Program-made: the position numbers and the translations under genes
From: Acidilobaceae archaeon
GTDB taxonomy: Archaea > Thermoproteota > Thermoprotei_A > Sulfolobales > Acidilobaceae
NCBI GenBank assembly: GCA_027051095.1
Contig: JALUAM010000007.1
Coordinates: forward strand, 23,720 to 87,719
Direction of reading: 5' to 3'
DNA: 64,000 nucleotides
The notes under the pieces: model-generated
Seen by the model: only the letters and a program-made list of their open reading frames with translations
The model's database searches: none
What the model was told of the DNA's origin: nothing
Shown: positions 1 to 64,000 of the stretch, piece after piece
How positions within the stretch are numbered: position 1 is the stretch's first letter
Layout of the letters: every line of letters starts with the position of its first letter

Positions 1-513
1 GACGAGGTGGACGCCCTGCTAGGTGTCCATAGTACAGAGGTTGGAGGCGAGGTGAGGGTTAGAAACCAGTTTCTCAAGGAGATGGACGGGATCCAGGACA
101 AGGGCAGCAGGCTCCACGTATATGTGATAGCTGCTACCAATAAGCCCTGGAAGCTGGACGAGCCCTTCATAAGAAGATTCCAAAAGAGGATCTATGTGCC
201 GCTTCCAGACAAGGCTACTAGGAAGAAAATACTTGAGCTATACACGTCGAAGATAAGGCTGGCGCCAGACGTGGACCTGGACAGGCTTGCAGACATGCTA
301 GAAGGATACACGGGTAGCGACATAACCGACATAGTAAGGGAAGCTTACATGAAGACGGTTAGGGAGCTGTTCCAGAGCGGAGATCCAAGAGGCGACCCAA
401 GACCGGTGACCATGAGCGACTTCATAGAGGTTCTAAGGAACAGGAGGCCTAGTGTCGACCCCGACATGATACGAGCCTACGAAGAGTGGACGAGGAGGTT
501 CGGCGCCCTATAG
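1..513 (+). CDS. cdvC: CdvC/Vps4-type AAA ATPase, C-terminal fragment (starts before window)
   Basis: Window opens in-frame with DEVDALL (Walker B); AATNKPWKLDEPFIRRFQKRIYVPLPD, YTGSDITDIVREAYM and a Vps4-like C-terminus. Confidence 0.85.
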   Translation, partial: DEVDALLGVHSTEVGGEVRVRNQFLKEMDGIQDKGSRLHVYVIAATNKPWKLDEPFIRRFQKRIYVPLPDKATRKKILELYTSKIRLAPDVDLDRLADMLEGYTGSDITDIVREAYMKTVRELFQSGDPRGDPRPVTMSDFIEVLRNRRPSVDPDMIRAYEEWTRRFGAL

Positions 514-525
514 CCATTCAGGGGC

Positions 526-545
526 GGAAACGTTTTAAGCCGCCT
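526..545 (+). promoter_or_regulatory. Archaeal TATA promoter of the 5S rRNA gene
   Basis: AAACGTTTTAAGC centred about 27 nt upstream of the predicted 5S 5' end. Confidence 0.6.
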
Positions 546-562
546 GAATTCAATATCTCCCA

Positions 563-693
563 GTGGCCCGGCCCGGCCATAGCGGCCGGGAAACACCCGG
601 ACCCATATCGAACCCGGAAGTTAAGCCGGCCGCGTTGGGGGCTCCGTGGGGTCCGAGAGGCCCTGCAGGGCCTCCAAGCCGGGGCCGGGCCAC
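563..693 (+). rRNA. rrf: 5S ribosomal RNA
   Basis: Terminal stem GTGGCCCGGCCC / GGGCCGGGCCAC; internal ACACCCGGACCCATATCGAACCCGGAAGTTAAGCC is the canonical 5S signature. Confidence 0.93.
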
Positions 694-756
694 ATTTCCT
701 CGCTCTCATTAATATTTCTCTTCCTTCCCCGCTTCCACGCAGATCGTGGTGGCACT

Positions 757-1113
757 ATGCAAGCCGGCGGATTCTTACCTCTAGGAAGGCTTCCAAGGAG
801 TGTCGCGCAGGAGGCGGTGTACGCTCTTGTATCGCTAGTCCCTCCAGGCAAGGTCACAACTTACTCGGATATAGCCGAGCTTCTCGGCTTAAACCCTCGC
901 ATTGTGGCTTCTATACTCGCCTCGAATGAGCGGCTCATAGTGGTGCCGTGCCATAGAGTCGTAGGCAAGGACGGCAAGCTTAAGGGGTACGCTCTGGGGG
1001 GCCCTCGATTCAAAAGGAGGTTACTTGAGATTGAGGGGGTTAAATTCGACGGCGACAGGGTTTCAAAGGAGTGCATGATAGACTTAAGGGTTTTACTTGG
1101 GCTTGTAAAATAG
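757..1113 (+). CDS. ogt: Methylated-DNA--protein-cysteine methyltransferase
   Basis: VPCHRVVGKDGKLKGYALGG active-site motif; ATG at 757 preferred over 646, which lies inside the 5S gene. Confidence 0.85.
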   Translation: MQAGGFLPLGRLPRSVAQEAVYALVSLVPPGKVTTYSDIAELLGLNPRIVASILASNERLIVVPCHRVVGKDGKLKGYALGGPRFKRRLLEIEGVKFDGDRVSKECMIDLRVLLGLVK

Positions 1114-1184
1114 TGTTTAATCTAATAGCTGCGGCGTAAGCTATTTTAGATGTAGGATACTAATCATCTCGGGGAGGAGGGGGC

Positions 1185-1454
1185 ATGACTAAGCAGCTTG
1201 TCAACCCTCTAAAGTACTTGAAGGACGCCGTGAAAACTAAAATATATGTTAAGCTGAAGGACGGGAGCGAATATGTCGGCACGCTGGTTGCCACGGATAA
1301 CACGATGAATCTAATCTTAGAGGATGCTATAGAGGTTGCGGACAACGGGAAAAGGGTCGTAGCTAGGGTAGGCAAGGTATTAATTAAGGGTAGCATGGTG
1401 GAATTCATTAGCTTTAACCCTGAGCTGGCCGCTGAAAGGGCCCTAGTAGGCTAG
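1185..1454 (+). CDS. Sm/Lsm-like archaeal protein (SmAP)
   Basis: LKYLKDAVKTKIYVKLKDGSEYVGTLVATDNTMNLILEDA Sm1 motif and Sm2-like C-terminus. Confidence 0.85.
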   Translation: MTKQLVNPLKYLKDAVKTKIYVKLKDGSEYVGTLVATDNTMNLILEDAIEVADNGKRVVARVGKVLIKGSMVEFISFNPELAAERALVG

Positions 1455-1547
1455 CAGGATAGTTTAAGAGAGGGCTAATACAGTAAGTGTGGTAAGCTGC
1501 CCTGCACGGTTTCCATTACATATTGGCGCCTGTGAGGAGTGTTTGGC

Positions 1548-2387
1548 TTAGCGGCTGTTAGTCCCTATGAAGTCTTCTAACGTTCTCCTCCTGGAGGCCT
1601 TGAAAGCCGAATAAAGCTTCTTTAGGTCTATTCTCTTGAACTCAAGCCCGCTCCTCTCTAGCAAGGCGCGGGCTGCCTCGGTTATATCAGGAGCCACTAG
1701 AATGCCCCTAACGTTAGCTTTCCCCATGGACCTGGCCTTCTCAACGTACTTTATCAGTTGCTTGACCGCATCTTCGCCGGCCTTCACGCGCTTGACTTCT
1801 ATTATGACGGGTCTGCCCGAGGAATCGTAGCCGTAGAGGTCTGCGTAACCCGCCTCCCCTAGCCTCCTCTCCTTTTCGGGAAATACTATGGACTCACCTA
1901 TAGTACCCTCGGGATCAGCTGCTATAGCATCTCTAATCTCGTCTTCAGTCATAAACATCCAATAGCCGCCCTCAACAGGCGACTCGACCACAGCTATGAA
2001 ACCGACCTCGCCGCACTTTACGACTAGCAGCTCCCGCGGCTTACGCCTCAGAAACGAGAGCTTGATATAGCCCCCTTCGACCTCGACTCCTATATAACTA
2101 GTGTCGGGCTGCCAGTTCAGAGGCTTGAAGCCCTTAAGCCCGTGGACTATGACGCTGCCGTCCGATTTGACTATGACAATCTTATCGCCCGCCTCAGCCT
2201 CGCTAGCACCTCTCCCCTCGTACTTGGCCTCGCAAAGCCCGCCCATAACAACTAATTTCTTGGACGATATGGCTTCTCTGAGTATGACAGCGGCCTCTTC
2301 GACTCCCGGGGACCCCGAGACTAGGTATCTACTCGTCAAAGGAGGCCGGCCCCCCTTCCCCGGCTTATGGTTTACTTCGAGAGGCAT
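1548..2387 (-). CDS. nucS: Endonuclease NucS
   Basis: C-terminal GYADLYGYDSSGRPVIIEVKRVKAGEDAVKQLIKYVE nuclease motif and NucS-like N-domain; the longest ORF reaches 2459 but overlaps the divergent channel gene, so a start near 2387 is likely. Confidence 0.8.
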   Translation of the reverse strand: MPLEVNHKPGKGGRPPLTSRYLVSGSPGVEEAAVILREAISSKKLVVMGGLCEAKYEGRGASEAEAGDKIVIVKSDGSVIVHGLKGFKPLNWQPDTSYIGVEVEGGYIKLSFLRRKPRELLVVKCGEVGFIAVVESPVEGGYWMFMTEDEIRDAIAADPEGTIGESIVFPEKERRLGEAGYADLYGYDSSGRPVIIEVKRVKAGEDAVKQLIKYVEKARSMGKANVRGILVAPDITEAARALLERSGLEFKRIDLKKLYSAFKASRRRTLEDFIGTNSR

Positions 2388-2408
2388 TAGGGGTGGGGGT
2401 GCGGGCTC

Positions 2409-3260
2409 GTGGCCCAGCGGCTTGTGCAGCGTATAGCTAATGGGGAGATAATGGAGCATCCTCTCGTGGAGGTCATAGTCACCTATGCCTCGCTTCTCTC
2501 AGTAGTAATAGCTGTAGTCGATATAACTTATCCTCTCCCCGAGGATGCTAGGCTGAGACTGTATCTCGTCGATTTAGTAATAGTGTCCATATTAATAATT
2601 GATTATGTGTATAGGGCTAGGAAGAGCGGCGACTGGAGAGGCTATATCAGGAGAACGTTCTACGAGCTACCAGCGCTCATACCTGTAGGCCTGTTAGCCC
2701 TATTAGAGTCGTTCCTGGCAGGCCTCGGAGTCCTAAGGCTACTCAGATTAGTGAGAGTCCTAAGACTAATATTAATAGTATCGCGCGGTAGCCGGTTCCT
2801 CTCGATAGCGGAGAGCACGGCTGGAAGGCTTAAGTTCATGTACGTCGTAGGCTTCGCTGCCATAACTCTCGTATTCGGGGCCCTAGCAATATACTTCGTT
2901 GAAAGCCCCGTGCCCGAAAGCCAGATAAAGGATCTATCGACGGCGCTCTGGTGGGCCATAGTCACAGCGACTACTGTGGGCTACGGGGATGTAGTCCCCG
3001 TAACACCTTTAGGCAGGGCTATAGGCGTGCTATTGATGATAGTCGGCATAGCGTCCCTGTCAATGATGGTCGGCATAGTTGCTACCTCGCTCGCTAAAGC
3101 TCTGGAGGCCGCAGGCGCCGAGGACGAGAGGATAGAGGAGATATGCTCGATGGTTAGGAGGCTGGGCGAGCTTGATAGGAGCGAGCTGGAGTATCTCAAG
3201 GGCGTTATAGAGGCTGCTTGGAGGGCGGAGCAGGCTAAGAAAGGCTCCTCAGGCTCTTAA
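2409..3260 (+). CDS. Voltage-gated potassium channel, KvAP-like
   Basis: MEHPLVE start region, S4 GLGVLRLLRLVRVLRLILIVSRGSRFL, filter TTVGYGD; collinear with the Aeropyrum pernix KvAP sequence as I recall it. Confidence 0.93.
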   Translation: MAQRLVQRIANGEIMEHPLVEVIVTYASLLSVVIAVVDITYPLPEDARLRLYLVDLVIVSILIIDYVYRARKSGDWRGYIRRTFYELPALIPVGLLALLESFLAGLGVLRLLRLVRVLRLILIVSRGSRFLSIAESTAGRLKFMYVVGFAAITLVFGALAIYFVESPVPESQIKDLSTALWWAIVTATTVGYGDVVPVTPLGRAIGVLLMIVGIASLSMMVGIVATSLAKALEAAGAEDERIEEICSMVRRLGELDRSELEYLKGVIEAAWRAEQAKKGSSGS

Positions 3261-3298
3261 ACGGCTCGTAAATGCTGCGACGCCCGTCAGCACGCCGT

Positions 3299-4006
3299 TT
3301 ACCTGCATTTAGCCCCTGCCCTCTCGAGGCCCTCGAGAGCCTTAAGCGCGGCCTCCCTGGGATTAGACGCCTTAGTTATACCGCCGCCTATCACAACTAT
3401 GGAGGCCCCCTTAGAGACTAGGCTTTCCACCTCTCTAGGCTTTATCCCGCCGGCCACGGCTACTATAACCCCAGCATCGCTAGCCCTCTTGACCATGTCG
3501 GCTAGGTCCTTGCCCGTGAGGCCCAGAGCCCTCTGAACGTCTATCCCTACATGGAATAGGACTACGTCGACGCCGAGCCTCTTAGCTCTCTCCACGTCGT
3601 CCAGCGGCTTGCTAGACGTGATTAGATCCATGTAAACGCTCATACCTCTGGACGCTTCCACAGCTTCTTTGAACGTGCTGTCGTGGGCTGCGGATAACAC
3701 TGAGATGGCATCGGCTCCCGCCTCGGCTGCTAGCGTAGCCTCAACGCTCCCCGCATCAACCGTCTTTGTATCTGCTACTAGAGGGCGCCCTCCAGCAGCG
3801 CCCTTGAGCGCAGGTATAGCATCTCTGACCCCCACGGATTTAATCAGGGGCGTGCCAGCCTCAATTATCACTCTCGGGTCGCTTGGCATTAGGGATGCGA
3901 GCCTGAGAGCCTCCCATAGCTCCGTGAAGTCTAGTGCGACCTGAATGGCTCCCCCGCACTCCTCGATAAGCGTTTTAATCCTGCTCTCGCGGCTAGCCCC
4001 TTCCAA
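3299..4006 (-). CDS. OMPDC-superfamily protein, probable 3-hexulose-6-phosphate synthase
   Basis: IQVALDFTE, DTKTVDAGSVEATLAAEAGADAISVLSAA, HVGID, VAGGIKP motifs. Confidence 0.75.
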   Translation of the reverse strand: MEGASRESRIKTLIEECGGAIQVALDFTELWEALRLASLMPSDPRVIIEAGTPLIKSVGVRDAIPALKGAAGGRPLVADTKTVDAGSVEATLAAEAGADAISVLSAAHDSTFKEAVEASRGMSVYMDLITSSKPLDDVERAKRLGVDVVLFHVGIDVQRALGLTGKDLADMVKRASDAGVIVAVAGGIKPREVESLVSKGASIVVIGGGITKASNPREAALKALEGLERAGAKCR

Positions 4007-4142
4007 GGCTTAGCCCCTAGCGCGGGTGTTCAAAAGCGGATCTCTTATCGTGTAATCCCGCAGCCGCGTGTAGCAGTCTAATAGGGACTACAGGGTTTAC
4101 GTTAGAGTGTAGCGCTTAGGTCCTCGGCTGAGGTGGAGGCTC

Positions 4143-4574
4143 ATGGGCATCGTGGAGGTCGAAGTTAAGGGGCTCAAGTTCAAGGTGGATGATTCTCTTA
4201 GGTACACCGAGACCGACGAGTGGGTTAGGATCGAGGGTGATGTAGCCCGGGTTGGCGTGACGGACTACGCCCAGAAGGAGCTTAAAGATGTTATAGGCGT
4301 TGAGCTCCCCGAGGTGGGCTCGAAGGTTAAGAGGGGCGAGAGAGCGGCTACAATAGAGTCTATCAAGGCGACGGCTGACGTTTACTCGCCCGTTACGGGC
4401 GAGATAGTAGAGGTCAATGAGAAGCTCCTCGAGCAGCCGGAACTCATAAATAAAGACCCTTACGGTGAGGGGTGGATATTCGCTATAAAAATCGAGGATA
4501 GGAATGAGCTTGAGAAGTTGCTCGACTATAAGTCCTATGTTGAAAGTGTGAGAAGGAGGAAGGAGAAGGGCTGA
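4143..4574 (+). CDS. gcvH: Glycine cleavage system H protein-like lipoyl protein
   Basis: TDEWVRIEGDVARVGVTDYAQKELKDVIGVELPEVG and lipoylation site ESIKATADVYSPVTGEIVE. Confidence 0.9.
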   Translation: MGIVEVEVKGLKFKVDDSLRYTETDEWVRIEGDVARVGVTDYAQKELKDVIGVELPEVGSKVKRGERAATIESIKATADVYSPVTGEIVEVNEKLLEQPELINKDPYGEGWIFAIKIEDRNELEKLLDYKSYVESVRRRKEKG

Positions 4575-4617
4575 ACGCCGGGAGAGCCTTTAAACCAGAG
4601 AATCGCTATCATAGGAT

Positions 4618-6390
4618 TTGAGGGGGCTTAAAGGGTTGGCGGGTATAGATGTAATTGAGCATGACATCGTAATCGTGGGTAGTGGCATAGCGGGGCTTAG
4701 AGCAGCGGTCGAGATTAAGAGGAGGTATGGGGATAAGCTTGACGTGGGGATTATAAGCAAGATACAGCTTATGAGAAGCCATAGCGTGAGCGCTGAGGGC
4801 GGCACGGCTGCAGTCATATACCGCGAGGAGGGGGACAGCTTCGCACTCCATGCATGGGACACTATTAAGGGCAGCGACTTCCTCGCGGACCAGGACGCTG
4901 TGTGGATCTTCGTTAAGTTGATGCCTGAGGAGGTTAGGCTGCTAGAGCACTGGGGCATGCCGTGGAGCAGGAGGCCCGACGGGAGGCTAGCCACTAGGGC
5001 CTTCGGCGGCCACAGCTTCAAGAGGACTCTCTTCGCCGGGGATAAGACGGGCTACTATGAAATGCACACCTTGTACAACAAGCTGCTAGAGTATGACGGC
5101 TGGGAGAGGTATGACGAGTGGTACGTGACCAACATAGTAGTCGAGGACGGCGAGTTCAGAGGGCTCTACGCTCTCAGCCCGAGGGACGGCAACATATACC
5201 TCTTTAAGGCAAAGGCCGCCATTATAGCCACCGGGGGCGCCGGCAGGCTCTACAACTTCGCCACTTATGCACACACGGTGACAGGAGACGGTTGGGGCAT
5301 GGCGTGGAGGGCCGGCATACCTCTGAAAGACCCAGAGTTCTTCCAGTTCCACCCGACGGGCCTAGTACCAAGCGGCATATTGATAACAGAGGGCGCGAGG
5401 GGCGAGGGAGGGTACCTGATAAACAATAAGGGAGAGAGATTCATGCTGAGAAAGGACTGCGCCCCCAAGATGGCCGAGATAGCACCGAGGGATATAGTGT
5501 CGAGGTGCATGATGAGGGAGATAATGGAGGGCAGGGGGTTCAAGGACGAGGTCTCCGGGCTGGAGTATGTTCTACTTGACCTGAGGCACCTGGGAGAGGA
5601 GAAGATAAACGAGAAGCTGCCGACCGTGAGGGAGATCGCTATAAAGTATGCCGGGATAGACCCCGTGGAGGAGCCACTGCCCGTCAGACCCGTAGCCCAC
5701 TACACGATGGGCGGCATAAGGACCGATAGTTATTATAGGGTTCTAGACATGGACGGCCGCTGGATCCGCGGCCTCTTCGCAGCGGGCGAGGTTGCAGCCG
5801 CGAGCATACACGGGGCCAACAGGCTGGGTAGCAACAGCACTGCCGAGTGCCTCACGTCGGGCAGGATAACGGGTATGCTGGCGGCCGAGTACGCCCTCAA
5901 GGTGAAGGAGGCTAGGTCGCCGCCGCGGGAGAGGAGCCTAAAGGAGGAGGAGTGGGTCTACAGCCTCGTGAAGAGGGAGAGCGGCATACCCTCCTACGAG
6001 GTTAGGAGAGAGTTAAGGAACACTATGGGGCGCTACTTCTACGTGATAAGGGACGGGGAAGGCATGAGGAACGGGCTTGTGACAATAATCAAGCTCAGGA
6101 AGCTGTTCAGAGAGAGGGTCTACGTGGAGGACAAGAGCAGGGTGTACAATACTGACCTGATAGCCGCCCTCGAGACCGCTAATATGCTGGACGCGGCGCT
6201 GGCCGTGGCGCAGGCCGCGTTGAACAGAACCGAGAGCAGAGGAGCCCACTACAGGATCGATTACCCCAAGAGGGACGACGAGAACTGGCTGAAGCATACG
6301 CTGGTGACGAGGTATGGCGAGGACGACGTGAGGATAAGCTACGAGCCCGTGAGGATAACTACCTGGAAGCCCGTAGAGAGGAAGTACTAG
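4618..6390 (+). CDS. sdhA: Succinate dehydrogenase flavoprotein subunit
   Basis: VGSGIAGLRAA FAD site, RSHSVSAEGG, FHPTGL, HYTMGGI, NRLGSNS motifs. Confidence 0.93.
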   Translation: MRGLKGLAGIDVIEHDIVIVGSGIAGLRAAVEIKRRYGDKLDVGIISKIQLMRSHSVSAEGGTAAVIYREEGDSFALHAWDTIKGSDFLADQDAVWIFVKLMPEEVRLLEHWGMPWSRRPDGRLATRAFGGHSFKRTLFAGDKTGYYEMHTLYNKLLEYDGWERYDEWYVTNIVVEDGEFRGLYALSPRDGNIYLFKAKAAIIATGGAGRLYNFATYAHTVTGDGWGMAWRAGIPLKDPEFFQFHPTGLVPSGILITEGARGEGGYLINNKGERFMLRKDCAPKMAEIAPRDIVSRCMMREIMEGRGFKDEVSGLEYVLLDLRHLGEEKINEKLPTVREIAIKYAGIDPVEEPLPVRPVAHYTMGGIRTDSYYRVLDMDGRWIRGLFAAGEVAAASIHGANRLGSNSTAECLTSGRITGMLAAEYALKVKEARSPPRERSLKEEEWVYSLVKRESGIPSYEVRRELRNTMGRYFYVIRDGEGMRNGLVTIIKLRKLFRERVYVEDKSRVYNTDLIAALETANMLDAALAVAQAALNRTESRGAHYRIDYPKRDDENWLKHTLVTRYGEDDVRISYEPVRITTWKPVERKY

Positions 6391-6447
6391 CACCCTGGCC
6401 ACACCCCTCATTTTCAACTATTATAAAGCCTAAGCGCGACCACTCCT

Positions 6448-6945
6448 TTGCCGGGAGGTGCGCGTCTAGTGGCCGGAAGGCAGGGCCGGTCTGCTAGGCT
6501 ACTGGACCTGAGGCCGGGGTGGAAGGCGTTTGTCAACCCCTGGCTCCTAAGGATAGCCAATAACCCCGAGAGGCTAGCATTCATTATGCACAGGGTTACA
6601 GGGGTTATAGCGAGCCTCTTCCTCTTCCTTCACATCATCTCTACAAACGTCCCCGCTAGGGAGGGCTGGGAGGCGTGGAGGGAGGAGGTTATGAACCTGC
6701 AGGGCCTAACCCTAACCTCAATTCTCTTCTACATAGCTATGGGCGCGATATTGTTTCATGGGCTTAACGGGACCAGGCTGATCCTCGCTGAGGCCTTAGC
6801 CCTGGGCATAGGGAGGCCTGAGAAGCCGAAGCCCCCATACATAGCTCCCCTACTGAGGGGCTTCCAGAGGACCCTCCTCTACGCTACTTTCGTCCTGTGG
6901 ATAATCCTCTGGGCTCTGCTAGGCTACGTGATGTTCTTCACGTGA
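6448..6945 (+). CDS. sdhC: Succinate dehydrogenase membrane subunit (cytochrome b type)
   Basis: Between sdhA and sdhB; IMHRVTGVIASLFLFLHI and LFHGLNGTRLIL haem-binding helices. Confidence 0.85.
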   Translation: MPGGARLVAGRQGRSARLLDLRPGWKAFVNPWLLRIANNPERLAFIMHRVTGVIASLFLFLHIISTNVPAREGWEAWREEVMNLQGLTLTSILFYIAMGAILFHGLNGTRLILAEALALGIGRPEKPKPPYIAPLLRGFQRTLLYATFVLWIILWALLGYVMFFT

Positions 6946-6949
6946 GGGG

Positions 6950-7312
6950 GTGGTTGAAGTGGCCAGGGCTAGCCTGCTGTACCTCCTACAATACGTGACT
7001 GGAGCCCTAATGATTGTGCTCGTCTCATGGCACCTGGCGATGAGGATACCGTGGCTGCGGGGAGTGGAGAGCTTCATAGAGACCCTTGACAGCACGGTCG
7101 TGTACAACGAGATAACAGGGTTCAGCGTGCTGCTCCTTCTGCTAGCCTACTCGACCCTATTCCACGGCATAAACGGGCTGAGGATGATACTGTTGGAGCT
7201 AAGGCACGGGCGCTACTGGGATAGGGCTGTCAATATAGCCGCTCTGATAACATTCATAGTGTTCGCCGCGATAGCTACGCACAGCGTTGTGGGGGTAGAG
7301 CCGCCGAGCTAG
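6950..7312 (+). CDS. sdhD: Succinate dehydrogenase second membrane subunit
   Basis: SWHLAMRIPW, LFHGINGLRMILLEL; operon position. Confidence 0.8.
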   Translation: MVEVARASLLYLLQYVTGALMIVLVSWHLAMRIPWLRGVESFIETLDSTVVYNEITGFSVLLLLLAYSTLFHGINGLRMILLELRHGRYWDRAVNIAALITFIVFAAIATHSVVGVEPPS

Positions 7313-7336
7313 GACCTGCGGCAGGGGTGAGGCGGG

Positions 7337-8257
7337 TTGGCGATATTCGACGCTAGAGCGGCGGTCATGATCCCGCCTAGGAAGGTGAAGTTCTTAATTA
7401 GAAGGTATAACCCGGAGGAGGGTAGAAGCTGGTGGCAGGAGTATGAGGTCGAGACCTATAGGGGCATGACTGTGCTAGACGCCTTGTTGAAGATTAAGGA
7501 GGAGATCGACCACACGCTCGTACTTAGGTATAGCTGTAGGATGGCTGTCTGCGGCAGTTGTGGCATGATAATCAATGGGACTCCCAGGCTGGCATGTCAA
7601 ACCCAGGTGGCAGAGGTTGCCAGCGAGGCGCGGCCCGTGGTTAAAGTGGAGCCCATGTACAACTTCAAGGTTATAAGGGATCTTGTAGTCGACTTCACAG
7701 AGTTCTTCGAGAAGCATAGGAGGGTGAAGCCCTACCTTATAAGGAGGGATGTCGAGGAGAGGGAGAACCCGAAGTACGAGTATAGGCTACTCCCGGAGGA
7801 GTACGAGTCGTTCTATCAATACAGTCTCTGCATAGCGTGTGGCCTCTGCGTTTCGGCCTGCCCCGTGTTCGCCAGCGATAGGAGGTTCCTGGGCCCGCAG
7901 GCGCTAGCACAGGCATACAGGTTTATAATAGATCCGAGGGATGAAGGGTGGGCTGAGAGGCTCGAGATAGTCGACTCCGAGGACGGCGTGTTCGGCTGCC
8001 ACCTGGCAGCAAGCTGTAGCGCGGTATGCCCTAAGGAGGTGGATCCCGGCGCCGCCATCCAGAGGCTCAGGAGCCTGCTCCTACGCTACAGGCTGGGCTT
8101 GTGGAAGAAGAAGATTAGCGGTCCTGTAGGCCCCCTGGAGAAGAAGGCTGAGAGGAAGCCATTGCCGCCCGAGGCAGAAACGCTGCCAGGGGTGTCATTG
8201 GAGGAGCTGGAAGAGTCTGAAGTCGAGATCCCTGTGGACGAGCTGATAGCGGGCTAA
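7337..8257 (+). CDS. sdhB: Succinate dehydrogenase iron-sulfur subunit
   Basis: CRMAVCGSCGMIINGTPRLAC, CIACGLCVSACP, CHLAASCSAVCPKEVDP clusters. Confidence 0.92.
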   Translation: MAIFDARAAVMIPPRKVKFLIRRYNPEEGRSWWQEYEVETYRGMTVLDALLKIKEEIDHTLVLRYSCRMAVCGSCGMIINGTPRLACQTQVAEVASEARPVVKVEPMYNFKVIRDLVVDFTEFFEKHRRVKPYLIRRDVEERENPKYEYRLLPEEYESFYQYSLCIACGLCVSACPVFASDRRFLGPQALAQAYRFIIDPRDEGWAERLEIVDSEDGVFGCHLAASCSAVCPKEVDPGAAIQRLRSLLLRYRLGLWKKKISGPVGPLEKKAERKPLPPEAETLPGVSLEELEESEVEIPVDELIAG

Positions 8258-8277
8258 CGACCAAGGGCTGCGCGCTA

Positions 8278-8399
8278 GGCCCGCGGAGGCGGGGCCTGGA
8301 GAGGTATGCCCCGTAACCCCGCCACCATCATCCGCCGCGGCAGCTGTCAGAGAGGACAGCGGCTCTTCATCCCTCTCCGCGGCCCCAGCCCCGCGGGCC
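8278..8399. repeat. Long imperfect inverted repeat / candidate structured RNA
   Basis: GGCCCGCGG-AGGC-GGGGCC-T-GGAGAGG pairs with CCTCTCC-GC-GGCCCC-AGCC-CCGCGGGCC (22 bp in three blocks); apical GCTGTC-AGAGAG-GACAGC hairpin. Confidence 0.7.
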
Positions 8400-8521
8400 C
8401 CTCTAGTAGCTGTTACGCTCCACGCTCTTAACAGGTAGCGCTAAGGAGTTTGGAACGTCGGATTCGTCGCGCGGCGCAGGTTAGCTTATAAACCCCTGGC
8501 CCCCGTCTACCCCCGGGGTCT

Positions 8522-9730
8522 ATGTTGATCGCCCGCGCTAGAGGCCTCGCGGGCCTGGCGCTTCTTGTAGTAATAGCTGCCAGCCTTGCGTCCATAGCGT
8601 CCGGGGCTTCTAGCGATAAGCCCGTTCTCAGAGTCCTTAACTATAGCGAATACATAGATTACTCTGTGATAGATGAATTCGAGAGGCTTTACAACGTGGA
8701 GGTTGTATACGACGAGTTTGAAGCCGCTGAGGAGGCCTGGGCTAAGCTCAAGGCGGGGGGAGCCGGGTACGACCTCATAATAATAGCTCACACTCATGTG
8801 AGGCTCGCTATAGAGCAGGGCCTCGTAAGACCCTTGGACAAGAGTCTCATACCAAACCTTGAGCTGCTAGACCCCAGGATAGCTTCACATCCCGCGGACC
8901 CGAGTCAAGAATACGCAGTACCATACATGTGGGGTACCACGGGGATAGCCTATGTCGAGGGCTGTGTCGACGAGCCCCCGAGGACTTGGAGGGAGTTCTT
9001 CGACCCCGAGTACCTGGAAAGGTACAGTGGCAAGGTTAGCTTGCTGCCAGAGTTTACCGAGGTCGTAGAGGCCGCTATGATCGCAATGGGCATAGACCCT
9101 GCTGTGCGGGACAACTGGAACGAGGAGACTATGGACAAGGTTGTCGACTTAGTCCTTAGGGTTAAGCCCTACCTAGCCGGCTTCTACGGCGCTAGCCAGT
9201 ACATCCCCGCTCTGGCCTCTGGCGAGCTCTGCCTTGCCCAGGCCTGGAACGGCGACGCGCTGATAGCAAAGGAGGAGAACGAGAACGTTAACTTCGTAGC
9301 CCCCCGCGACGGGACAATCTTCTGGGTTGACTTCATGGTGATACCCAGGGACGCTGAGAACGTCGAGCTAGCACACAAGTTTATAAACTTCCTCCTCGAG
9401 CCCAGGATAGCCGCCGCAAACGTTAAGGCTGTGTGGTACGCATCCAGCATAAAGAAAGAGGTGCTCGTTGATTACGCAGAGGAGACTGGCGACTCCGAGC
9501 TGCTAGAGGTGTTAAACAACCCCATAGTATATCCGCCCGAGGACTCAAAGCTGGTCCCAAGCCCCGTCCTCGACAGGGAGATGCAGAGGCTGGTGGAAGA
9601 CGTTAGAATCAGAATCCTAGCTGGCGAAGCAGGCGGCGACGCTCTGCCGGCTGACGCGGTTCTCGCTGTTCTAGTTATTGCCCTGCTCGTAGTAGCCGCG
9701 GCCTTAATATATAGGAGGTTGAGGGGGTAG
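8522..9730 (+). CDS. Spermidine/putrescine-type ABC transporter substrate-binding protein
   Basis: N-terminal signal, PotD-like VLRVLNYSEYIDYSVIDEFERLYNVEVVYDEF; C-terminal TM tail; followed by NBD and two permeases. Confidence 0.85.
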   Translation: MLIARARGLAGLALLVVIAASLASIASGASSDKPVLRVLNYSEYIDYSVIDEFERLYNVEVVYDEFEAAEEAWAKLKAGGAGYDLIIIAHTHVRLAIEQGLVRPLDKSLIPNLELLDPRIASHPADPSQEYAVPYMWGTTGIAYVEGCVDEPPRTWREFFDPEYLERYSGKVSLLPEFTEVVEAAMIAMGIDPAVRDNWNEETMDKVVDLVLRVKPYLAGFYGASQYIPALASGELCLAQAWNGDALIAKEENENVNFVAPRDGTIFWVDFMVIPRDAENVELAHKFINFLLEPRIAAANVKAVWYASSIKKEVLVDYAEETGDSELLEVLNNPIVYPPEDSKLVPSPVLDREMQRLVEDVRIRILAGEAGGDALPADAVLAVLVIALLVVAAALIYRRLRG

Positions 9731-9737
9731 GCAGGGA

Positions 9738-10763
9738 TTGCCCCGCCCGCCTGTCAGGCTTGAGGGTGTATGGGCGGGATATGAGGGTAGGGTAGTGCTG
9801 AGGGGGGTTGATATAGAGTTCCCCGGGGGAGGCATAACTGCTGTCTTGGGCCCGAGCGGCTGCGGCAAGACGACGCTCCTCAAGGTGATAGCCGGGCTGG
9901 TCGAGGTTCTCAGGGGTAGGGTCTTCTTCGGAGACGTGGAAGTAACGAGGCTTCCCCCGGAGAGAAGGAACGTGGGCATGGTATTCCAGGACCTAGCCTT
10001 GTTCCCCCACATGACCGTCTTTGAGAACGTGGCATTCGGCCTTAGGGTTAGAGGGGTGGGGGGCAGTGAGCTTAAAAGGAGGGTTATGGAGGCGCTTGAG
10101 CTGGTAGGATTGGATCCCGTGGAGTTTGCGAGTAGGAGGGTGACGGAGCTTAGCGGTGGCCAGCAGCAGAGAGTTGCGCTGGCCAGAGCCCTAGTTATAG
10201 AGCCAGAGGTGCTCCTGCTGGACGAGCCGCTAGCCCACCTGGACTACAAGATAAGGCAGAGGCTGGTGTGGGAGCTTAGGAGGCTCCAGAGGAGGCTGGG
10301 AGTGACGACGATATACGTTACCCACGACCAGTGGGAGGCCATGGAGCTTGCTGACATGCTGGCAGTTATGAGGGATGGGGGCGTAGTTCAGTTTGGCAGG
10401 CCGGAGGAGGTGTACGAAAACCCTGCGGACGAGTTCGTAGCAACGTTCTTTGGCGACGCTAATATAATGCCGGCTAGGCTCCTCGGCGAGGGCGAGGGGC
10501 TGGTAGCGGTTAGGCCGGAGGATGTGATGCCCCTTCCTCCCGGCAGGGAGGCCGGCCCCGGCTTCTACGTTATTGAGGGCTACGTGGAGGATAGGGTCTT
10601 TCAGGGCCCCCTCGTGCGTTTCGAGGTCAGAGTAGATGGCGTCGTGGTGAGGAGCCTGGTGCCGCGCAGGATTGCGAGGGGCATGCCCGATAGGGGCCCG
10701 GTGCGCCTGGTCATACCTAAGGGCTCGGTTAAGAGGCTTGGCGGGCGGGGTGCCCGGGGGTAG
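9738..10763 (+). CDS. Polyamine-type ABC transporter ATPase
   Basis: GPSGCGKTT, LSGGQQQRVALARAL, LLLDEPLAHLD. Confidence 0.92.
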   Translation: MPRPPVRLEGVWAGYEGRVVLRGVDIEFPGGGITAVLGPSGCGKTTLLKVIAGLVEVLRGRVFFGDVEVTRLPPERRNVGMVFQDLALFPHMTVFENVAFGLRVRGVGGSELKRRVMEALELVGLDPVEFASRRVTELSGGQQQRVALARALVIEPEVLLLDEPLAHLDYKIRQRLVWELRRLQRRLGVTTIYVTHDQWEAMELADMLAVMRDGGVVQFGRPEEVYENPADEFVATFFGDANIMPARLLGEGEGLVAVRPEDVMPLPPGREAGPGFYVIEGYVEDRVFQGPLVRFEVRVDGVVVRSLVPRRIARGMPDRGPVRLVIPKGSVKRLGGRGARG

Positions 10764-11527
10764 TGAACCCTTCGAGGCTTTTAGCGGCACCCCTAATCCT
10801 CTACCTGATAGTATTCTTTTACGCGCCTCTCCTCTACATAGCGCTTGTAGGCGCCTCAATCGAGGGTTTCCCTAGGTCCTATATAGAGGCGGTCTCTAGG
10901 CCGGAGTTCCATGTGTTCTACATTAAGGGGGCCGCAGCTGCAACTATTGCAACGTTAATGGCTATCATTCTCAGCGTGCCTGTAGCCTTCTACGCTGCAT
11001 ACTATGCGCGCCGGATTGAGAGGGCCCTCATAGTAGTGGCAATGGTGTCTACGTTCTGGGTCGACGTGCTTCTCAGGGCTCTCTCGCTCAAGCTGCTATT
11101 CCAGGCTATAGGCGTGAGTCCTGGCTTCTGGCCCATGGTTGTGGGCCTGGCCTACGAGGTCCTACCCATAGTATTCATAGCGTCGTACCTGGGAGCGTCA
11201 CAGGCGCCCAGGGAGCTGATCGACGCTGCGCGGACGCTCGGAGCAGGCCCCCTCCAGGCCTTCGCGAGAGTCGCGCTACCTATATCGGCTCCGTGGATAG
11301 CGGCGGGAGCGGCCGCGTCATTCGTATACTCTTTCGCTGACTACGCTGTGCCCAGCCTCCTGGGCGGGACTACCGGCTTCACGGTAGGCAACCTGATCTA
11401 CACGTTGATATTGGAGGGCGACAGGTGGGGTGTTGGGAGTGCTGTGGCGGTGATGCTGACATTGGTATCCGCAGCCGGCGCTGCCCTGCTCTTCGGGAGG
11501 TTATATCGCATTGAGGTTGGACGCTAA
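10763..11527 (+). CDS. Polyamine-type ABC permease (PotB-like)
   Basis: EAA-type loop ELIDAARTLGAGPLQAFARVALPIS; TM helices; operon. Confidence 0.85.
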   Translation: MNPSRLLAAPLILYLIVFFYAPLLYIALVGASIEGFPRSYIEAVSRPEFHVFYIKGAAAATIATLMAIILSVPVAFYAAYYARRIERALIVVAMVSTFWVDVLLRALSLKLLFQAIGVSPGFWPMVVGLAYEVLPIVFIASYLGASQAPRELIDAARTLGAGPLQAFARVALPISAPWIAAGAAASFVYSFADYAVPSLLGGTTGFTVGNLIYTLILEGDRWGVGSAVAVMLTLVSAAGAALLFGRLYRIEVGR

Positions 11528-12305
11528 GACCCTTCTAAGAGTTTACACGTTCACGGTCTTGGCTTTAGTCTACGCTCCGATAGCGGCACTAGCGGTCCAG
11601 AGCTTCAGCGAGTCGCCCCTGATAGGAGTATGGGAAGGCTTTACGCTCAAGTGGTACTCTATGATACCAGGCGATGAGAGGGCTCTGAGGGCTCTCTACA
11701 ATAGTCTGAGCGTTGCGGCTCTCAGCGCCCTCTCTAGCATTGTTATAGCGTTGCTGGCCTTAGCCGGGTATAGGAGGGTTAGGAGGGTCACCCTAGTCGA
11801 CCTAGCGGTTTACCCTCCCCTCATACTTCCAGACATAGTTGAGGCAGTCGCCCTCCTCATGTTCTTGGTATACTTGGGGTTCCCTCTCGGCTTCTACAGC
11901 GTCTTAGTAGGGCATACAGCGTTCAACGTTGCATACGCCTACATAATCCTAGCCCCGGCGCTGAGAGGGGGCACTAAGCTAGAGGAGGCAGCTAGGACCT
12001 TAGGTGCTAGCCCCCTTCAAGTGTTCATCAGGGTTACGCTGCCCTTAGCGGCTCCAGGCTTAATTTCAGCATTCACCTTAACCTTCCTGCTGAGCTTCAC
12101 CGACTTCATTAAGACGCTGTTCACGACGGGGCCGGGCTTCGAGACGCTACCACTAATGATCTGGAATAGGGCTCGAAGGCCCGGACTAGGAGAGTACTCG
12201 AGTTATAGCTACCTGGCGGCGCTCTCAACGCTGTTAGTAGCCTCCTCCATATCTATAGCCGCCGTCTACACGCTGTACGCTCTTAGGAGGGGAGCCCGGA
12301 GCTAG
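11511..12305 (+). CDS. Polyamine-type ABC permease (PotC-like)
   Basis: EAARTLGASPLQVFIRVTLPLAAPG; operon. Confidence 0.85.
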   Translation: MRLDAKTLLRVYTFTVLALVYAPIAALAVQSFSESPLIGVWEGFTLKWYSMIPGDERALRALYNSLSVAALSALSSIVIALLALAGYRRVRRVTLVDLAVYPPLILPDIVEAVALLMFLVYLGFPLGFYSVLVGHTAFNVAYAYIILAPALRGGTKLEEAARTLGASPLQVFIRVTLPLAAPGLISAFTLTFLLSFTDFIKTLFTTGPGFETLPLMIWNRARRPGLGEYSSYSYLAALSTLLVASSISIAAVYTLYALRRGARS

Positions 12306-12316
12306 CGCTCAAGCGT

Positions 12317-12398
12317 TGCAGGGGATGAAGAGTACTCCCATGACCAGAGCCCTCCCCCCATGAGGGTGATGATGAATCCGGCAGGATCTGACCCTGCA
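12317..12398 (+). ncRNA. Candidate box C/D sRNA, D guide matching the 16S rRNA 5' end
   Basis: TGCAGGG/CCCTGCA terminal stem; C-like GGGATGA (12322-12328); C' ATGATGA (12369-12375); 12-nt guide ATCCGGCAGGAT; D box CTGA (12388-12391); guide complementary to GATCCTGCCGGA. Confidence 0.7.
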
Positions 12399-12439
12399 TT
12401 GAAGGCTCTGGCGGCGGATCGACATTTAGATGCGGCCGG

Positions 12440-13411
12440 GTGATGCATGGCTTGGCGGCGGATCTTGAGGGTATGAGAGGCTCCCAGGTAGAGATAATTT
12501 ACCCTGCGACGGTCGACGGTATGATAGCTGCATTCATGGCTGCCCGGGTGGTGGGCGAGCCCGAAGACATAGTCATGGAGCCATATACGCCCGGTTCCAG
12601 GCCTAAGGTACAGGCGTCCAGGAGCGTCATAATAGCGGTGGGCGCTGAGGCGGCCCGGGAGGCCGAGAGGAGGCTTAGAGGCTCTGCTAAGCTACTGGTT
12701 GTCTCGAAGAGGGGTGAGGACATCAAGGGCCATGCAGGCGGGGGGCTCACCTACTCCTCATCACTGTCAGCGTGGCTGAAAGCTAGAGGCCACCCTGTGA
12801 TGGCGGCTGCTAGCATAGTATCAGTGGCATGGTCTCTCTCTAGGAGTCTAGAAGAATATAGAAGGCTTATGGCGGAGGCGGGCATGGACCCTCTAGAGGA
12901 CTACTGGATAGCAGAGACTGTAGCCCTCAATCTCCTATCCGTAGTCGAGTCCTGCAGGCAGGAGGGGCTAAAATGGTATCCGAGGCTCATGGCTATGGAT
13001 ACTGTAGAGCCTGTTAAGGCTGTATTCGAGGACGCGCTCCTAGCTAGCCTGAGGGCTCAGGCCGACTACGAGGCTCGTCGCCTAGCAGAGGAGGCAGATC
13101 GGAGGGCTTCAACCCTGTGCGGCTCTCTGAGAGCGGTTAGGCTAGAGGCGGACTGGGACCTCGGGGTCAGTATAGCCAAGATCATGCGCGAGTCCATGGG
13201 GCGTGATGTGGTTGTAGCATTTAGGGCGCGGTGCAGTGGCTCCAGCTACGTGGTTCTCGCGACCTCTAGGAGCCTGGGAGGATTATCCGTGGGCAGTGGC
13301 TACGTTGTCGAGTCTTTTGAGGGCTCGTGGGTGATAGCTTACTCCGGCGGGGAGGGCCTCGAGAGGATTTACAGGTCGCTGGTTAGCGCTGCGTGTAGTG
13401 GGAGGGGTTAG
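12440..13411 (+). CDS. Uncharacterised protein, possibly a degenerate DHH-superfamily (RecJ/Cdc45-like) protein
   Basis: YPATVDGMIAAFMAARVV resembles DHH motif I context; no intact DHH; C-terminal GRDVVVAFRARCSGSSYVVLATSR resembles a DHHA1-like end; family call is inference. Confidence 0.4.
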   Translation: MMHGLAADLEGMRGSQVEIIYPATVDGMIAAFMAARVVGEPEDIVMEPYTPGSRPKVQASRSVIIAVGAEAAREAERRLRGSAKLLVVSKRGEDIKGHAGGGLTYSSSLSAWLKARGHPVMAAASIVSVAWSLSRSLEEYRRLMAEAGMDPLEDYWIAETVALNLLSVVESCRQEGLKWYPRLMAMDTVEPVKAVFEDALLASLRAQADYEARRLAEEADRRASTLCGSLRAVRLEADWDLGVSIAKIMRESMGRDVVVAFRARCSGSSYVVLATSRSLGGLSVGSGYVVESFEGSWVIAYSGGEGLERIYRSLVSAACSGRG

Positions 13412-13491
13412 TTCTGGCTCGAAGGAGGAGCGAGATTAGGGAGGCGATAAATAAGGCGATCTACACGGGGAGGGCGCGCGAGCTGGTATTC

Positions 13492-13689
13492 GTGTACAGG
13501 CACAGGGTCGAAGGCCTCGGGGAGAGGCTCGTTGAAGCGCCGCTCGCAGAGGTAGTCAGAGTGGACTCGTGGGCCGTGTACCTATCCAGCGGCGACGTGA
13601 TACCACTTCACAGGATAGTAGAGCTTAGGACGCTGGATGGAAGGGTTGTGTGGCGCAGGGGAGTGGGCTGGCTTGAAGAGAGGGGCTAA
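13492..13689 (+). CDS. DUF504-like small protein (coding frame continues upstream to about 13402)
   Basis: VYRHRVEG...DVIPLHRIVELR..G.VVWRR pattern; upstream in-frame residues look coding but no ATG/GTG/TTG. Confidence 0.6.
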   Translation: MYRHRVEGLGERLVEAPLAEVVRVDSWAVYLSSGDVIPLHRIVELRTLDGRVVWRRGVGWLEERG

Positions 13690-14992
13690 GCTCTTCTCAG
13701 CGGTATTCCCCGGCGGCGCATGCCTAGAGGTCTACGCCAGCGGCGGTGTCGACGTGGGAGACGGGTGCATAAGGGTGAGCTGGGACGTGGCTCTCAGGGA
13801 CGCAGAACACGCCTACTTGGCGGAGAGAGTTGCAGCCCTCTTCCTAGTCAACCCTTATAGGTTGGAGGGCGACAAGCCCGCGTATACTAAGCTAGTAGAT
13901 GCATACAGGTCTAGGGTGGCCTCTGAGGAGGCCGTAGGCTTGAGGTCGTTGCTGGGCCCAGCCTACAGCGAGGTGGGCATCGATCCGCTGCTGCTGCCTG
14001 TGCTAAGGATGGCCGAGCTTGGGATATATTCCTGCGTGTTTAGGGAGGCCTTAGAGGCTCAGGCGGAGGACCTGAGAAGGGACTGGTCCAGGTTCCTGGG
14101 CGATGCTCCCCTCAAGCGCCCCAGAGGGTACACGGTTAGGCCTGCTAGACTCCCCCGCGAGGTGGAGGAGTACATCGCTGGGCTGAGCTCGTGTGAGAGC
14201 CACGAGCTGACACGGGATACGTGGAGCCTCGTCTCGGCGCCAGAAGGCAGGGTATCATTAATGGCCTGCGGCGGCCTAGAGTCGGAGGCGAGGATGTATG
14301 ACTGTAAGAGGCCTAACCCTATAGCATCCACGCTCGTATGCAGGAGCCCTTCCGGCGAGCAGGTGGCAGTCAAGAACTACCGCTCGGCCTTCTACAAGTG
14401 GCTGCTAGCGGCGCCGCTAGCCCTGAGGTATGGATTCAGGGTCTCGCCGACTCACAGGGCGGTTGCCGAGTACATCTGGTTCCGGAGGCTTAGGGGCCAC
14501 GTGGAGACGCCAAGGGTGCTACGCCTGTGCCTCCAGCCCCGGAGGGCAGTCATGGTCAGGACCTACCTGGAGGGGAGGCCTCTTAGCGCGTCCGACTCCG
14601 AGGAGGACTGGGATGCGGGGGGTAGGGTCCTAGCGGTTATACACCACTCTGCGGGGGCTTCCCTGGGGGACTCGAACCCGGGTAACATACTAGTGGGGGC
14701 TGGCCGCGGGGCGGTTGTAGACGCCGAGCAGGCCAGAGAATACAATGATTGGAGGGGCGCCTGGGACTTAGCTGTGGCAGCCTCCTACTCCATGGTGCTC
14801 CTCCTCAAGAAGCCTAGACTCATAGAAGCGTTTGTATACGGATACGCAGACGAGGCGGGTCAAGCCTCTGTAAGGGTCCTGGAACTTGCATCTAACCCTA
14901 AGTTTCTACTATCGACCCCCACACCGCCCCACGTAGCCCTAGTGTTGAGGAGGGCTGCTAGGAGGGCTTTAGAGGCTAAAAACCAGATTTAA
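13673..14992 (+). CDS. Bud32/RIO-like kinase domain fused to an unknown N-terminal region
   Basis: VAVKNYR Lys, AVAEYIWFRRLR Glu, LGDSNPGNILV catalytic loop, VVDAEQA metal-binding Asp; about 220 aa N-terminal to this not recognised. Confidence 0.65.
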   Translation: MKRGAKLFSAVFPGGACLEVYASGGVDVGDGCIRVSWDVALRDAEHAYLAERVAALFLVNPYRLEGDKPAYTKLVDAYRSRVASEEAVGLRSLLGPAYSEVGIDPLLLPVLRMAELGIYSCVFREALEAQAEDLRRDWSRFLGDAPLKRPRGYTVRPARLPREVEEYIAGLSSCESHELTRDTWSLVSAPEGRVSLMACGGLESEARMYDCKRPNPIASTLVCRSPSGEQVAVKNYRSAFYKWLLAAPLALRYGFRVSPTHRAVAEYIWFRRLRGHVETPRVLRLCLQPRRAVMVRTYLEGRPLSASDSEEDWDAGGRVLAVIHHSAGASLGDSNPGNILVGAGRGAVVDAEQAREYNDWRGAWDLAVAASYSMVLLLKKPRLIEAFVYGYADEAGQASVRVLELASNPKFLLSTPTPPHVALVLRRAARRALEAKNQI

Positions 14993-15090
14993 GTATTTAA
15001 AAGTTGGTACATGTATTAGCTGGTAAACCCTATAGTCCGGCTACATCTAGGCTTCAGCGTCGGCGAGTCTAAACGTGGGGGCGAAGGGTC

Positions 15091-16104
15091 TTGAAGTTCC
15101 TCAGGTGCAAGTCCATACCGCCACCTACGGGGAAGCTGGTAAGCATCATAGGAGCGGGCCCTGCGGGGCTGGGCGCGGCAGGGTACCTCAGGTGTAGGGG
15201 CCACGACGTGGTAGTGTACGATATGCTCCCTGAAGCGGGCGGCATGATGATGTTTGGGATACCAGATGACAGGATCCCGAAAGACAATATAAGGAAGTCC
15301 GTCAGGGAGCTGATGGAGGGGGGCGTAAGGTTCATATTCAACGTTAAGGTCGGCAGAGATATAGACTTGGAGGACATAATCAGGTCGAGCGACGCGGTGC
15401 TCATAGCTACAGGCACCTGGAAGCCCAGGAAGCTTAACGCTCCGGGCGAGGACCTACCCTGGGTGATACCAGCCGCCGACTGGCTAGTAGAGGTGCACCT
15501 AGCCAGGTACGGCTACATACCGTGGAGCAAGGTGCCTAAGGTGGGGGGCAGGATACTCGTAGTCGGCGGCGGCTTGACGGCGGCAGACGCTGTACAGGTG
15601 CCCCTCACGTATCCCGAGTTTAAGGACGGTGTGGAGAAAGTAGTACTTAGCTACAGGAGGACCAGGGACTACGCTCCCATGAGGAAGCAGGAGTTCGAGA
15701 GGCTCATAAAGCTGGGAGCTGAGCCTTGGGAGCTCACCCAGCCGGTCATGTTCTACGAGGAAGGCGGGCGCAGGTTTGTAAGGCTGGTTCGGATGAAGCT
15801 GGTTGACGACGGCAAGGGTAGGCCGAAGCCCGTCCCTGTGGAGGGGAGCGAGTTTGACGCAGAGTTCGATTGGGTGCTTCTGGCTATAGGTGAGATACCG
15901 ACACCTCCCTTCGAGAACGGCAAGTATGGTATAGAGCTGAACCCTGACGGGACTATTAAGACGGATGAAAACTTTATGACGACTAGGAGGGGAGTCTTTG
16001 CCGCCGGCGACGTGAGGCATGGTCCAAGCCTTATAGGCAAGGCGTTGAAGTCGGGCCTAGACGCTGCCGCCAAGGTGCACCTATACCTCGAGGGCAAGCT
16101 TTGA
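15091..16104 (+). CDS. GltD/NfnB-like FAD-dependent pyridine nucleotide oxidoreductase
   Basis: SIIGAGPAGLGAAGYLRCRGHDVVVYDMLPEAGGMMMFGIPDDRIPK; second Rossmann VVGGGLTAADA; VFAAGDV. Confidence 0.85.
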   Translation: MKFLRCKSIPPPTGKLVSIIGAGPAGLGAAGYLRCRGHDVVVYDMLPEAGGMMMFGIPDDRIPKDNIRKSVRELMEGGVRFIFNVKVGRDIDLEDIIRSSDAVLIATGTWKPRKLNAPGEDLPWVIPAADWLVEVHLARYGYIPWSKVPKVGGRILVVGGGLTAADAVQVPLTYPEFKDGVEKVVLSYRRTRDYAPMRKQEFERLIKLGAEPWELTQPVMFYEEGGRRFVRLVRMKLVDDGKGRPKPVPVEGSEFDAEFDWVLLAIGEIPTPPFENGKYGIELNPDGTIKTDENFMTTRRGVFAAGDVRHGPSLIGKALKSGLDAAAKVHLYLEGKL

Positions 16105-16170
16105 GGCCTCACCCTCAGGTCCTACCGGGACGGTTATTTTTAGCGCTGAACCCCCAGCTTAGTTAATAAT

Positions 16171-16260
16171 GAGCCCCCAGGGGATGCGCGACGGGCTATA
16201 CGCCGAGCGCGGGATGAGGAAGTGTCGCGGCAGCTCACCCCCAGGGAGCCCTGGGGGCTC
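16171..16260. repeat. Inverted repeat / candidate structured element between convergent genes
   Basis: GAGCCCCCAGGG (16171-16182) perfectly complementary to CCCTGGGGGCTC (16249-16260); nested CGCGAC/GTCGCG. Confidence 0.7.
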
Positions 16261-17098
16261 AAACCGCGGGCTTATCAGCCTCGGACTCCAGCCTCACCTG
16301 CTCTTTAACCCTCCTCTTCACGTCGTCCGGCTCGAAGGGCATAGCAGCTACTAGGCTGTCAGGCGCTACTATGTAACCCTCCTTTATCAGTTTAAGCAGG
16401 GCTTTGTAGGCTGAGTACGCTGCGAGGTCCTCAGACTGCCCGATAGCCATGGCTATGCCCTTGGCTATATCATAGGCCGAGCGTAGGATTTCCTCGTCCC
16501 CGGCTTCAAGCCTATCGCCTTCCCTGAGGGCGTCCACTAGAGCAGCCGCCACGTCTATCCTCAGGTAGACTATGACCCAGTCGTCAGCGACGCTAACGCT
16601 CACCTCGTAGTCATAGTCACCGTCGTAGTCGTCGATTATTATTGGCGCATAGTCCGGGTAGGCGGCTTCGGGCAGACCTTCCTCGGATACAACGACCACA
16701 GCCGTGTTAAGCCTCCTGTTGCTCAGCTTGGACGCGATGCCCTCCACAAGGCCCCACAACTTAACCATGTCCTCGGAGTCTATGTCCAGCCAGCGCTCTT
16801 CCATGCTGGGGGCTTCGTAGGGCTCTACAGCCTCTAAGGCATTGTACGGCCATCCCTGCCTTGAAGCCGTCTCTAAGGCTATCTCCTCCACGTAGCGCGC
16901 GATGAGGCTGTCGAGCGCTCTAGCGGCGACAGCGCCGGCTATAACGCCCAGTGCGGCACCCGCTAGCATAGACTCCACTAGCAGTCCCCTGTCCCAGCCA
17001 GCTAGCATCCAAGCCATGAGCCCCGTGAGGGACCCCCACCAAGCCCCTAAGGCGGCGCCTGCGGCCAGCCTCTTAACCCTGTATCTCGGCGCTATCAC
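16259..17098 (-). CDS. Uncharacterised protein with N-terminal membrane segments
   Basis: Long ORF; two Gly/Ala-rich TM helices at N-terminus; acidic soluble remainder. Confidence 0.65.
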   Translation of the reverse strand: MIAPRYRVKRLAAGAALGAWWGSLTGLMAWMLAGWDRGLLVESMLAGAALGVIAGAVAARALDSLIARYVEEIALETASRQGWPYNALEAVEPYEAPSMEERWLDIDSEDMVKLWGLVEGIASKLSNRRLNTAVVVVSEEGLPEAAYPDYAPIIIDDYDGDYDYEVSVSVADDWVIVYLRIDVAAALVDALREGDRLEAGDEEILRSAYDIAKGIAMAIGQSEDLAAYSAYKALLKLIKEGYIVAPDSLVAAMPFEPDDVKRRVKEQVRLESEADKPAV

Positions 17099-17293
17099 TT
17101 ATACACCTCCAGCTGCTCGGCACCAGCATCAAGTCTCGGGGCCACCGCCTATTATATTATAAAGCCTGCAGGGTGCGTGGGGGCCTCGGGGCTACAATGG
17201 TTCCCCACGTGCCCGTCGGCCTGCCCATCGTTCCTCACAGGCCCATAAGCTCTAGGAGTAGTACAGGGGTTTTAAAGAGGGGAGGCAGGAGCC

Positions 17294-18247
17294 GTGAGGA
17301 AGGGCGGGCTACGGCTCAACATATTATCAGTCTTTGACCCCTGGGACAGCCCTCTATGCTACTGCCCGTTCAAGTTCAGCCTGAACCCTTACACGGGCTG
17401 CAGTATAGGATGCCACTACTGCTACGCCACCGCCTATATAGGGTTGAAGCCGAGCCAGGCGAAGAAGAACGCTCTTAACAGGCTGCTCCGCGACCTCGCG
17501 AAAATCCCTCCAGGGGCTATCATAAACGTGGGAACTAGCAGCGACCCATATCCCCCCGAGGAGCGGGAGGTTGGCCTTACCCGCGCACTTCTTGAAGCCC
17601 TTGTGCCCGCGGGCTTTAAGATACTTATAACCACTAAGGGGGTGCTCTACGCTACACGCGATATAGATTTAATATCTAAGGGTAACGTGGCGGTGACCCC
17701 GACTATCACGATGCTCGACGAGGCTAAGGCCAGAGTAGTAGAACCCCTAGCCCCGTCCCCTCTAGAGCGCATCAAGGCAGTAGAACTAGCTTCGAGGGCC
17801 GGGGTACCTGTAGGCGTCAGAGTAGACCCCATAATACCGTATGTAAACGACGACCGCTATGAGATAGAAGAGCTTCTTGGGAGGCTCGCCGATGCGGGGG
17901 CGAGGTTCATAGTGACGAGTACCTATAAGGCGAGGCCGGACAACCTGGCGCGCATGAGGGAGGCTCTGGGCGAGATAGGCGAGATGGTCTACAGGCTTTA
18001 CAGGGAAAAGGGTGTAAAGATGCACGGCTACATATACCTGCCCCGCGACATGAGGGAGAGACTCCTAAGGCCGGTCGTAAGGGAGGCGGCGAGGCTAGGC
18101 TTAGAGTACGCCACCTGCAGGGAGGGCTTCAGGGGGAGGGAGTGGTTCAACGCTGGTAGCTGCGATGGAAGCCACTTAATCCCCCTCAGGATAAAGCCCC
18201 GCAGGCTAGCCGAGAGACTGGATAAGTGGCTGGGGGCCTCGGGCTGA
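17294..18247 (+). CDS. Radical SAM protein, SplB-like
   Basis: CYCPFKFSLNPYTGCSIGCHYCYA with CxxxCxxC; NVGTSSDPYPPEE. Confidence 0.85.
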   Translation: MRKGGLRLNILSVFDPWDSPLCYCPFKFSLNPYTGCSIGCHYCYATAYIGLKPSQAKKNALNRLLRDLAKIPPGAIINVGTSSDPYPPEEREVGLTRALLEALVPAGFKILITTKGVLYATRDIDLISKGNVAVTPTITMLDEAKARVVEPLAPSPLERIKAVELASRAGVPVGVRVDPIIPYVNDDRYEIEELLGRLADAGARFIVTSTYKARPDNLARMREALGEIGEMVYRLYREKGVKMHGYIYLPRDMRERLLRPVVREAARLGLEYATCREGFRGREWFNAGSCDGSHLIPLRIKPRRLAERLDKWLGASG

Positions 18248-18420
18248 GACCGAGCTCGTCACGAGTCGGGACTGTCAGGCTCTCCTCACAGGCCCCTCCA
18301 CAGCGCAGGGATCTGCCGTCAAGCCCCTTCTAGGATAGGTCCTTTAGGATCTCATTGAGAAGGGCGTTCACCATGTCAGCTTATTTATTTAGAAGACGTA
18401 TTTATCTATAACGTGATAGC

Positions 18421-18765
18421 ATGGGTGACGCGTCGGCGGAGAGAAGGCTCTTCGAGGCTGTGGAGAGGCTGTTCAGGGGGGAAGCATCCATAGCTGAGGT
18501 CGAGAAGGCGGCCATCATGCTCTGTGAGGGAGACCAGGGCTGCATATCATCGATTATAGCGCTTGTCGAGGCCTACGTGCTAAGGCATTCAAGGCTCTCA
18601 AGGCTCGACGGATCAAGCAACCTCGAGTTTAGGCTTGCATCGGAGGTCCTAACTTGCGCTCTAAGAATCGCGGGGGAATTCTCGGAGAGAAGGGAGAGAC
18701 TCAGGCGTAGGAGAGGCGGCAGGGGCTGGAGGATACTCATGTCCGCCCGCGCCGGGAGTCGATAG
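18421..18765 (+). CDS. Small uncharacterised protein with Arg-rich C-terminus
   Basis: ORF after an AT-rich TATA-like region; precedes a radical SAM gene. Confidence 0.55.
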   Translation: MGDASAERRLFEAVERLFRGEASIAEVEKAAIMLCEGDQGCISSIIALVEAYVLRHSRLSRLDGSSNLEFRLASEVLTCALRIAGEFSERRERLRRRRGGRGWRILMSARAGSR

Positions 18766-18785
18766 GAGGCCCTCCTTAACCCCCG

Positions 18786-20165
18786 GTGCGGGCATCACTG
18801 TGTAGGGCGGGGGCGCCTGTGAAGCTGGGCGTCGTAGTAAGGGTAGCTTATGGGGCTCGGAACGCGGCTGCCCCCATAGCCTCGGCGATTCTAAAGGAGC
18901 TGGGGAACGCCAGGGTCTTCGTTGTAGAGGAGGATCCGGTTCCCGTGGCGGCCAGGCTGGAGGAGAGGGGCTTCAAGGCCGTGATATTATACAGCCTTTC
19001 AACCCCTCTGTTCCTGGAGATCGCAGAGGAGGTCGCCGCTGCTGCAAGGAGGTTCCCCGTAGCCGCGGGGGGACCTCACGCGTCAGGCGCTTACTGGCAG
19101 GTGTTGAGGCTCGGCGTGCGCGCGGCTGTTGTTGGAGATGGCGAGCCTGCAGCCCCTCTGCTCGTGGAGGCGCTAGCGGGGGAGAGAAGCCTGAGCGAGG
19201 TCCCTAACATAGCGTACTCGGAGGGCGGGAGCTTCAAAGTGACGAGGAGGGTCTACGCCGACCTAGACGAGTATGAGCCGCACAGCGTCGAGCTAGGATT
19301 GTACCCGCCCATAGAAATAATGAGGGGCTGCACTCACAGGTGCACCTTCTGCGAGATACCATACCAGGCGGGGCCCCGTGTTAGGTTTAGGAGCGTGGAG
19401 AGCGTCGCCAGGGCTGTTAGAGATTACGTTAGAGCCGGAAGGCTAGACATTAGGTTCGTCGCGCCGGTGGGCTTCGCCTACATGAGCAGGAACTTGAGGG
19501 AGCCTAACGTGGAGGCTATTGAGAGCCTGCTTCTAGCTGTTAGGAGGGAGGGGGGTAGGCCCTACCTGGGCACGTTCCCCAGCGAGACCCGGCCCGAGTT
19601 CGTAACAGACGAGGTCCTACGGGTGGTTGCGAGGCTCGCGTACAACAGGAAGATAGCTATGGGCCTTCAGACCGGCAGCGAGGACCTGCTAGCAGCGATC
19701 AGGAGGGGGCATGGAGTCGAGGAGGTTATAGAGGCCTCCAGGAGGGCTTTAAGACACGGCTTCAGGCCAATAGTCGATATAATATTTGGGCTGCCCGGCG
19801 AAACAGAGAGGGACGTCGAGGAGAACATCAGGGTTATGGAGAGGCTCGCATCGATGGGCGCCAAGCTGAGGCTCCACACTTTCATGCCGCTGCCCGGCAC
19901 ACCCCTAGCCAGGAGCCCCCCGGGCAGGATACATCCGCTCTACAGGAAGGTAATACCCAGGCTGAAGGCCAGGTACGCAGTGGAGGGCTACTGGGAGGAG
20001 CAAGAGGAGCTAGCTAGGAAGATACACTGCCTCATGGCTTTAGATCCTCTTCCCACCAGAAGCCCCCGGCCTGCGAAGCCAAGGGCCAGCTGCGGCGATA
20101 TATGGGCAAGGTTCCGCAGGCTGCTGGGGGTCGAAGAGGAAGCCGCCGCGGCGAGCAAGGGTTAA
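18786..20165 (+). CDS. B12-binding-domain radical SAM protein
   Basis: N-terminal cobalamin-binding-like fold, GGPHASG; GCTHRCTFCEIP CxxxCxxC; GLQTGSEDLL, DIIFGLPGET. Confidence 0.85.
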   Translation: MRASLCRAGAPVKLGVVVRVAYGARNAAAPIASAILKELGNARVFVVEEDPVPVAARLEERGFKAVILYSLSTPLFLEIAEEVAAAARRFPVAAGGPHASGAYWQVLRLGVRAAVVGDGEPAAPLLVEALAGERSLSEVPNIAYSEGGSFKVTRRVYADLDEYEPHSVELGLYPPIEIMRGCTHRCTFCEIPYQAGPRVRFRSVESVARAVRDYVRAGRLDIRFVAPVGFAYMSRNLREPNVEAIESLLLAVRREGGRPYLGTFPSETRPEFVTDEVLRVVARLAYNRKIAMGLQTGSEDLLAAIRRGHGVEEVIEASRRALRHGFRPIVDIIFGLPGETERDVEENIRVMERLASMGAKLRLHTFMPLPGTPLARSPPGRIHPLYRKVIPRLKARYAVEGYWEEQEELARKIHCLMALDPLPTRSPRPAKPRASCGDIWARFRRLLGVEEEAAAASKG

Positions 20166-20190
20166 AGGCAGAGCGTTATTATATAATTTA

Positions 20191-21450
20191 ATGTTCTCCT
20201 TTCGTCTATTGACTCTAAGGGGCCAGGCTTTGGCTAGGGCTAGGGGGGCCGTCTACAGGAAGCCCATTTATATCGTTGACGGGGCGAGGACCCCAATAGG
20301 CAAGTTCGGCAGGAGTCTTAGAGAGGTTTCAGCTGTGGACCTAGCGGCTGTAACCATAAGAGCGGCTCTCGAGAAAGCGGGTATAGAAGGCGGCGACGTG
20401 GATCTTGTCATAATGGGCCATGTAATAAGGGCTGGCACGGGGATGAACACTGCAAAGCACGCGGCCCTCAAGGCCGGGCTGCCCGAAGACGTTGAAGGTT
20501 ACAATGTCAACATGGTGTGCGCCAGCGGCATGGCAGCGATCATAGAAGCGGGCATGATCATAGAGTCGGGAGCCGCCGATATAGTGATAGCCGGCGGCAT
20601 GGAGAGCATGAGCACAGCCCCCTTCCTAGTACCCCCCTCGATAAGGTGGGGTGTAAGGCTGATCTACAGCGGCTCCCTGGAGGTAAAAGACTCCATGGTC
20701 CACGACGGGCTGTACGACCCGATCAATATGAAAGTTATGGGCGAGGAGGCGGACGAGACTGCGTGGGAATACGAGGCACCAAGGGAAGAACTGGACATGA
20801 TAGCGTATGAGAGCCACGCCAGGTCTGCTAAAGCGTGGGATACAGGATTCATGCAGAAGCTCGTGGTGCCCGTCGTCGATAGGGGAAGGGTTCTGCTAGA
20901 CTTCGACGAGGGGATCAGGAGGGACACTAGCATAGACGCACTCTCAAGGCTCCCCCCAGTATTTACGCCGAAGGGCCCCCACACAGCCGGTAACAGTAGC
21001 CAGCTCAGCGATGGAGCCGTGAGCCTAATCGTAGCAAGCGAGGAGGCTGTGAAGAGGCTCGGGTTGAAGCCTAAGGCGAGGCTGCTAGCCTGGTCTGTGT
21101 CCGGTGTTAACCCGAGGAGGTTCCCCGTGGCGCCTATACCAGCGGTCAGGAAGCTCCTGGACATCCTCGGCTGGAGCGTCAGCGACGTGGACTACTGGGA
21201 GAATAACGAGGCTTTCGCGGTAAACAGTTACATATTCAACAGGGAGCTGGGAGTGCCGTATGACAGGCTCAACGTGATGGGAGGGTCTATAGGAGTGGGC
21301 CACCCTCTAGGCTCCACAGGGGCCAGGCTGGTGCTGCACCTAGCTTACATACTAGACGAGTTCCAGGCTAAAAGAGGGGTCGCCTCCATCTGCCACGGGC
21401 TTGGAGGGGCTGCTGCCGTGGCGATCGAGAGGGTTGAGACAGCTCCCTAG
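20191..21450 (+). CDS. Thiolase (acetyl-CoA C-acetyltransferase); true start probably downstream of 20191
   Basis: DGARTPIGKFGRSL, NMVCASGMAAI nucleophilic Cys, GGSIGVGHPLGSTGAR, CHGLGG. Confidence 0.9.
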   Translation: MFSFRLLTLRGQALARARGAVYRKPIYIVDGARTPIGKFGRSLREVSAVDLAAVTIRAALEKAGIEGGDVDLVIMGHVIRAGTGMNTAKHAALKAGLPEDVEGYNVNMVCASGMAAIIEAGMIIESGAADIVIAGGMESMSTAPFLVPPSIRWGVRLIYSGSLEVKDSMVHDGLYDPINMKVMGEEADETAWEYEAPREELDMIAYESHARSAKAWDTGFMQKLVVPVVDRGRVLLDFDEGIRRDTSIDALSRLPPVFTPKGPHTAGNSSQLSDGAVSLIVASEEAVKRLGLKPKARLLAWSVSGVNPRRFPVAPIPAVRKLLDILGWSVSDVDYWENNEAFAVNSYIFNRELGVPYDRLNVMGGSIGVGHPLGSTGARLVLHLAYILDEFQAKRGVASICHGLGGAAAVAIERVETAP

Positions 21451-22376
21451 CACTTCTCGGCTTCGCCCACCTCCTCGGCCAGCATCACCACCTCCTCTAG
21501 TGTGGGCATCGAGCTGCTCCCCCTTTTAGACACTTTGGCGGAGCCTGCGGCTAGAGCGTAGACTAGAGCCTCCTCCAGGCCGGCGCCTGCTAGCAGCCAG
21601 ACGTTGAAGGCTGCGTCGAATGCATCGCCGGCCCCAGTCACGTCTACAACCTTAACCCTTGGCAGTCTAGTTGCCCTGAGGCAAGCGTCAGGGGTTAGAA
21701 GGGTGGCTCCTCCCCTGCCGTGTTTGACTACCACCCTGCTGGCACCCTTCTTTAGGAACGCCGAGGCGGTCATGGGGTCCTGTGAGCCTGTGACCGAGCG
21801 TAGCTCTACAGTGTTGATAAATATCGTGTCCGCATGCCTCGAGGCCTCTAGGACCTCGCCGGGCCTTCTGACTGCCTCGCCCCCTGGATCGTAGCTGATC
21901 GTGCAATGGGGGCATAGCTCTCTAGCCTTAGTCACTAGGCTAGGCTTTACGCTTGCTAGGTGTATGTGACCTCTGAAGCCGCGCAGGTGCTCCTCCTCCA
22001 GGGTGAGGTCCTCGTTTGCGCCCCTAATAGTTATCATGGACCTCAGCGACCTAGCGGCGTCCACGAGCACGACAACCATGCCGGCGGGTTTATCGGAGAT
22101 CGTGACGAGCGACACATCGACGCCGGCGGACTTAACAGCTTCTAGAAGGCCTAGGACCACGGCTTGCCTACCCGCCACAGCCCTAAGGTATGACTTTTGG
22201 CCTAGCCTGGCAACTGCTATGGCGTAGTTAGTGGCAGCGCCGCCAGGCCCCACCCACGCGTCGCTGGCGAACACTATCTCGTCGCCGCCGGGTATACGGG
22301 GCACGTAGAGGCTCACATCTATGTTGATGTTGCCGATGGCTAGGTGCGCCTGGCTAAGAGGCCTGGGTAGAACCAT
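21447..22376 (-). CDS. PfkB-family sugar/nucleoside kinase
   Basis: DVTGAGDAFDAAFNVWLLAG C-terminal PfkB motif; GGAATNYAIAVARLG. Confidence 0.88.
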   Translation of the reverse strand: MVLPRPLSQAHLAIGNINIDVSLYVPRIPGGDEIVFASDAWVGPGGAATNYAIAVARLGQKSYLRAVAGRQAVVLGLLEAVKSAGVDVSLVTISDKPAGMVVVLVDAARSLRSMITIRGANEDLTLEEEHLRGFRGHIHLASVKPSLVTKARELCPHCTISYDPGGEAVRRPGEVLEASRHADTIFINTVELRSVTGSQDPMTASAFLKKGASRVVVKHGRGGATLLTPDACLRATRLPRVKVVDVTGAGDAFDAAFNVWLLAGAGLEEALVYALAAGSAKVSKRGSSSMPTLEEVVMLAEEVGEAEKC

Positions 22377-23182
22377 TTCTTACCACGCCCCCTCTTAATA
22401 GAGTCCCACTCCGATAGAATCTTCACAGCCTCCGAGGCTACTCGGGCGGCCTCCTTGACGCCGGCGTCGACCACAAATTCATCTGTATCCCTGTTTGCGA
22501 CAACGCTGCACACGCACCCAGCCCTGGCACCATATAGCTGGGAGAGCGTGAAGATAGTGGCAGCCTCCATCTCGAAGCCAAGGACGCCTGCGGCCTGTAG
22601 CTCGGGTATTATGGATGCGGCCCTTGGAGTCATGTAGCCCTTGAAGCCGGGGCGCCCCTGGCCCAGGTAGAAGCTGTCTGTGCTTGCAACGACGCCCACC
22701 TCGTACCTCAAGCCTGCAGACTCGGCAGCCTCTATGAGGGCCAGCACGACCTCAAAGGACGCGGCAGCGGGGTACTCCGCGATCACGTACTGCTTGCTGG
22801 TCCCTTCCAGCCTTACGGCTCCCGAGGCTATGACTAGGGTGCCGGGCTCTAGATCCCTTTTAAGGCCGCCCATAGTCCCCACTCTTATAAACGTGTTTGC
22901 TCCGACCCTGAGCAGCTCCTCCAGGGCTATAGCCGTGCTCGGACCCCCTATGCCAGTGCTCGTCACACTTATCCTGACACCCTTGTAGACGCCGGTCCAG
23001 GTCCTGAACTCTCTGTGATGAGCTATCAGACTCGCCTCATCCCAGAGGGAAGCGATCAGGTCTGTTCTCTCCGGGTCTCCAGGCAGGAGTACATATTCGG
23101 CCACGTCGCCCCTCTTAATCCTGAGATGGTACTGGAGCCCCTGCTCGCCTTCAGGCCTCGCAGCACTCCTAAGCCCTTCCAC
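22340..23182 (-). CDS. udp: Uridine phosphorylase-like nucleoside phosphorylase
   Basis: LLPGDPERTDLIA, STGIGGPSTAIALEEL, RVGTMGG, GFEMEAATIF; GTG at 23182 avoids overlap with nfo. Confidence 0.85.
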   Translation of the reverse strand: MEGLRSAARPEGEQGLQYHLRIKRGDVAEYVLLPGDPERTDLIASLWDEASLIAHHREFRTWTGVYKGVRISVTSTGIGGPSTAIALEELLRVGANTFIRVGTMGGLKRDLEPGTLVIASGAVRLEGTSKQYVIAEYPAAASFEVVLALIEAAESAGLRYEVGVVASTDSFYLGQGRPGFKGYMTPRAASIIPELQAAGVLGFEMEAATIFTLSQLYGARAGCVCSVVANRDTDEFVVDAGVKEAARVASEAVKILSEWDSIKRGRGKKWFYPGLLARRT

Positions 23183-23285
23183 GGGACCCCTCAGGAACGC
23201 GTGAAGCCTGGGAAGGTTAAGGCTGGAGCCTCTGTGGCCCTCCTTAAGGCCTAGCGGCGGGCTAAGGAATCGCGGGAGGGGCGTT

Positions 23286-24122
23286 ATGGGTCGTATCAGG
23301 TACGGGCCCGCGGGCAAGCCCGTAGACTTTAAAGGCCCCATGGAGAGGGTTCCCGAGTTCCTGAGAAGCATAGGCCTCAGCGCGCTGGAGTACGAGGCTG
23401 TGAGAGGCGTGAGGATCTCGGAGTCTAAGGCACGGCTACTAGGCGAGGAGGCGAGAAAACATGATATAGTCCTGAGCATGCACGCACCCTACTACGTGAA
23501 CCTTGCAAGCCCTGACGACGACACAGTCAAGAGGAGCCTGAAGAGGCTCTACGACTCGATGGTGGCGGCCGAGTGGATGGGTGCTTACGCCGTAGTCATC
23601 CACCCAGGCTACTATAAGGGTAATAGCAGCCAGCGCGAGGCCCTGGAGAGGGTCATAAAGGCCTTCAACAGCCTGATAGAGTCCCTCCCCTCCTGGATTA
23701 AGACGCCTGAAGTAGCCCCGGAGACCATGGGGAAGACAAGCCAAGTGGGGAGCCTGGAGGAGGTCATAGAGATATGTGAGAACGTGCCCAGATGTAGGCC
23801 ATGCATAGACTGGGCACACCTCTACGCTAGAAGCGAGGGTTCATTCGTTGTAAGCGTCGACCAGGTGATTAAGGCGATAGAGGAGGTCGAGAAGAGACTG
23901 GGCTCCAGGGCTGTGAGACCCCTTCACACGCACTTCTCAAAGATAGAGTATGGGCGAGGCGGCGAGAGGGAGCATCACACCCTCAGGGAGGAGGGCTACG
24001 GCCCAAGCTGGGAAATAGTGTGCAGGGCCTACAGGGAGACGGGTATAGACGCCGTGGTTATAAGTGAAAGCCCGATCCTCGAGAAGGACGCCCTCCTCAT
24101 GAAGGAGATATGCGGTGAGTAA
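23286..24122 (+). CDS. nfo: Endonuclease IV-type AP endonuclease
   Basis: LSMHAPYYVNLASPDD, VIHPGYYKG, PETMGKTSQVGSLEE, CIDWAHLYAR, HTHFSKIEYG. Confidence 0.9.
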   Translation: MGRIRYGPAGKPVDFKGPMERVPEFLRSIGLSALEYEAVRGVRISESKARLLGEEARKHDIVLSMHAPYYVNLASPDDDTVKRSLKRLYDSMVAAEWMGAYAVVIHPGYYKGNSSQREALERVIKAFNSLIESLPSWIKTPEVAPETMGKTSQVGSLEEVIEICENVPRCRPCIDWAHLYARSEGSFVVSVDQVIKAIEEVEKRLGSRAVRPLHTHFSKIEYGRGGEREHHTLREEGYGPSWEIVCRAYRETGIDAVVISESPILEKDALLMKEICGE

Positions 24123-24192
24123 GCCCGGGAGCCGGCCCGCCCCATTGACGTATATAAACCCGCCGCGCCCCCCGCCTTTAAAGGTGCCCGGC

Positions 24193-24522
24193 TTGGCAAA
24201 GATAGCTAAAATAATACTAGTGGATCTGCCCCATCACCCCTACAGTAAGCATTGGCGAAAGCTTGCAGAGAAGATAGCGAAGGAGCTAGGAGTCCCGCTT
24301 GAGGTGAAGAACGAGGACTACGTGTTCGCTATAGAGCATGGTGAGACCGACGATCTAGGCATGGCGTCGCTGCCACAGCTCTTCGCTCAGACCGAAGACG
24401 GCGAAATTAAGTTACTACTCAGCAGATTCCCCTTCAACCCCGCGACTCTACAGGCGGACCCAGAGGAGGCGCTCAAGGCCGTAAAGGAAAGGATAAAAGA
24501 GATTCAAGAGGGAAACGGCTAA
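24193..24522 (+). CDS. Small conserved-looking protein of unknown function
   Basis: Coding-like ORF between nfo and polB; probable internal TTG start (LAKIAKIILVDLPHHPYSKHW). Confidence 0.55.
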   Translation: MAKIAKIILVDLPHHPYSKHWRKLAEKIAKELGVPLEVKNEDYVFAIEHGETDDLGMASLPQLFAQTEDGEIKLLLSRFPFNPATLQADPEEALKAVKERIKEIQEGNG

Positions 24523-24573
24523 ACCGTTTTCACCCACTAGACGCCACATTATAAACCTTGGGGTCTATCAGCT

Positions 24574-26994
24574 GTGGTTGACAAAGTCACTTTTCAAATC
24601 CTGGATGTTAGCTACGAGGTGCGGGGGGGCAAGCCGCGGATAATTCTCTGGGCTAGGACAGAGGATGATAAGCGCGCCGTGCTTTTCTACGACGACTTTA
24701 GACCGTACTTCTATATCTTACCCGAGAGCGAAGAGAACCTAGAAGACCTTATACCCATGGTGAAGAGGCTTTCATCGCCTAAGAGCCCTATTTTGAGAGT
24801 TGAAGTTGTCGACAGAAAGTTTATAGGCAGGCCTGTCAAGGCGCTGAAAGTTACAACCCTTGTGCCAGCCCACGTGAGGGAGTATAGGGAGGAAGCGTCT
24901 AGACTGCATGGAGTTAAGGACGTGCTTGAAGCAGATATACCATTTGCCCTCAGGTTCATGTTAGACTTCAACCTTTACCCTCTAAGATGGTATACGGCTA
25001 GAGTGGAAGAGGAGAGGGTGCCTCAGGGGTATCAAGTTGATAGCGCTTATAAGCTGTTGGAGAGGCCTGAGGAGGAGCCTTCATACGTGAACGTTGACCC
25101 CTTAAAAGGCTTGAGAGTTATGGCTTTCGACATAGAGGTGTACAATACACTTAGAAGCCCGGACCCTAGAAGAGACCCTATAATAATGATCGGGCTCTGG
25201 AGCTATCCCGACGAGGAGGAACCGCTCATAATGGAGGCAGAGGGCAAGAACGATAGAAAGCTTATCCAGAGGTTCGTGGAGGAGGTTAGGAGGCGAGACC
25301 CCGATATAATAGTGGGCTACAACCAGAATAGGTTCGACTGGCCTTACCTCATGTCGCGTGCCAGGCTACACGGTATCAAACTGTCGGTTGCAAGAAGGCC
25401 CGGGGTGGAGCCTAGCCAGGGCCTATACGGTCATGTAAGCGTCTCTGGCAGGCTCAATGTGGACCTCTTCGACTTCGCTGAGGAGATTAGGGAGGTCAAG
25501 GTTAAGAGTCTAGAGGAGATCGCTGATTATCTAGGCGTCATGCCCAAGGAGAAGAGGGTTATATTGGAGTGGTGGCAGATAGGAGAGTACTGGGACGATC
25601 CCGAGAAGAGGGAGGTCCTCAGGCGCTACCTTAGGGACGACATAGTATCTACCATGGGGCTGGCATGGAAGTTCCTGCCCTTCGGAGCACAGCTGAGCCA
25701 GGTTTCAGGGCTCCCTCTCGACCAGGTGATGGCGGCCAGCGTGGGCTTTAGGCTCGAGTGGAGGCTTATGAGGGAGGCTGTTAAGCTGGGTGAGCTTGTG
25801 CCTAACAGGGAGGAGAGGGGAGAGGAGAGCTACACGGGCGCCATAGTGCTGAAGCCTAAGCCGGGCCTCCACGAGAACGTAGCCGTGCTTGACTTCGCAA
25901 GTATGTACCCCAGCATAATGGTCAAGTACAATGTGGGCCCTGACACGCTGGTTAGGCCCGGAGAGCCATATAGCCCTGACGAAGTCTACGAGGCGCCGGA
26001 GGTCGGCCACAAGTTTAGAAAGAATCCGCCAGGCTTCTTCAAGAAGATCCTTGAGAGGTTCCTGTCCTGGAGGAGAGAGATAAGGAAGAAGATGAAGGAG
26101 GTAGACCCGGAAAGCCCCGAGTATAGGCTTCTCGACGAGAGGCAGAAGGCTATCAAGCTCCTGGCAAACGCGAGCTACGGGTACATGGGGTGGCCCACCG
26201 CGAGATGGTATTGTAGGGAGTGCGCCGAGGCTGTTACAGCGTGGGGCAGGTCTATCATAAGGAAGGCTATAGAGACCGCTAGGAGGCTAGGCCTAGAGGT
26301 CTACTACGGCGACACTGATAGCTTGTTTGTTGAGTACGAGCCTTCGAAAGTGGAAGAGCTAATCAGGACTATTGAGGAGGAGCTGGGGTTTGAAATTAAG
26401 CTTGAAAAAGTGTATAAGAGAGTGTTCTTCACCGAGGCTAAGAAGAGGTACGCTGGACTCACCCAAGACGGCAAGATAGACCTGGTTGGGTTTGAGGCAG
26501 TTAGGGGTGATTGGAGCGAGCTAGCTAAGGAAACCCAGGCTAGAGTCGCCGAGATAGTGTTGAAGACGGGCAGCGTCGAAGAAGCAGTGAAGCACGTGAG
26601 AAGCGTGATATCAAGGCTCAGGAGGGGGGACTTCGACGTTAAAGAGCTAACGATTTGGAAAACGCTGACAAGGCCTCCCAGCAGGTATGAGGCAAGGCAG
26701 CCTCACGTGACTGCAGCACTCATAATGATGAGGCAGGGGATAAGGGTTGAGCCTGGCATGAAGATAGGATACGTGATCGTGAGAGGTTCGGGCCCATTGC
26801 ATGCCAGGGCTAAGCCATACTTCCTTGCGAGGAAGAGCGAGGTGGACGTTGAATATTATATAGATAAGCAGGTGGTGCCTGCGGCCTTGAGGATACTAGG
26901 CTACTTCGGGGTCACGGAGAAAAAGCTCAAAGGAGGAGGCCAGTCTAGCCTGCTCGACTTCCTCGGCGGGTCGAAGCCTAGAGGAGGTCGTTGA
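24574..26994 (+). CDS. polB: Family B DNA polymerase
   Basis: Exo I FDIEVYNT, DFASMYPSIMV, KLLANASYGYMGW, YYGDTDSLF; C-terminal QSSLLDFL PIP box; TATA (CATTATAAACC) about 24 nt upstream of GTG. Confidence 0.95.
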   Translation: MVDKVTFQILDVSYEVRGGKPRIILWARTEDDKRAVLFYDDFRPYFYILPESEENLEDLIPMVKRLSSPKSPILRVEVVDRKFIGRPVKALKVTTLVPAHVREYREEASRLHGVKDVLEADIPFALRFMLDFNLYPLRWYTARVEEERVPQGYQVDSAYKLLERPEEEPSYVNVDPLKGLRVMAFDIEVYNTLRSPDPRRDPIIMIGLWSYPDEEEPLIMEAEGKNDRKLIQRFVEEVRRRDPDIIVGYNQNRFDWPYLMSRARLHGIKLSVARRPGVEPSQGLYGHVSVSGRLNVDLFDFAEEIREVKVKSLEEIADYLGVMPKEKRVILEWWQIGEYWDDPEKREVLRRYLRDDIVSTMGLAWKFLPFGAQLSQVSGLPLDQVMAASVGFRLEWRLMREAVKLGELVPNREERGEESYTGAIVLKPKPGLHENVAVLDFASMYPSIMVKYNVGPDTLVRPGEPYSPDEVYEAPEVGHKFRKNPPGFFKKILERFLSWRREIRKKMKEVDPESPEYRLLDERQKAIKLLANASYGYMGWPTARWYCRECAEAVTAWGRSIIRKAIETARRLGLEVYYGDTDSLFVEYEPSKVEELIRTIEEELGFEIKLEKVYKRVFFTEAKKRYAGLTQDGKIDLVGFEAVRGDWSELAKETQARVAEIVLKTGSVEEAVKHVRSVISRLRRGDFDVKELTIWKTLTRPPSRYEARQPHVTAALIMMRQGIRVEPGMKIGYVIVRGSGPLHARAKPYFLARKSEVDVEYYIDKQVVPAALRILGYFGVTEKKLKGGGQSSLLDFLGGSKPRGGR

Positions 26995-28246
26995 AAGTCA
27001 GGAACTTGACGCTACCCGGCTTATAGGTTATCTTGCTGCCCATCCTAGACCCTACTAGCAGCGCTACACCCTTGTCCTCGGCTAGGTTGAGTAGCCTCTG
27101 AGTTATGATGCCGTCGAATACTACAGCGTGGATGGTGCCTTTCTCAGCCTGCTGAAGCCTCTCGAAGAGCTCCCTCACCTTGACCCTATCGACCTCTTTC
27201 CACTCCTTGTCGTACAGGACGGCTTCTAGAGTGCCTGGTAGCTTCCTTATATTCTCCAAGACTTCCTTGGGGATAGCCATAGCGACGGTCTCGGTCTTCT
27301 CCTCTTTCTTAGCCTCCTCCGCAGTCTTCTCTTCCTTAGCCTCTACCGGCTGAGGGGCCGGGGCTTGAGCGGTCTTCTCCTTTTCTTCCACGGCTTCCTG
27401 GGTAGTCTTCTCCTCCTTCTCCTCCACGAGGCCTAGCTCCTTTGCGACGGTGGATGCCGGCACCATCTGGTTGAGAGCCCTTGCTATCTCCTTACCCGTG
27501 AGCTCCTCTACTTCCTTGCCCTCGGGCGCCCTCGCCACGTAATCTACCTTCATCTGGGGGAGCACGTTCTTTAGTATAAGCTCGCCGCCTCTATCGCCGT
27601 CGACGAAGAGGACTATCTTCTTCCTCTCCGCGAGCTTTTTAATAGTCTCGGGGACCTTACCCCTAGCGCCTTCCAGGGCTATAACGTTGGTGTAACCGTA
27701 CCTGAGCAGGTTCTGAACGTCGCCTCTGCCCTCAACTACTATCACAGTGTCGGCCTGGTCCACTCCAGGCCCTGCAGGCAGCTTCTCTGGGCCGTACTCG
27801 ATTATCTTAGCCTGCTTAGCCTGCTCCTGCTGGATGACCTCCCTCACGATCTCCTTTATGTCGGGCTCCCTCTCGCGCATGTGCTCTAGAAGCTCTCTAG
27901 CTCTGGCTATTATCCTCTTTATCTTGTCGGCCCTAAGATCTTTGATCTCCTCGACTACTATTCTGGCCTGGTAGGGCCCTATCTTGTCTACGGTCTCGAG
28001 CATAGCTGCTATTATGCTGGTGTGCACCCTGTCGAGGTTGCTAGGGACAAGTATCTGGCCTACAGTCTTCGTCCCCTGGTACTTGATTTCAACGTGTATC
28101 CTGCCTATCTTGTCTTTCTCCTGAAGCTCCTCCAGCGAGAAGCCCGTGCCTAGAAGCCCCTCAGTCTGGCCGAAGATCGCGCCTATCACGTCGTGTCTAT
28201 CTACCCTGCCGTCAACCTCTAGCTTAGCCTTGATGAGGTACTTCAC
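26978..28246 (-). CDS. dnaG: Archaeal DnaG-type primase
   Basis: Toprim VVEGRGDVQNLLRYGYTNVIALEGARGKVPETI and VDGDRGGELI. Confidence 0.92.
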   Translation of the reverse strand: MKYLIKAKLEVDGRVDRHDVIGAIFGQTEGLLGTGFSLEELQEKDKIGRIHVEIKYQGTKTVGQILVPSNLDRVHTSIIAAMLETVDKIGPYQARIVVEEIKDLRADKIKRIIARARELLEHMREREPDIKEIVREVIQQEQAKQAKIIEYGPEKLPAGPGVDQADTVIVVEGRGDVQNLLRYGYTNVIALEGARGKVPETIKKLAERKKIVLFVDGDRGGELILKNVLPQMKVDYVARAPEGKEVEELTGKEIARALNQMVPASTVAKELGLVEEKEEKTTQEAVEEKEKTAQAPAPQPVEAKEEKTAEEAKKEEKTETVAMAIPKEVLENIRKLPGTLEAVLYDKEWKEVDRVKVRELFERLQQAEKGTIHAVVFDGIITQRLLNLAEDKGVALLVGSRMGSKITYKPGSVKFLTFNDLL

Positions 28247-28360
28247 CCTCTAACACCTCTGCTTAGCTCCTTCTCCGGAAGCCCCTGCGACTAGATACTC
28301 CCGACTTTAATGTGAGGGAAGAGGGAGAGGTTAAAACGATCTGGTGTGCAGCCTGGGACC

Positions 28361-29440
28361 CTACCTGGTAACGCGGGACTCGATCTCCCTCACCAGGGAG
28401 GCTAGCTCCTTGTCGCCTAGCAGTGCATCCCTGACAGGCCTAACTAGCTCTATCAACGCGTCGGCCACGGCATTCTTAAGGTCTAGGGGGTGGAGTCTGC
28501 CTTCAAGGTAGTCCTTCTCAAGCTCGCTATAGCTCTCATAGGTCACGGGTCCCCCGTACTTCTGCGGCCTATCAACGTGTAGCTTGAATCCGGGCCTAGC
28601 GAAGAGAATGTACCTGGCTATCTCGATCACTGGATTCCCCTCGGTCTGCCTGGGCGGGCAGTAGGCCTTCCTGATTTTCTCTCTTATCTCGTCGTCCGAG
28701 TCTGTGACGAATATCGCGGACTCGGGCTTAGACTTGCTCATCTTAGCCTCCATAGCGGCTTCATCGGCCTCCACGCCCTCCATCCTGGAGTGGCCTCTAA
28801 GCCCTGTCACTATCGGCGTGTGAACAGCTATGGGCTTCTTTACCCCCAGCTTCTCTGCTATGTCCCTTGCAAGCATGTGAGCTTTACGCTGGTCAAGGCC
28901 TCCCAGAGCTATATCCAGGTCCATGTAGAAGATATCTGTCACCTGCATGAGCGGATAGATCAGCTTGGAGAAGTCGGTTTCCGCCTCCTCCGCTCTCCTC
29001 CCCATTATGGTCAGGGCCCTCTTCACCCTAGCCAGCGTAGCCATCTTAGAGGCCCTTATGAGAAGAGACCAATAATCCACGTCGCTGACAAGGTCCTCGG
29101 CGTAGACGTACTTCACGCTTCCAGGGGGCACTCCTAGAGCTTCGAGGACCCTCTCTACAACCCTAGCGGCGCCCCTAATGAGGTTAAGGTCTCCCCCTAG
29201 CTTGTCGTTGATGTATGCGTGCCATGTTGCCGCTAGAACTTTAAAGTCGATCCCTGCTTCAACCATGTCCTTAACCTTGAACATCCACACGAACCAGCCC
29301 ACGTGGACGATACCGCTCGGCTCATAGCCTATGTAGCCTTTAAGCTTCTCGCCGGTCTCTAGCTTGGACTTCAGCTCGTCTAAGGTGACAACCTCCACGG
29401 TATTCCTCGTTATAAGCTCGAGCCTGCCCTCTAAATCCAA
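28361..29440 (-). CDS. tyrS: Tyrosyl-tRNA synthetase
   Basis: GYEPSGIVHVGW, Rossmann core, KMSKSKPESAIFVTDSDDEIREKIRKAYCPP. Confidence 0.88.
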   Translation of the reverse strand: MDLEGRLELITRNTVEVVTLDELKSKLETGEKLKGYIGYEPSGIVHVGWFVWMFKVKDMVEAGIDFKVLAATWHAYINDKLGGDLNLIRGAARVVERVLEALGVPPGSVKYVYAEDLVSDVDYWSLLIRASKMATLARVKRALTIMGRRAEEAETDFSKLIYPLMQVTDIFYMDLDIALGGLDQRKAHMLARDIAEKLGVKKPIAVHTPIVTGLRGHSRMEGVEADEAAMEAKMSKSKPESAIFVTDSDDEIREKIRKAYCPPRQTEGNPVIEIARYILFARPGFKLHVDRPQKYGGPVTYESYSELEKDYLEGRLHPLDLKNAVADALIELVRPVRDALLGDKELASLVREIESRVTR

Positions 29441-29494
29441 TACAACCCCCCGCGGATATAGGGCGAGGGGGTCGGGAGTATATAAGGGGCGGGG

Positions 29495-30886
29495 TTATAC
29501 CCCGCAGATGCAGGCCCCAAACTCGCCCCCGTGACCCTTCTTCTTTAACTCCAGGAACCTGTCTATGAGAACCTTATGCTCCGGCCTCTCCCTCAAAATC
29601 CTCTTGAAGACGCCGGCCATCTTCATCACGTTTATCTCCCAACTCCTCAATGCAAAGCATACGTAGCAGCCTATCCTGTAGAAGCCAGCCTCGTAGAGGG
29701 GGTTCAGCGGCAGCCCGTTCCAGAGTATATAGGTCTGAACGTGGCTGCCGCTCCACAGCTTTATAGGGGAGACCACAGGATAGCCTAGCTTCTCGTCGTA
29801 CCTCAGGACAGGCCTCTTCCCCCTCTTCTCTGACTCCCCGTCCCTATCGCCTGTGACAACTATGGTCTTGCCCTTAGCCGCCTCCCTAAAGCCCTCCCTC
29901 AGGGCATCCAGCTTCCTCCCAGTACACCACCTATATTCCGGGTCGGGCATAGGCATCCCCTCGAGTAGGAGCCCCTCGTCGACGTTAGCCCTCTTATAGA
30001 TGAGGTCGACTCCAAGCTTGGAGGCAACCTTCTCCACGTACTCGGCGTTCTCGAGGAAGTCTATCCCCGTGTCGACATAGACAGCCTTAACCCTGTCTCT
30101 ACCGTAGGCCTTTAGCGCTATTATCAGCGCTGCGGTCGAGTCTTTGCCGCCGCTCCACGGTACTATCACTGTGTCGGGGTCTGGGGCCAGCCTTCTCAAG
30201 ATCTCTATAGACTTGGACTCCAGCGCTTCCATCACAGGCGTGTTTTTCTCGACGAGCCGTTCCAGGCTCACCCGCTTAGCCTGAGCCCCCCTCCGCGGGA
30301 CGGCCTTAGGCACCTCGCCCTTATCCTCAGCGTAGAACTCTCCCACGACGGAGTCGCCACTAAAGACTATGTGTTTGCCCTTCTCGGCTTTGAATAGAAG
30401 GGGCACGCTGCCGACACTTCTCATCATGAACAGGCTAAGGGTTCTAGCGCCCCTGCCGTAAAGGAAGAAGCTGTCACCCTGCGGCGTATAGGGTATACCC
30501 TCAAGCTCGGAGCCCCCAAGCCCCCCAGAGAATATGTATGCCTCTCCGTCCCAGAACGTCGCCAGCCTTATCCTAGCCCTAGCTTTATTAATATAAGAAT
30601 AAATCATTTCAATAGTGTTATTCCTCACCTTGGAGGCCCTTGTTACTATGACCGCGCTGAGAGGGGGGGCCAGTGCCTGCAAGTCGGAGGCTATGCCTTC
30701 ATCCTCCCTGCCCAGCAGGACGACGCTGAACGGCTCCATGGCGCCTGCTAGCTCCTCTAAGAGCGCGTCACCCCTGCTGCCACCGCCTGCTGCTGCTACC
30801 TCTATTCCCCAGCCAGGCATGAATCTTTCCAGCGCCGCCTTAACAGCCTTAGCGTCTTTCCTACCCCTAACTATTATCTTAAGCAT
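29495..30886 (-). CDS. PAPS reductase/ATP-pyrophosphatase family protein
   Basis: WSGGKDSTAALIIALKAYG PP-loop; YRWCTGRKLDAL; Cys pairs GCYVC and CICGV. Confidence 0.82.
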   Translation of the reverse strand: MLKIIVRGRKDAKAVKAALERFMPGWGIEVAAAGGGSRGDALLEELAGAMEPFSVVLLGREDEGIASDLQALAPPLSAVIVTRASKVRNNTIEMIYSYINKARARIRLATFWDGEAYIFSGGLGGSELEGIPYTPQGDSFFLYGRGARTLSLFMMRSVGSVPLLFKAEKGKHIVFSGDSVVGEFYAEDKGEVPKAVPRRGAQAKRVSLERLVEKNTPVMEALESKSIEILRRLAPDPDTVIVPWSGGKDSTAALIIALKAYGRDRVKAVYVDTGIDFLENAEYVEKVASKLGVDLIYKRANVDEGLLLEGMPMPDPEYRWCTGRKLDALREGFREAAKGKTIVVTGDRDGESEKRGKRPVLRYDEKLGYPVVSPIKLWSGSHVQTYILWNGLPLNPLYEAGFYRIGCYVCFALRSWEINVMKMAGVFKRILRERPEHKVLIDRFLELKKKGHGGEFGACICGV

Positions 30887-30965
30887 GACTTAACGGCACC
30901 TACTCCCGGCCCCCACGCATTAATAAGATGTAGCAGCTTGAGCCTTAAAGAAAAGCACTAGGCCC

Positions 30966-31154
30966 TCACTTAAGGCTCTTTAAGACTCTGTCAACCCTAA
31001 TCTTCTCAAGTATGTCCTTAGCCTTTTGGAGGGCCTCCTCGCGTGACTGGGCAGACACGTTGACGTAGAAGTTTGTGCCCTTAACCCTAACCCTATACCT
31101 CTTCTCGCCGAGGAGCACGTATTCCTCTACTATCTCAAGCTCCAAGCTGGACAC
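30966..31154 (-). CDS. Small uncharacterised protein
   Basis: 62-aa coding-like ORF, divergent from 31201 ORF. Confidence 0.55.
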   Translation of the reverse strand: MSSLELEIVEEYVLLGEKRYRVRVKGTNFYVNVSAQSREEALQKAKDILEKIRVDRVLKSLK

Positions 31155-31326
31155 CTATAACTTTGATAGCCGGCCGAGGCTATATTGGGGTGAGGGGTGA
31201 GGGTTAGCCTTAGCCGGGGCCCTAGGCGCCCGCAAGGTAGTAATATGGCTTGACGGGAGGCCTGCCGCCCTGAGGCTGCTCAGGGAAGCACGGGATATAC
31301 TGGGTCTTCAGGGCGTAAAGATCATA

Positions 31327-31869
31327 GTGCCCGCTCGCCTCGATGACCTAGACGGGGTTAAGGGCGACGTGGTAGTAGCGCCTCCCAGAGGCCCCGAGAG
31401 GGCCGCTGCCATAAGGCTCGCCTCGATGACCTCGGCGGGGCTAGTTAGCGACGAGAGGCCTAGAAGGGCGCTCTTCAAGTCACTAGCTTATCCTCAAGAC
31501 AGCTTCTCAAATGTCGCGATAGGAATCGACCCTGGCAGGTCCTGTGCAGCTGCCGCGGTGGCAGACGGCCTGTTCATATGGTATTGGAGCGGCGAGTGCG
31601 TCGATCTGCCTGTAACCGTGGAATCGCTGATAGAGGACCTAGCGCCCTCCAACGTGAAGATATACGTGGGGCTCGGCCCGGGGGGCCTCGAGGTAATAGA
31701 GATGCTCGGCTTAGACAGGATTTCAGTGTACGGTGTGCCGGAGGAGGGTTCGACCTCGTCGCCCTTCCACCCCCCTCTAGGCCTTGTGGAGGCGATAAAC
31801 GACGAACACGTTTTAGCGGCCCTCACAATAGCCTATAAGGGGCTGTCGTCTTGGCCTCGGCGAGCCTAG
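31327..31869 (+). CDS. RNase H/YqgF-like fold protein (frame is coding-like from about 31201)
   Basis: NVAIGIDPGRSCAAAAVADGLFIWYWSGE (RNase H-like strand 1); overlaps the next CDS by 19 nt. Confidence 0.55.
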   Translation: MPARLDDLDGVKGDVVVAPPRGPERAAAIRLASMTSAGLVSDERPRRALFKSLAYPQDSFSNVAIGIDPGRSCAAAAVADGLFIWYWSGECVDLPVTVESLIEDLAPSNVKIYVGLGPGGLEVIEMLGLDRISVYGVPEEGSTSSPFHPPLGLVEAINDEHVLAALTIAYKGLSSWPRRA

Positions 31870-33161
31870 CAGACTACCTAGAGCGCGCTGGCTACGAGAG
31901 GGTGGAAGGCGTCCTCTCGCGCGAATACGAGGTCTCAAGGCTCCTCGCTGAAAGGCAGGGTTGCGGGCCGGCTCTAGTGTTCAGCGTCGAGGGCTCCGAT
32001 CTTGAATCCGCGGGCAACGTGGTAGACACCAGGGAGAAGCTGTATAGGGCCCTCAGTGTGGAGGGCGACGAAGACGCTTATAAGAGGCTGCTGGAGGCCA
32101 TGTCCTCGCCCCGCCGGTTGAGCATCGTTGGCGCTCCTAAGCTCAGAGAGGCTCGGAGGGGTCTGCTGAGCCTGCCAGCGGTCAAGTTCTACGAGGGCGA
32201 GGCGGGCCTGTACCTCTCCGCGTCGATCTACATAGCGTGCTACGGGGGTATATGCAATGCTAGCATACATAGGACGCTAGTCCTGGGTGAGAAGGAGGCC
32301 ACCGCCAGGATAGTCCCAAGGCACCTATGGGCTCTCTACACTGAAGCTAGGCGGAGGGGCGAGGACTTACCCGTAACCATAGTTCTAGGAGTCCATCCAG
32401 CCGTCCTGCTGGCTGCAGCCTCCAGCCCCAGGCTGGGGGTCTTTGAGCTTGAGGTCGCGTCGAGGCTCCTCGGGGGCCTAGAGGCGTATGAAAGCCCGGT
32501 TCACGGCAACCCCGTGCCACTCGGCGCAGGAGCTGTCATAGAAGCGTGGATCACGGGCTCGACTGTGGACGAGGGCCCCTACGTCGACGCTTTGCTGACC
32601 TACGACAGGGTCAGGAAGCAGCCTCTCATAAGAGTCGAAGGCGTTTACATAGACCCCGACGGCATCGGCCACGTAATTCTGGGGGGTGGGCTGGAACACG
32701 CCATCCTAATGGGGTTTCCGAGGGAGGCCGCTATATGGGAGGCGGTCTCCAGAGCAGTTCCGAAGGTGAGGAAGGTCAGGTTGACTCCAGCCAGCGGTGG
32801 CTGGCTACACGCGGTAATATCTATAGAGAAGCAGCATGAGGGTGACGGTAAGACCGCTATAATGGCGGCCTTCGCAGCCCACCCAAGCCTGAAGCACGTG
32901 ATAGTTGTCGACTCTGACGTAGACCCCGACAACCCGTGGGAGGTGGAGTGGGCCATAGCCACACGCTTCCAAGCTGACAAGGACTTAGTCATAGTTAGGA
33001 ACGCTAGGGGGTCGACACTAGACCCTAGCTCCGAGGATGGGCTCACAGCTAAGATGGGGCTCGACGCGACTAAGCCGCTGAACGCGGGGCCCGGCTTCAA
33101 GAAGGGCGTCATACCTGGCCTCAAATCGTGGGGCTGCAGGGTGCGGGAGGGCCATGGCTAG
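31851..33161 (+). CDS. UbiD-family decarboxylase, possibly anhydromevalonate phosphate decarboxylase
   Basis: [75 protein letters not shown]. Confidence 0.85.
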
Positions 33162-33624
33162 GACCTACCCTAAAGCGCCCGTTGTGGGCGTGGGCGCCCT
33201 GGTCCTTGACTCGGGGCGGATACTGCTTGTCAGAAGAGCGTATCCTCCGGGGAAGGGGCTCTGGAGCGTGCCCGGCGGCCACGTAGAGCTGGGAGAGGGC
33301 TTGTTGGAGGCGGCCGAGAGGGAGCTGCTCGAGGAGACGGGCCTCGAGGGTGAAGCCCTTGGGGTGGTTAACGTTGACGACGCGATAACCATTGACGGGA
33401 GGGGGGTTAGGTATCACTTTGTGCTCATAACGGTGCTGGTAAGGGTCAAAGGCGGGATTCTAAGGCCCGGCGGCGACGCCCTCGAGGCCCGGTTTTTCAC
33501 CCTAGAGGAGGCTAAGAGGCTGGAGCTAACCCCCTCGACTAGGGGGCTTATAGAGAAGATCGAGAAGGGGCTTATATGCATTGATAGGCCCATACCCGTG
33601 AGGAGATACTCACCGAGGGACTGA
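33154..33624 (+). CDS. NUDIX hydrolase
   Basis: Nudix box [23 protein letters not shown]. Confidence 0.93.
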
Positions 33625-33627
33625 GCG

Positions 33628-34764
33628 TTGTCACCCGGGGGCTGGTTCACCGGGTTCCAGGCCTATATGCCGAAGATGGCCAGGCTCATAGTCGACTATT
33701 GCCTAGAGCTGAAGCCCAGGGAGGAAGTAGTAATCCAGGCTACGGTAGAGTCTCTCGACTTGGCAAAGGCCATAGCGGTGGAGTCCGTGCTGAGAGGCGC
33801 CTACCCCTACGTGAGGGTTGGCTTCGAGGAGGTTGATGAGGCCCTCTACAAGGCGGCGCCCCGCGAGCTACTAGAGTACCTTCCCCGGATAGAGCTGTTC
33901 GTGAGGGAGAACGTAGACGCCCTGGTCAGCATAATAGCTCCGAGGCACCCCAAGCACCTCGCAGGAGTTGACCCAGAGAGGGTAGCAGCTAGGGCGGCCG
34001 CTACTAGGAAGCTAACAGAGGTCTTTATGAGGAGGGATGCAGAGGGCAGCCTCAAGTGGGTGGTCACGGCGTATCCAACCCCCGCTATGGCCCTTGAAGC
34101 CGGCATGAGCCCGGTGGAGATGGAGAGATTCGTATTCAAGGCCCTAAAGCTGTACGAGGACGATCCCGTAGAGGCTTGGAGAAGGCAGGCAGAGGGCCAA
34201 GAAAGGGTGAAGAGACTGCTCTCCAAGGCCTCGGAGCTTAGAGTCGTGGGCAGGGAAACAGACATAACTTTCAGGGTTGACGGAAGAACGTGGATCAACG
34301 ACGACGGCAAGCGTAACATGCCCGGGGGCGAGGTGTTCACGGCGCCGCACGAGGACGGCGTAGAAGGGGTCATCTACTACGAGTTCCCCCTGACGTGGAG
34401 GGGTGTCGAGCTGAGGGGCGTTAAGCTGACGTTCAGGCGTGGAGAGGTAGTCCAGGCGTTAGCCGAGGTGGGAGGGGAGTTCCTGGAGAAGCTGATCAAG
34501 GTGGATGAAGGCGCTAGGAGGCTCGGGGAGCTCGCCTTCGGCCTGAACTACGATATACAGAGGCACACGAAGATAGTCCTATTCGACGAGAAGATAGGCG
34601 GCACTATGCATACTGCCCTAGGCGCAGCGTACCCAGCCACGGGGGGCAGGAACCAGTCATCGATCCACGTGGATATAGTGAAGGACCTCCGGCGCGGGTC
34701 CAGGGTGTACGCTGACGGGGACCTGATCTTCGAGAATGGGAGGTTCCTAGTAGAGCTGGCGTGA
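33628..34764 (+). CDS. M29-family aminopeptidase
   Basis: NMPGGEVFTAPHEDGVEG, LNYDIQRHTKIVLFDEKIGGTMHTALGAAYP, SSIHVDIVKDLR. Confidence 0.9.
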   Translation: MSPGGWFTGFQAYMPKMARLIVDYCLELKPREEVVIQATVESLDLAKAIAVESVLRGAYPYVRVGFEEVDEALYKAAPRELLEYLPRIELFVRENVDALVSIIAPRHPKHLAGVDPERVAARAAATRKLTEVFMRRDAEGSLKWVVTAYPTPAMALEAGMSPVEMERFVFKALKLYEDDPVEAWRRQAEGQERVKRLLSKASELRVVGRETDITFRVDGRTWINDDGKRNMPGGEVFTAPHEDGVEGVIYYEFPLTWRGVELRGVKLTFRRGEVVQALAEVGGEFLEKLIKVDEGARRLGELAFGLNYDIQRHTKIVLFDEKIGGTMHTALGAAYPATGGRNQSSIHVDIVKDLRRGSRVYADGDLIFENGRFLVELA

Positions 34765-34878
34765 GGGGAGGGTCGGCACCAGAAACCGTCTTCACCCCCA
34801 GTCGGGTCAGCTAATCGAGCCCTCCACATCCCCATGGTCGGAGAAGGGAAGCTCGGGTTTAAAACGTAGTTAGAAGAA

Positions 34879-35571
34879 TTATATGGGCCATCTCTCCATC
34901 CTATAGGCCATCTCCCAGAACATGTACTCGTAGCGTGTGGCTGTCTTAAATATATACGAGAGCGTTTTATAGTCTCCCCCGTAGGCCTCGTAGAGCCTGT
35001 CTATGAGCGCTCTATATTCGTCTACAGCCTTGCCATAATCGTCGCTTAGGTAGACTGAGGCCCACCGCCTGTAAAGATCTACAGTGTTAGACTCTAGCCT
35101 GCCCCTGTTATGGAGTGCTATGTCCCTGTAGCTCCAGTAGCAGGGCAGCAGGGCTACCAGGCACTCAACTATGGTGCCTGTAGAGCACGTAGCTAGCATG
35201 AAGTCAACGTAGGCCCTGTTGGTGGGCGCGGGCTCTGCCTTTAGCACGTCGTCCATGCTGAGACCCAGCTCCTTTAGGAGGGACTCGTAGTTCCTCATCT
35301 CGGTGGTAGCCAGGAAGTGGGCGTGCTCCAGCGCCAGCCTTGACGCCTCGAAGGGGGCTAGCTTTGAGGCAGCTATGCTGAGGCTCCTGACAAGCCCCAC
35401 AAGGTAGTTGTAGTCCTGGACAGCGTAGAACCTAAACTTCTCCAGGGGCAGCCTACCCTCGTATAGTTCAACTACGAAGGGGTGCTCGAGAAGCCTCTTC
35501 CAGAGCCCCCAGTGCTCCTCCCTAAGTTTCTCGCTTAGCCTCAAAGCCGCCACCAGCGAGGCTAATACCAC
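34879..35571 (-). CDS. tenA: TenA/thiaminase II family protein
   Basis: HPFVVELYEGRLPLEKFRFYAVQDYNYLVGLVR; LLPCYWSYRDI; FWEMAYRMERWP. Confidence 0.87.
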   Translation of the reverse strand: MVLASLVAALRLSEKLREEHWGLWKRLLEHPFVVELYEGRLPLEKFRFYAVQDYNYLVGLVRSLSIAASKLAPFEASRLALEHAHFLATTEMRNYESLLKELGLSMDDVLKAEPAPTNRAYVDFMLATCSTGTIVECLVALLPCYWSYRDIALHNRGRLESNTVDLYRRWASVYLSDDYGKAVDEYRALIDRLYEAYGGDYKTLSYIFKTATRYEYMFWEMAYRMERWPI

Positions 35572-35608
35572 CGGGGATAGTTAAAAACAGGCATAGACGG
35601 GTTGCAGA

Positions 35609-35815
35609 TTATAGTTCCGCGTCGACTACGACTTTTTCTTCGGCCCTGAACCCTATGCGGGCGTGCGTGCCGTCGCAATAGGGCTTGTTAGACGAGCCCC
35701 CGCATCGGCACAGGGCAGCCACTGTTTTCCCACCGATTTCAACTAGTATGGGGCCGTTCCTCAGGGCTACTATCCTCAGCCGCTTCTTACCCTCACCAGC
35801 CACCTTGCTCACCAT
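35609..35815 (-). CDS. CDGSH iron-sulfur domain protein
   Basis: ALCRCGGSSNKPYCDGTHARIGF. Confidence 0.92.
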   Translation of the reverse strand: MVSKVAGEGKKRLRIVALRNGPILVEIGGKTVAALCRCGGSSNKPYCDGTHARIGFRAEEKVVVDAEL

Positions 35816-36052
35816 TTGAAAGCTACTTTACATTGTAAACCAATATTATCCCTGTGATGCGAGACGGTACTGTCACGACTTACGGGGCCTGTTAAAAACG
35901 TTACGAGATGGGGGCCTCGGAGGCCTACTCTAGCTCATCCCCCCATCGCCAGTCAACGCCCTCCTCATAGGCCCCCGCTAACTGTAGTGTACTCTACGGG
36001 ATAAAGTTGGCAGGGAGGGCCCCCGCCGCTATAGCAGAGTCTAACGCGCCTT

Positions 36053-36074
36053 CAACGAATAGCCAACGAATAGC
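36053..36074 (+). repeat. Perfect tandem direct repeat of CAACGAATAGC (2 x 11 bp)
   Basis: CAACGAATAGC at 36053-36063 and 36064-36074; enclosed by IR CCTTCAAC (36049-36056)/GTTGAAGG (36093-36100). Confidence 0.85.
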
Positions 36075-36150
36075 TTGTATTACATAGACAATGTTGAAGG
36101 GTTAAGAAGATTTGTATAGTGGGCCGCGTTATATCGTAGAACATTCCAGC

Positions 36151-36162
36151 ATCTTTTTAAAA
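36151..36162 (+). promoter_or_regulatory. TATA box of sugar ABC operon
   Basis: ATCTTTTTAAAA about 55 nt before the ATG at 36212, leaving room for a short 5' UTR. Confidence 0.5.
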
Positions 36163-36211
36163 CCCCTGGTGTATGCATTATTGTATTCGAGCGTTCAGGG
36201 GGTGTCCCTGA

Positions 36212-37954
36212 ATGGCTCAGAATAGACAGCTGCTCCTAATCGCTGTCGGCATCGTTGCAATAATCATAGTTATAGGTGCTATAATATTAGCTACTAGGGG
36301 CGGCGAGCAGCCCGCCCCCGAGGAGGCTCCTGAGACGCCGCCGGCAGAGACGCCTAGGGAGGAGGCTACACCCACGCCTAGGGAGGAAGCGCCTGCTAAG
36401 CCGGAGCTGAAGCCTCTGACCGGTAATGTCGAAGAGGATATAGTAAACATTGCTAAATATCTGGAAGCCTTTGGCGTGAAGGAGGTCACGTATAAGGTCC
36501 ACGGCGCTGGTGACCCGAACAGTATAATGAGGGTTTACGGCGTCGTAGAGGCGGCTGCAAGGCTCAACAAGATACTAGAGGAGAACGGGATGGACCTGAG
36601 AATCAACGTTGAGATAGTAGACTTCTCTGCGAGGGCTGACGAGCCCGCTGAGAGGTTCCAGCAGAGCTTCCCGCTGAGGCAGGAAGCCGACATAATCGCT
36701 GTCAGCTTCAGGTGGATCGCGACCTTCGCTGAGGAGGGCTACCTGCTCGACATAACAGAGTATGTGAACGCTTATAAGAACACCGAGCTAGCAGACTACT
36801 TCGAGAGCCTGTGGGCCAGCGTGACCTACAAGGGCAGGATCTACGCTCTGCCGCAGGACACCGAGGCGAGGCCCCTGTACATAATAAGGGCTGTGCTGGA
36901 GTGCGCCGGCTACGACCCGGACGACGTGGCTAGGAGGATCGACGCCGGCGAGATAACGTGGCGTGAGATCTTCCAGATCGCTGAGGACGTGAAGGAGAAG
37001 GGCTGCGCTGAGTGGGGCGTCCTACACAGGAAGGGCACCGCCCATCCAGACCTGGTCCAGTTCTACTACGCCTTCGGCGGCAGCTTCACGGGCCCCGACC
37101 CCGAGAAGCTCTACCTAGACGTAGACGCCCTCTACAAGTGGCTGGCGGTCGAGTACGCCCTGGCTAGGGCCGGCCTGACCCCCGAGAACATGATGGAGTG
37201 GGACTGGGGCAAGCAGATACACCCCACAGTTGTGAACGGCAATACCGCCTTCTGGATCGGCGGCGTGTGGCACTGGACCGAGTGGCAGACTAAGAAGTAC
37301 TTCACGGACCCGCAGACGGGCGAGCTTAGAAGCCTGACTCCTGAGGAGGTGAAGGAGAAGTTCGCCTACAGCCTGTTCCCGGCTGGCGAGCCCGGCCTGA
37401 AGCCCGTGACCCTCAGCCAGCCCTTCGTCTGGATGATAAGCGCTAACGCGGGCAAGTTCAACCCGAACTACGAGGAGCTGAAGGAGGCCTACCACAGGAT
37501 AGCGTTCCTGCTTATAGTGAAGGCCAACGACCCCGACCTGGTAGCGATCCACAGCATAGTCAGCGCCCACATACCGATTAGGCAGAAGGCAGCCGAGCTG
37601 ATGGAGGACCCAGAGTTCCTGAACAAGCTGGCGACCGGCAACCTGGACATGTTCGTGTCTAAGGAGGTTGCAAACGCCTTCGTGGAGATAGCCAAGAAGA
37701 CTGCGCACCCGATCAACATAGAGTTCCTGAAGAACACAGCCTACATGCTAGAGTACACTAATATAACGCCTCTGCACCCGGCCTACCAGCCGCTAGCAGA
37801 TATATTCAAGGAGGCTGTGGACTTCGTGCTGAAGGGCCAGATGACGCCGGAGGAGGCCACAGAGTACGTGCTCCAGAAGATAAGGGCCGACCCGGAGCTG
37901 GCAGCCATGATTGAGGTGAGAGGCGAGATACCTCAGGGATGGAGCTTCCCGTGA
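36212..37954 (+). CDS. Sugar-type ABC transporter substrate-binding protein, membrane-anchored
   Basis: N-terminal TM, Pro/Glu/Thr-rich linker, SBP domain; followed by two permeases. Confidence 0.82.
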   Translation: MAQNRQLLLIAVGIVAIIIVIGAIILATRGGEQPAPEEAPETPPAETPREEATPTPREEAPAKPELKPLTGNVEEDIVNIAKYLEAFGVKEVTYKVHGAGDPNSIMRVYGVVEAAARLNKILEENGMDLRINVEIVDFSARADEPAERFQQSFPLRQEADIIAVSFRWIATFAEEGYLLDITEYVNAYKNTELADYFESLWASVTYKGRIYALPQDTEARPLYIIRAVLECAGYDPDDVARRIDAGEITWREIFQIAEDVKEKGCAEWGVLHRKGTAHPDLVQFYYAFGGSFTGPDPEKLYLDVDALYKWLAVEYALARAGLTPENMMEWDWGKQIHPTVVNGNTAFWIGGVWHWTEWQTKKYFTDPQTGELRSLTPEEVKEKFAYSLFPAGEPGLKPVTLSQPFVWMISANAGKFNPNYEELKEAYHRIAFLLIVKANDPDLVAIHSIVSAHIPIRQKAAELMEDPEFLNKLATGNLDMFVSKEVANAFVEIAKKTAHPINIEFLKNTAYMLEYTNITPLHPAYQPLADIFKEAVDFVLKGQMTPEEATEYVLQKIRADPELAAMIEVRGEIPQGWSFP

Positions 37955-37965
37955 GGGGGTGAATC

Positions 37966-38904
37966 TTGAGTAAAACCCGTATTTTAACCCTCGCGTTTTT
38001 CCTGGGCCCCGCTACAGCCCTCGTTGTCTTCTTCTTCGTCTTCCCCCTTATACTTACGATTTACATAAGCTTCACCGACATGAGGAACTGGAACGTCGAG
38101 AGGTATGCGAACGACATAGTGGGCCTTAAGAACTACGAGGCCCTCGTCCATCTCTCCAGGTATGACCCAAAGTTTGAGAGCGCGGTTATAACGACAATAG
38201 TGTTCGTTACGGTAACACTGTTCATAAACGTGGTCGGGGGCCTCACGCTAGCCATATTAACCTACTTCCTCGAGGAGAGGGTCTCCCTCTCCTTCAGGCT
38301 GCTATGGCTGCTGCCTAGGATGACGCCTGTAGCCGTATACAGCCTGCTATGGTACTACTTTTTCCACAGTAGTAATATAGGGACGCTTAACAGGATTTTT
38401 ATGTCCCTGGGCATAATAGAGGAGCCGATTGCATGGGGCTCCTATAACTTGCCCCTCGGGACCTGGGCCATACTCATATTTGTCAACGGCCTCGTCGGGG
38501 TTAGCTTTGGCATGATTATCTTCTACAGCGCGATAAGGAGCATACCATGGGAGTATATAGCCGCTGCTCGGGTCGACGGGGCGGGCAACCTGACCCTGAT
38601 AAGGAGCATAATACTCCCCCAGCTCAGATGGCACATAATGTTCGTCACGGTCTGGCAGATGCTAAGCCTGCTGACAACATACGCCCACATATTCCTACTC
38701 TACGAGTGGGGCACGATTGACAGGATATGGGGTCAGACGTGGAGCCTGCTAGTCTTCACTACGGCGTTCGGCGACATCAAGAGGCAGGGGCTAGCGGCGG
38801 CTGCAGCTACAGTGCTGGTGGTGATAGGTATAGTGCTGGGTCTCATAGCCTTGAGGCTGCTAGGCTTCCAGAGGATGATGACTATCCCGAGGGGTGAGAT
38901 CTAA
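37966..38904 (+). CDS. ABC sugar permease (MalF/UgpA-like)
   Basis: EYIAAARVDGAGNLTLIRSIILPQLRW EAA loop; TM helices. Confidence 0.88.
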   Translation: MSKTRILTLAFFLGPATALVVFFFVFPLILTIYISFTDMRNWNVERYANDIVGLKNYEALVHLSRYDPKFESAVITTIVFVTVTLFINVVGGLTLAILTYFLEERVSLSFRLLWLLPRMTPVAVYSLLWYYFFHSSNIGTLNRIFMSLGIIEEPIAWGSYNLPLGTWAILIFVNGLVGVSFGMIIFYSAIRSIPWEYIAAARVDGAGNLTLIRSIILPQLRWHIMFVTVWQMLSLLTTYAHIFLLYEWGTIDRIWGQTWSLLVFTTAFGDIKRQGLAAAAATVLVVIGIVLGLIALRLLGFQRMMTIPRGEI

Positions 38905-39809
38905 TGGCGGGTCCCGCGGGTGAGGTCCTAGCCGCCACGGTGTCTAGGAGGCTGAAGATAGTTATAGCCCTGGCCCTTCTGACAGCGAGTACGCCCATAC
39001 TGCTAACCTATGGCCTCCTCATAATCAGTAGCTTCAGCGAGAACATGGTCACAGACCCTCTGCTGAGGGATCTCAGCCCCACCCTCTCAAACTGGATCAC
39101 GTTCCTCCAGGGCAGGCTGACCTACGCGCCTGAGGGGCTGGAGAGGAACGTGGTAGAGATGGTAGTGGTTACGCTTGTGGTCGCCCTCGGCGTAGCATTC
39201 ACCGCGACCCTGGTCAGCCTCCTGGCGGCCTACAGTATTTCTAGGATGAACTTCAGGGGGAGGAGGGTCTTCACGGCGAGCCTCATACTGTTGCATGCGT
39301 TCCCGGGGGTAGCTCTGATCATAGGCGTCTACATGGTGTTCCTCAGCGTAGGCAAAGCCTTGGGCCTCCTGGGCAACGAGTTCTACGCACTCACATACGT
39401 GATACTTGCGAGAGCCGCGCTGGAGGTGCCAATGGCAACGTGGCTCTTCAAGGGCTTCTTCGACAAGATACCCTGGGAGATCGAGTGGAGCGCTCTGGTC
39501 GACGGCGCCTCGAGGGTCACTGTGTGGAGGAAGATACTGGTGCCGATGGTAAAGCCCGGGATAGCGGCTGTCCTAATATTCACGTTCCTGGCGGGCTGGG
39601 AGGAGTTCATATACTTCTACGTGTTCCTGGCCCCCCTGGGCATAGACAGCCTGCCCACGTTCATAGAGGAGATTGTGGGCGCGGCGGAGTACTACCAGCT
39701 GACAATAGTGGCGGCGGCCGGCACGTTCTACCTGCTTCCCACGATCATCTTCTTCGTGTTCACCCAGAAGCTGCTGCTGGAGGCCTATAGCGGGGGCCTC
39801 AAGGGGTAA
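38904..39809 (+). CDS. ABC sugar permease (MalG/UgpE-like)
   Basis: EWSALVDGASRVTVWRKILVPMVKPG EAA loop; TM helices. Confidence 0.88.
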   Translation: MAGPAGEVLAATVSRRLKIVIALALLTASTPILLTYGLLIISSFSENMVTDPLLRDLSPTLSNWITFLQGRLTYAPEGLERNVVEMVVVTLVVALGVAFTATLVSLLAAYSISRMNFRGRRVFTASLILLHAFPGVALIIGVYMVFLSVGKALGLLGNEFYALTYVILARAALEVPMATWLFKGFFDKIPWEIEWSALVDGASRVTVWRKILVPMVKPGIAAVLIFTFLAGWEEFIYFYVFLAPLGIDSLPTFIEEIVGAAEYYQLTIVAAAGTFYLLPTIIFFVFTQKLLLEAYSGGLKG

Positions 39810-39858
39810 AGCCCTTCCCCTAGCCTGCGGCTTTTTATAATTATACGGGGGTTGAGGG

Positions 39859-41010
39859 TTGGTTGTGTGGTCCGCGGTAGAGTGGTACATTGTGAGGCCT
39901 GACGCCATAACAGTGTGGAGGGAGTACCCCGAGGTAGAGGAGAGGCTCTCCTGGTACGTGAGGGTTATGAGGGGTGAGGCGCCGCCGAAGTACAAGATAG
40001 TGCGGTCCATGGAGGCCCCGTTCTCCAGTGTGACCGAGATAGGGGAGGCTTCTACAGAGGACCTCTGGAGGGTCCATGAGAGGCTCGCGGGCGAGTTTAG
40101 GAGGCTCTGGAGGGAGCTGAGGGAGGGCGGCGGCGAGGACCTTAGAGTATCGGATGTGGAGCCAAGCTTCCTGGACGTGAAGATCGAGATAATGAATAGG
40201 ATGGCAAGTCCCTGCTACCTATGCGAGAGGAGGTGCGGCGTCGAGAGGGCTAAGGGCAAGAGGGGCGCCTGCAGGCTCGCATGGGAGACCTATGTGCACA
40301 GCGCCTTCCTACACCTGGGCGAGGAGGCGCCGCTGGTGCCCAGCGGCACGATATTCTACGGGGGCTGCAACTTGACATGCGTCTTCTGCCAGAACTGGGA
40401 TGTGAGCCAGTGGAAGGCGAGGGACGCTCTGAAAGTGACTCCACAGGAGCTGGGGGAGATTCAGGATAAGCTAGCGAGGCTGGGAGCCAGGAACATAAAC
40501 CACGTAGGCGGCGATCCCGTTCCCAGCCTCCACGCAATCGTTGAGAGCATGAAGTACGCCAGACACGACAGGCCCCAGCTCTGGAACAGCAACATGTACA
40601 TGAGCTTAGAGGCCCTGGAGGTCCTAGTCGACCTGATAGACATATGGCTCCCGGACCTCAAGTTCGGCAACGACAAGTGCGCTATGAGGCTTGCAGCCGT
40701 GCCCAGGTACTGGGAGGTCACAACCAGGAACATAAAGATAGCGGCGGAGCACGGCGACATGATAATAAGGCACCTAGTCATGCCGGGCCATGTAGACTGC
40801 TGCACGCTCCCAGTGCTGGAGTGGATAGCTAGGGAGATGCCCAAGGATAGGATCCTAGTCAACGTTATGGACCAGTACCACCCCGACAACCTGGTTCTGA
40901 GGAGCCCGTGGAAGTGGAGGGAGCTTACGAGGAGGCCCACAGAGGAGGAGATTAGGCGGGCGAGAGAGTACGCCACAAAGCTTGGCCTGCTATGGGAGCC
41001 AGTCGCCTAG
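39859..41010 (+). CDS. Radical SAM protein, PflA-like
   Basis: CYLCERRCGVERAKGKRGACRL then GGCNLTCVFCQNWDVSQ. Confidence 0.88.
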   Translation: MVVWSAVEWYIVRPDAITVWREYPEVEERLSWYVRVMRGEAPPKYKIVRSMEAPFSSVTEIGEASTEDLWRVHERLAGEFRRLWRELREGGGEDLRVSDVEPSFLDVKIEIMNRMASPCYLCERRCGVERAKGKRGACRLAWETYVHSAFLHLGEEAPLVPSGTIFYGGCNLTCVFCQNWDVSQWKARDALKVTPQELGEIQDKLARLGARNINHVGGDPVPSLHAIVESMKYARHDRPQLWNSNMYMSLEALEVLVDLIDIWLPDLKFGNDKCAMRLAAVPRYWEVTTRNIKIAAEHGDMIIRHLVMPGHVDCCTLPVLEWIAREMPKDRILVNVMDQYHPDNLVLRSPWKWRELTRRPTEEEIRRAREYATKLGLLWEPVA

Positions 41011-42525
41011 CTATAAGTACCCGGCTATCTTGACCCTCCTAAGCTTCTTGTAGAAGGCAACCCTAGAGTTGACGTATTCGAGCAGATCATCCTCCTTGAC
41101 ATTGGAGTCCCTTCGCAGCCACACCTCAGCAACAGGGACCTGACCCACATCGCCCGCGGGCTCACCGTAAACCCTAGCCTTAACTACGTCTGGGTGGGAT
41201 TCTAATATATACTCTAGGTCGCCTAGCAGTATAGCATACCCTTTGTACTTGATGATCCTCTTCTTGACGCCTCTGAAGAACATGACACCGTCCTCCCTGA
41301 CCTCTACTATATCGCCCGTGACTAACCAGCCGTCACTGAACGCCTTGCTATTCTCCTCCGGGTATTCGTAGCCCTTCATAACCCAGGGAGCCTTTACTAG
41401 TAGCTCGCCTGTGGAGCCCAGAGGTAGGTCCTTGCTGCTAGAAGGGTCCCTGAGGCGTATTTCGACGCCGGGTAACGGCACCCCTATAGTGCCTTCCACG
41501 TTGGCCAGAAGCCTCGTTTGAAGTGTTAGGAAGAGGCTCTCGCTCATGCCATACCCCTGGAGTAGGGGGGTCCCGGTCTCGCTGTTGAACCTCCTCTGGA
41601 GGGACGGGTCTAAGGGTGCTCCGGCCGACACGGCATGCTTAAGGCCGGTAACCCCCTCTTCCAGCAGTTGCTGGAACATGAGGGGCACGCCAGCGATATA
41701 CGACACCAGCCCCTCTGATACCAGCCTTCCCGCTATTCTGGCGCTCCACCTGGCCAGTGCAACTACAGGAGCGCCTTCTAGCAGTGGGGCTACGAGCGAG
41801 GCTTGGAGGCCTAGCACATGTGTGAACGGCGTGGCTAGCAGGCTACTGTCGCTATCCTTTATGCCTAAGACTGCGGAGTAGACTTTCGACGCAAGCCATA
41901 ACCCTATATGGCTGTGCACGACCTGCATGGTCCTACCAGCTATCCCGGCATAGTATATTGCGAATGCGTCATCCAGCGGGCCTAGGTCCTCGGGGGCCGC
42001 AGGCGCGGCTGACAAGACCTCTCTGAGAGGGTGAACCTCTACGCCTCCCTCAGCCTTAAAGATTGGGTCGCCCGGCGCCAGCTCAACTATATTGTTAACG
42101 CCTGACTCGGCTACATAGCTAAACGCTCTATGAAGGAAAGGCCTGCTCCCGGCTAGCACCTTGATGGGCCTTCCTTCCAACTGGAAGCGTAGGTCCTCGC
42201 CCACAGTTAAGGGATCTATGAGGACTACCCTAGCGCCCGCGGCCATAGCGCCTAGAGTGAAGGCTAGAGCTTCTATTAGGTTTTCGGACGAGACTGCGAC
42301 TTGGGAGCCCTTGCCGACGCCTATACCCTGAAGCCACCCTGCCACAGACCTTATCGCATTTGATAGCCTACTCCACGTGTAACAGTAGCCTGTCTCGGCC
42401 TGGAGGAGAGCGCAGCCCTCACCGGTCCTACTTGCGACTTCGAGGGGGACGGGCTGGAACTCGCCCGCCAGCTTGTCGACGTCCAGGCTGGACGCGGGCC
42501 CCCAGTATCTACTCCAGGGCTTCAA
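41011..42525 (-). CDS. AMP-forming acyl-CoA synthetase-like protein
   Basis: GYGMSESLFLTLQT, GELLVKAPWVMKGYEYPEE, GWLVTGDIVEV, KKRIIKYKGYAI; likely TTG start at 42525 given the promoter at 42588-42597 (ORF track starts at 42582). Confidence 0.82.
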   Translation of the reverse strand: MKPWSRYWGPASSLDVDKLAGEFQPVPLEVASRTGEGCALLQAETGYCYTWSRLSNAIRSVAGWLQGIGVGKGSQVAVSSENLIEALAFTLGAMAAGARVVLIDPLTVGEDLRFQLEGRPIKVLAGSRPFLHRAFSYVAESGVNNIVELAPGDPIFKAEGGVEVHPLREVLSAAPAAPEDLGPLDDAFAIYYAGIAGRTMQVVHSHIGLWLASKVYSAVLGIKDSDSSLLATPFTHVLGLQASLVAPLLEGAPVVALARWSARIAGRLVSEGLVSYIAGVPLMFQQLLEEGVTGLKHAVSAGAPLDPSLQRRFNSETGTPLLQGYGMSESLFLTLQTRLLANVEGTIGVPLPGVEIRLRDPSSSKDLPLGSTGELLVKAPWVMKGYEYPEENSKAFSDGWLVTGDIVEVREDGVMFFRGVKKRIIKYKGYAILLGDLEYILESHPDVVKARVYGEPAGDVGQVPVAEVWLRRDSNVKEDDLLEYVNSRVAFYKKLRRVKIAGYL

Positions 42526-42587
42526 ATAGGAGGCACCAACAAACCCCCATCTATATTTGATAAGGATAAGCGGAGGCGCCATTAGCC

Positions 42588-42622
42588 ATATTATACACTA
42601 TCTGGCCGGGGGGGTCAGATAG
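42588..42622. promoter_or_regulatory. Minus-strand TATA box abutting palindromic putative operator
   Basis: CATATTATAC (TATA on minus) next to CTATCTG (42598-42604)-N11-CAGATAG (42616-42622). Confidence 0.6.
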
Positions 42623-42761
42623 CGTTCAATACTCCCACGGTAAGCCCATCAATAACTATCATAGCCTCTTGAAGACGGATTGGGTGCCTCATGTGCAAAA
42701 CTCATCGTCAGTAATCGGAGAAGCTAAGGTAGACGGTGTTTGGGACACGTCTAGTCTGTAT

Positions 42762-43541
42762 ATGAAGAAGTATGGTGCGGGCGAGAGGATTCTATGGACC
42801 GTAGATGTGACGCTGAGCTTCGGCGGTGTTAGGGCTCTAGACAGGGTGTCAATCGTAGTCAGGAAGGGCGAGCTGCTGGGCCTGATAGGCCCTAACGGAG
42901 CCGGCAAGACATCGCTCCTAAACGTGATAAGCGGCGTTTACAAGCCTGAGAAGGGGCGCGTCTTCTTTAAGGGCATAGATATTAGTAACTTGAAGCCTCA
43001 CGAGAGGGCTAGGCTGGGCATAGCTAGGACGTTCCAGCACGGGGAGATGTTTCACAGTATGACGGTCCTGGAGACTATAATGCTGAGGCTTCACCCCTGG
43101 CATAGAGGCTCCATAGTAGAGGCTGCCCTCTGGGCCTTCAGGGCTAAGAGATGGGAGGTGGAGGCTAGGGAGAAGGCGGAGTACGTCATAGACTTGCTGG
43201 ACCTCCACGAGTATAGGCATATGCCTGTAGGGGCCCTTCCGCCCGGTGTGCAGAAGAAAGTAGACCTGGCAGCCGCGATGGTTCAGGACCCCGAGGTCAT
43301 ATTGATGGACGAGCCCATGGCTGGCCTGTCGCGTGAGGAGAAGGACGATATAGTGAGGGCTATTATAGAGATCAGGGAGACACGCGGGACTACCATGGTA
43401 TTAGTCGAGCACGACTTAGAGGTTGTGACGGATATCTGCGACCGCGTAGTCGTGATGGATAGAGGCAAGGTGATCTTCGACGGGCCGCCGCATGAGGCGG
43501 TCAAGGACGAAGCCGTGATAACGGCATACATAGGGGGGTGA
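42762..43541 (+). CDS. Liv-type ABC transporter ATPase (LivG-like)
   Basis: GPNGAGKTSLLNVISG, GVQKKVDLAAAMVQDPEVILMDEPMAGLS; ATG at 42762 preferred over upstream TTG at 42669. Confidence 0.88.
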   Translation: MKKYGAGERILWTVDVTLSFGGVRALDRVSIVVRKGELLGLIGPNGAGKTSLLNVISGVYKPEKGRVFFKGIDISNLKPHERARLGIARTFQHGEMFHSMTVLETIMLRLHPWHRGSIVEAALWAFRAKRWEVEAREKAEYVIDLLDLHEYRHMPVGALPPGVQKKVDLAAAMVQDPEVILMDEPMAGLSREEKDDIVRAIIEIRETRGTTMVLVEHDLEVVTDICDRVVVMDRGKVIFDGPPHEAVKDEAVITAYIGG

Positions 43542-43548
43542 TACATTC

Positions 43549-45495
43549 TTGAACGTGAGGGTGGTTGCTAGGGAGAAGCCTTGGGGCGAGGTCGAGTATG
43601 AGTCAACGTTCCCCTGGCTGCTTTCGTGGAGAGCTTCAAGGTCGCCTCACGGCGTGGCGTTCAGGTGGAAGCGCTATGGTGTGTGGAGGCGCTATACATG
43701 GCTAGACTACTACGAGAGAGTAGTGTACGCTTCTCTCGCATTAAACGAGCTAGGACTCGAAGCGGGCGACACGGCCGCTTTCATAACGTTCAACAGGCCT
43801 GCCTGGCTGGTCTACGAGCTCGGCGCCCAAATGCTGGGAGCTAAGACAGTGGGTATATATAGGGATAGCCTGAGTGACGAGGTAGGCTACGTGCTGGATA
43901 GGAGTGACGCTTCATTCGTTCTTGTGGAGGGCCAGGAGCAGCTAGACAGGGTCCTCGAGTCGGGCGTTGAGGTAGAGAAGATAATAGTTGATGAGGCGAA
44001 GGGCCTTCACCAGTACAGGGATAAGCTTGGATCCAAGATAGTAACCTTCGGAGACCTGCTAGTCATGGGCAAGAAGTTGTACAGGGATGGAGGCGAATCC
44101 AAAGTCAAAAAGTTCATGGACGCGCTTGAGCCTGATATGGTCTGCGGCCTCTTCACCACCAGCGGCACCACGGGGCCTCCCAAGCTAGCTATGCTGACGT
44201 TCAAGAGCATGCTGGCAATGGCCTATCAGCTCAACAAAGTAGACCCTGTAGAGGAGACCTGGGAGTACGTGTCGTTCCTGCCCACAGCTTGGATAGGGGA
44301 GCAAATGATGAGCATATCGCTGCACCTGCTAGCAGGCTTTAGGGTCAACTTCCCGGAGACTCCATGGACTATGTGGAGGGATTTCAGAGAGATAGCTCCG
44401 CACTTCCTATTCTCTCCCCCGAGAGTCTGGGAAAGGATAGCGAAGGATATTATGGCGAGAGTAGAGGATGCGGATCCCCTTAAGAGGCTGGCCTTTAAGA
44501 TTGCATACCGCATAGGCATAGAGGCAGCTAAGAGGAGGCTCGTGAAGGGTAGGAGGGAGCCGCCGCTACCGTGGAAATTGCTGGTATACCTAGCCTACTG
44601 GCTGGCGCTTAGGGCGGTCCTGGACAAGACGGGTCTCAAGAGGGTCGTTAGGGCTTACACGGGTGGGGCGATGATAGGCGAGGACTACGTGCTATTCTAC
44701 CATGCTATAGGCGTTAACTTGAAGCAGATTTATGGGCAGACAGAGGTTGCCGGTATAGCCGTTGTGCACCCGGATGAAGATGTCAGGCCCGACACTGTAG
44801 GTAAGCCCCTGCCTCTCACCGAGGTGAAGATAGCCGAGGACGGGGAAATATTGATAAGGAGCCCCGCGGTCATGAAAGGCTACTACAAGAACGAGGAGGC
44901 GACACAGAAGACCATAGTAGACGGCTGGCTACGCACAGGCGATGTAGGCGTTCTCACCGAGGATGGCCACCTTAAAGTGCTGGATAGGGCGAAGGAGATA
45001 ATAAAGCTGGCCGATGGAACCGTCGTGGCGCCTCAGGTCATCCAGAACAAGTTAAAGTTCAGCCCCTACATAGGCGAGGCCGCTATAATAGGCTCCGGCA
45101 GGCCATTCCTCTCAGCGCTGATAAACATAGACTTCGAAATAGTGTCTAGGTGGGCCGAGAGAAGGAGGATAACGTTCACGAGCTACTCGGACCTGTCCCA
45201 GAAGCCTGAGGTCCTGCAGCTCTTGAAGAGGGAGGTGAAGAGGGTGAATTCGATGTTGCCCGAGAAGGAGAGGATAAAAAGGTTTGTGAGCCTCTTCAAA
45301 GAGTTCCACCCTGACGACGGCGAGATGACAAGGACTAGGAAGCTCAGGAGAGCGGTCATAGAGAAGCGGTACGCGGGACTAATAGAAGCAATATACCGGG
45401 GCGAAGAGGAATACGACCTAACCGTCACTATGAGGCTGGAAGACGGCAGGCTAGTAGAGGTGACTAGGAGGGTTAAGATAGTCGACGTGGAGTAG
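43549..45495 (+). CDS. Long-chain-type acyl-CoA synthetase embedded in Liv operon
   Basis: TTSGTTGPPKLAMLTFKS, IYGQTEVAG, GWLRTGDVG, DRAKEIIKLADG. Confidence 0.9.
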   Translation: MNVRVVAREKPWGEVEYESTFPWLLSWRASRSPHGVAFRWKRYGVWRRYTWLDYYERVVYASLALNELGLEAGDTAAFITFNRPAWLVYELGAQMLGAKTVGIYRDSLSDEVGYVLDRSDASFVLVEGQEQLDRVLESGVEVEKIIVDEAKGLHQYRDKLGSKIVTFGDLLVMGKKLYRDGGESKVKKFMDALEPDMVCGLFTTSGTTGPPKLAMLTFKSMLAMAYQLNKVDPVEETWEYVSFLPTAWIGEQMMSISLHLLAGFRVNFPETPWTMWRDFREIAPHFLFSPPRVWERIAKDIMARVEDADPLKRLAFKIAYRIGIEAAKRRLVKGRREPPLPWKLLVYLAYWLALRAVLDKTGLKRVVRAYTGGAMIGEDYVLFYHAIGVNLKQIYGQTEVAGIAVVHPDEDVRPDTVGKPLPLTEVKIAEDGEILIRSPAVMKGYYKNEEATQKTIVDGWLRTGDVGVLTEDGHLKVLDRAKEIIKLADGTVVAPQVIQNKLKFSPYIGEAAIIGSGRPFLSALINIDFEIVSRWAERRRITFTSYSDLSQKPEVLQLLKREVKRVNSMLPEKERIKRFVSLFKEFHPDDGEMTRTRKLRRAVIEKRYAGLIEAIYRGEEEYDLTVTMRLEDGRLVEVTRRVKIVDVE

Positions 45496-45505
45496 GGTGT
45501 AAGCT

Positions 45506-46384
45506 GTGAGCTTGGAGGAATGGTCTAACCTAGTCTTCCAGGGCATACTCTTGGGGGTTCTTTACTCGCTTGTGGCCATGGGATACAACATAGTTTACAG
45601 GGTTAACAAGTCTATTAACTTCGCGGTGCCTCAGGTAGTCCTCTTAGCGGCCTACGTCTCGCTTATTGTCGCAGTGGCTGTAGGCAGCTTCATAGCGGCT
45701 ATTATAGCAGCCGTGCTGGTATCCATCGCAGTTAGCATGGCGCTCGAGAGGACAGTCGCAAGGCCCCTGCTAGGGAGGCCTCCCGTGGCTCTCATAGGGG
45801 CGACTCTAGGCGTGTTCTACGCTCTTAAGGGGGTAGTGTTGATCGTGGGTGGAAGCCGGGTAGCAACGATACCCATAGACATAGACTATTACGAAGTGGG
45901 GCCTCTGGATATAGCTACTAATGATGTTATCTCTCTTGCGGGGGCGCTGCCCGTATTCGCGAGCGTAGTGATCCTTCACAGGAAGACTAGGTTTGGAGCG
46001 GCTATGAGGGCTGTTGCTGAGGACGCTGAAGGAGCCGCGGCTTACGGCCTCCCCGTGAAGAGGCTAATGCTGGCTGGATGGGCTCTCGCGGGCCTTGTGG
46101 GAGGCCTGGGTAGCATATTGCTAGCCATTAAGACGCAGGTATCACCCGAGCTAGAGTACTTCGCGATAAGGGCCCTGGCCGCGAGCCTGATAGCCGGCTT
46201 AGACAGCCTGGGCGGCGTCATAGTGGGCGGCATAGCCTTGGGCCTCGCAGAGCAGATTGGAAGCAAGATCCTAGATCCTTACCTGCCCGGGATAGGCAGG
46301 GATATAGCATTCTTGGTCCTCCTCATAGTCCTCTTCGTCAGGCCCTACGGGCTCTTCGGCTCTGAGAGGATAGAGAGGGTGTGA
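45506..46384 (+). CDS. Liv-type ABC permease (LivH-like)
   Basis: LVAMGYNIVYRVNKSINFA, TRFGAAMRAVAEDAEGAAAYGLPVKRL. Confidence 0.9.
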   Translation: MSLEEWSNLVFQGILLGVLYSLVAMGYNIVYRVNKSINFAVPQVVLLAAYVSLIVAVAVGSFIAAIIAAVLVSIAVSMALERTVARPLLGRPPVALIGATLGVFYALKGVVLIVGGSRVATIPIDIDYYEVGPLDIATNDVISLAGALPVFASVVILHRKTRFGAAMRAVAEDAEGAAAYGLPVKRLMLAGWALAGLVGGLGSILLAIKTQVSPELEYFAIRALAASLIAGLDSLGGVIVGGIALGLAEQIGSKILDPYLPGIGRDIAFLVLLIVLFVRPYGLFGSERIERV

Positions 46385-47427
46385 GACTAATGCCGGCGGG
46401 AGTGTTTAAGGAGACTTACGAGGCCGATATGGCATTCATAAGGTATCCTATCCATAAGGCTGCGTTGATAGCGGCTATCATAGCTCTCCTAGCGGCGCCT
46501 GCCGTCCTAGACAGGTACTACCTCAGCCTGGCGACGACCGCCTTGATATTCTGGGTAGCCGTCATGGGCTTGAACATCACGGTGGGCCTGGCGGGCCAGA
46601 TATCGCTAGCCCACGCGGCGCTGATGGGTGTGGGCGCTTACACAGTAGCCCATGCAGCGCTGAAGCTGGGGCTAAACGCTGTCCTGGCAGTACCCCTTGC
46701 AGGCATCACTGCTATGGCTATAAGCGTGCTGCTAAGCCTTCCGAGCTTCAAGCTGAAAGAGTACTATCTGGCTATGGCTAGCCTCGCGGCCCAGCTGCTG
46801 CTGGAGTATGCGTTTTCCAGGATAGACCCAGATCAGTATACGCCGGTCCCCCCTGAGGCCAAGGTCCTAGCAGGAGTAGATTTAAACAACCCCGTGAACC
46901 TATACTACTTTACCGCTCTCGTAGCAGTCCTCATGGCAGTGATTGCTGCCAACATAGCGAGGAGTACCTATGGGAGGGCTATGAAGGCTGTGAGGGACAA
47001 CGACGTGGCAGCCTCTATAGTGGGCGTAGACGTGCCCCTGACTAAGGCCCTAGCATTTGCCATAGGAGGCTTCTACGCCGGAGTAGCTGGGGGCCTCTAC
47101 GCTATCTATAGCGTGGGCATAGGCTGGGAGGCCTTCACGCTGATAGTGTCGATCGAGCTGCTAGGCATGGTACTAGTAGGAGGCCCCGGCAGGGTTGTAT
47201 GGGGGAGCCTCCTAGGGGTCCTCACCCTGAGGACGGGGTGGACACTGTTAGAGAGCCAGCTTACACCGCTACTCTCGGCGCTGGGAATGACTGCCTACGC
47301 ATCGGCTTTCAAGTACATAGTGCTGGGCGCGGTAATCACCGCAACCATTATACTAGAGCCCGAGGGCCTAATAGCTGTATTGAGGAGGGTCAAGGAGTAC
47401 TTCAGGCTCTGGCCTTACAGCTACTAG
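46381..47427 (+). CDS. Liv-type ABC permease (LivM-like)
   Basis: GLNITVGLAGQISLAHAALMGVGAYTVA, STYGRAMKAVRDNDVAASIVGVDVPL. Confidence 0.9.
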   Translation: MRLMPAGVFKETYEADMAFIRYPIHKAALIAAIIALLAAPAVLDRYYLSLATTALIFWVAVMGLNITVGLAGQISLAHAALMGVGAYTVAHAALKLGLNAVLAVPLAGITAMAISVLLSLPSFKLKEYYLAMASLAAQLLLEYAFSRIDPDQYTPVPPEAKVLAGVDLNNPVNLYYFTALVAVLMAVIAANIARSTYGRAMKAVRDNDVAASIVGVDVPLTKALAFAIGGFYAGVAGGLYAIYSVGIGWEAFTLIVSIELLGMVLVGGPGRVVWGSLLGVLTLRTGWTLLESQLTPLLSALGMTAYASAFKYIVLGAVITATIILEPEGLIAVLRRVKEYFRLWPYSY

Positions 47428-47487
47428 GCGTCTAGAACCCCTCACCAAGAAATTCTTAAACGTTTTGATGGGTAAGCTAGTGGAGCC

Positions 47488-48774
47488 ATGGAGGGAATTG
47501 AGATGGCGCGGTCGAACGCTCTCTATATAGGACTCGCGGCGATAGTGGTCATAATTGTGGCGGCGGCCGCCCTATTCTTCATGGGTAGGGGTAGCGAGGA
47601 GACTGCGGGCGAAGAGGAAGTTATAACGATTAATGTGGGCCTTCTAGTCGACGAAACAGGGCCCACAAGCGACGTAGGCATCGGCTATGCGCGTGGCGCT
47701 GAAGCGGCCTTCAAGTACTTCAACGAGAAGGGGATCTACACTAAGGACGGGGTAAGGGTTGAAATAAACTATATCAAGAGGGACTACGCCTACAACCCCA
47801 CACAGGCTGAAGAGTTCTACAGAGAGTTCAGGGATAGATATAATGTTATAGCTGTGATAGGGTGGGGCACTGCCGATACCGAAAAGCTATCAGACCAGGT
47901 TGCCAGGGACAAGATAGTCTATATCTCAGCGAGCTATTCTGCTAAGCTGGTAGTCAAGCCCTACAACTTCTTCCCGGCCCCCGACTACAGCACTCAGGCC
48001 TGCGCAGGGCTGGCTTGGCTCCGGGAGGAGTATGGTGGCGGCAAGATAGCGCTGGCCTATGACAGTAAGGTCGCCTATAGCAGGAGCCCGATACCAGCTA
48101 TAAAGGAGGCCTCCAAGATTCTAGGCCTTGAAGTAGTGGGCGACTTCGACCTGCCGTTGAGGGCCTCGGAGGCCGACGCTGAGAGAGTCGCCAGGGAGAT
48201 AAAGGCTGCTGGCGCAGACTTCGTGTGGTGCGGCAATACTATAAGCAGCTGCAGCTTGCTGGCCAGGGCGCTTGCCAAGGTCGGGGCGGACGTGGTGATG
48301 CTAGTGAACGTGTGGGGCTTCGACGAGAGGAGCCCTGATCTAGTGGGGGAGGAGGCCTATGGGATGGTGGCCGGCATAAGCCCGTTCATATACCCCGTCT
48401 TCGCTTCGGGTATCGAAGGCTTCAACGTGATATACGAGGCGGCAGAGCTTGCCGGGATACCTAGAGAGGAAGTTACACTGAGGTTCGTGCAGGGCTTCGT
48501 AAACGTGTGGCTACTCGTTAAGGCGATAGAGAGTGTTACCTCCGAGGACCTTCTCAGCAGGGGAGGCGAAGCGTTAAAGGAGATACTAGAATCCCAGACC
48601 TTCGACTTCGGAGGTATAACGGCTGCGCCTGTGAAATTCCAGCCAGGCTTCCACGTGCCCTATAAAGATGTGTACATAGTTATGCTGGCCGAAGACGGTA
48701 GCCTGGTACTGGAGGGGAAGTATAGCGCGCCCAAGGGTATAGACTGCGCCAGGGTCACCATCGAGCGGGGCTGA
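47488..48774 (+). CDS. Liv-type ABC transporter substrate-binding protein
   Basis: N-terminal TM then periplasmic-binding fold INVGLLVDETGPTSDVGIGYARGAEAAFKYFNEKG; upstream TATA-like ATTCTTAAACG. Confidence 0.88.
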   Translation: MEGIEMARSNALYIGLAAIVVIIVAAAALFFMGRGSEETAGEEEVITINVGLLVDETGPTSDVGIGYARGAEAAFKYFNEKGIYTKDGVRVEINYIKRDYAYNPTQAEEFYREFRDRYNVIAVIGWGTADTEKLSDQVARDKIVYISASYSAKLVVKPYNFFPAPDYSTQACAGLAWLREEYGGGKIALAYDSKVAYSRSPIPAIKEASKILGLEVVGDFDLPLRASEADAERVAREIKAAGADFVWCGNTISSCSLLARALAKVGADVVMLVNVWGFDERSPDLVGEEAYGMVAGISPFIYPVFASGIEGFNVIYEAAELAGIPREEVTLRFVQGFVNVWLLVKAIESVTSEDLLSRGGEALKEILESQTFDFGGITAAPVKFQPGFHVPYKDVYIVMLAEDGSLVLEGKYSAPKGIDCARVTIERG

Positions 48775-48788
48775 GAAGGGTGTAGGTC

Positions 48789-49574
48789 TTGCCGCCGCTG
48801 CTCTCCGTGGCAAACGCGGAGATTATGTACCACCCCTACATACTAGTCATTAAAAACCTTAGCTTGAAGGTTGAGGAGGGAACAATAACCTGTATTCTGG
48901 GGCCCAACGGCGCGGGCAAGTCTACGCTGCTCAAGGCGATATCGGGGGTTATAAAATATGAGAGGGGCCGGGTGACGCGGGGCAGCATAAATTATAGGGG
49001 CGATGATATAACCAACAGGGACCCTGACGAGATAGCCAAGATGGGGATCATATATGTTATGGAGGGGCGCAGGATATTCAGGGAGCTCACAGTAAAGGAG
49101 AACCTTGACGCTGTGGCTTACGTTACGGGCTCCGGCCCCGACGAGGTCAAAGCAGTGCTGGACTACTTCCCGAGGCTTAAGGAAAGACTGGAGGAGAGGG
49201 CAGGCAACCTAAGCGGTGGAGAGCAGCAGATGCTTGCTATAGCGTTAGCTCTCCTCCATAAGCCCCGCCTTCTGCTCCTCGACGAGCCGAGCCTGGGTCT
49301 GGCACCAAAAATAGTCTCCCTGCTGTACTCAACAATAAGGCAGCTCCACGACGAGGAAGGCATAACGATACTGCTAGCAGAGCAGAACGCTAGGAAGGCG
49401 CTTGAAATATCGGATTACGGTTACGTGATGGAGAATGGGAAGATAGTCATGGAGGGGCCCGCAGACGTTTTAAGGGAGGACAAGGACATAAAGGAGTTCT
49501 ATCTGGGAATGGGCAGGGGCAGGACTAGCTATCGCAACGTCAAATGGTATAGAAGGAAGAAGAGGTGGGTTTAA
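48789..49574 (+). CDS. Liv-type ABC transporter ATPase (LivF-like)
   Basis: GPNGAGKSTLLKAISG, LSGGEQQMLAIALALLHKPRLLLLDEPSLGLAP. Confidence 0.92.
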   Translation: MPPLLSVANAEIMYHPYILVIKNLSLKVEEGTITCILGPNGAGKSTLLKAISGVIKYERGRVTRGSINYRGDDITNRDPDEIAKMGIIYVMEGRRIFRELTVKENLDAVAYVTGSGPDEVKAVLDYFPRLKERLEERAGNLSGGEQQMLAIALALLHKPRLLLLDEPSLGLAPKIVSLLYSTIRQLHDEEGITILLAEQNARKALEISDYGYVMENGKIVMEGPADVLREDKDIKEFYLGMGRGRTSYRNVKWYRRKKRWV

Positions 49575-49624
49575 AGCGATCATTACGCCTCAAGGAGGGT
49601 GCTCTTTATTTTATCCTTCCTTTG

Positions 49625-49715
49625 AGGCCCCCGCCCCCCGTGGAGAGGTTACGCACTGAAGACCGCTCCGGCGGGGTGACATAGGCCCACCGAGGGTCCG
49701 AGGGGGCGGGGGCCT
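49625..49715. repeat. Perfect 14-bp inverted repeat enclosing 63 nt; candidate structured RNA
   Basis: AGGCCCCCGCCCCC (49625-49638) pairs with GGGGGCGGGGGCCT (49702-49715); interior has further self-complementarity. Confidence 0.75.
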
Positions 49716-49773
49716 TTCTCCGCCGTGGTTAAATGCCGGTGTAGCTTCTTGTGGCTCCACTGGTGGCTGGGCT

Positions 49774-50463
49774 GTGGGGAGGCTTGAGAGGCCGGTGCTT
49801 GCAGTTAACATGAAGGCTTATGACTCGGCGTTCGGCGAGAGGGCTAGAGATCTGGCTAGGGCTGCTGGTAGGGTCTCGTCGTCCACGGGGGTTAGGGTTA
49901 TCCTAGTGGCGCCTCTCTTGAATGCAGCGTCTCTAGCAGCGATCTACGAGGATGTCTATGCCCAGCACGCGGACCCGGTGGGCTTCGGGGCTTACACCGG
50001 GTTCACCCCTGCAGAAGCCCTGGCATTGGAGGGCGTGAGGGGCGTCATGGTTAATCATAGCGAGCACAAGATGATTTATAGGGATGTAGAGAGGGTTGTC
50101 GAGTCCGCTAAAAAAGCCGGGCTGGAGGTCCTAGCCTGCGCTGACACCCCCGGCGAGGCTGCGGGGCTCGCTTTCATGAGGGTCGATTTCATAGCCGTTG
50201 AGCCCCCCGAGCTGATAGGGACAGGCATACCAGTGTCTAAGGCTAAGCCCGAGGTGATCACGGGCGCCCTCGAGGCTGTGAGGAGGGTCAGAGAGGTGCC
50301 TGTGCTCGCGGGGGCTGGCATCACGGGCGGCGAGGACGCTGCGAGGGCCGTTGAATTGGGCTCCGCGGGCGTGCTAGTGGCGAGCGCCGTGATGAAGGCC
50401 GCTGACCCCGAGTCCAAGATGAGGGAGCTTGCCGAAGCTATGTCCAGGGCGTGGAGGAGGTAA
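49774..50463 (+). CDS. tpiA: Triosephosphate isomerase
   Basis: [69 protein letters not shown]. Confidence 0.9.
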
Positions 50464-50532
50464 GTACGCCTCGCCGCTTCACCCCTTTTTGCCCTTCCAC
50501 GATACCCGCTCCTTGAGGGGTGTCTTCTCTAG

Positions 50533-51684
50533 TTGAGAGTCGCCCTTGTCTCTATGGGGTGGAGCGGCTTTCGCCCCTCTGTCGAGGAGCTCAGCTTCAG
50601 GGAGATGATGTTCGAGGCGGCTATGAGGGCCTACGAGCAGGCGGGAATAGACCCCAGAAGGGACGTGGACGCCTTTATATCGTGCCAGGAGGACTTCTGG
50701 GAGGGCATAGCTATCACCGACGAGTTCGCGCCTGAGCCCATAGGTGGCGTCTTGAGGCCCACCCTCACGGTGGCCGGGGAATTCCTCCAGGGCCTCGCCC
50801 AGGCCTACATGATGGTCAAGACCGGCTACTTCGACGTAGTCGTTGTAGAGTCCCACGCGAAGCCTAGCGACGTTGAGTCTATGAGGGGCGTCTTTGAAAT
50901 GGCATTCGACCCGCTCTACCTGAGGCCTCTAAAGGCGCCTAACCCTCACTTCCTCGCAGGGCTTATGGCGTCTGCATTCATGGCTAGGAGCGGGGTTGAC
51001 AGGGAACACCTTGCCATGGTAGCTGTTAAGAACAAGTCTAACGGCCTCTACAACCCTAGGGCAAGCCATTCCGCCAGGATAACGCTAAGCGACGTCCTGG
51101 ACTCCGAGCCCGTCGTAGACCCCCTGACTAGATACGAGATAGCGCCTTTCAGCGACGCCGCTGTAGTCGCTGTTGTGGCCTCGGAGGAGGCGGCTAGGAG
51201 GCTCACCGACACGCCTGTCTGGATAGACGGCGTGGGGTGGTCTACTGAGGCGGGAACAGGGTCCATGGCTTGGCACGACCTGGGCAGCATGCCGAGCATG
51301 AGGATGGCTGCCACGATGGCCGCGAGCATGGCTGGCATCTCGAGTATAATGAGGGATACTAGCTTCGCGGAGGTAGAGGATAGGTATAGCTTCGCAGAGC
51401 TCATGGCAGCGGAGGAGGCGCTCACTGGCGACGCCCTGGAGGCGGCTAGGATGCTGGAGAACGGGGACTTCGATAGAGACGGCTACTACCCCGTGAATCC
51501 GAGCGGGGGAAGCCTAGCAATGGGAGTCGCTTTCGAGGCGACCGGAGGCGCCAGGCTGTTAGAAGCCTATCTAAGGCTCCTCGGGGGCGGCGAGGAGGTC
51601 GAGGCGGGCGCTGAGAGGGCCCTAGTCCTCTCGTGGAGGGGGATACCAACTAGGACAAGCATGGCAGTCATACTCTCATTGTAG
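50533..51684 (+). CDS. Thiolase-superfamily protein lacking catalytic Cys and His
   Basis: Thiolase fold segments (VKNKSNGLYNPRA, NPSGGSLAMGVAFEATGG) but no CASG Cys and GHPxGATG replaced by GVAFEATG. Confidence 0.82.
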   Translation: MRVALVSMGWSGFRPSVEELSFREMMFEAAMRAYEQAGIDPRRDVDAFISCQEDFWEGIAITDEFAPEPIGGVLRPTLTVAGEFLQGLAQAYMMVKTGYFDVVVVESHAKPSDVESMRGVFEMAFDPLYLRPLKAPNPHFLAGLMASAFMARSGVDREHLAMVAVKNKSNGLYNPRASHSARITLSDVLDSEPVVDPLTRYEIAPFSDAAVVAVVASEEAARRLTDTPVWIDGVGWSTEAGTGSMAWHDLGSMPSMRMAATMAASMAGISSIMRDTSFAEVEDRYSFAELMAAEEALTGDALEAARMLENGDFDRDGYYPVNPSGGSLAMGVAFEATGGARLLEAYLRLLGGGEEVEAGAERALVLSWRGIPTRTSMAVILSL

Positions 51685-51688
51685 GGGG

Positions 51689-52882
51689 GTGGTGGCCGTG
51701 GTTGCGAGGCCCAACATACATGTTAAGTCCAAGGTCGCCATCGTAGGGGCCGGCTTAACCCTGTTCAGAAGGAGGATGCTAGAGACTCCGAGGGAGCTGG
51801 CATGGGAGGCGGCCAGGATGGCGCTGGAGCAGGCAGGCCTCACCCTGAGAGACATAGACTGTGTGGTTGTGGGCAGCGCTCCCGACGCCTTCGACGGTGT
51901 CCACATGAAGGGTGAGTACCTAGCAGACGGGGCGGGCGGCATAGGGAGGCCGACGGTAAGAGTGTTCGTGGGGGGCGGCACGGGGGTTTTCGTGCCGATA
52001 GCTGCCTGGTGGCACGTGGCTAGCGGCCTCTGTAGGAGCGTACTGGCAGTAGCCGAGGAGAAGATGAGCCCTGCTCACCCCCATCCTCAGGGCGTCTTCG
52101 CCTACATCTGGGATCCAATCCTTGAGAGACCTCTCGGCCCGAACCTGATATGGATATTCGCGTTGGAGATGAGGCGCTACATGTATAAGTGCAATGTGCC
52201 CAAGGAGACTATAGCAAAGGTGTCGGTGAAGAATAAGAGGAATGCGCTCGATCACCCCGCCGCCCAGGCCGCCGCGAAGATAACCGTCGAGGACGTGCTG
52301 AAGAGTGAGGTGCTCGTGTGGCCCGTCCAAAGGCTCGACATAAGCCCCGTGAGTGATGGGGCGGCGGCGCTGGTAATGGTTAACGAGAACGAGGCTAGGA
52401 GGGTCACAGACTCGCCGGTTTGGGTTGAGGGAGTCGGGTGGACGCTGGATAACACGCACTGGTACAACAGGGAGCTGGCCTATCCGAGGTATGTGAACTA
52501 CGCGGCTAGGATGGCGTATAAAATGGCCGGTATTGAGAGGCCGTGGAAGGAGATAGACGTGGCGGAGCCCTACGATCCCTTCGACTATAAGGAGCTACAC
52601 CACATAGAGGGGTTGATGCTGGCTAGGCGCTGCGAGGCGCCTAAGCTGCTGGAGGAGGGCTGGTTCGACAGGGACGGGGAGCTGCCTACGAGCCCCAGCG
52701 GAGGCCTCCTCGGCGTGGGCAACCCGATAGCCGCCGCGGGCCTGATGAAGGTCGCAGAGATATTCTGGCAGCTTAGGTACGAGGCTGGAGCCAGGCAGGT
52801 GAAGAAGCCGGTCCACAAGGGCGTGGCCCAGGCTTGGGGAGACCTTATGCAGGCGGCTACAGTGGTAGTCCTGGGCGTGTAG
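51689..52882 (+). CDS. Thiolase-superfamily protein lacking catalytic Cys and His
   Basis: VSVKNKRNALDHPAAQ, SPSGGLLGVGNPIAAAGLMKV (GHPIGATG replaced by GNPIAAAG); VRVFVGGGTGVF at the nucleophile position. Confidence 0.85.
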   Translation: MVAVVARPNIHVKSKVAIVGAGLTLFRRRMLETPRELAWEAARMALEQAGLTLRDIDCVVVGSAPDAFDGVHMKGEYLADGAGGIGRPTVRVFVGGGTGVFVPIAAWWHVASGLCRSVLAVAEEKMSPAHPHPQGVFAYIWDPILERPLGPNLIWIFALEMRRYMYKCNVPKETIAKVSVKNKRNALDHPAAQAAAKITVEDVLKSEVLVWPVQRLDISPVSDGAAALVMVNENEARRVTDSPVWVEGVGWTLDNTHWYNRELAYPRYVNYAARMAYKMAGIERPWKEIDVAEPYDPFDYKELHHIEGLMLARRCEAPKLLEEGWFDRDGELPTSPSGGLLGVGNPIAAAGLMKVAEIFWQLRYEAGARQVKKPVHKGVAQAWGDLMQAATVVVLGV

Positions 52883-52896
52883 GGGGGTGCGCGGGG

Positions 52897-53436
52897 ATGG
52901 GCGAGCCTAGGCTGCCCGGCACCTACCTAAAGGAGAAGGAGATGTACCAGCTGCCGGGCATAGTGGAGCATAGGCCCGACGCTAAGTACTCATTCTCTGC
53001 GGGCCAGGCCGTGAGCAGGTTCCTGGAGGGGCTCAAGCAGGGGAGGATACTGGGTAAGAGGTGTCCGCGCTGCGGCAGGGTCTACGTGCCGCCCAGGAGC
53101 TACTGCGAGTACTGCTTCGCCCCCACGGCCGAATGGGTCGAGGTGAGTGGGGAAGGCGAGGTTAACACGGCAGTGGTAAGCTACATATCCACGTTCAGGG
53201 AGAGGCTCGAGGAGCCGGAGATAATAGCTGTTATAAGGTTATACGCTCCGGGCTACACGGGCAAGAAAGACGAGTACGAGTTCCCAGGCATATTCCATAA
53301 GCTGTGCGGCGTGAAGCCAGAAGACGTCATGTCGGGAAGGGTTATAGGGATGAGGGTTAGGCCGCGCTGGAAGCCGCCGGAGAGGAGGGTGGGCAGCATA
53401 ACAGATATAGAATGCTTCGAGCCCGTGGAGGGGTGA
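52897..53436 (+). CDS. DUF35/OB-fold protein with zinc ribbon
   Basis: GKRCPRCGRVYVPPRSYCEYC (CxxC...CxxC) followed by OB-like strand region. Confidence 0.88.
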   Translation: MGEPRLPGTYLKEKEMYQLPGIVEHRPDAKYSFSAGQAVSRFLEGLKQGRILGKRCPRCGRVYVPPRSYCEYCFAPTAEWVEVSGEGEVNTAVVSYISTFRERLEEPEIIAVIRLYAPGYTGKKDEYEFPGIFHKLCGVKPEDVMSGRVIGMRVRPRWKPPERRVGSITDIECFEPVEG

Positions 53437-53442
53437 TAAGTC

Positions 53443-53925
53443 ATGGCGTGGAGCATGTGGTGGAAGGAGGCTAGGAGGATCTACAAGTTCCCGGGTAAGA
53501 TGGAAGTCGAAAAATATGTATACACGCCAGGCCTTCACGGCCTGGAGGCTGCGAGGAAGCTGAAAGAGGAGGGCAAGTTCGTAGGCACCAAATGCGGCGA
53601 CACGATATACTATCCACCGACAACCTTCTGCCCAGACTTCAGCGAGGGGGGGCTAGCAGAGGTTAGGGGCCCGTGGAGGGTTGCAGCCTTCACGGTAATA
53701 AGGGAGACCATGGAGGGGGAGAGGCTTGAGAAGCCTATAGTCGTAGCGCTGATCGTGCCCGACGACGCTGTGGGCGGTATAATACACTATGTTGACGTAG
53801 ACCCGGATAAAATCTATATCGGCATGGAGGTCGAGCCCGTCCTAAAGCCCAGAGAGGAGAGAAAGGGCAACCCCGTAGAGGACATAGTGCACTTCAAGCC
53901 GAAGATCGAGGAAGGAGAGGGCTAA
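53443..53925 (+). CDS. DUF35/OB-fold paralogue with degenerate zinc ribbon
   Basis: GTKCGDTIYYPPTTFCPDF retains only one Cys per knuckle; OB-like C-terminus. Confidence 0.75.
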   Translation: MAWSMWWKEARRIYKFPGKMEVEKYVYTPGLHGLEAARKLKEEGKFVGTKCGDTIYYPPTTFCPDFSEGGLAEVRGPWRVAAFTVIRETMEGERLEKPIVVALIVPDDAVGGIIHYVDVDPDKIYIGMEVEPVLKPREERKGNPVEDIVHFKPKIEEGEG

Positions 53926-53987
53926 AAGCGTTAAACACTCTGTGCGAGAGAGAGCTGAGACCCCCCTCCTCGGGCGGGTGACGGGTT

Positions 53988-54512
53988 TTGCGCAGGTCCC
54001 TATGGCTGCTCCTCCTAGACCTTGACGGCACGCTCTGGGACCATCTGGACATCTCTAGTCTAGAGCCGCCGTTCAGGCGAGTAGAGGAAGGGGTCATAGA
54101 GGACTCTAGGGGAGTCAGGGTTAGGCTCTATAACTATATGGCGGAGCTGGCCCGCTGGGCTAGGTCTAGGGGCGCGCTTGTAGTGAGCCTTAGCTGGAAC
54201 GAGCCCGAGAAGGCTATCAGCGCTTTAAAAGCGTTCGGCGTCGACGCGCTGTTCCACTGGCATGTAATAGAGCCTCACCCTTGGAAAGGTAGGGCGTTGG
54301 CCAGGTTCCTCGAGAGGGCTCGCATCCGCATACCGCCGCAGCACATGATATATTTCGACGACAGAGATATACACCTAGACGACATATACTTTCATGTGGG
54401 CCCTGTGAAGTACGTCAGAAGCCACAGGGACTGCTCAAGCTTCGAGGAATGCGTGGAACTAGTATCAAGGCTTTTGGGAGGACTAATCCAGGGCTATTCA
54501 GGCCGAGATTAA
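53988..54512 (+). CDS. HAD-superfamily phosphatase, MDP-1-like
   Basis: LLLDLDGTLWDHLDISSLEPPF, VSLSWNEPEKAISALKAF, IYFDDRDIHLDDI. Confidence 0.85.
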   Translation: MRRSLWLLLLDLDGTLWDHLDISSLEPPFRRVEEGVIEDSRGVRVRLYNYMAELARWARSRGALVVSLSWNEPEKAISALKAFGVDALFHWHVIEPHPWKGRALARFLERARIRIPPQHMIYFDDRDIHLDDIYFHVGPVKYVRSHRDCSSFEECVELVSRLLGGLIQGYSGRD

Positions 54513-54548
54513 GCGCTGCGGTTCTTCTCTACAAGCTGGGGCCTTAGG

Positions 54549-56087
54549 GTGGGCTCGGGCCCCCGCGGCGAGTGTAGAAGGGTGCTATCCATCGACGTTG
54601 GAACTACCTCCATCAAGGCGGGGGTAGTAGACTGCTCGACTTTGAAGGTTTTGGCGAGGGGGGAAGCTAGGACCCCTCTGAAGATGCCTAGGCATGGATG
54701 GGCTGAGCAGGACCCTGACGAGCTGTGGGATGCTATAGCCTCCGCGGCCAGCAAGGCCGTTGAGTCGACGGACTCCCGTGTAGACGCTGTAGTCACGTCG
54801 ACATACCTTGCAGGCCTAGTACTTTTGAGCGAGAAGGGCGAGCTCAGCAGAATACTAGTATGGATGGACGAGAGGGCTGCCGGCCTTCCCGAGGAGTTGT
54901 TCAGCGGTCCGATTAAGGTTAAGGGTTACAACGTGTTTAGGCTGGCGGAGATGCTGTTCATAGCAGGAGGCGCTCCCGGGAGGTCGGGTAAAGACCCTCT
55001 ATCGAAGATCGCGTGGTTCATGAGGGAGGAGCCGGGCCTAGTCGAGAAGGCTAGCGCTATCGGTACGCTCAAGACGTGGATTCTCTTCAGGCTAGCCCGT
55101 AGAAGCGTAGTGACGCCGGACGACGCTCATCTAACGTGGCTCGTCGACTCGCGAGGCGGGCGCGTGAGATGGAGCCGGCGGCTAGCCAGTAGGTACAGGG
55201 TCCCCCTGGATAAGTTGCCTGAGATAGTGAAGCCCGTGGACATCGTAGGAGGGCTCTCCCCCGGCGCCGCCGAGGACCTAGGCCTCAAGCCGGGGATCCC
55301 CGTTGTGGCGGGCTCCGGCGACGTAGCAGCTGCTGCTATAGGCTCCGGCGCCCTAGGCGAAAGGGAGTACCACGTGTACATGGGGACTAGTAGCTGGGTC
55401 GCGGTTCACTCAAGCAAGAGACTGCTAGACATTAGACATTATATAGGTAGCCTCGCGTCGGCCGTCGAGGGCAAGTACTTGGTCATAGCTGAGCAGGAAA
55501 CTGCGGGCGCCGCCCTAGACTGGGTCCTCGGGGTGGTGGGCGCTGGCTACGAAGAGGCCGAGAGGATGGCGTCGAGGGTGCCCCCGGGCTCGGATGGTGT
55601 CATAGCCGCGCCCTGGTTCTTCGGGGAAAGAAGCCCTATAGACGATCCCGACGCCAGGGCAGCCTTCATAGGGTTAACGCTCGGACACACAAAGTGGCAC
55701 CTAGTGAGATCCGTCATGGAGTCTGTAGCGTTTAACATTGCATGGTCGATGGGAGCGTTGACGAGGATCGCAGGGAGGCCTAGGCTTGTAAGGGGCGTTG
55801 GCGGGGGGTTCAGATCGCGGCTTTGGGCTGGCATACTAGCTAGCGCGCTAGGCACGCCTGTAGAGGTTGTCGAGGAGCCTTGGGACGCCTCGCTGAGGGG
55901 GGCAGCGGCTCTCGCGGTGTCAGCACTCACAGGTTTACGGCTGGAGACTGTGGCTAAGAGGGTTAAGGTCTGGTACGTGGCCGAGCCTGACCCGGAGGCG
56001 GCTAAGACCTATAGGAGGCTTATGGGTGTTTACGTTAAACTCTATGAGAGGCTGGTACCAGTATTCCACGGCCTCCGCGGGGTTTAG
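54549..56087 (+). CDS. FGGY-family carbohydrate kinase
   Basis: SIDVGTTSIKAGVVD, WMDERA, VAGSGDVAAAAIGSGAL, GVGGGFRSRLWAGILASALGTPV. Confidence 0.88.
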   Translation: MGSGPRGECRRVLSIDVGTTSIKAGVVDCSTLKVLARGEARTPLKMPRHGWAEQDPDELWDAIASAASKAVESTDSRVDAVVTSTYLAGLVLLSEKGELSRILVWMDERAAGLPEELFSGPIKVKGYNVFRLAEMLFIAGGAPGRSGKDPLSKIAWFMREEPGLVEKASAIGTLKTWILFRLARRSVVTPDDAHLTWLVDSRGGRVRWSRRLASRYRVPLDKLPEIVKPVDIVGGLSPGAAEDLGLKPGIPVVAGSGDVAAAAIGSGALGEREYHVYMGTSSWVAVHSSKRLLDIRHYIGSLASAVEGKYLVIAEQETAGAALDWVLGVVGAGYEEAERMASRVPPGSDGVIAAPWFFGERSPIDDPDARAAFIGLTLGHTKWHLVRSVMESVAFNIAWSMGALTRIAGRPRLVRGVGGGFRSRLWAGILASALGTPVEVVEEPWDASLRGAAALAVSALTGLRLETVAKRVKVWYVAEPDPEAAKTYRRLMGVYVKLYERLVPVFHGLRGV

Positions 56088-56946
56088 CGTAAACCTGTAC
56101 GAGCGCCGGCACTGTTATGGCAGCGACCGCAGCTGCCAGCGTGGAGATCGCCCTCACTGCTAGGTCCTCGTAGGCCACGGCTGGGAGCCCAGCCGCGACT
56201 GCGATGGCCGAGCCCAGGAGCCCCGCCTTGACGCCCAGCGGCTTGTCGCCTAGCAGCCTCTCGTAGGCGGCTAGCCCTGCTAGGCCGCCGAGTAGGGTAG
56301 AGGCCACCTCGACCCTGAGAGCCGAGGCGGCTTCTAGCGGGGCCGCCACGGCTAGCGATAGTGCTACGAGTTGGAGAGGCTTCACCCGCTCGGAGAGCGC
56401 GTAAGCGGCCAGCGCGGCTGCAAGTCCCACTGCTATGCCGCCTGCCACGTCTAACGGATAGTGGACGTTGAGCGCAACCCTTGAAGCGGCTACCAGGCCC
56501 GGCACAGCTATAGCGGCTATGAGCGTGTAATAGCTAGGCAGAGCGAGAGCCAGGTAGGCCCAGAAGGCCGTAGAGGATGAGGCGTGGCCGCTGGGGAACC
56601 CGGGGCCCTCCGCCTCTACGAGCCATAGCTCCCTAGGCGGTCGGGGCATGTCTAGAAGCTCCTTCAAGGCGTCGGTGACAGCCACAGCCAGCATCAGAGA
56701 CGCTAGGAGCCCTGCTCCTCTCTTAGGCCCTAGCACGTGGAATGCTATGGGCAGCGAGACTAGGTAGAAGGGGGTCTCTCCCATTAGCGTCACGAGCCTC
56801 CAGGCGTCTACCCCGGCGTAGTAGACGGTTGCAGCGGCTAGGGCTGACGCGACCGCCGCGAGGGCGGGGCCTCGGAGTCTAGCCGTCTCCTCCCAGCCCG
56901 CGGCGGGGCTCGGATCCCGTCGTTTCCCCACGGGCCCACCATCCAC
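56035..56946 (-). CDS. PAP2-family membrane phosphatase
   Basis: KELLDMPRPPRE, GFPSGHASSSTAFW, SRVALNVHYPLDVAGGIAVG. Confidence 0.88.
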   Translation of the reverse strand: MDGGPVGKRRDPSPAAGWEETARLRGPALAAVASALAAATVYYAGVDAWRLVTLMGETPFYLVSLPIAFHVLGPKRGAGLLASLMLAVAVTDALKELLDMPRPPRELWLVEAEGPGFPSGHASSSTAFWAYLALALPSYYTLIAAIAVPGLVAASRVALNVHYPLDVAGGIAVGLAAALAAYALSERVKPLQLVALSLAVAAPLEAASALRVEVASTLLGGLAGLAAYERLLGDKPLGVKAGLLGSAIAVAAGLPAVAYEDLAVRAISTLAAAVAAITVPALVQVYAKPRGGRGILVPASHRV

Positions 56947-56973
56947 GTTTAAGTCTGCGAGAGGCCTCTTAAA

Positions 56974-57657
56974 ATGGGGGCCGCGATGGACCTAGTTGAG
57001 ACCCACTGCCACACGGTTGTCAGCGACGGGAAGCCCACGCCCGAGGAGGCTGTGAGGGCTGCAAGGGCTAGGGGGCTCGCGGCGCTAGCCGTAACAGATC
57101 ATAACACGTTTGAGGGGTCAAGGGCTGCGGCTAGAGCTGCACGCGTGCTGGGCGACGTCATTGTCGTCTTCGGCAGCGAGGTGAGGACTAGCTGGGGCGA
57201 CGTGGTGGTGCTATGCCCCTCAGATCCTGGGGGTGAAGCTCCCCGGGACCCCTTCGAGCTGAGGGAGTGGAGCCTGGAGAGGGGCTGTGTTACTATAGCT
57301 GCCCACCCCCTCAACAAGCTTCACCATGGTATAGGCTGGAAGAGGCTGAGGGAGAACGCCGGGCTTTTCGACGCTGTTGAGGCGTGGAACGCTTATACCC
57401 CGCCGATACTCAACATACCGGTCTTGCTCCTGTCTAGGAGGCTGGGCCTGGCTAGGACCTCGGGGAGCGACGCCCACGTGGCCTCTATGATAGGAGTGGC
57501 GCCCTCGAGAGTTGAAGACGCGTCGAGCCCTGAGGCCGTGGTGGAGAGCATAAGGAGGGGCCTCGTCGAGCCTAGCCTTGGCGTGCCGGGGCCGAGGGCT
57601 CTAGTCGATAGCCTGGTTTGGAGCGTGGAGAGGAGGATTAAGGCTTTGAGGCTCTAG
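56974..57657 (+). CDS. PHP-domain phosphoesterase
   Basis: VETHCHTVVSDGKPTPEEAVRAARARGLAALAVTDHNTFEG; SGSDAHVASMIG. Confidence 0.9.
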   Translation: MGAAMDLVETHCHTVVSDGKPTPEEAVRAARARGLAALAVTDHNTFEGSRAAARAARVLGDVIVVFGSEVRTSWGDVVVLCPSDPGGEAPRDPFELREWSLERGCVTIAAHPLNKLHHGIGWKRLRENAGLFDAVEAWNAYTPPILNIPVLLLSRRLGLARTSGSDAHVASMIGVAPSRVEDASSPEAVVESIRRGLVEPSLGVPGPRALVDSLVWSVERRIKALRL

Positions 57658-57679
57658 AAGGTATTCCGGTGCGCCGGGT

Positions 57680-58429
57680 TTGGGGAGGGTAGTAATCCTG
57701 GTCCATAGGTCGTGCGCCTCCAGCTATAGCCTCTTCAGGCAGCTCAAGGATAAAGGGCTCCTGGGCAAGGTAGATCTGAGGCCTGCGAGGTCGCCAGAAT
57801 ACGGCGGCAGAATCGTGTGGAGCGTGCCATGGCTGCTAGTGGATGACAGGCCTGCTGGCTCAGATCCCCTCGACGTGAGGGTAGTCGAGGCGGCTGTAAA
57901 GGGGGATAGGCTGGAGCCCCCCGAGGACCAGCTCTCAGCCTTTATGGAGGCGGTGTTGCATAGTAGCGCGGCCTCAAGCCTAGTAGCGCTGAACTACAGC
58001 CTAGAACCCGTGCTCTCCGAGGACCTAGCCGCCGCGGCCCTCCACGAGCCGCTCACAGGCGCAGACGTAGGGAGGCTGCTATCCCAGGCGAGGTCCGAGT
58101 CTAAGAGGCTCGTCGAGGAGTGGGGCGTCAAGATAGGAAGAGCTCTGGCCATAGGGTTCGTGAGGGAGCTGTGGTGGTCGCGGAGAGGTAGCCTAGAGCC
58201 AGGAGAGATCGAGGAGGCCGCGGGGAAGGGCCTGTTTAGGCTGTGGCTGCTCGCCAAGGCTAGCCTCGGCAGGGCCGGGCTCCCCAGCGACCCCCGGGTC
58301 GAGGCTAACCCTATCATCGAGGAGGCTGAGAGCTTTCTATCCAGGCTGGGCGACGCCCTGGTGGCGAGGGTTGAAAGGGAGCAGAGGGAGGTCCTATCCG
58401 ACGAGGAGTGGGCTAGGGTCGCCGGCTAG
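57680..58429 (+). CDS. Thioredoxin-fold-like protein with helical C-terminal extension
   Basis: VVILVHRSCASSYSLFRQLKDKG and VPWLLVDDRPAGSDP (cis-Pro-like); long helical remainder. Confidence 0.5.
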   Translation: MGRVVILVHRSCASSYSLFRQLKDKGLLGKVDLRPARSPEYGGRIVWSVPWLLVDDRPAGSDPLDVRVVEAAVKGDRLEPPEDQLSAFMEAVLHSSAASSLVALNYSLEPVLSEDLAAAALHEPLTGADVGRLLSQARSESKRLVEEWGVKIGRALAIGFVRELWWSRRGSLEPGEIEEAAGKGLFRLWLLAKASLGRAGLPSDPRVEANPIIEEAESFLSRLGDALVARVEREQREVLSDEEWARVAG

Positions 58430-58728
58430 GTAAACCTGTACTGGATGCCCCTGCCGCTCGGCGGATAGCCCCACTTAATCCTGCCCCAGCCCAGAACCCT
58501 GCATAGGCCACACTCGAGGCACCCCTCATAGCTGAACACTATCCTATCCCCTGTCTCCACGTAGCACTGGGCCGGGCAGAGGAGGACTAACGCCTTCCTG
58601 GGCAGGTCTTTCTGCGCCTCGGGGTCGCTAGGCACTATTATATGGGGGTCCTCGTCGACGTCGAATACATCCCTCTGGAGCAGGTCCTCAACTCTTATAA
58701 AGCCGCTGCGCCTTTGAGCACCCTGCAA
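58426..58728 (-). CDS. fixX: FixX-like ferredoxin
   Basis: CPAQCY...FSYEGCLECGLCRVL.WGYPPSGRGIQYRF. Confidence 0.88.
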   Translation of the reverse strand: MQGAQRRSGFIRVEDLLQRDVFDVDEDPHIIVPSDPEAQKDLPRKALVLLCPAQCYVETGDRIVFSYEGCLECGLCRVLGWGRIKWGYPPSGRGIQYRFT

Positions 58729-58791
58729 TGCCCGGGCCCACGGTAAGCATGTGACGAGTGCAGTTTATAACTAGGCGCTAGGTCCTAGGCG

Positions 58792-59526
58792 CTACCCCCG
58801 GCATCTCTCCTCGCAGAGCCTTCTGACTATGTCGCTCACGCTCCTTAACCCTCCTGAGAAGCTCCTCTTACCCCCCGGCATCCTGAGGACCTCCGGCCTG
58901 TATCCGAGTCTCTCCTCGGCCCTCGAGGCTATCTCCTCCTCGCTGAAGGCCTGGTCCGGCCCAAGCACTATTATGTCGGGCTTCACCCTCTCGACGCTAT
59001 CCATTATATCCCTCTCGCTGCCCAAGAAGGCCTCATAGACGTACCTTACAGAGGATACCAGGGCTAGCCTAGACTCCTCGTCTAGGACGGGCCTCCTACC
59101 CTTAACCCTCTCGACAGTGGAGTCCCGGGCCACGACGACATAGAGCTTTCCGAGCCTAGAAGCAAATCTCAGCAGCTCTATGTGACCTGGATGTAGCAGC
59201 TCGAAGGTGCCGCCCACGAGCACCTTTCTGCCGATCTCCTCGCTCCGGGGCCACCACGGCTCGGCGACTCCCAGGTACTTGAGGGAGTCTATCAGGCCTT
59301 CGGCGTAACTGGCCGAGGCTAGAGCGGTCTCATAATCCCCCCTGGAGTAGTAGAACTCTGCGTCTCTGATGTACCTCTCCGCAGCGTCTATGAGGGACGA
59401 CACGTCTAAGCCCTCGAGGGAGGCTCCAGCTTTCTTCAAGCTCTCCAGCGCCCTCTTCGCAGAGCTTATGTACCTCCACGCCCTCTCCGCTAAGCCCTGG
59501 GCTCTGCTCAAGCGGTGCACCCTCAC
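58792..59526 (-). CDS. DUF357 domain fused to cytidylyltransferase-like (RibL-type) domain
   Basis: KVLVGGTFELLHPGHIELLRFA HxGH motif; N-terminal helical DUF357-like region. Confidence 0.8.
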   Translation of the reverse strand: MRVHRLSRAQGLAERAWRYISSAKRALESLKKAGASLEGLDVSSLIDAAERYIRDAEFYYSRGDYETALASASYAEGLIDSLKYLGVAEPWWPRSEEIGRKVLVGGTFELLHPGHIELLRFASRLGKLYVVVARDSTVERVKGRRPVLDEESRLALVSSVRYVYEAFLGSERDIMDSVERVKPDIIVLGPDQAFSEEEIASRAEERLGYRPEVLRMPGGKRSFSGGLRSVSDIVRRLCEERCRG

Positions 59527-59688
59527 ATAGAGACTTCGGCGGGGAGAGGTTAATCAGAGGAGGAGGCCTGGGCAGTTGCTTACATGGAGGAGGCGGTTAA
59601 GGCCTACGCCGGCCTTTCAATGTGGGGAATCTACGCCCTCTTATTAATCCGTCTTTGAGCTTTTAACCTGTGGCCGGGGGGCCCGGGC

Positions 59689-61347
59689 GTGCTCCCGGAG
59701 AAGCTTCCTAAAAGGCCCGGCTACGATATAACAATCAAAATGATCTACGACAGGGCGCTCAGCCTCTTCCCCGACATGGAGATCGTCTATAGGACCTCGA
59801 GGGGAGTCGACAGGTACACCTTCAAGGACGCGGCCTCCAGGATGCAGGCCCTAGCCAGAGCGCTCGAATCGCTGGGCGTGAAGGGATTAGACAGGGTGGC
59901 GACGCTGGACTGGAACACCCACTGGCACTATGAGGCATACTATGCAGTCCCCATGATGGGCGCTGTGCTGCACCCTGTCAATGTCAGGCTTGCTCCGAGC
60001 GAGATAGCATACATAATGAACCACGCCGAGGATAAGGTCGTCATAGTTCATAACGACTTCATGAGGCTGGCTGAGGCGATAGTGCCAAAGGTATCCAGCA
60101 TCAAGCACGTCATAGTCGTTGACGCCGAGAGCGTGCCGGGCAAGATAGGTGAGGCGAAGGTACACCACTATGAGGACCTTATAAGGGAGAACCAGGGCGG
60201 CTACGACTGGCCTGAGCTAGACGAGGATAGGCCAGCCGCTATGGGCTATACCAGCGGTACGACGGGCCTGCCGAAAGGGGCGTATCATAGCCACAAGATG
60301 ATAGTGGTCCACGCCCTCAGCGGGGCCCTCCAGCTAGCCACCCTAGGCCCTTACAAGATTACAAGCGAAGACGTCATACTACACATAGTCCCTATGTTCC
60401 ACGTCTACAGCTGGGGCCTGCCGTACATAGCGACACTGCTAGGCACCAAGCAGGTGTTCCCCGGCAGGTTCGAGCCCAAGGCGGCCCTGGAGCTTATAAA
60501 GAGAGAGGGTGTGACTGTAACCGCCGGCGTGCCAACTATACTCTACATGCTACTGACGGCCGCGGAGGAGGCCGGGGTGGACCTATCGGGCTTACTCTTC
60601 GTGGCGGGCGGTCAAGCACTCTCAAGGGGCCTAGCGGAGGCGGCCCGTAGGAAGGGGATTAAAGTAATGCTGGGCTACGGGATGACCGAGACCGCCCCGA
60701 TACTGACGCTCGCCACCGTGCCCCCCAAGTACAGGGATAGGGCTGAGGACCTCCTGATATCTACGGGCTGGCCCATACCGCTGGTGGAGCTGAGGGTGGT
60801 TAACCCCGAGACTATGGAACCTGTGCCAAAGGACGGTAAGACTATGGGCGAGATAGTGGTTAGGGCTCCCTGGGTCACCCCGGAGTACTATCTTGACCCG
60901 GAGAAGACTGAGGAGGCGTGGAGGGGAGGCTGGTTCCACACGGGAGACGTGGCGGTATGGTTCCCAGACGGACACGTGCAGATCGTGGATAGGTTCAAGG
61001 ACGTGATAAAGAGTGGGGGCGAGTGGATTAGCAGCGTGAGGCTGGAGGACGCGATAAGCACGCATCCCGGCGTAGCTCAGGTGGCAGTAATAGGTGCTAG
61101 GCACGAGAAGTGGGGCGAGAGGCCTGTGGCGATCATAGTGCCGAAGCCGGGCTGGAAGGATAAGATTACGACCGACGAGATAAGGAGGTTCTTGATGGAG
61201 AATTACGTGGAGAAGGGGGAGATACCTAAGTGGTGGCTGCCCGATAAGGTCATAGTAGTCGACGACCTGCCTAAGACCAGCGTAGGTAAGATCAACAAGA
61301 GGGCGCTGAGGGACCAGTACTACAACGTGCTAGTCGGTCAAGGGTAG
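59689..61347 (+). CDS. Fatty-acyl-CoA synthetase (AMP-forming)
   Basis: GYTSGTTGLPKGAYHSH, LGYGMTETAPILTLA, GWFHTGDVAVW, DRFKDVIKSGGEWIS. Confidence 0.92.
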   Translation: MLPEKLPKRPGYDITIKMIYDRALSLFPDMEIVYRTSRGVDRYTFKDAASRMQALARALESLGVKGLDRVATLDWNTHWHYEAYYAVPMMGAVLHPVNVRLAPSEIAYIMNHAEDKVVIVHNDFMRLAEAIVPKVSSIKHVIVVDAESVPGKIGEAKVHHYEDLIRENQGGYDWPELDEDRPAAMGYTSGTTGLPKGAYHSHKMIVVHALSGALQLATLGPYKITSEDVILHIVPMFHVYSWGLPYIATLLGTKQVFPGRFEPKAALELIKREGVTVTAGVPTILYMLLTAAEEAGVDLSGLLFVAGGQALSRGLAEAARRKGIKVMLGYGMTETAPILTLATVPPKYRDRAEDLLISTGWPIPLVELRVVNPETMEPVPKDGKTMGEIVVRAPWVTPEYYLDPEKTEEAWRGGWFHTGDVAVWFPDGHVQIVDRFKDVIKSGGEWISSVRLEDAISTHPGVAQVAVIGARHEKWGERPVAIIVPKPGWKDKITTDEIRRFLMENYVEKGEIPKWWLPDKVIVVDDLPKTSVGKINKRALRDQYYNVLVGQG

Positions 61348-61433
61348 AGCGGGGCCACATAGTTTTGTAGGGCAGGGGAGCCTCGCGTTTTTACTCCCTC
61401 TTCACGCCCGTCAATTAACGGGAGTGCGAGGCC

Positions 61434-62222
61434 TTGCAGCTGGCCAGCTGGAGGCTCCTAGCGAGGACCGTGAAAAACGCGGACATAGTTGTAGAAGTAC
61501 TCGATATCAGGGACCCCATGAGCACTAGGAGTAGGAGACTTGAGAGAATGGTGGAGCTACTAGATAAGAAGCTGCTGCTAGTGCTCAACAAGGCTGACCT
61601 TGTGCCGCGGAACGTGGCGGAGAAGTGGAAGAGGATATTCGAGGGCATGGGCTACGATGTGATGTACGTGTCGGCAAGGCATAGGCTAGGTACGAGGATG
61701 CTAAGGGGCTGGATAAAGGCCTCCGCGGAGTTCAAGCCGTTCACTGTAGCCGTGGTGGGGTTCCCTAAGACCGGGAAGTCGAGCATAATAAACGCGTTGA
61801 GGGGTAGAAAGGGGGCTTCGACGAGCCCGATACCCGGGAGCCCTGGCTACACTAAGTCGCTGCAGATACTCAAGATAGAGGAGGGCTTCTACATGATAGA
61901 CACGCCGGGCGTCATACCGGTCGAGGGGGGGTGGCCGGAGGCCGTGATTAGGGGTAAGTCTCCTGAAGAGCTTAAGGACCCCGTGACACCCGCGATAAGC
62001 CTCATAGAGAGGATACTCAAGTATAATCCGAGGGCGTTCGTTCAGGCCTACGGCATAGAGGAGAAGGAGCCTTTAAAGATACTGGAAGCCCTAGCCGTGA
62101 AGAGGGGATGGTTTTACAAGCTGTCTAAGGAGCCCCTCATAGAGGAGGCTGCCAGGGCGGTCATCAGGGACTATCACAAAGCTAAGATACCCTTCTATGT
62201 ACCTCCCGAGGAGTACCTGTAG
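61434..62222 (+). CDS. Circularly permuted GTPase (YlqF/YawG-type)
   Basis: G4 NKADLVPRN precedes G1 GFPKTGKSSIINALRG and G3 DTPGVI. Confidence 0.9.
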   Translation: MQLASWRLLARTVKNADIVVEVLDIRDPMSTRSRRLERMVELLDKKLLLVLNKADLVPRNVAEKWKRIFEGMGYDVMYVSARHRLGTRMLRGWIKASAEFKPFTVAVVGFPKTGKSSIINALRGRKGASTSPIPGSPGYTKSLQILKIEEGFYMIDTPGVIPVEGGWPEAVIRGKSPEELKDPVTPAISLIERILKYNPRAFVQAYGIEEKEPLKILEALAVKRGWFYKLSKEPLIEEAARAVIRDYHKAKIPFYVPPEEYL

Positions 62223-62252
62223 TTAATGCGCGGGGCGTCCAAGCCTTAGGTC

Positions 62253-62326
62253 GGGATGAAGATCCATGCAGGCACTGAGGCCCAGGCCCCCGGCTGGGCC
62301 TATGAGGACCAGGGACTACCCGCTGA
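62253..62326 (+). ncRNA. Candidate box C/D sRNA, D guide matching the 16S rRNA 790 region
   Basis: C-like GGGATGA (62253-62259), D' CTGA (62275-62278), GGCCCAG/CTGGGCC hairpin, C' ATGAGGA (62302-62308), guide CCAGGGACTACCCG, D CTGA (62323-62326); guide complementary to CGGGTAGTCC. Confidence 0.68.
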
Positions 62327-62333
62327 CCGCTGC

Positions 62334-62915
62334 TTAACGGGCCGTGGGCATAGGCCCGGCTCTAACCTCTAGGGCGTTTCCGGTGATCTCGCCTCTCATA
62401 GTCGAGTATAATAGCAATGCTAGGCCGGCGGTCTTAACAGCGTTGAATACAATGGGTGCCAGGGCAGCTCTGTGATCGAGTATCGCGGTGGGCAGGGTGA
62501 TTATGAAGAGTGCCATGCCTGCTACGAAGAGGGATGCGCCGGCTTTCGACATAGCCTCTATATCCCTATACAGTTTGACACCTACGGCTAGCTCGGCTAG
62601 GTACACGATTGCTATGAGGGGCGGCGCTAGAGGCCTGGTGGCATCGCTGAGCGTTAGAACGAATGCTATGAAGGCTCCTGCTATGCCCGGCGGCAGCAAA
62701 GCCCTTGCAACCCTCTCAGCGTTCCTGGCGAAGGCCAGCAGCCTCCTATAGACCAGGTAGGCGAGCGCTATCAGGGGGAGGAATAGGAGCGACGTGGGCG
62801 GCGTGAAAGCGGCGTACAGCCCATCGACGTATACCTTGACTAGCAAATATTCTATTATCACTGCGGCGACTATGCTAGCAGCGAACACGTCTCTAGCAGC
62901 CCTTAGCCCCCCCAT
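62334..62915 (-). CDS. Uncharacterised multi-pass membrane protein
   Basis: Repeated hydrophobic helices; no recognised motif. Confidence 0.6.
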   Translation of the reverse strand: MGGLRAARDVFAASIVAAVIIEYLLVKVYVDGLYAAFTPPTSLLFLPLIALAYLVYRRLLAFARNAERVARALLPPGIAGAFIAFVLTLSDATRPLAPPLIAIVYLAELAVGVKLYRDIEAMSKAGASLFVAGMALFIITLPTAILDHRAALAPIVFNAVKTAGLALLLYSTMRGEITGNALEVRAGPMPTAR

Positions 62916-62941
62916 AGCGCGGCACCTCTTCTGAAACGCCT

Positions 62942-64000
62942 TCAGGTGGACTTCAGCTTTAGCCTGAGCAGTCTGCCGGAGTACTCGGCAGCAGGTCCAA
63001 GCCTAGACTCTATCTCGAGCAGCCTGTTATACTTAGACGTCCTCTCGCCCCTCGCAGGGGCTCCAGCCTTAATCATGAGGGCCCCCGTAGCCACGGAGAA
63101 GTCCGCTATGAAGGGGTCCTCAGTGTCCCCGCTCCTATGGCTCACTATCACGGCTAGCCCCATAGCTTTGGCCGCGTCCACAGCTTCCAGGGCCTCTGTT
63201 ACAGTGCCAGCCTGGTTAACCTTAACTAGGAGGCCGCCCACGAACGCTCCCCTCTCCTCTACAAGGCCACGGTTAGTGACCAGGAAGTCGTCGCCCACCA
63301 CTATCAGCTTAGACCCAAAGGATTCCACAGCGATCCTGAATCCCTCAATATCGTCCTCGTGGAATGGGTCCTCCAGGTAGACTATGGGGTAGTCGTCGAC
63401 TAGACGAGAATAGTATTCCAGCATCTGCTCCCTGGCCAGTCTCCTACCCTCTACATGGTAGAAGCCGTCCCTGTATAGCTGACTAGCCGCGGCGTCGAGG
63501 CCGAATGCTATGTCCCTCCCCGGCGTGTAGCCTGCGGCCTCCACAGCTCTAGAGAGGGCTTCAAGGGCCTCGCGGGAGCTGGACATCGGCGGCGCGAAGC
63601 CGCCTTCATCGCCCACGTTAATAGCTGAAAGCCCGTATTTCTCCTTCAGCATACTCTTCAGGGCCTGGTAGACCTCTACTGACCAGCGCAGCGCCTCCTC
63701 GAGGGTGGGGGCCCCTATGGGAGCCACCAGGAACTCCTGAAGGTCTAGCTGGTTGCCTGCGTGGACGCCGCCGTTGATGAGGTTTAGAAGGGGGATGGGG
63801 AGCCTCCTAGCGGCAGGCCCCCCAAGGTATTCGTATAATTCTAGGCCGGCCTCGCTCGCTGCGGCCCTTGCAACGGATATGCTTACGGCGGTAGTAGAGT
63901 TGCCCCCAAGCCTAGACTTGTTGGGGGTACCGTCTAGCTCTACGAGCAGCTTATCCACGTAGGCTTGCAGCCTTGAATCAACGCCGACGAGCCTGGGAGC
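62942..64000 (-). CDS. eno: Enolase, C-terminal part (gene continues past window end)
   Basis: ELDGTPNKSRLGGNSTTAVSISVARAAA, LPIPLLNLINGGVHAGNQLDLQEF, NVGDEGGFAPP, YLEDPFHEDD, VIVSHRSGDTEDPFIADFSVA. Confidence 0.95.
   Translation of the reverse strand, partial: APRLVGVDSRLQAYVDKLLVELDGTPNKSRLGGNSTTAVSISVARAAASEAGLELYEYLGGPAARRLPIPLLNLINGGVHAGNQLDLQEFLVAPIGAPTLEEALRWSVEVYQALKSMLKEKYGLSAINVGDEGGFAPPMSSSREALEALSRAVEAAGYTPGRDIAFGLDAAASQLYRDGFYHVEGRRLAREQMLEYYSRLVDDYPIVYLEDPFHEDDIEGFRIAVESFGSKLIVVGDDFLVTNRGLVEERGAFVGGLLVKVNQAGTVTEALEAVDAAKAMGLAVIVSHRSGDTEDPFIADFSVATGALMIKAGAPARGERTSKYNRLLEIESRLGPAAEYSGRLLRLKLKST

Follow-up and report, generated by a model that had tools for sequence, protein, structure and literature searches.

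A conserved archaeal module of two cysteine-less thiolase-fold proteins and two DUF35 proteins as a candidate acyl-CoA retro-aldolase

The 64,000-nucleotide stretch of an Acidilobaceae archaeon genome analysed here (the window) contains two adjacent genes, denoted A and B, annotated merely as 'thiolase domain-containing'. Under that label their products would pass for thiolases in archaeal pathway reconstructions, and yet both lack the residues that a thiolase reaction requires. What, then, do they do? A sequence-only reading of this DNA had described two adjacent thiolase-fold ORFs lacking the nucleophilic Cys and the His of the GHP motif, followed by two DUF35 proteins (D1 and D2). This description was confirmed, and all the motifs that it quoted were found in the ORFs at the positions assigned to them. 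The features discussed in this work, all of them on the forward strand, are as follows.

50533..51684, + strand: gene A, thiolase-fold protein of the PRK06066 family, lacking catalytic Cys/His
51689..52882, + strand: gene B, thiolase-fold protein, PRK06065 family, with Gly96, Tyr295 (YDPF), Asn345 (GNP) and Gln388
51974..51976, + strand: B Gly96 codon, where thiolases have their nucleophile Cys
52571..52573, + strand: B Tyr295 codon (YDPF), aligned with Ltp2 Tyr294 and Sal Tyr302
52721..52723, + strand: B Asn345 codon (GNP), aligned with the GHP His, Ltp2 Tyr344 and Sal Gln352
52897..53436, + strand: gene D1, DUF35 protein with zf-ChsH2 and OB fold, four-Cys zinc ribbon intact
53443..53925, + strand: gene D2, DUF35 protein with degenerate zinc ribbon, ortholog of SSO2064 (PDB 3irb)

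The family assignments are based on scores of 574 bits for A against NF004722/PRK06066 (cut-off 516) and 787 bits for B against NF004721/PRK06065 (cut-off 455), while zf-ChsH2 and OB_ChsH2_C were above the Pfam cut-offs in both D1 and D2. The D1 ORF opens at TTG 52834, overlapping B, but the protein probably starts at ATG 52897, which yields 179 aa, the same length as its orthologs.

The first piece of evidence that these genes belong together came from their order in related genomes. A lies directly upstream of B in 122 of the 130 loci carrying B, and the complete A-B-DUF35-DUF35 order is kept in 95 of them, spread over Thermoproteota, Bathyarchaeia and Archaeoglobales. The order is ancient and, with all four genes in order at 95 loci, the arrangement is far beyond chance, in agreement with the sequence-only reading. 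Its notion of an archaeal complex held in part: the set is kept across many archaea, but its composition is not purely archaeal, as it is also found in actinobacteria in the form of a tandem-DUF35 protein with an Ltp4-type and an Ltp3-type protein. The trees of A and B are correlated as well (mirror-tree r 0.80, permutation maximum 0.08), although we did not take this to prove that both proteins touch, because a common organism phylogeny yields the same signal.

Inspection of the active-site columns of B in 117 aligned archaeal sequences revealed no conserved Cys anywhere among them. The slot of the nucleophile is occupied by Gly (Gly96) and that of the GHP His by Asn (Asn345) in all 117 sequences, and the position of the HDCF His is Tyr (Tyr295, within YDPF) in all but one. 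Alignments of 6ok1 and 9myr, which fixed the Ltp2 and Sal slots in B, placed Tyr295 at the Tyr of the YDHF motif of Ltp2 and of the YDCY motif of Sal, identified by mutagenesis as the base in these enzymes (PMC12329534). The second catalytic residue is absent in B: the acid Tyr344 of Ltp2 is replaced by Asn345 and the acid Cys304 of Sal by Pro297, which is likewise invariant (117/117). The Tyr base and the Gly replacing Cys support an aldolase-type active site in B, against which the missing second residue counts, and B is probably the catalytic subunit.

The case of A is different. It is less strictly conserved than B, its nucleophile slot varies among Ala, Ser and Thr (rarely Cys, 3/113), and its GHP His slot is also variable, being Val332 in the window protein. 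The sequence-only reading had pointed to a Tyr near the HDCF segment in both proteins. For B this proved correct, Tyr295 being near-invariant and located at the His position, but Tyr285 of A (in 'EDRY') sits at the position of the HDCF Phe, does not align with Tyr295 and is not conserved (Tyr in 59 and Phe in 48 of 113 sequences). A was ruled out as an active subunit, since no conserved Tyr, His or Cys occupies its catalytic slots, and it is probably non-catalytic or accessory. What A does conserve is an acidic motif, SCQEDFWEG, and a near-invariant Asp at position 83, which is Glu in the window.

Regarding the DUF35 proteins, D1 and D2 are encoded beside A and B as their putative partners. 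The description of one intact and one degenerate zinc ribbon is valid for the window. However, while D1 has a full ribbon in 112 of 117 sequences, that of D2 is full in 68, half in 6 and missing in 26, so that a degenerate D2 ribbon is seen mainly in the family to which the window belongs, most other lineages having a full one. The closest solved relative of both D1 and D2 is SSO2064 of S. solfataricus, the DUF35 founder structure and the ortholog of D2. One Sulfolobaceae genome carries it, identical at 121/121 residues, as the fourth gene of the module; contrary to the window D2, it keeps the four zinc Cys residues.

Ltp2 had been taken by the sequence-only reading as the closest precedent, a view that comparison of the families did not support. 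B scored 262 bits against PRK08313 and 113 bits against PRK07855, which we take to be the Ltp2-type family, and the Tyr344 of Ltp2 is an Asn in B; PRK08313 was tentatively assigned to Ltp3, and PRK07937 to Ltp4, from the names of the families, the protein lengths, the order of the genes and the steroid clusters around them. In the tree, A and B fall into one group with the Ltp3-type and Ltp4-type proteins, separate from canonical thiolases (support 97/91). Within it, clades joining B with Ltp3 and A with Ltp4 were not rejected (p-AU 0.30 and 0.40), whereas the best tree joins A with B (77/72). B and the Ltp3-type proteins, at about 35% identity, have in common the Gly, Y-x-P-F and N-P elements and a GxAPDxFEG loop; P65, P285, P297, N345, A382 and Q388 are found in B and in the Ltp3-type rows, including a Rhodococcus qingshengii relative, but not in canonical or Sal-like rows. 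The actinobacterial Ltp3-Ltp4-tandem DUF35 set (Rv3523-Rv3522-Rv3521 type) also comprises two Cys-less thiolase-fold proteins and two DUF35 units, one of which lacks the zinc Cys residues, as does the window D2. These units are, however, a single tandem protein encoded upstream, and not separate downstream genes as in archaea, and the set lies in steroid gene clusters, while no steroid genes are near the archaeal module and both host and substrate differ. The Tsukamurella locus also holds CoA ligase, crotonase, P450 and steroid thiolase genes, and the operon of the R. qingshengii relative contains two acyl-CoA dehydrogenases, two MaoC hydratases and one DUF35 gene. In the literature, ltp3 and ltp4 are termed aldol-lyases required for the branched side chains of plant sterols (PMC6273163), the reported evidence being gene essentiality.

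Other known systems resemble the module less. Ltp2-ChsH2 (PDB 6ok1) and Sal-Shy (PDB 9myr) share with it the thiolase fold and a DUF35 partner and, with B, the Gly at the Cys slot and the Tyr base in a Y-D-x-F/Y motif; their thiolase-fold part is homodimeric and their DUF35 domain is carried by the hydratase, whereas the DUF35 genes of the module stand alone. The archaeal AACT/HMGS/DUF35 complex coincides in fold, DUF35 partner and archaeal origin, but it has the catalytic Cys and His, performs Claisen chemistry and includes an HMG-CoA synthase subunit. Finally, the Cys nucleophile, HDCF motif and GHP His of SCP2-type thiolases are all missing from the module.

All these observations could be integrated in a model, which we favour with some confidence, in which A, B, D1 and D2 would constitute one hetero-oligomeric acyl-CoA retro-aldolase, the archaeal counterpart of the Ltp4-Ltp3-tandem DUF35 set. 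Its basis consists of the sequences, the absence of Cys and His, the conserved residues, the gene order and the bacterial relatives; from these we infer its assembly, chemistry and direction. Briefly, the starting β-hydroxyacyl-CoA would be made by CoA ligase, acyl-CoA dehydrogenase and enoyl-CoA hydratase enzymes, and Tyr295 of B would take the proton from its β-hydroxyl. The α-β C-C bond would then break, giving an aldehyde or ketone and an acyl-CoA enolate, which Asn345 and the backbone amides around Gly96 and Gly384 would hold until its protonation to acetyl- or propionyl-CoA. D1 and D2 would shape the entrance for CoA and substrate, and A would act as a B-like partner in the dimer. As a guess, the substrates could be acids whose β-carbon is blocked for normal β-oxidation, such as methyl-branched or isoprenoid-type ones. 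A bolder and rather doubtful extension is that thiolase-fold aldolases include a third catalytic design, represented by the module: Tyr would be the base, Pro and Asn would stand where the known acid residues lie, and the acid might come from a conserved acidic loop in a different subunit. The A/B dimer would be asymmetric and joined by two DUF35 proteins that are unequal as well, and the whole would serve, across archaea, the breakdown of β-blocked acyl-CoAs (for example isoprenoid ones or those derived from branched amino acids). If the retro-aldolase model is true, a retro-aldol step in the acyl-CoA catabolism of many Thermoproteota, Bathyarchaeia and Archaeoglobales is missed by current maps, SSO2064 acquires a function, and the poorly characterised Ltp3/Ltp4 pair gains heat-stable models.

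The neighbourhood provides additional clues. Acyl-CoA dehydrogenase clusters and ACS-type ligase clusters are each found near about one third of 57 loci, and, leaving aside the genome of the window, every one of the 80 genomes with A also has acyl-CoA dehydrogenase, compared to 85/316 of the others, counts that are uncorrected for kinship. Modules adjoin methylmalonyl-CoA mutase genes in Bathyarchaeia and indolepyruvate oxidoreductase in some Sulfolobaceae. The dehydrogenase, ligase and mutase neighbours are compatible with acyl-CoA catabolism. Against the model, no regular hydratase neighbour of the module was found, unlike in Ltp2 and Sal, a crotonase being close at one Geoglobus locus only, and MaoC matches were absent from the window's genome (82% complete) and from 6 of 8 other genomes. 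The sequence-only reading had also assigned the supply of substrate to the upstream Liv transporter. In the window, a triosephosphate isomerase gene separates it from the module; in related neighbourhoods, no Liv transporter was found beside the module. This assignment was dropped because transporter-type neighbours there are rare and non-adjacent.

Could the same fold serve another non-covalent acyl-CoA chemistry, such as malonyl-type CoA decarboxylation, synthetic aldol addition or hydration/isomerisation? Cys-less TbSLP (YDCF) does decarboxylate malonyl-CoA, but with a turnover of just 0.005 per s, and Sal has no such activity (PMC12329534). The mutase and oxidoreductase neighbours imply that the substrate may be no β-oxidation intermediate; in contrast, the linkage to acyl-CoA dehydrogenase and the kinship with Ltp3-type genes of steroid clusters favour catabolic C-C cleavage, which leaves these chemistries unlikely, if still worth considering. 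Less probable again is the notion that A and B are pseudo-enzymes forming, with the DUF35 proteins, a complex for acyl-CoA binding or delivery. It is true that neither has a catalytic Cys or His, that an acyl-CoA carrier role was proposed for DUF35 proteins, SSO2064 among them (PMC2954200), and that another DUF35 protein, Trf, functions in translation (PMC6996347). However, 141 of the 397 positions of B are at least 97% conserved across the 117 archaeal sequences, active-site loops included, and it is not evident why binding alone should call for the invariant Tyr/Asn/Gln set common to B and the bacterial Ltp3-type proteins.

An ordinary β-ketothiolase, or a Friedel-Crafts acyltransferase of the PhlABC type, with its Cys coming from elsewhere, would be in line with the fold and with the DUF35 partnership seen in AACT/HMGS/DUF35, BbsAB and PhlABC. 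This chemistry was rejected, as the Cys is absent, and we regard it as highly improbable: beyond the Cys-free active-site columns of B, Cys51 (94/113), the sole cysteine that A conserves well, is located in another loop. Moreover, the window's genome also carries a separate, intact thiolase (Cys/HDAF/GHP) that has a DUF35 gene to itself, and an intact thiolase/DUF35 pair of this kind adjoins the module in several Bathyarchaeia.

The adjacent thiolase-fold proteins A and B and the DUF35 proteins D1 and D2 are encoded in the order A-B-D1-D2, with intergenic gaps of 4, 14 and 6 bases when ATG 52897 is taken as the start of D1:

50533-51684, plus strand: A, 383 aa; PRK06066 family "thiolase domain-containing protein", score above the curated cut-off
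51689-52882, plus strand: B, 397 aa; PRK06065 family "thiolase domain-containing protein", score above the curated cut-off
52834-53436, plus strand: D1, open reading frame with likely start at ATG 52897, giving 179 aa; DUF35 zinc ribbon and OB domains
53443-53925, plus strand: D2, 160 aa; DUF35 zinc ribbon and OB domains

The best-supported reading of this module is that of a retro-aldolase in which B is the catalyst. Alignment of B to acetoacetyl-CoA thiolase 6esq placed Gly96 at the nucleophilic Cys, Tyr295 (EPYDPF) at the His of the HDCF motif and Asn345 (GNP) at the His of the GHP motif; the Gly and the Asn are found in 117/117 B sequences and the Tyr in 116, and Pro297, Trp383-Gly384-Asp385 and Gln388 are additionally fixed. 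The sole sequence with His for Tyr295 (HDPF, locus L129) retains both Gly and GNP. The equivalents of YDPF and GNP are YDCY and GQS in the aldolase Sal (PDB 9myr), and YDHF and AYI in Ltp2 (PDB 6ok1), the slot of Asn345 holding Gln352 and Tyr344, respectively. The base is Tyr302 in Sal and Tyr294 in Ltp2, and the acid is Cys304 in Sal or Tyr344 in Ltp2 (PMC12329534). Given the alignment of these slots with the reported catalytic residues, B keeps the base Tyr and the Gly, as in Ltp2 and Sal, but differs from them in that the two known acid positions are occupied by Pro and Asn. By homology, Tyr295 would act as the base in B.

The sequence-only reading had noted a Tyr near the usual HDCF segment in both proteins. 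That of B takes the His slot; that of A falls on the Phe of the motif, is often replaced by Phe, and the His slot of A is mostly Asp or Glu. No conserved Cys was found in the active-site columns of the A alignment. Instead, A displays an acidic loop in which Glu53, Asp54 and Glu64 are fixed, and an Asp at position 83 that is almost invariant, although Glu in the window protein. Conservation of B is far above that of A, with a mean pairwise identity of 71% vs 48%, and 141 of 397 positions fixed in at least 97% of sequences (117 sequences) vs 26 in A.

The four genes do keep their order in relatives, the complete set being present at 95 of 130 B loci; A lies directly upstream of B in 122 and two DUF35 genes lie downstream in 100, many exceptions being contig ends or failures of the simple ORF choice. 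This gene order suggests that A and B are partners. A was detected in 81 of 397 Thermoproteota genomes (E below 1e-100), and matches to B with 65-96% identity occur in Sulfolobales, Thermoproteales, Bathyarchaeia, Geothermarchaeota, Geoglobus and Archaeoglobus, the nearest named one being an Aeropyrum sp. MAG (96%). In one uncultured Thermoproteales genome (L098) B is apparently split into 70 and 308 residues, by sequence error or a real frameshift.

AlphaFold2 models predicted a thiolase fold for B (pLDDT 85, pTM 0.88) and A (pLDDT 91, pTM 0.92). Archaeal and SCP2 thiolases rank first among the PDB structures matched by these models; Ltp2 (TMq 0.79 with B and 0.84 with A) and Sal (0.81 and 0.85, respectively) are matched as well. 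This confirms the fold of both proteins and does not discriminate between functions. At L070 (genome G371), the D2 ortholog, encoded directly downstream of B (9925-11151) and D1, matches SSO2064 (PDB 3irb) at every one of 121 residues; hence this DUF35 founder, an orphan structure, can be placed in the module. Loss of the zinc Cys residues of D2 occurs mainly in the window's own family, the OB domain being retained.

A search of plasmid records with B led to actinobacterial operons. In one of them, from Streptomyces clavuligerus, the gene of a tandem DUF35 protein precedes those of two proteins that match, in turn, PRK07937 (550 bits) and PRK08313 (713 bits), and Tsukamurella has the same trio plus CoA ligase, crotonase, P450 and "steroid 3-ketoacyl-CoA thiolase" genes. 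Names, lengths and order suggest that these proteins belong to the Ltp4 and Ltp3 families, respectively. In the literature, ltp3 is Rv3523, ltp4 is Rv3522 and Rv3521 encodes a conserved hypothetical protein (PMC6429209), so that the trio would correspond to the Rv3523-Rv3522-Rv3521 set. A passage of PMC6273163 citing Wilbrink 2012 describes the aldol-lyases Ltp3 and Ltp4 as essential for branched, not straight, sterol side chains.

The Ltp3-type proteins combine Gly, YVPF, SNP or ANP and a GKAPDxFEGV loop, matched in B by Gly, YDPF, GNP and GSAPDAFDGV. Furthermore, P65, P285, P297, N345, A382 and Q388 are shared by B, the Ltp3-type sequences and a Rhodococcus qingshengii relative, and by none of the canonical or Sal-like sequences. 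In the tandem DUF35 protein of Tsukamurella, the zinc Cys residues are gone from the first half, which echoes the intact/degenerate D1/D2 pair. In a phylogenetic tree, A, B and the Ltp3-type and Ltp4-type proteins cluster in a single group (97/91) that excludes both the canonical thiolases and a Sal/Ltp2-like protein. Within it, joining A to B is weakly preferred, and neither B with Ltp3 (p-AU 0.30) nor A with Ltp4 (p-AU 0.40) is rejected. The R. qingshengii relative lies in an operon (plasmid pLP1, L189:527-11345) that encodes two acyl-CoA dehydrogenases, two MaoC hydratases, an Ltp3-like protein and a DUF35 protein, a layout resembling that of the igr operon, which ends in Ltp2. A 304-aa truncated Cys-less thiolase relative is also encoded there.

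As for the substrates, we would guess at acyl chains with a blocked beta-carbon, since Ltp2- and Ltp3-type enzymes act on branched side chains; our literature search, with most subscription journals outside its reach, found no paper on the function of the module. Supply through the Liv transporter, as first proposed, is not borne out: at 42669-49574 the window holds a complete Liv-type ABC transporter set that encloses an acyl-CoA ligase gene, and a triosephosphate isomerase gene separates this set from the module. In other genomes, Liv genes do not lie beside the module. The window's genome (an incomplete 1.43 Mb assembly in 76 contigs, 82.6% complete) encodes enoyl-CoA hydratases, a fused hydratase/3-hydroxyacyl-CoA dehydrogenase, methylmalonyl-CoA mutase and, separate from the module, a canonical thiolase with DUF35. 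Ordinary beta-oxidation therefore looks possible there, which would leave a different role to the module.

Of 57 archaeal loci, about one third have a cluster holding acyl-CoA dehydrogenases no more than a few genes away from the module, and about one third have one holding ACS-type CoA ligases; these are single-linkage clusters, identified from one representative each. Genome-wide, acyl-CoA dehydrogenase is present in 80/80 module-positive genomes besides the window's own vs 85/316 negatives, as raw counts that ignore genome kinship. Downstream of the module, some Sulfolobaceae genera carry indolepyruvate oxidoreductase. Several Bathyarchaeia carry methylmalonyl-CoA mutase genes there and, divergently oriented next to the Cys-less module, the gene of a canonical thiolase (PRK06064) paired with a separate DUF35 gene:

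L070:13142-15549: indolepyruvate:ferredoxin oxidoreductase alpha and beta, adjoining the module, some Sulfolobaceae
L084:7943-9524, L094:10840-12412, L083:11976-13566 and L079:10629-12371: canonical thiolase-DUF35 pairs, Bathyarchaeia
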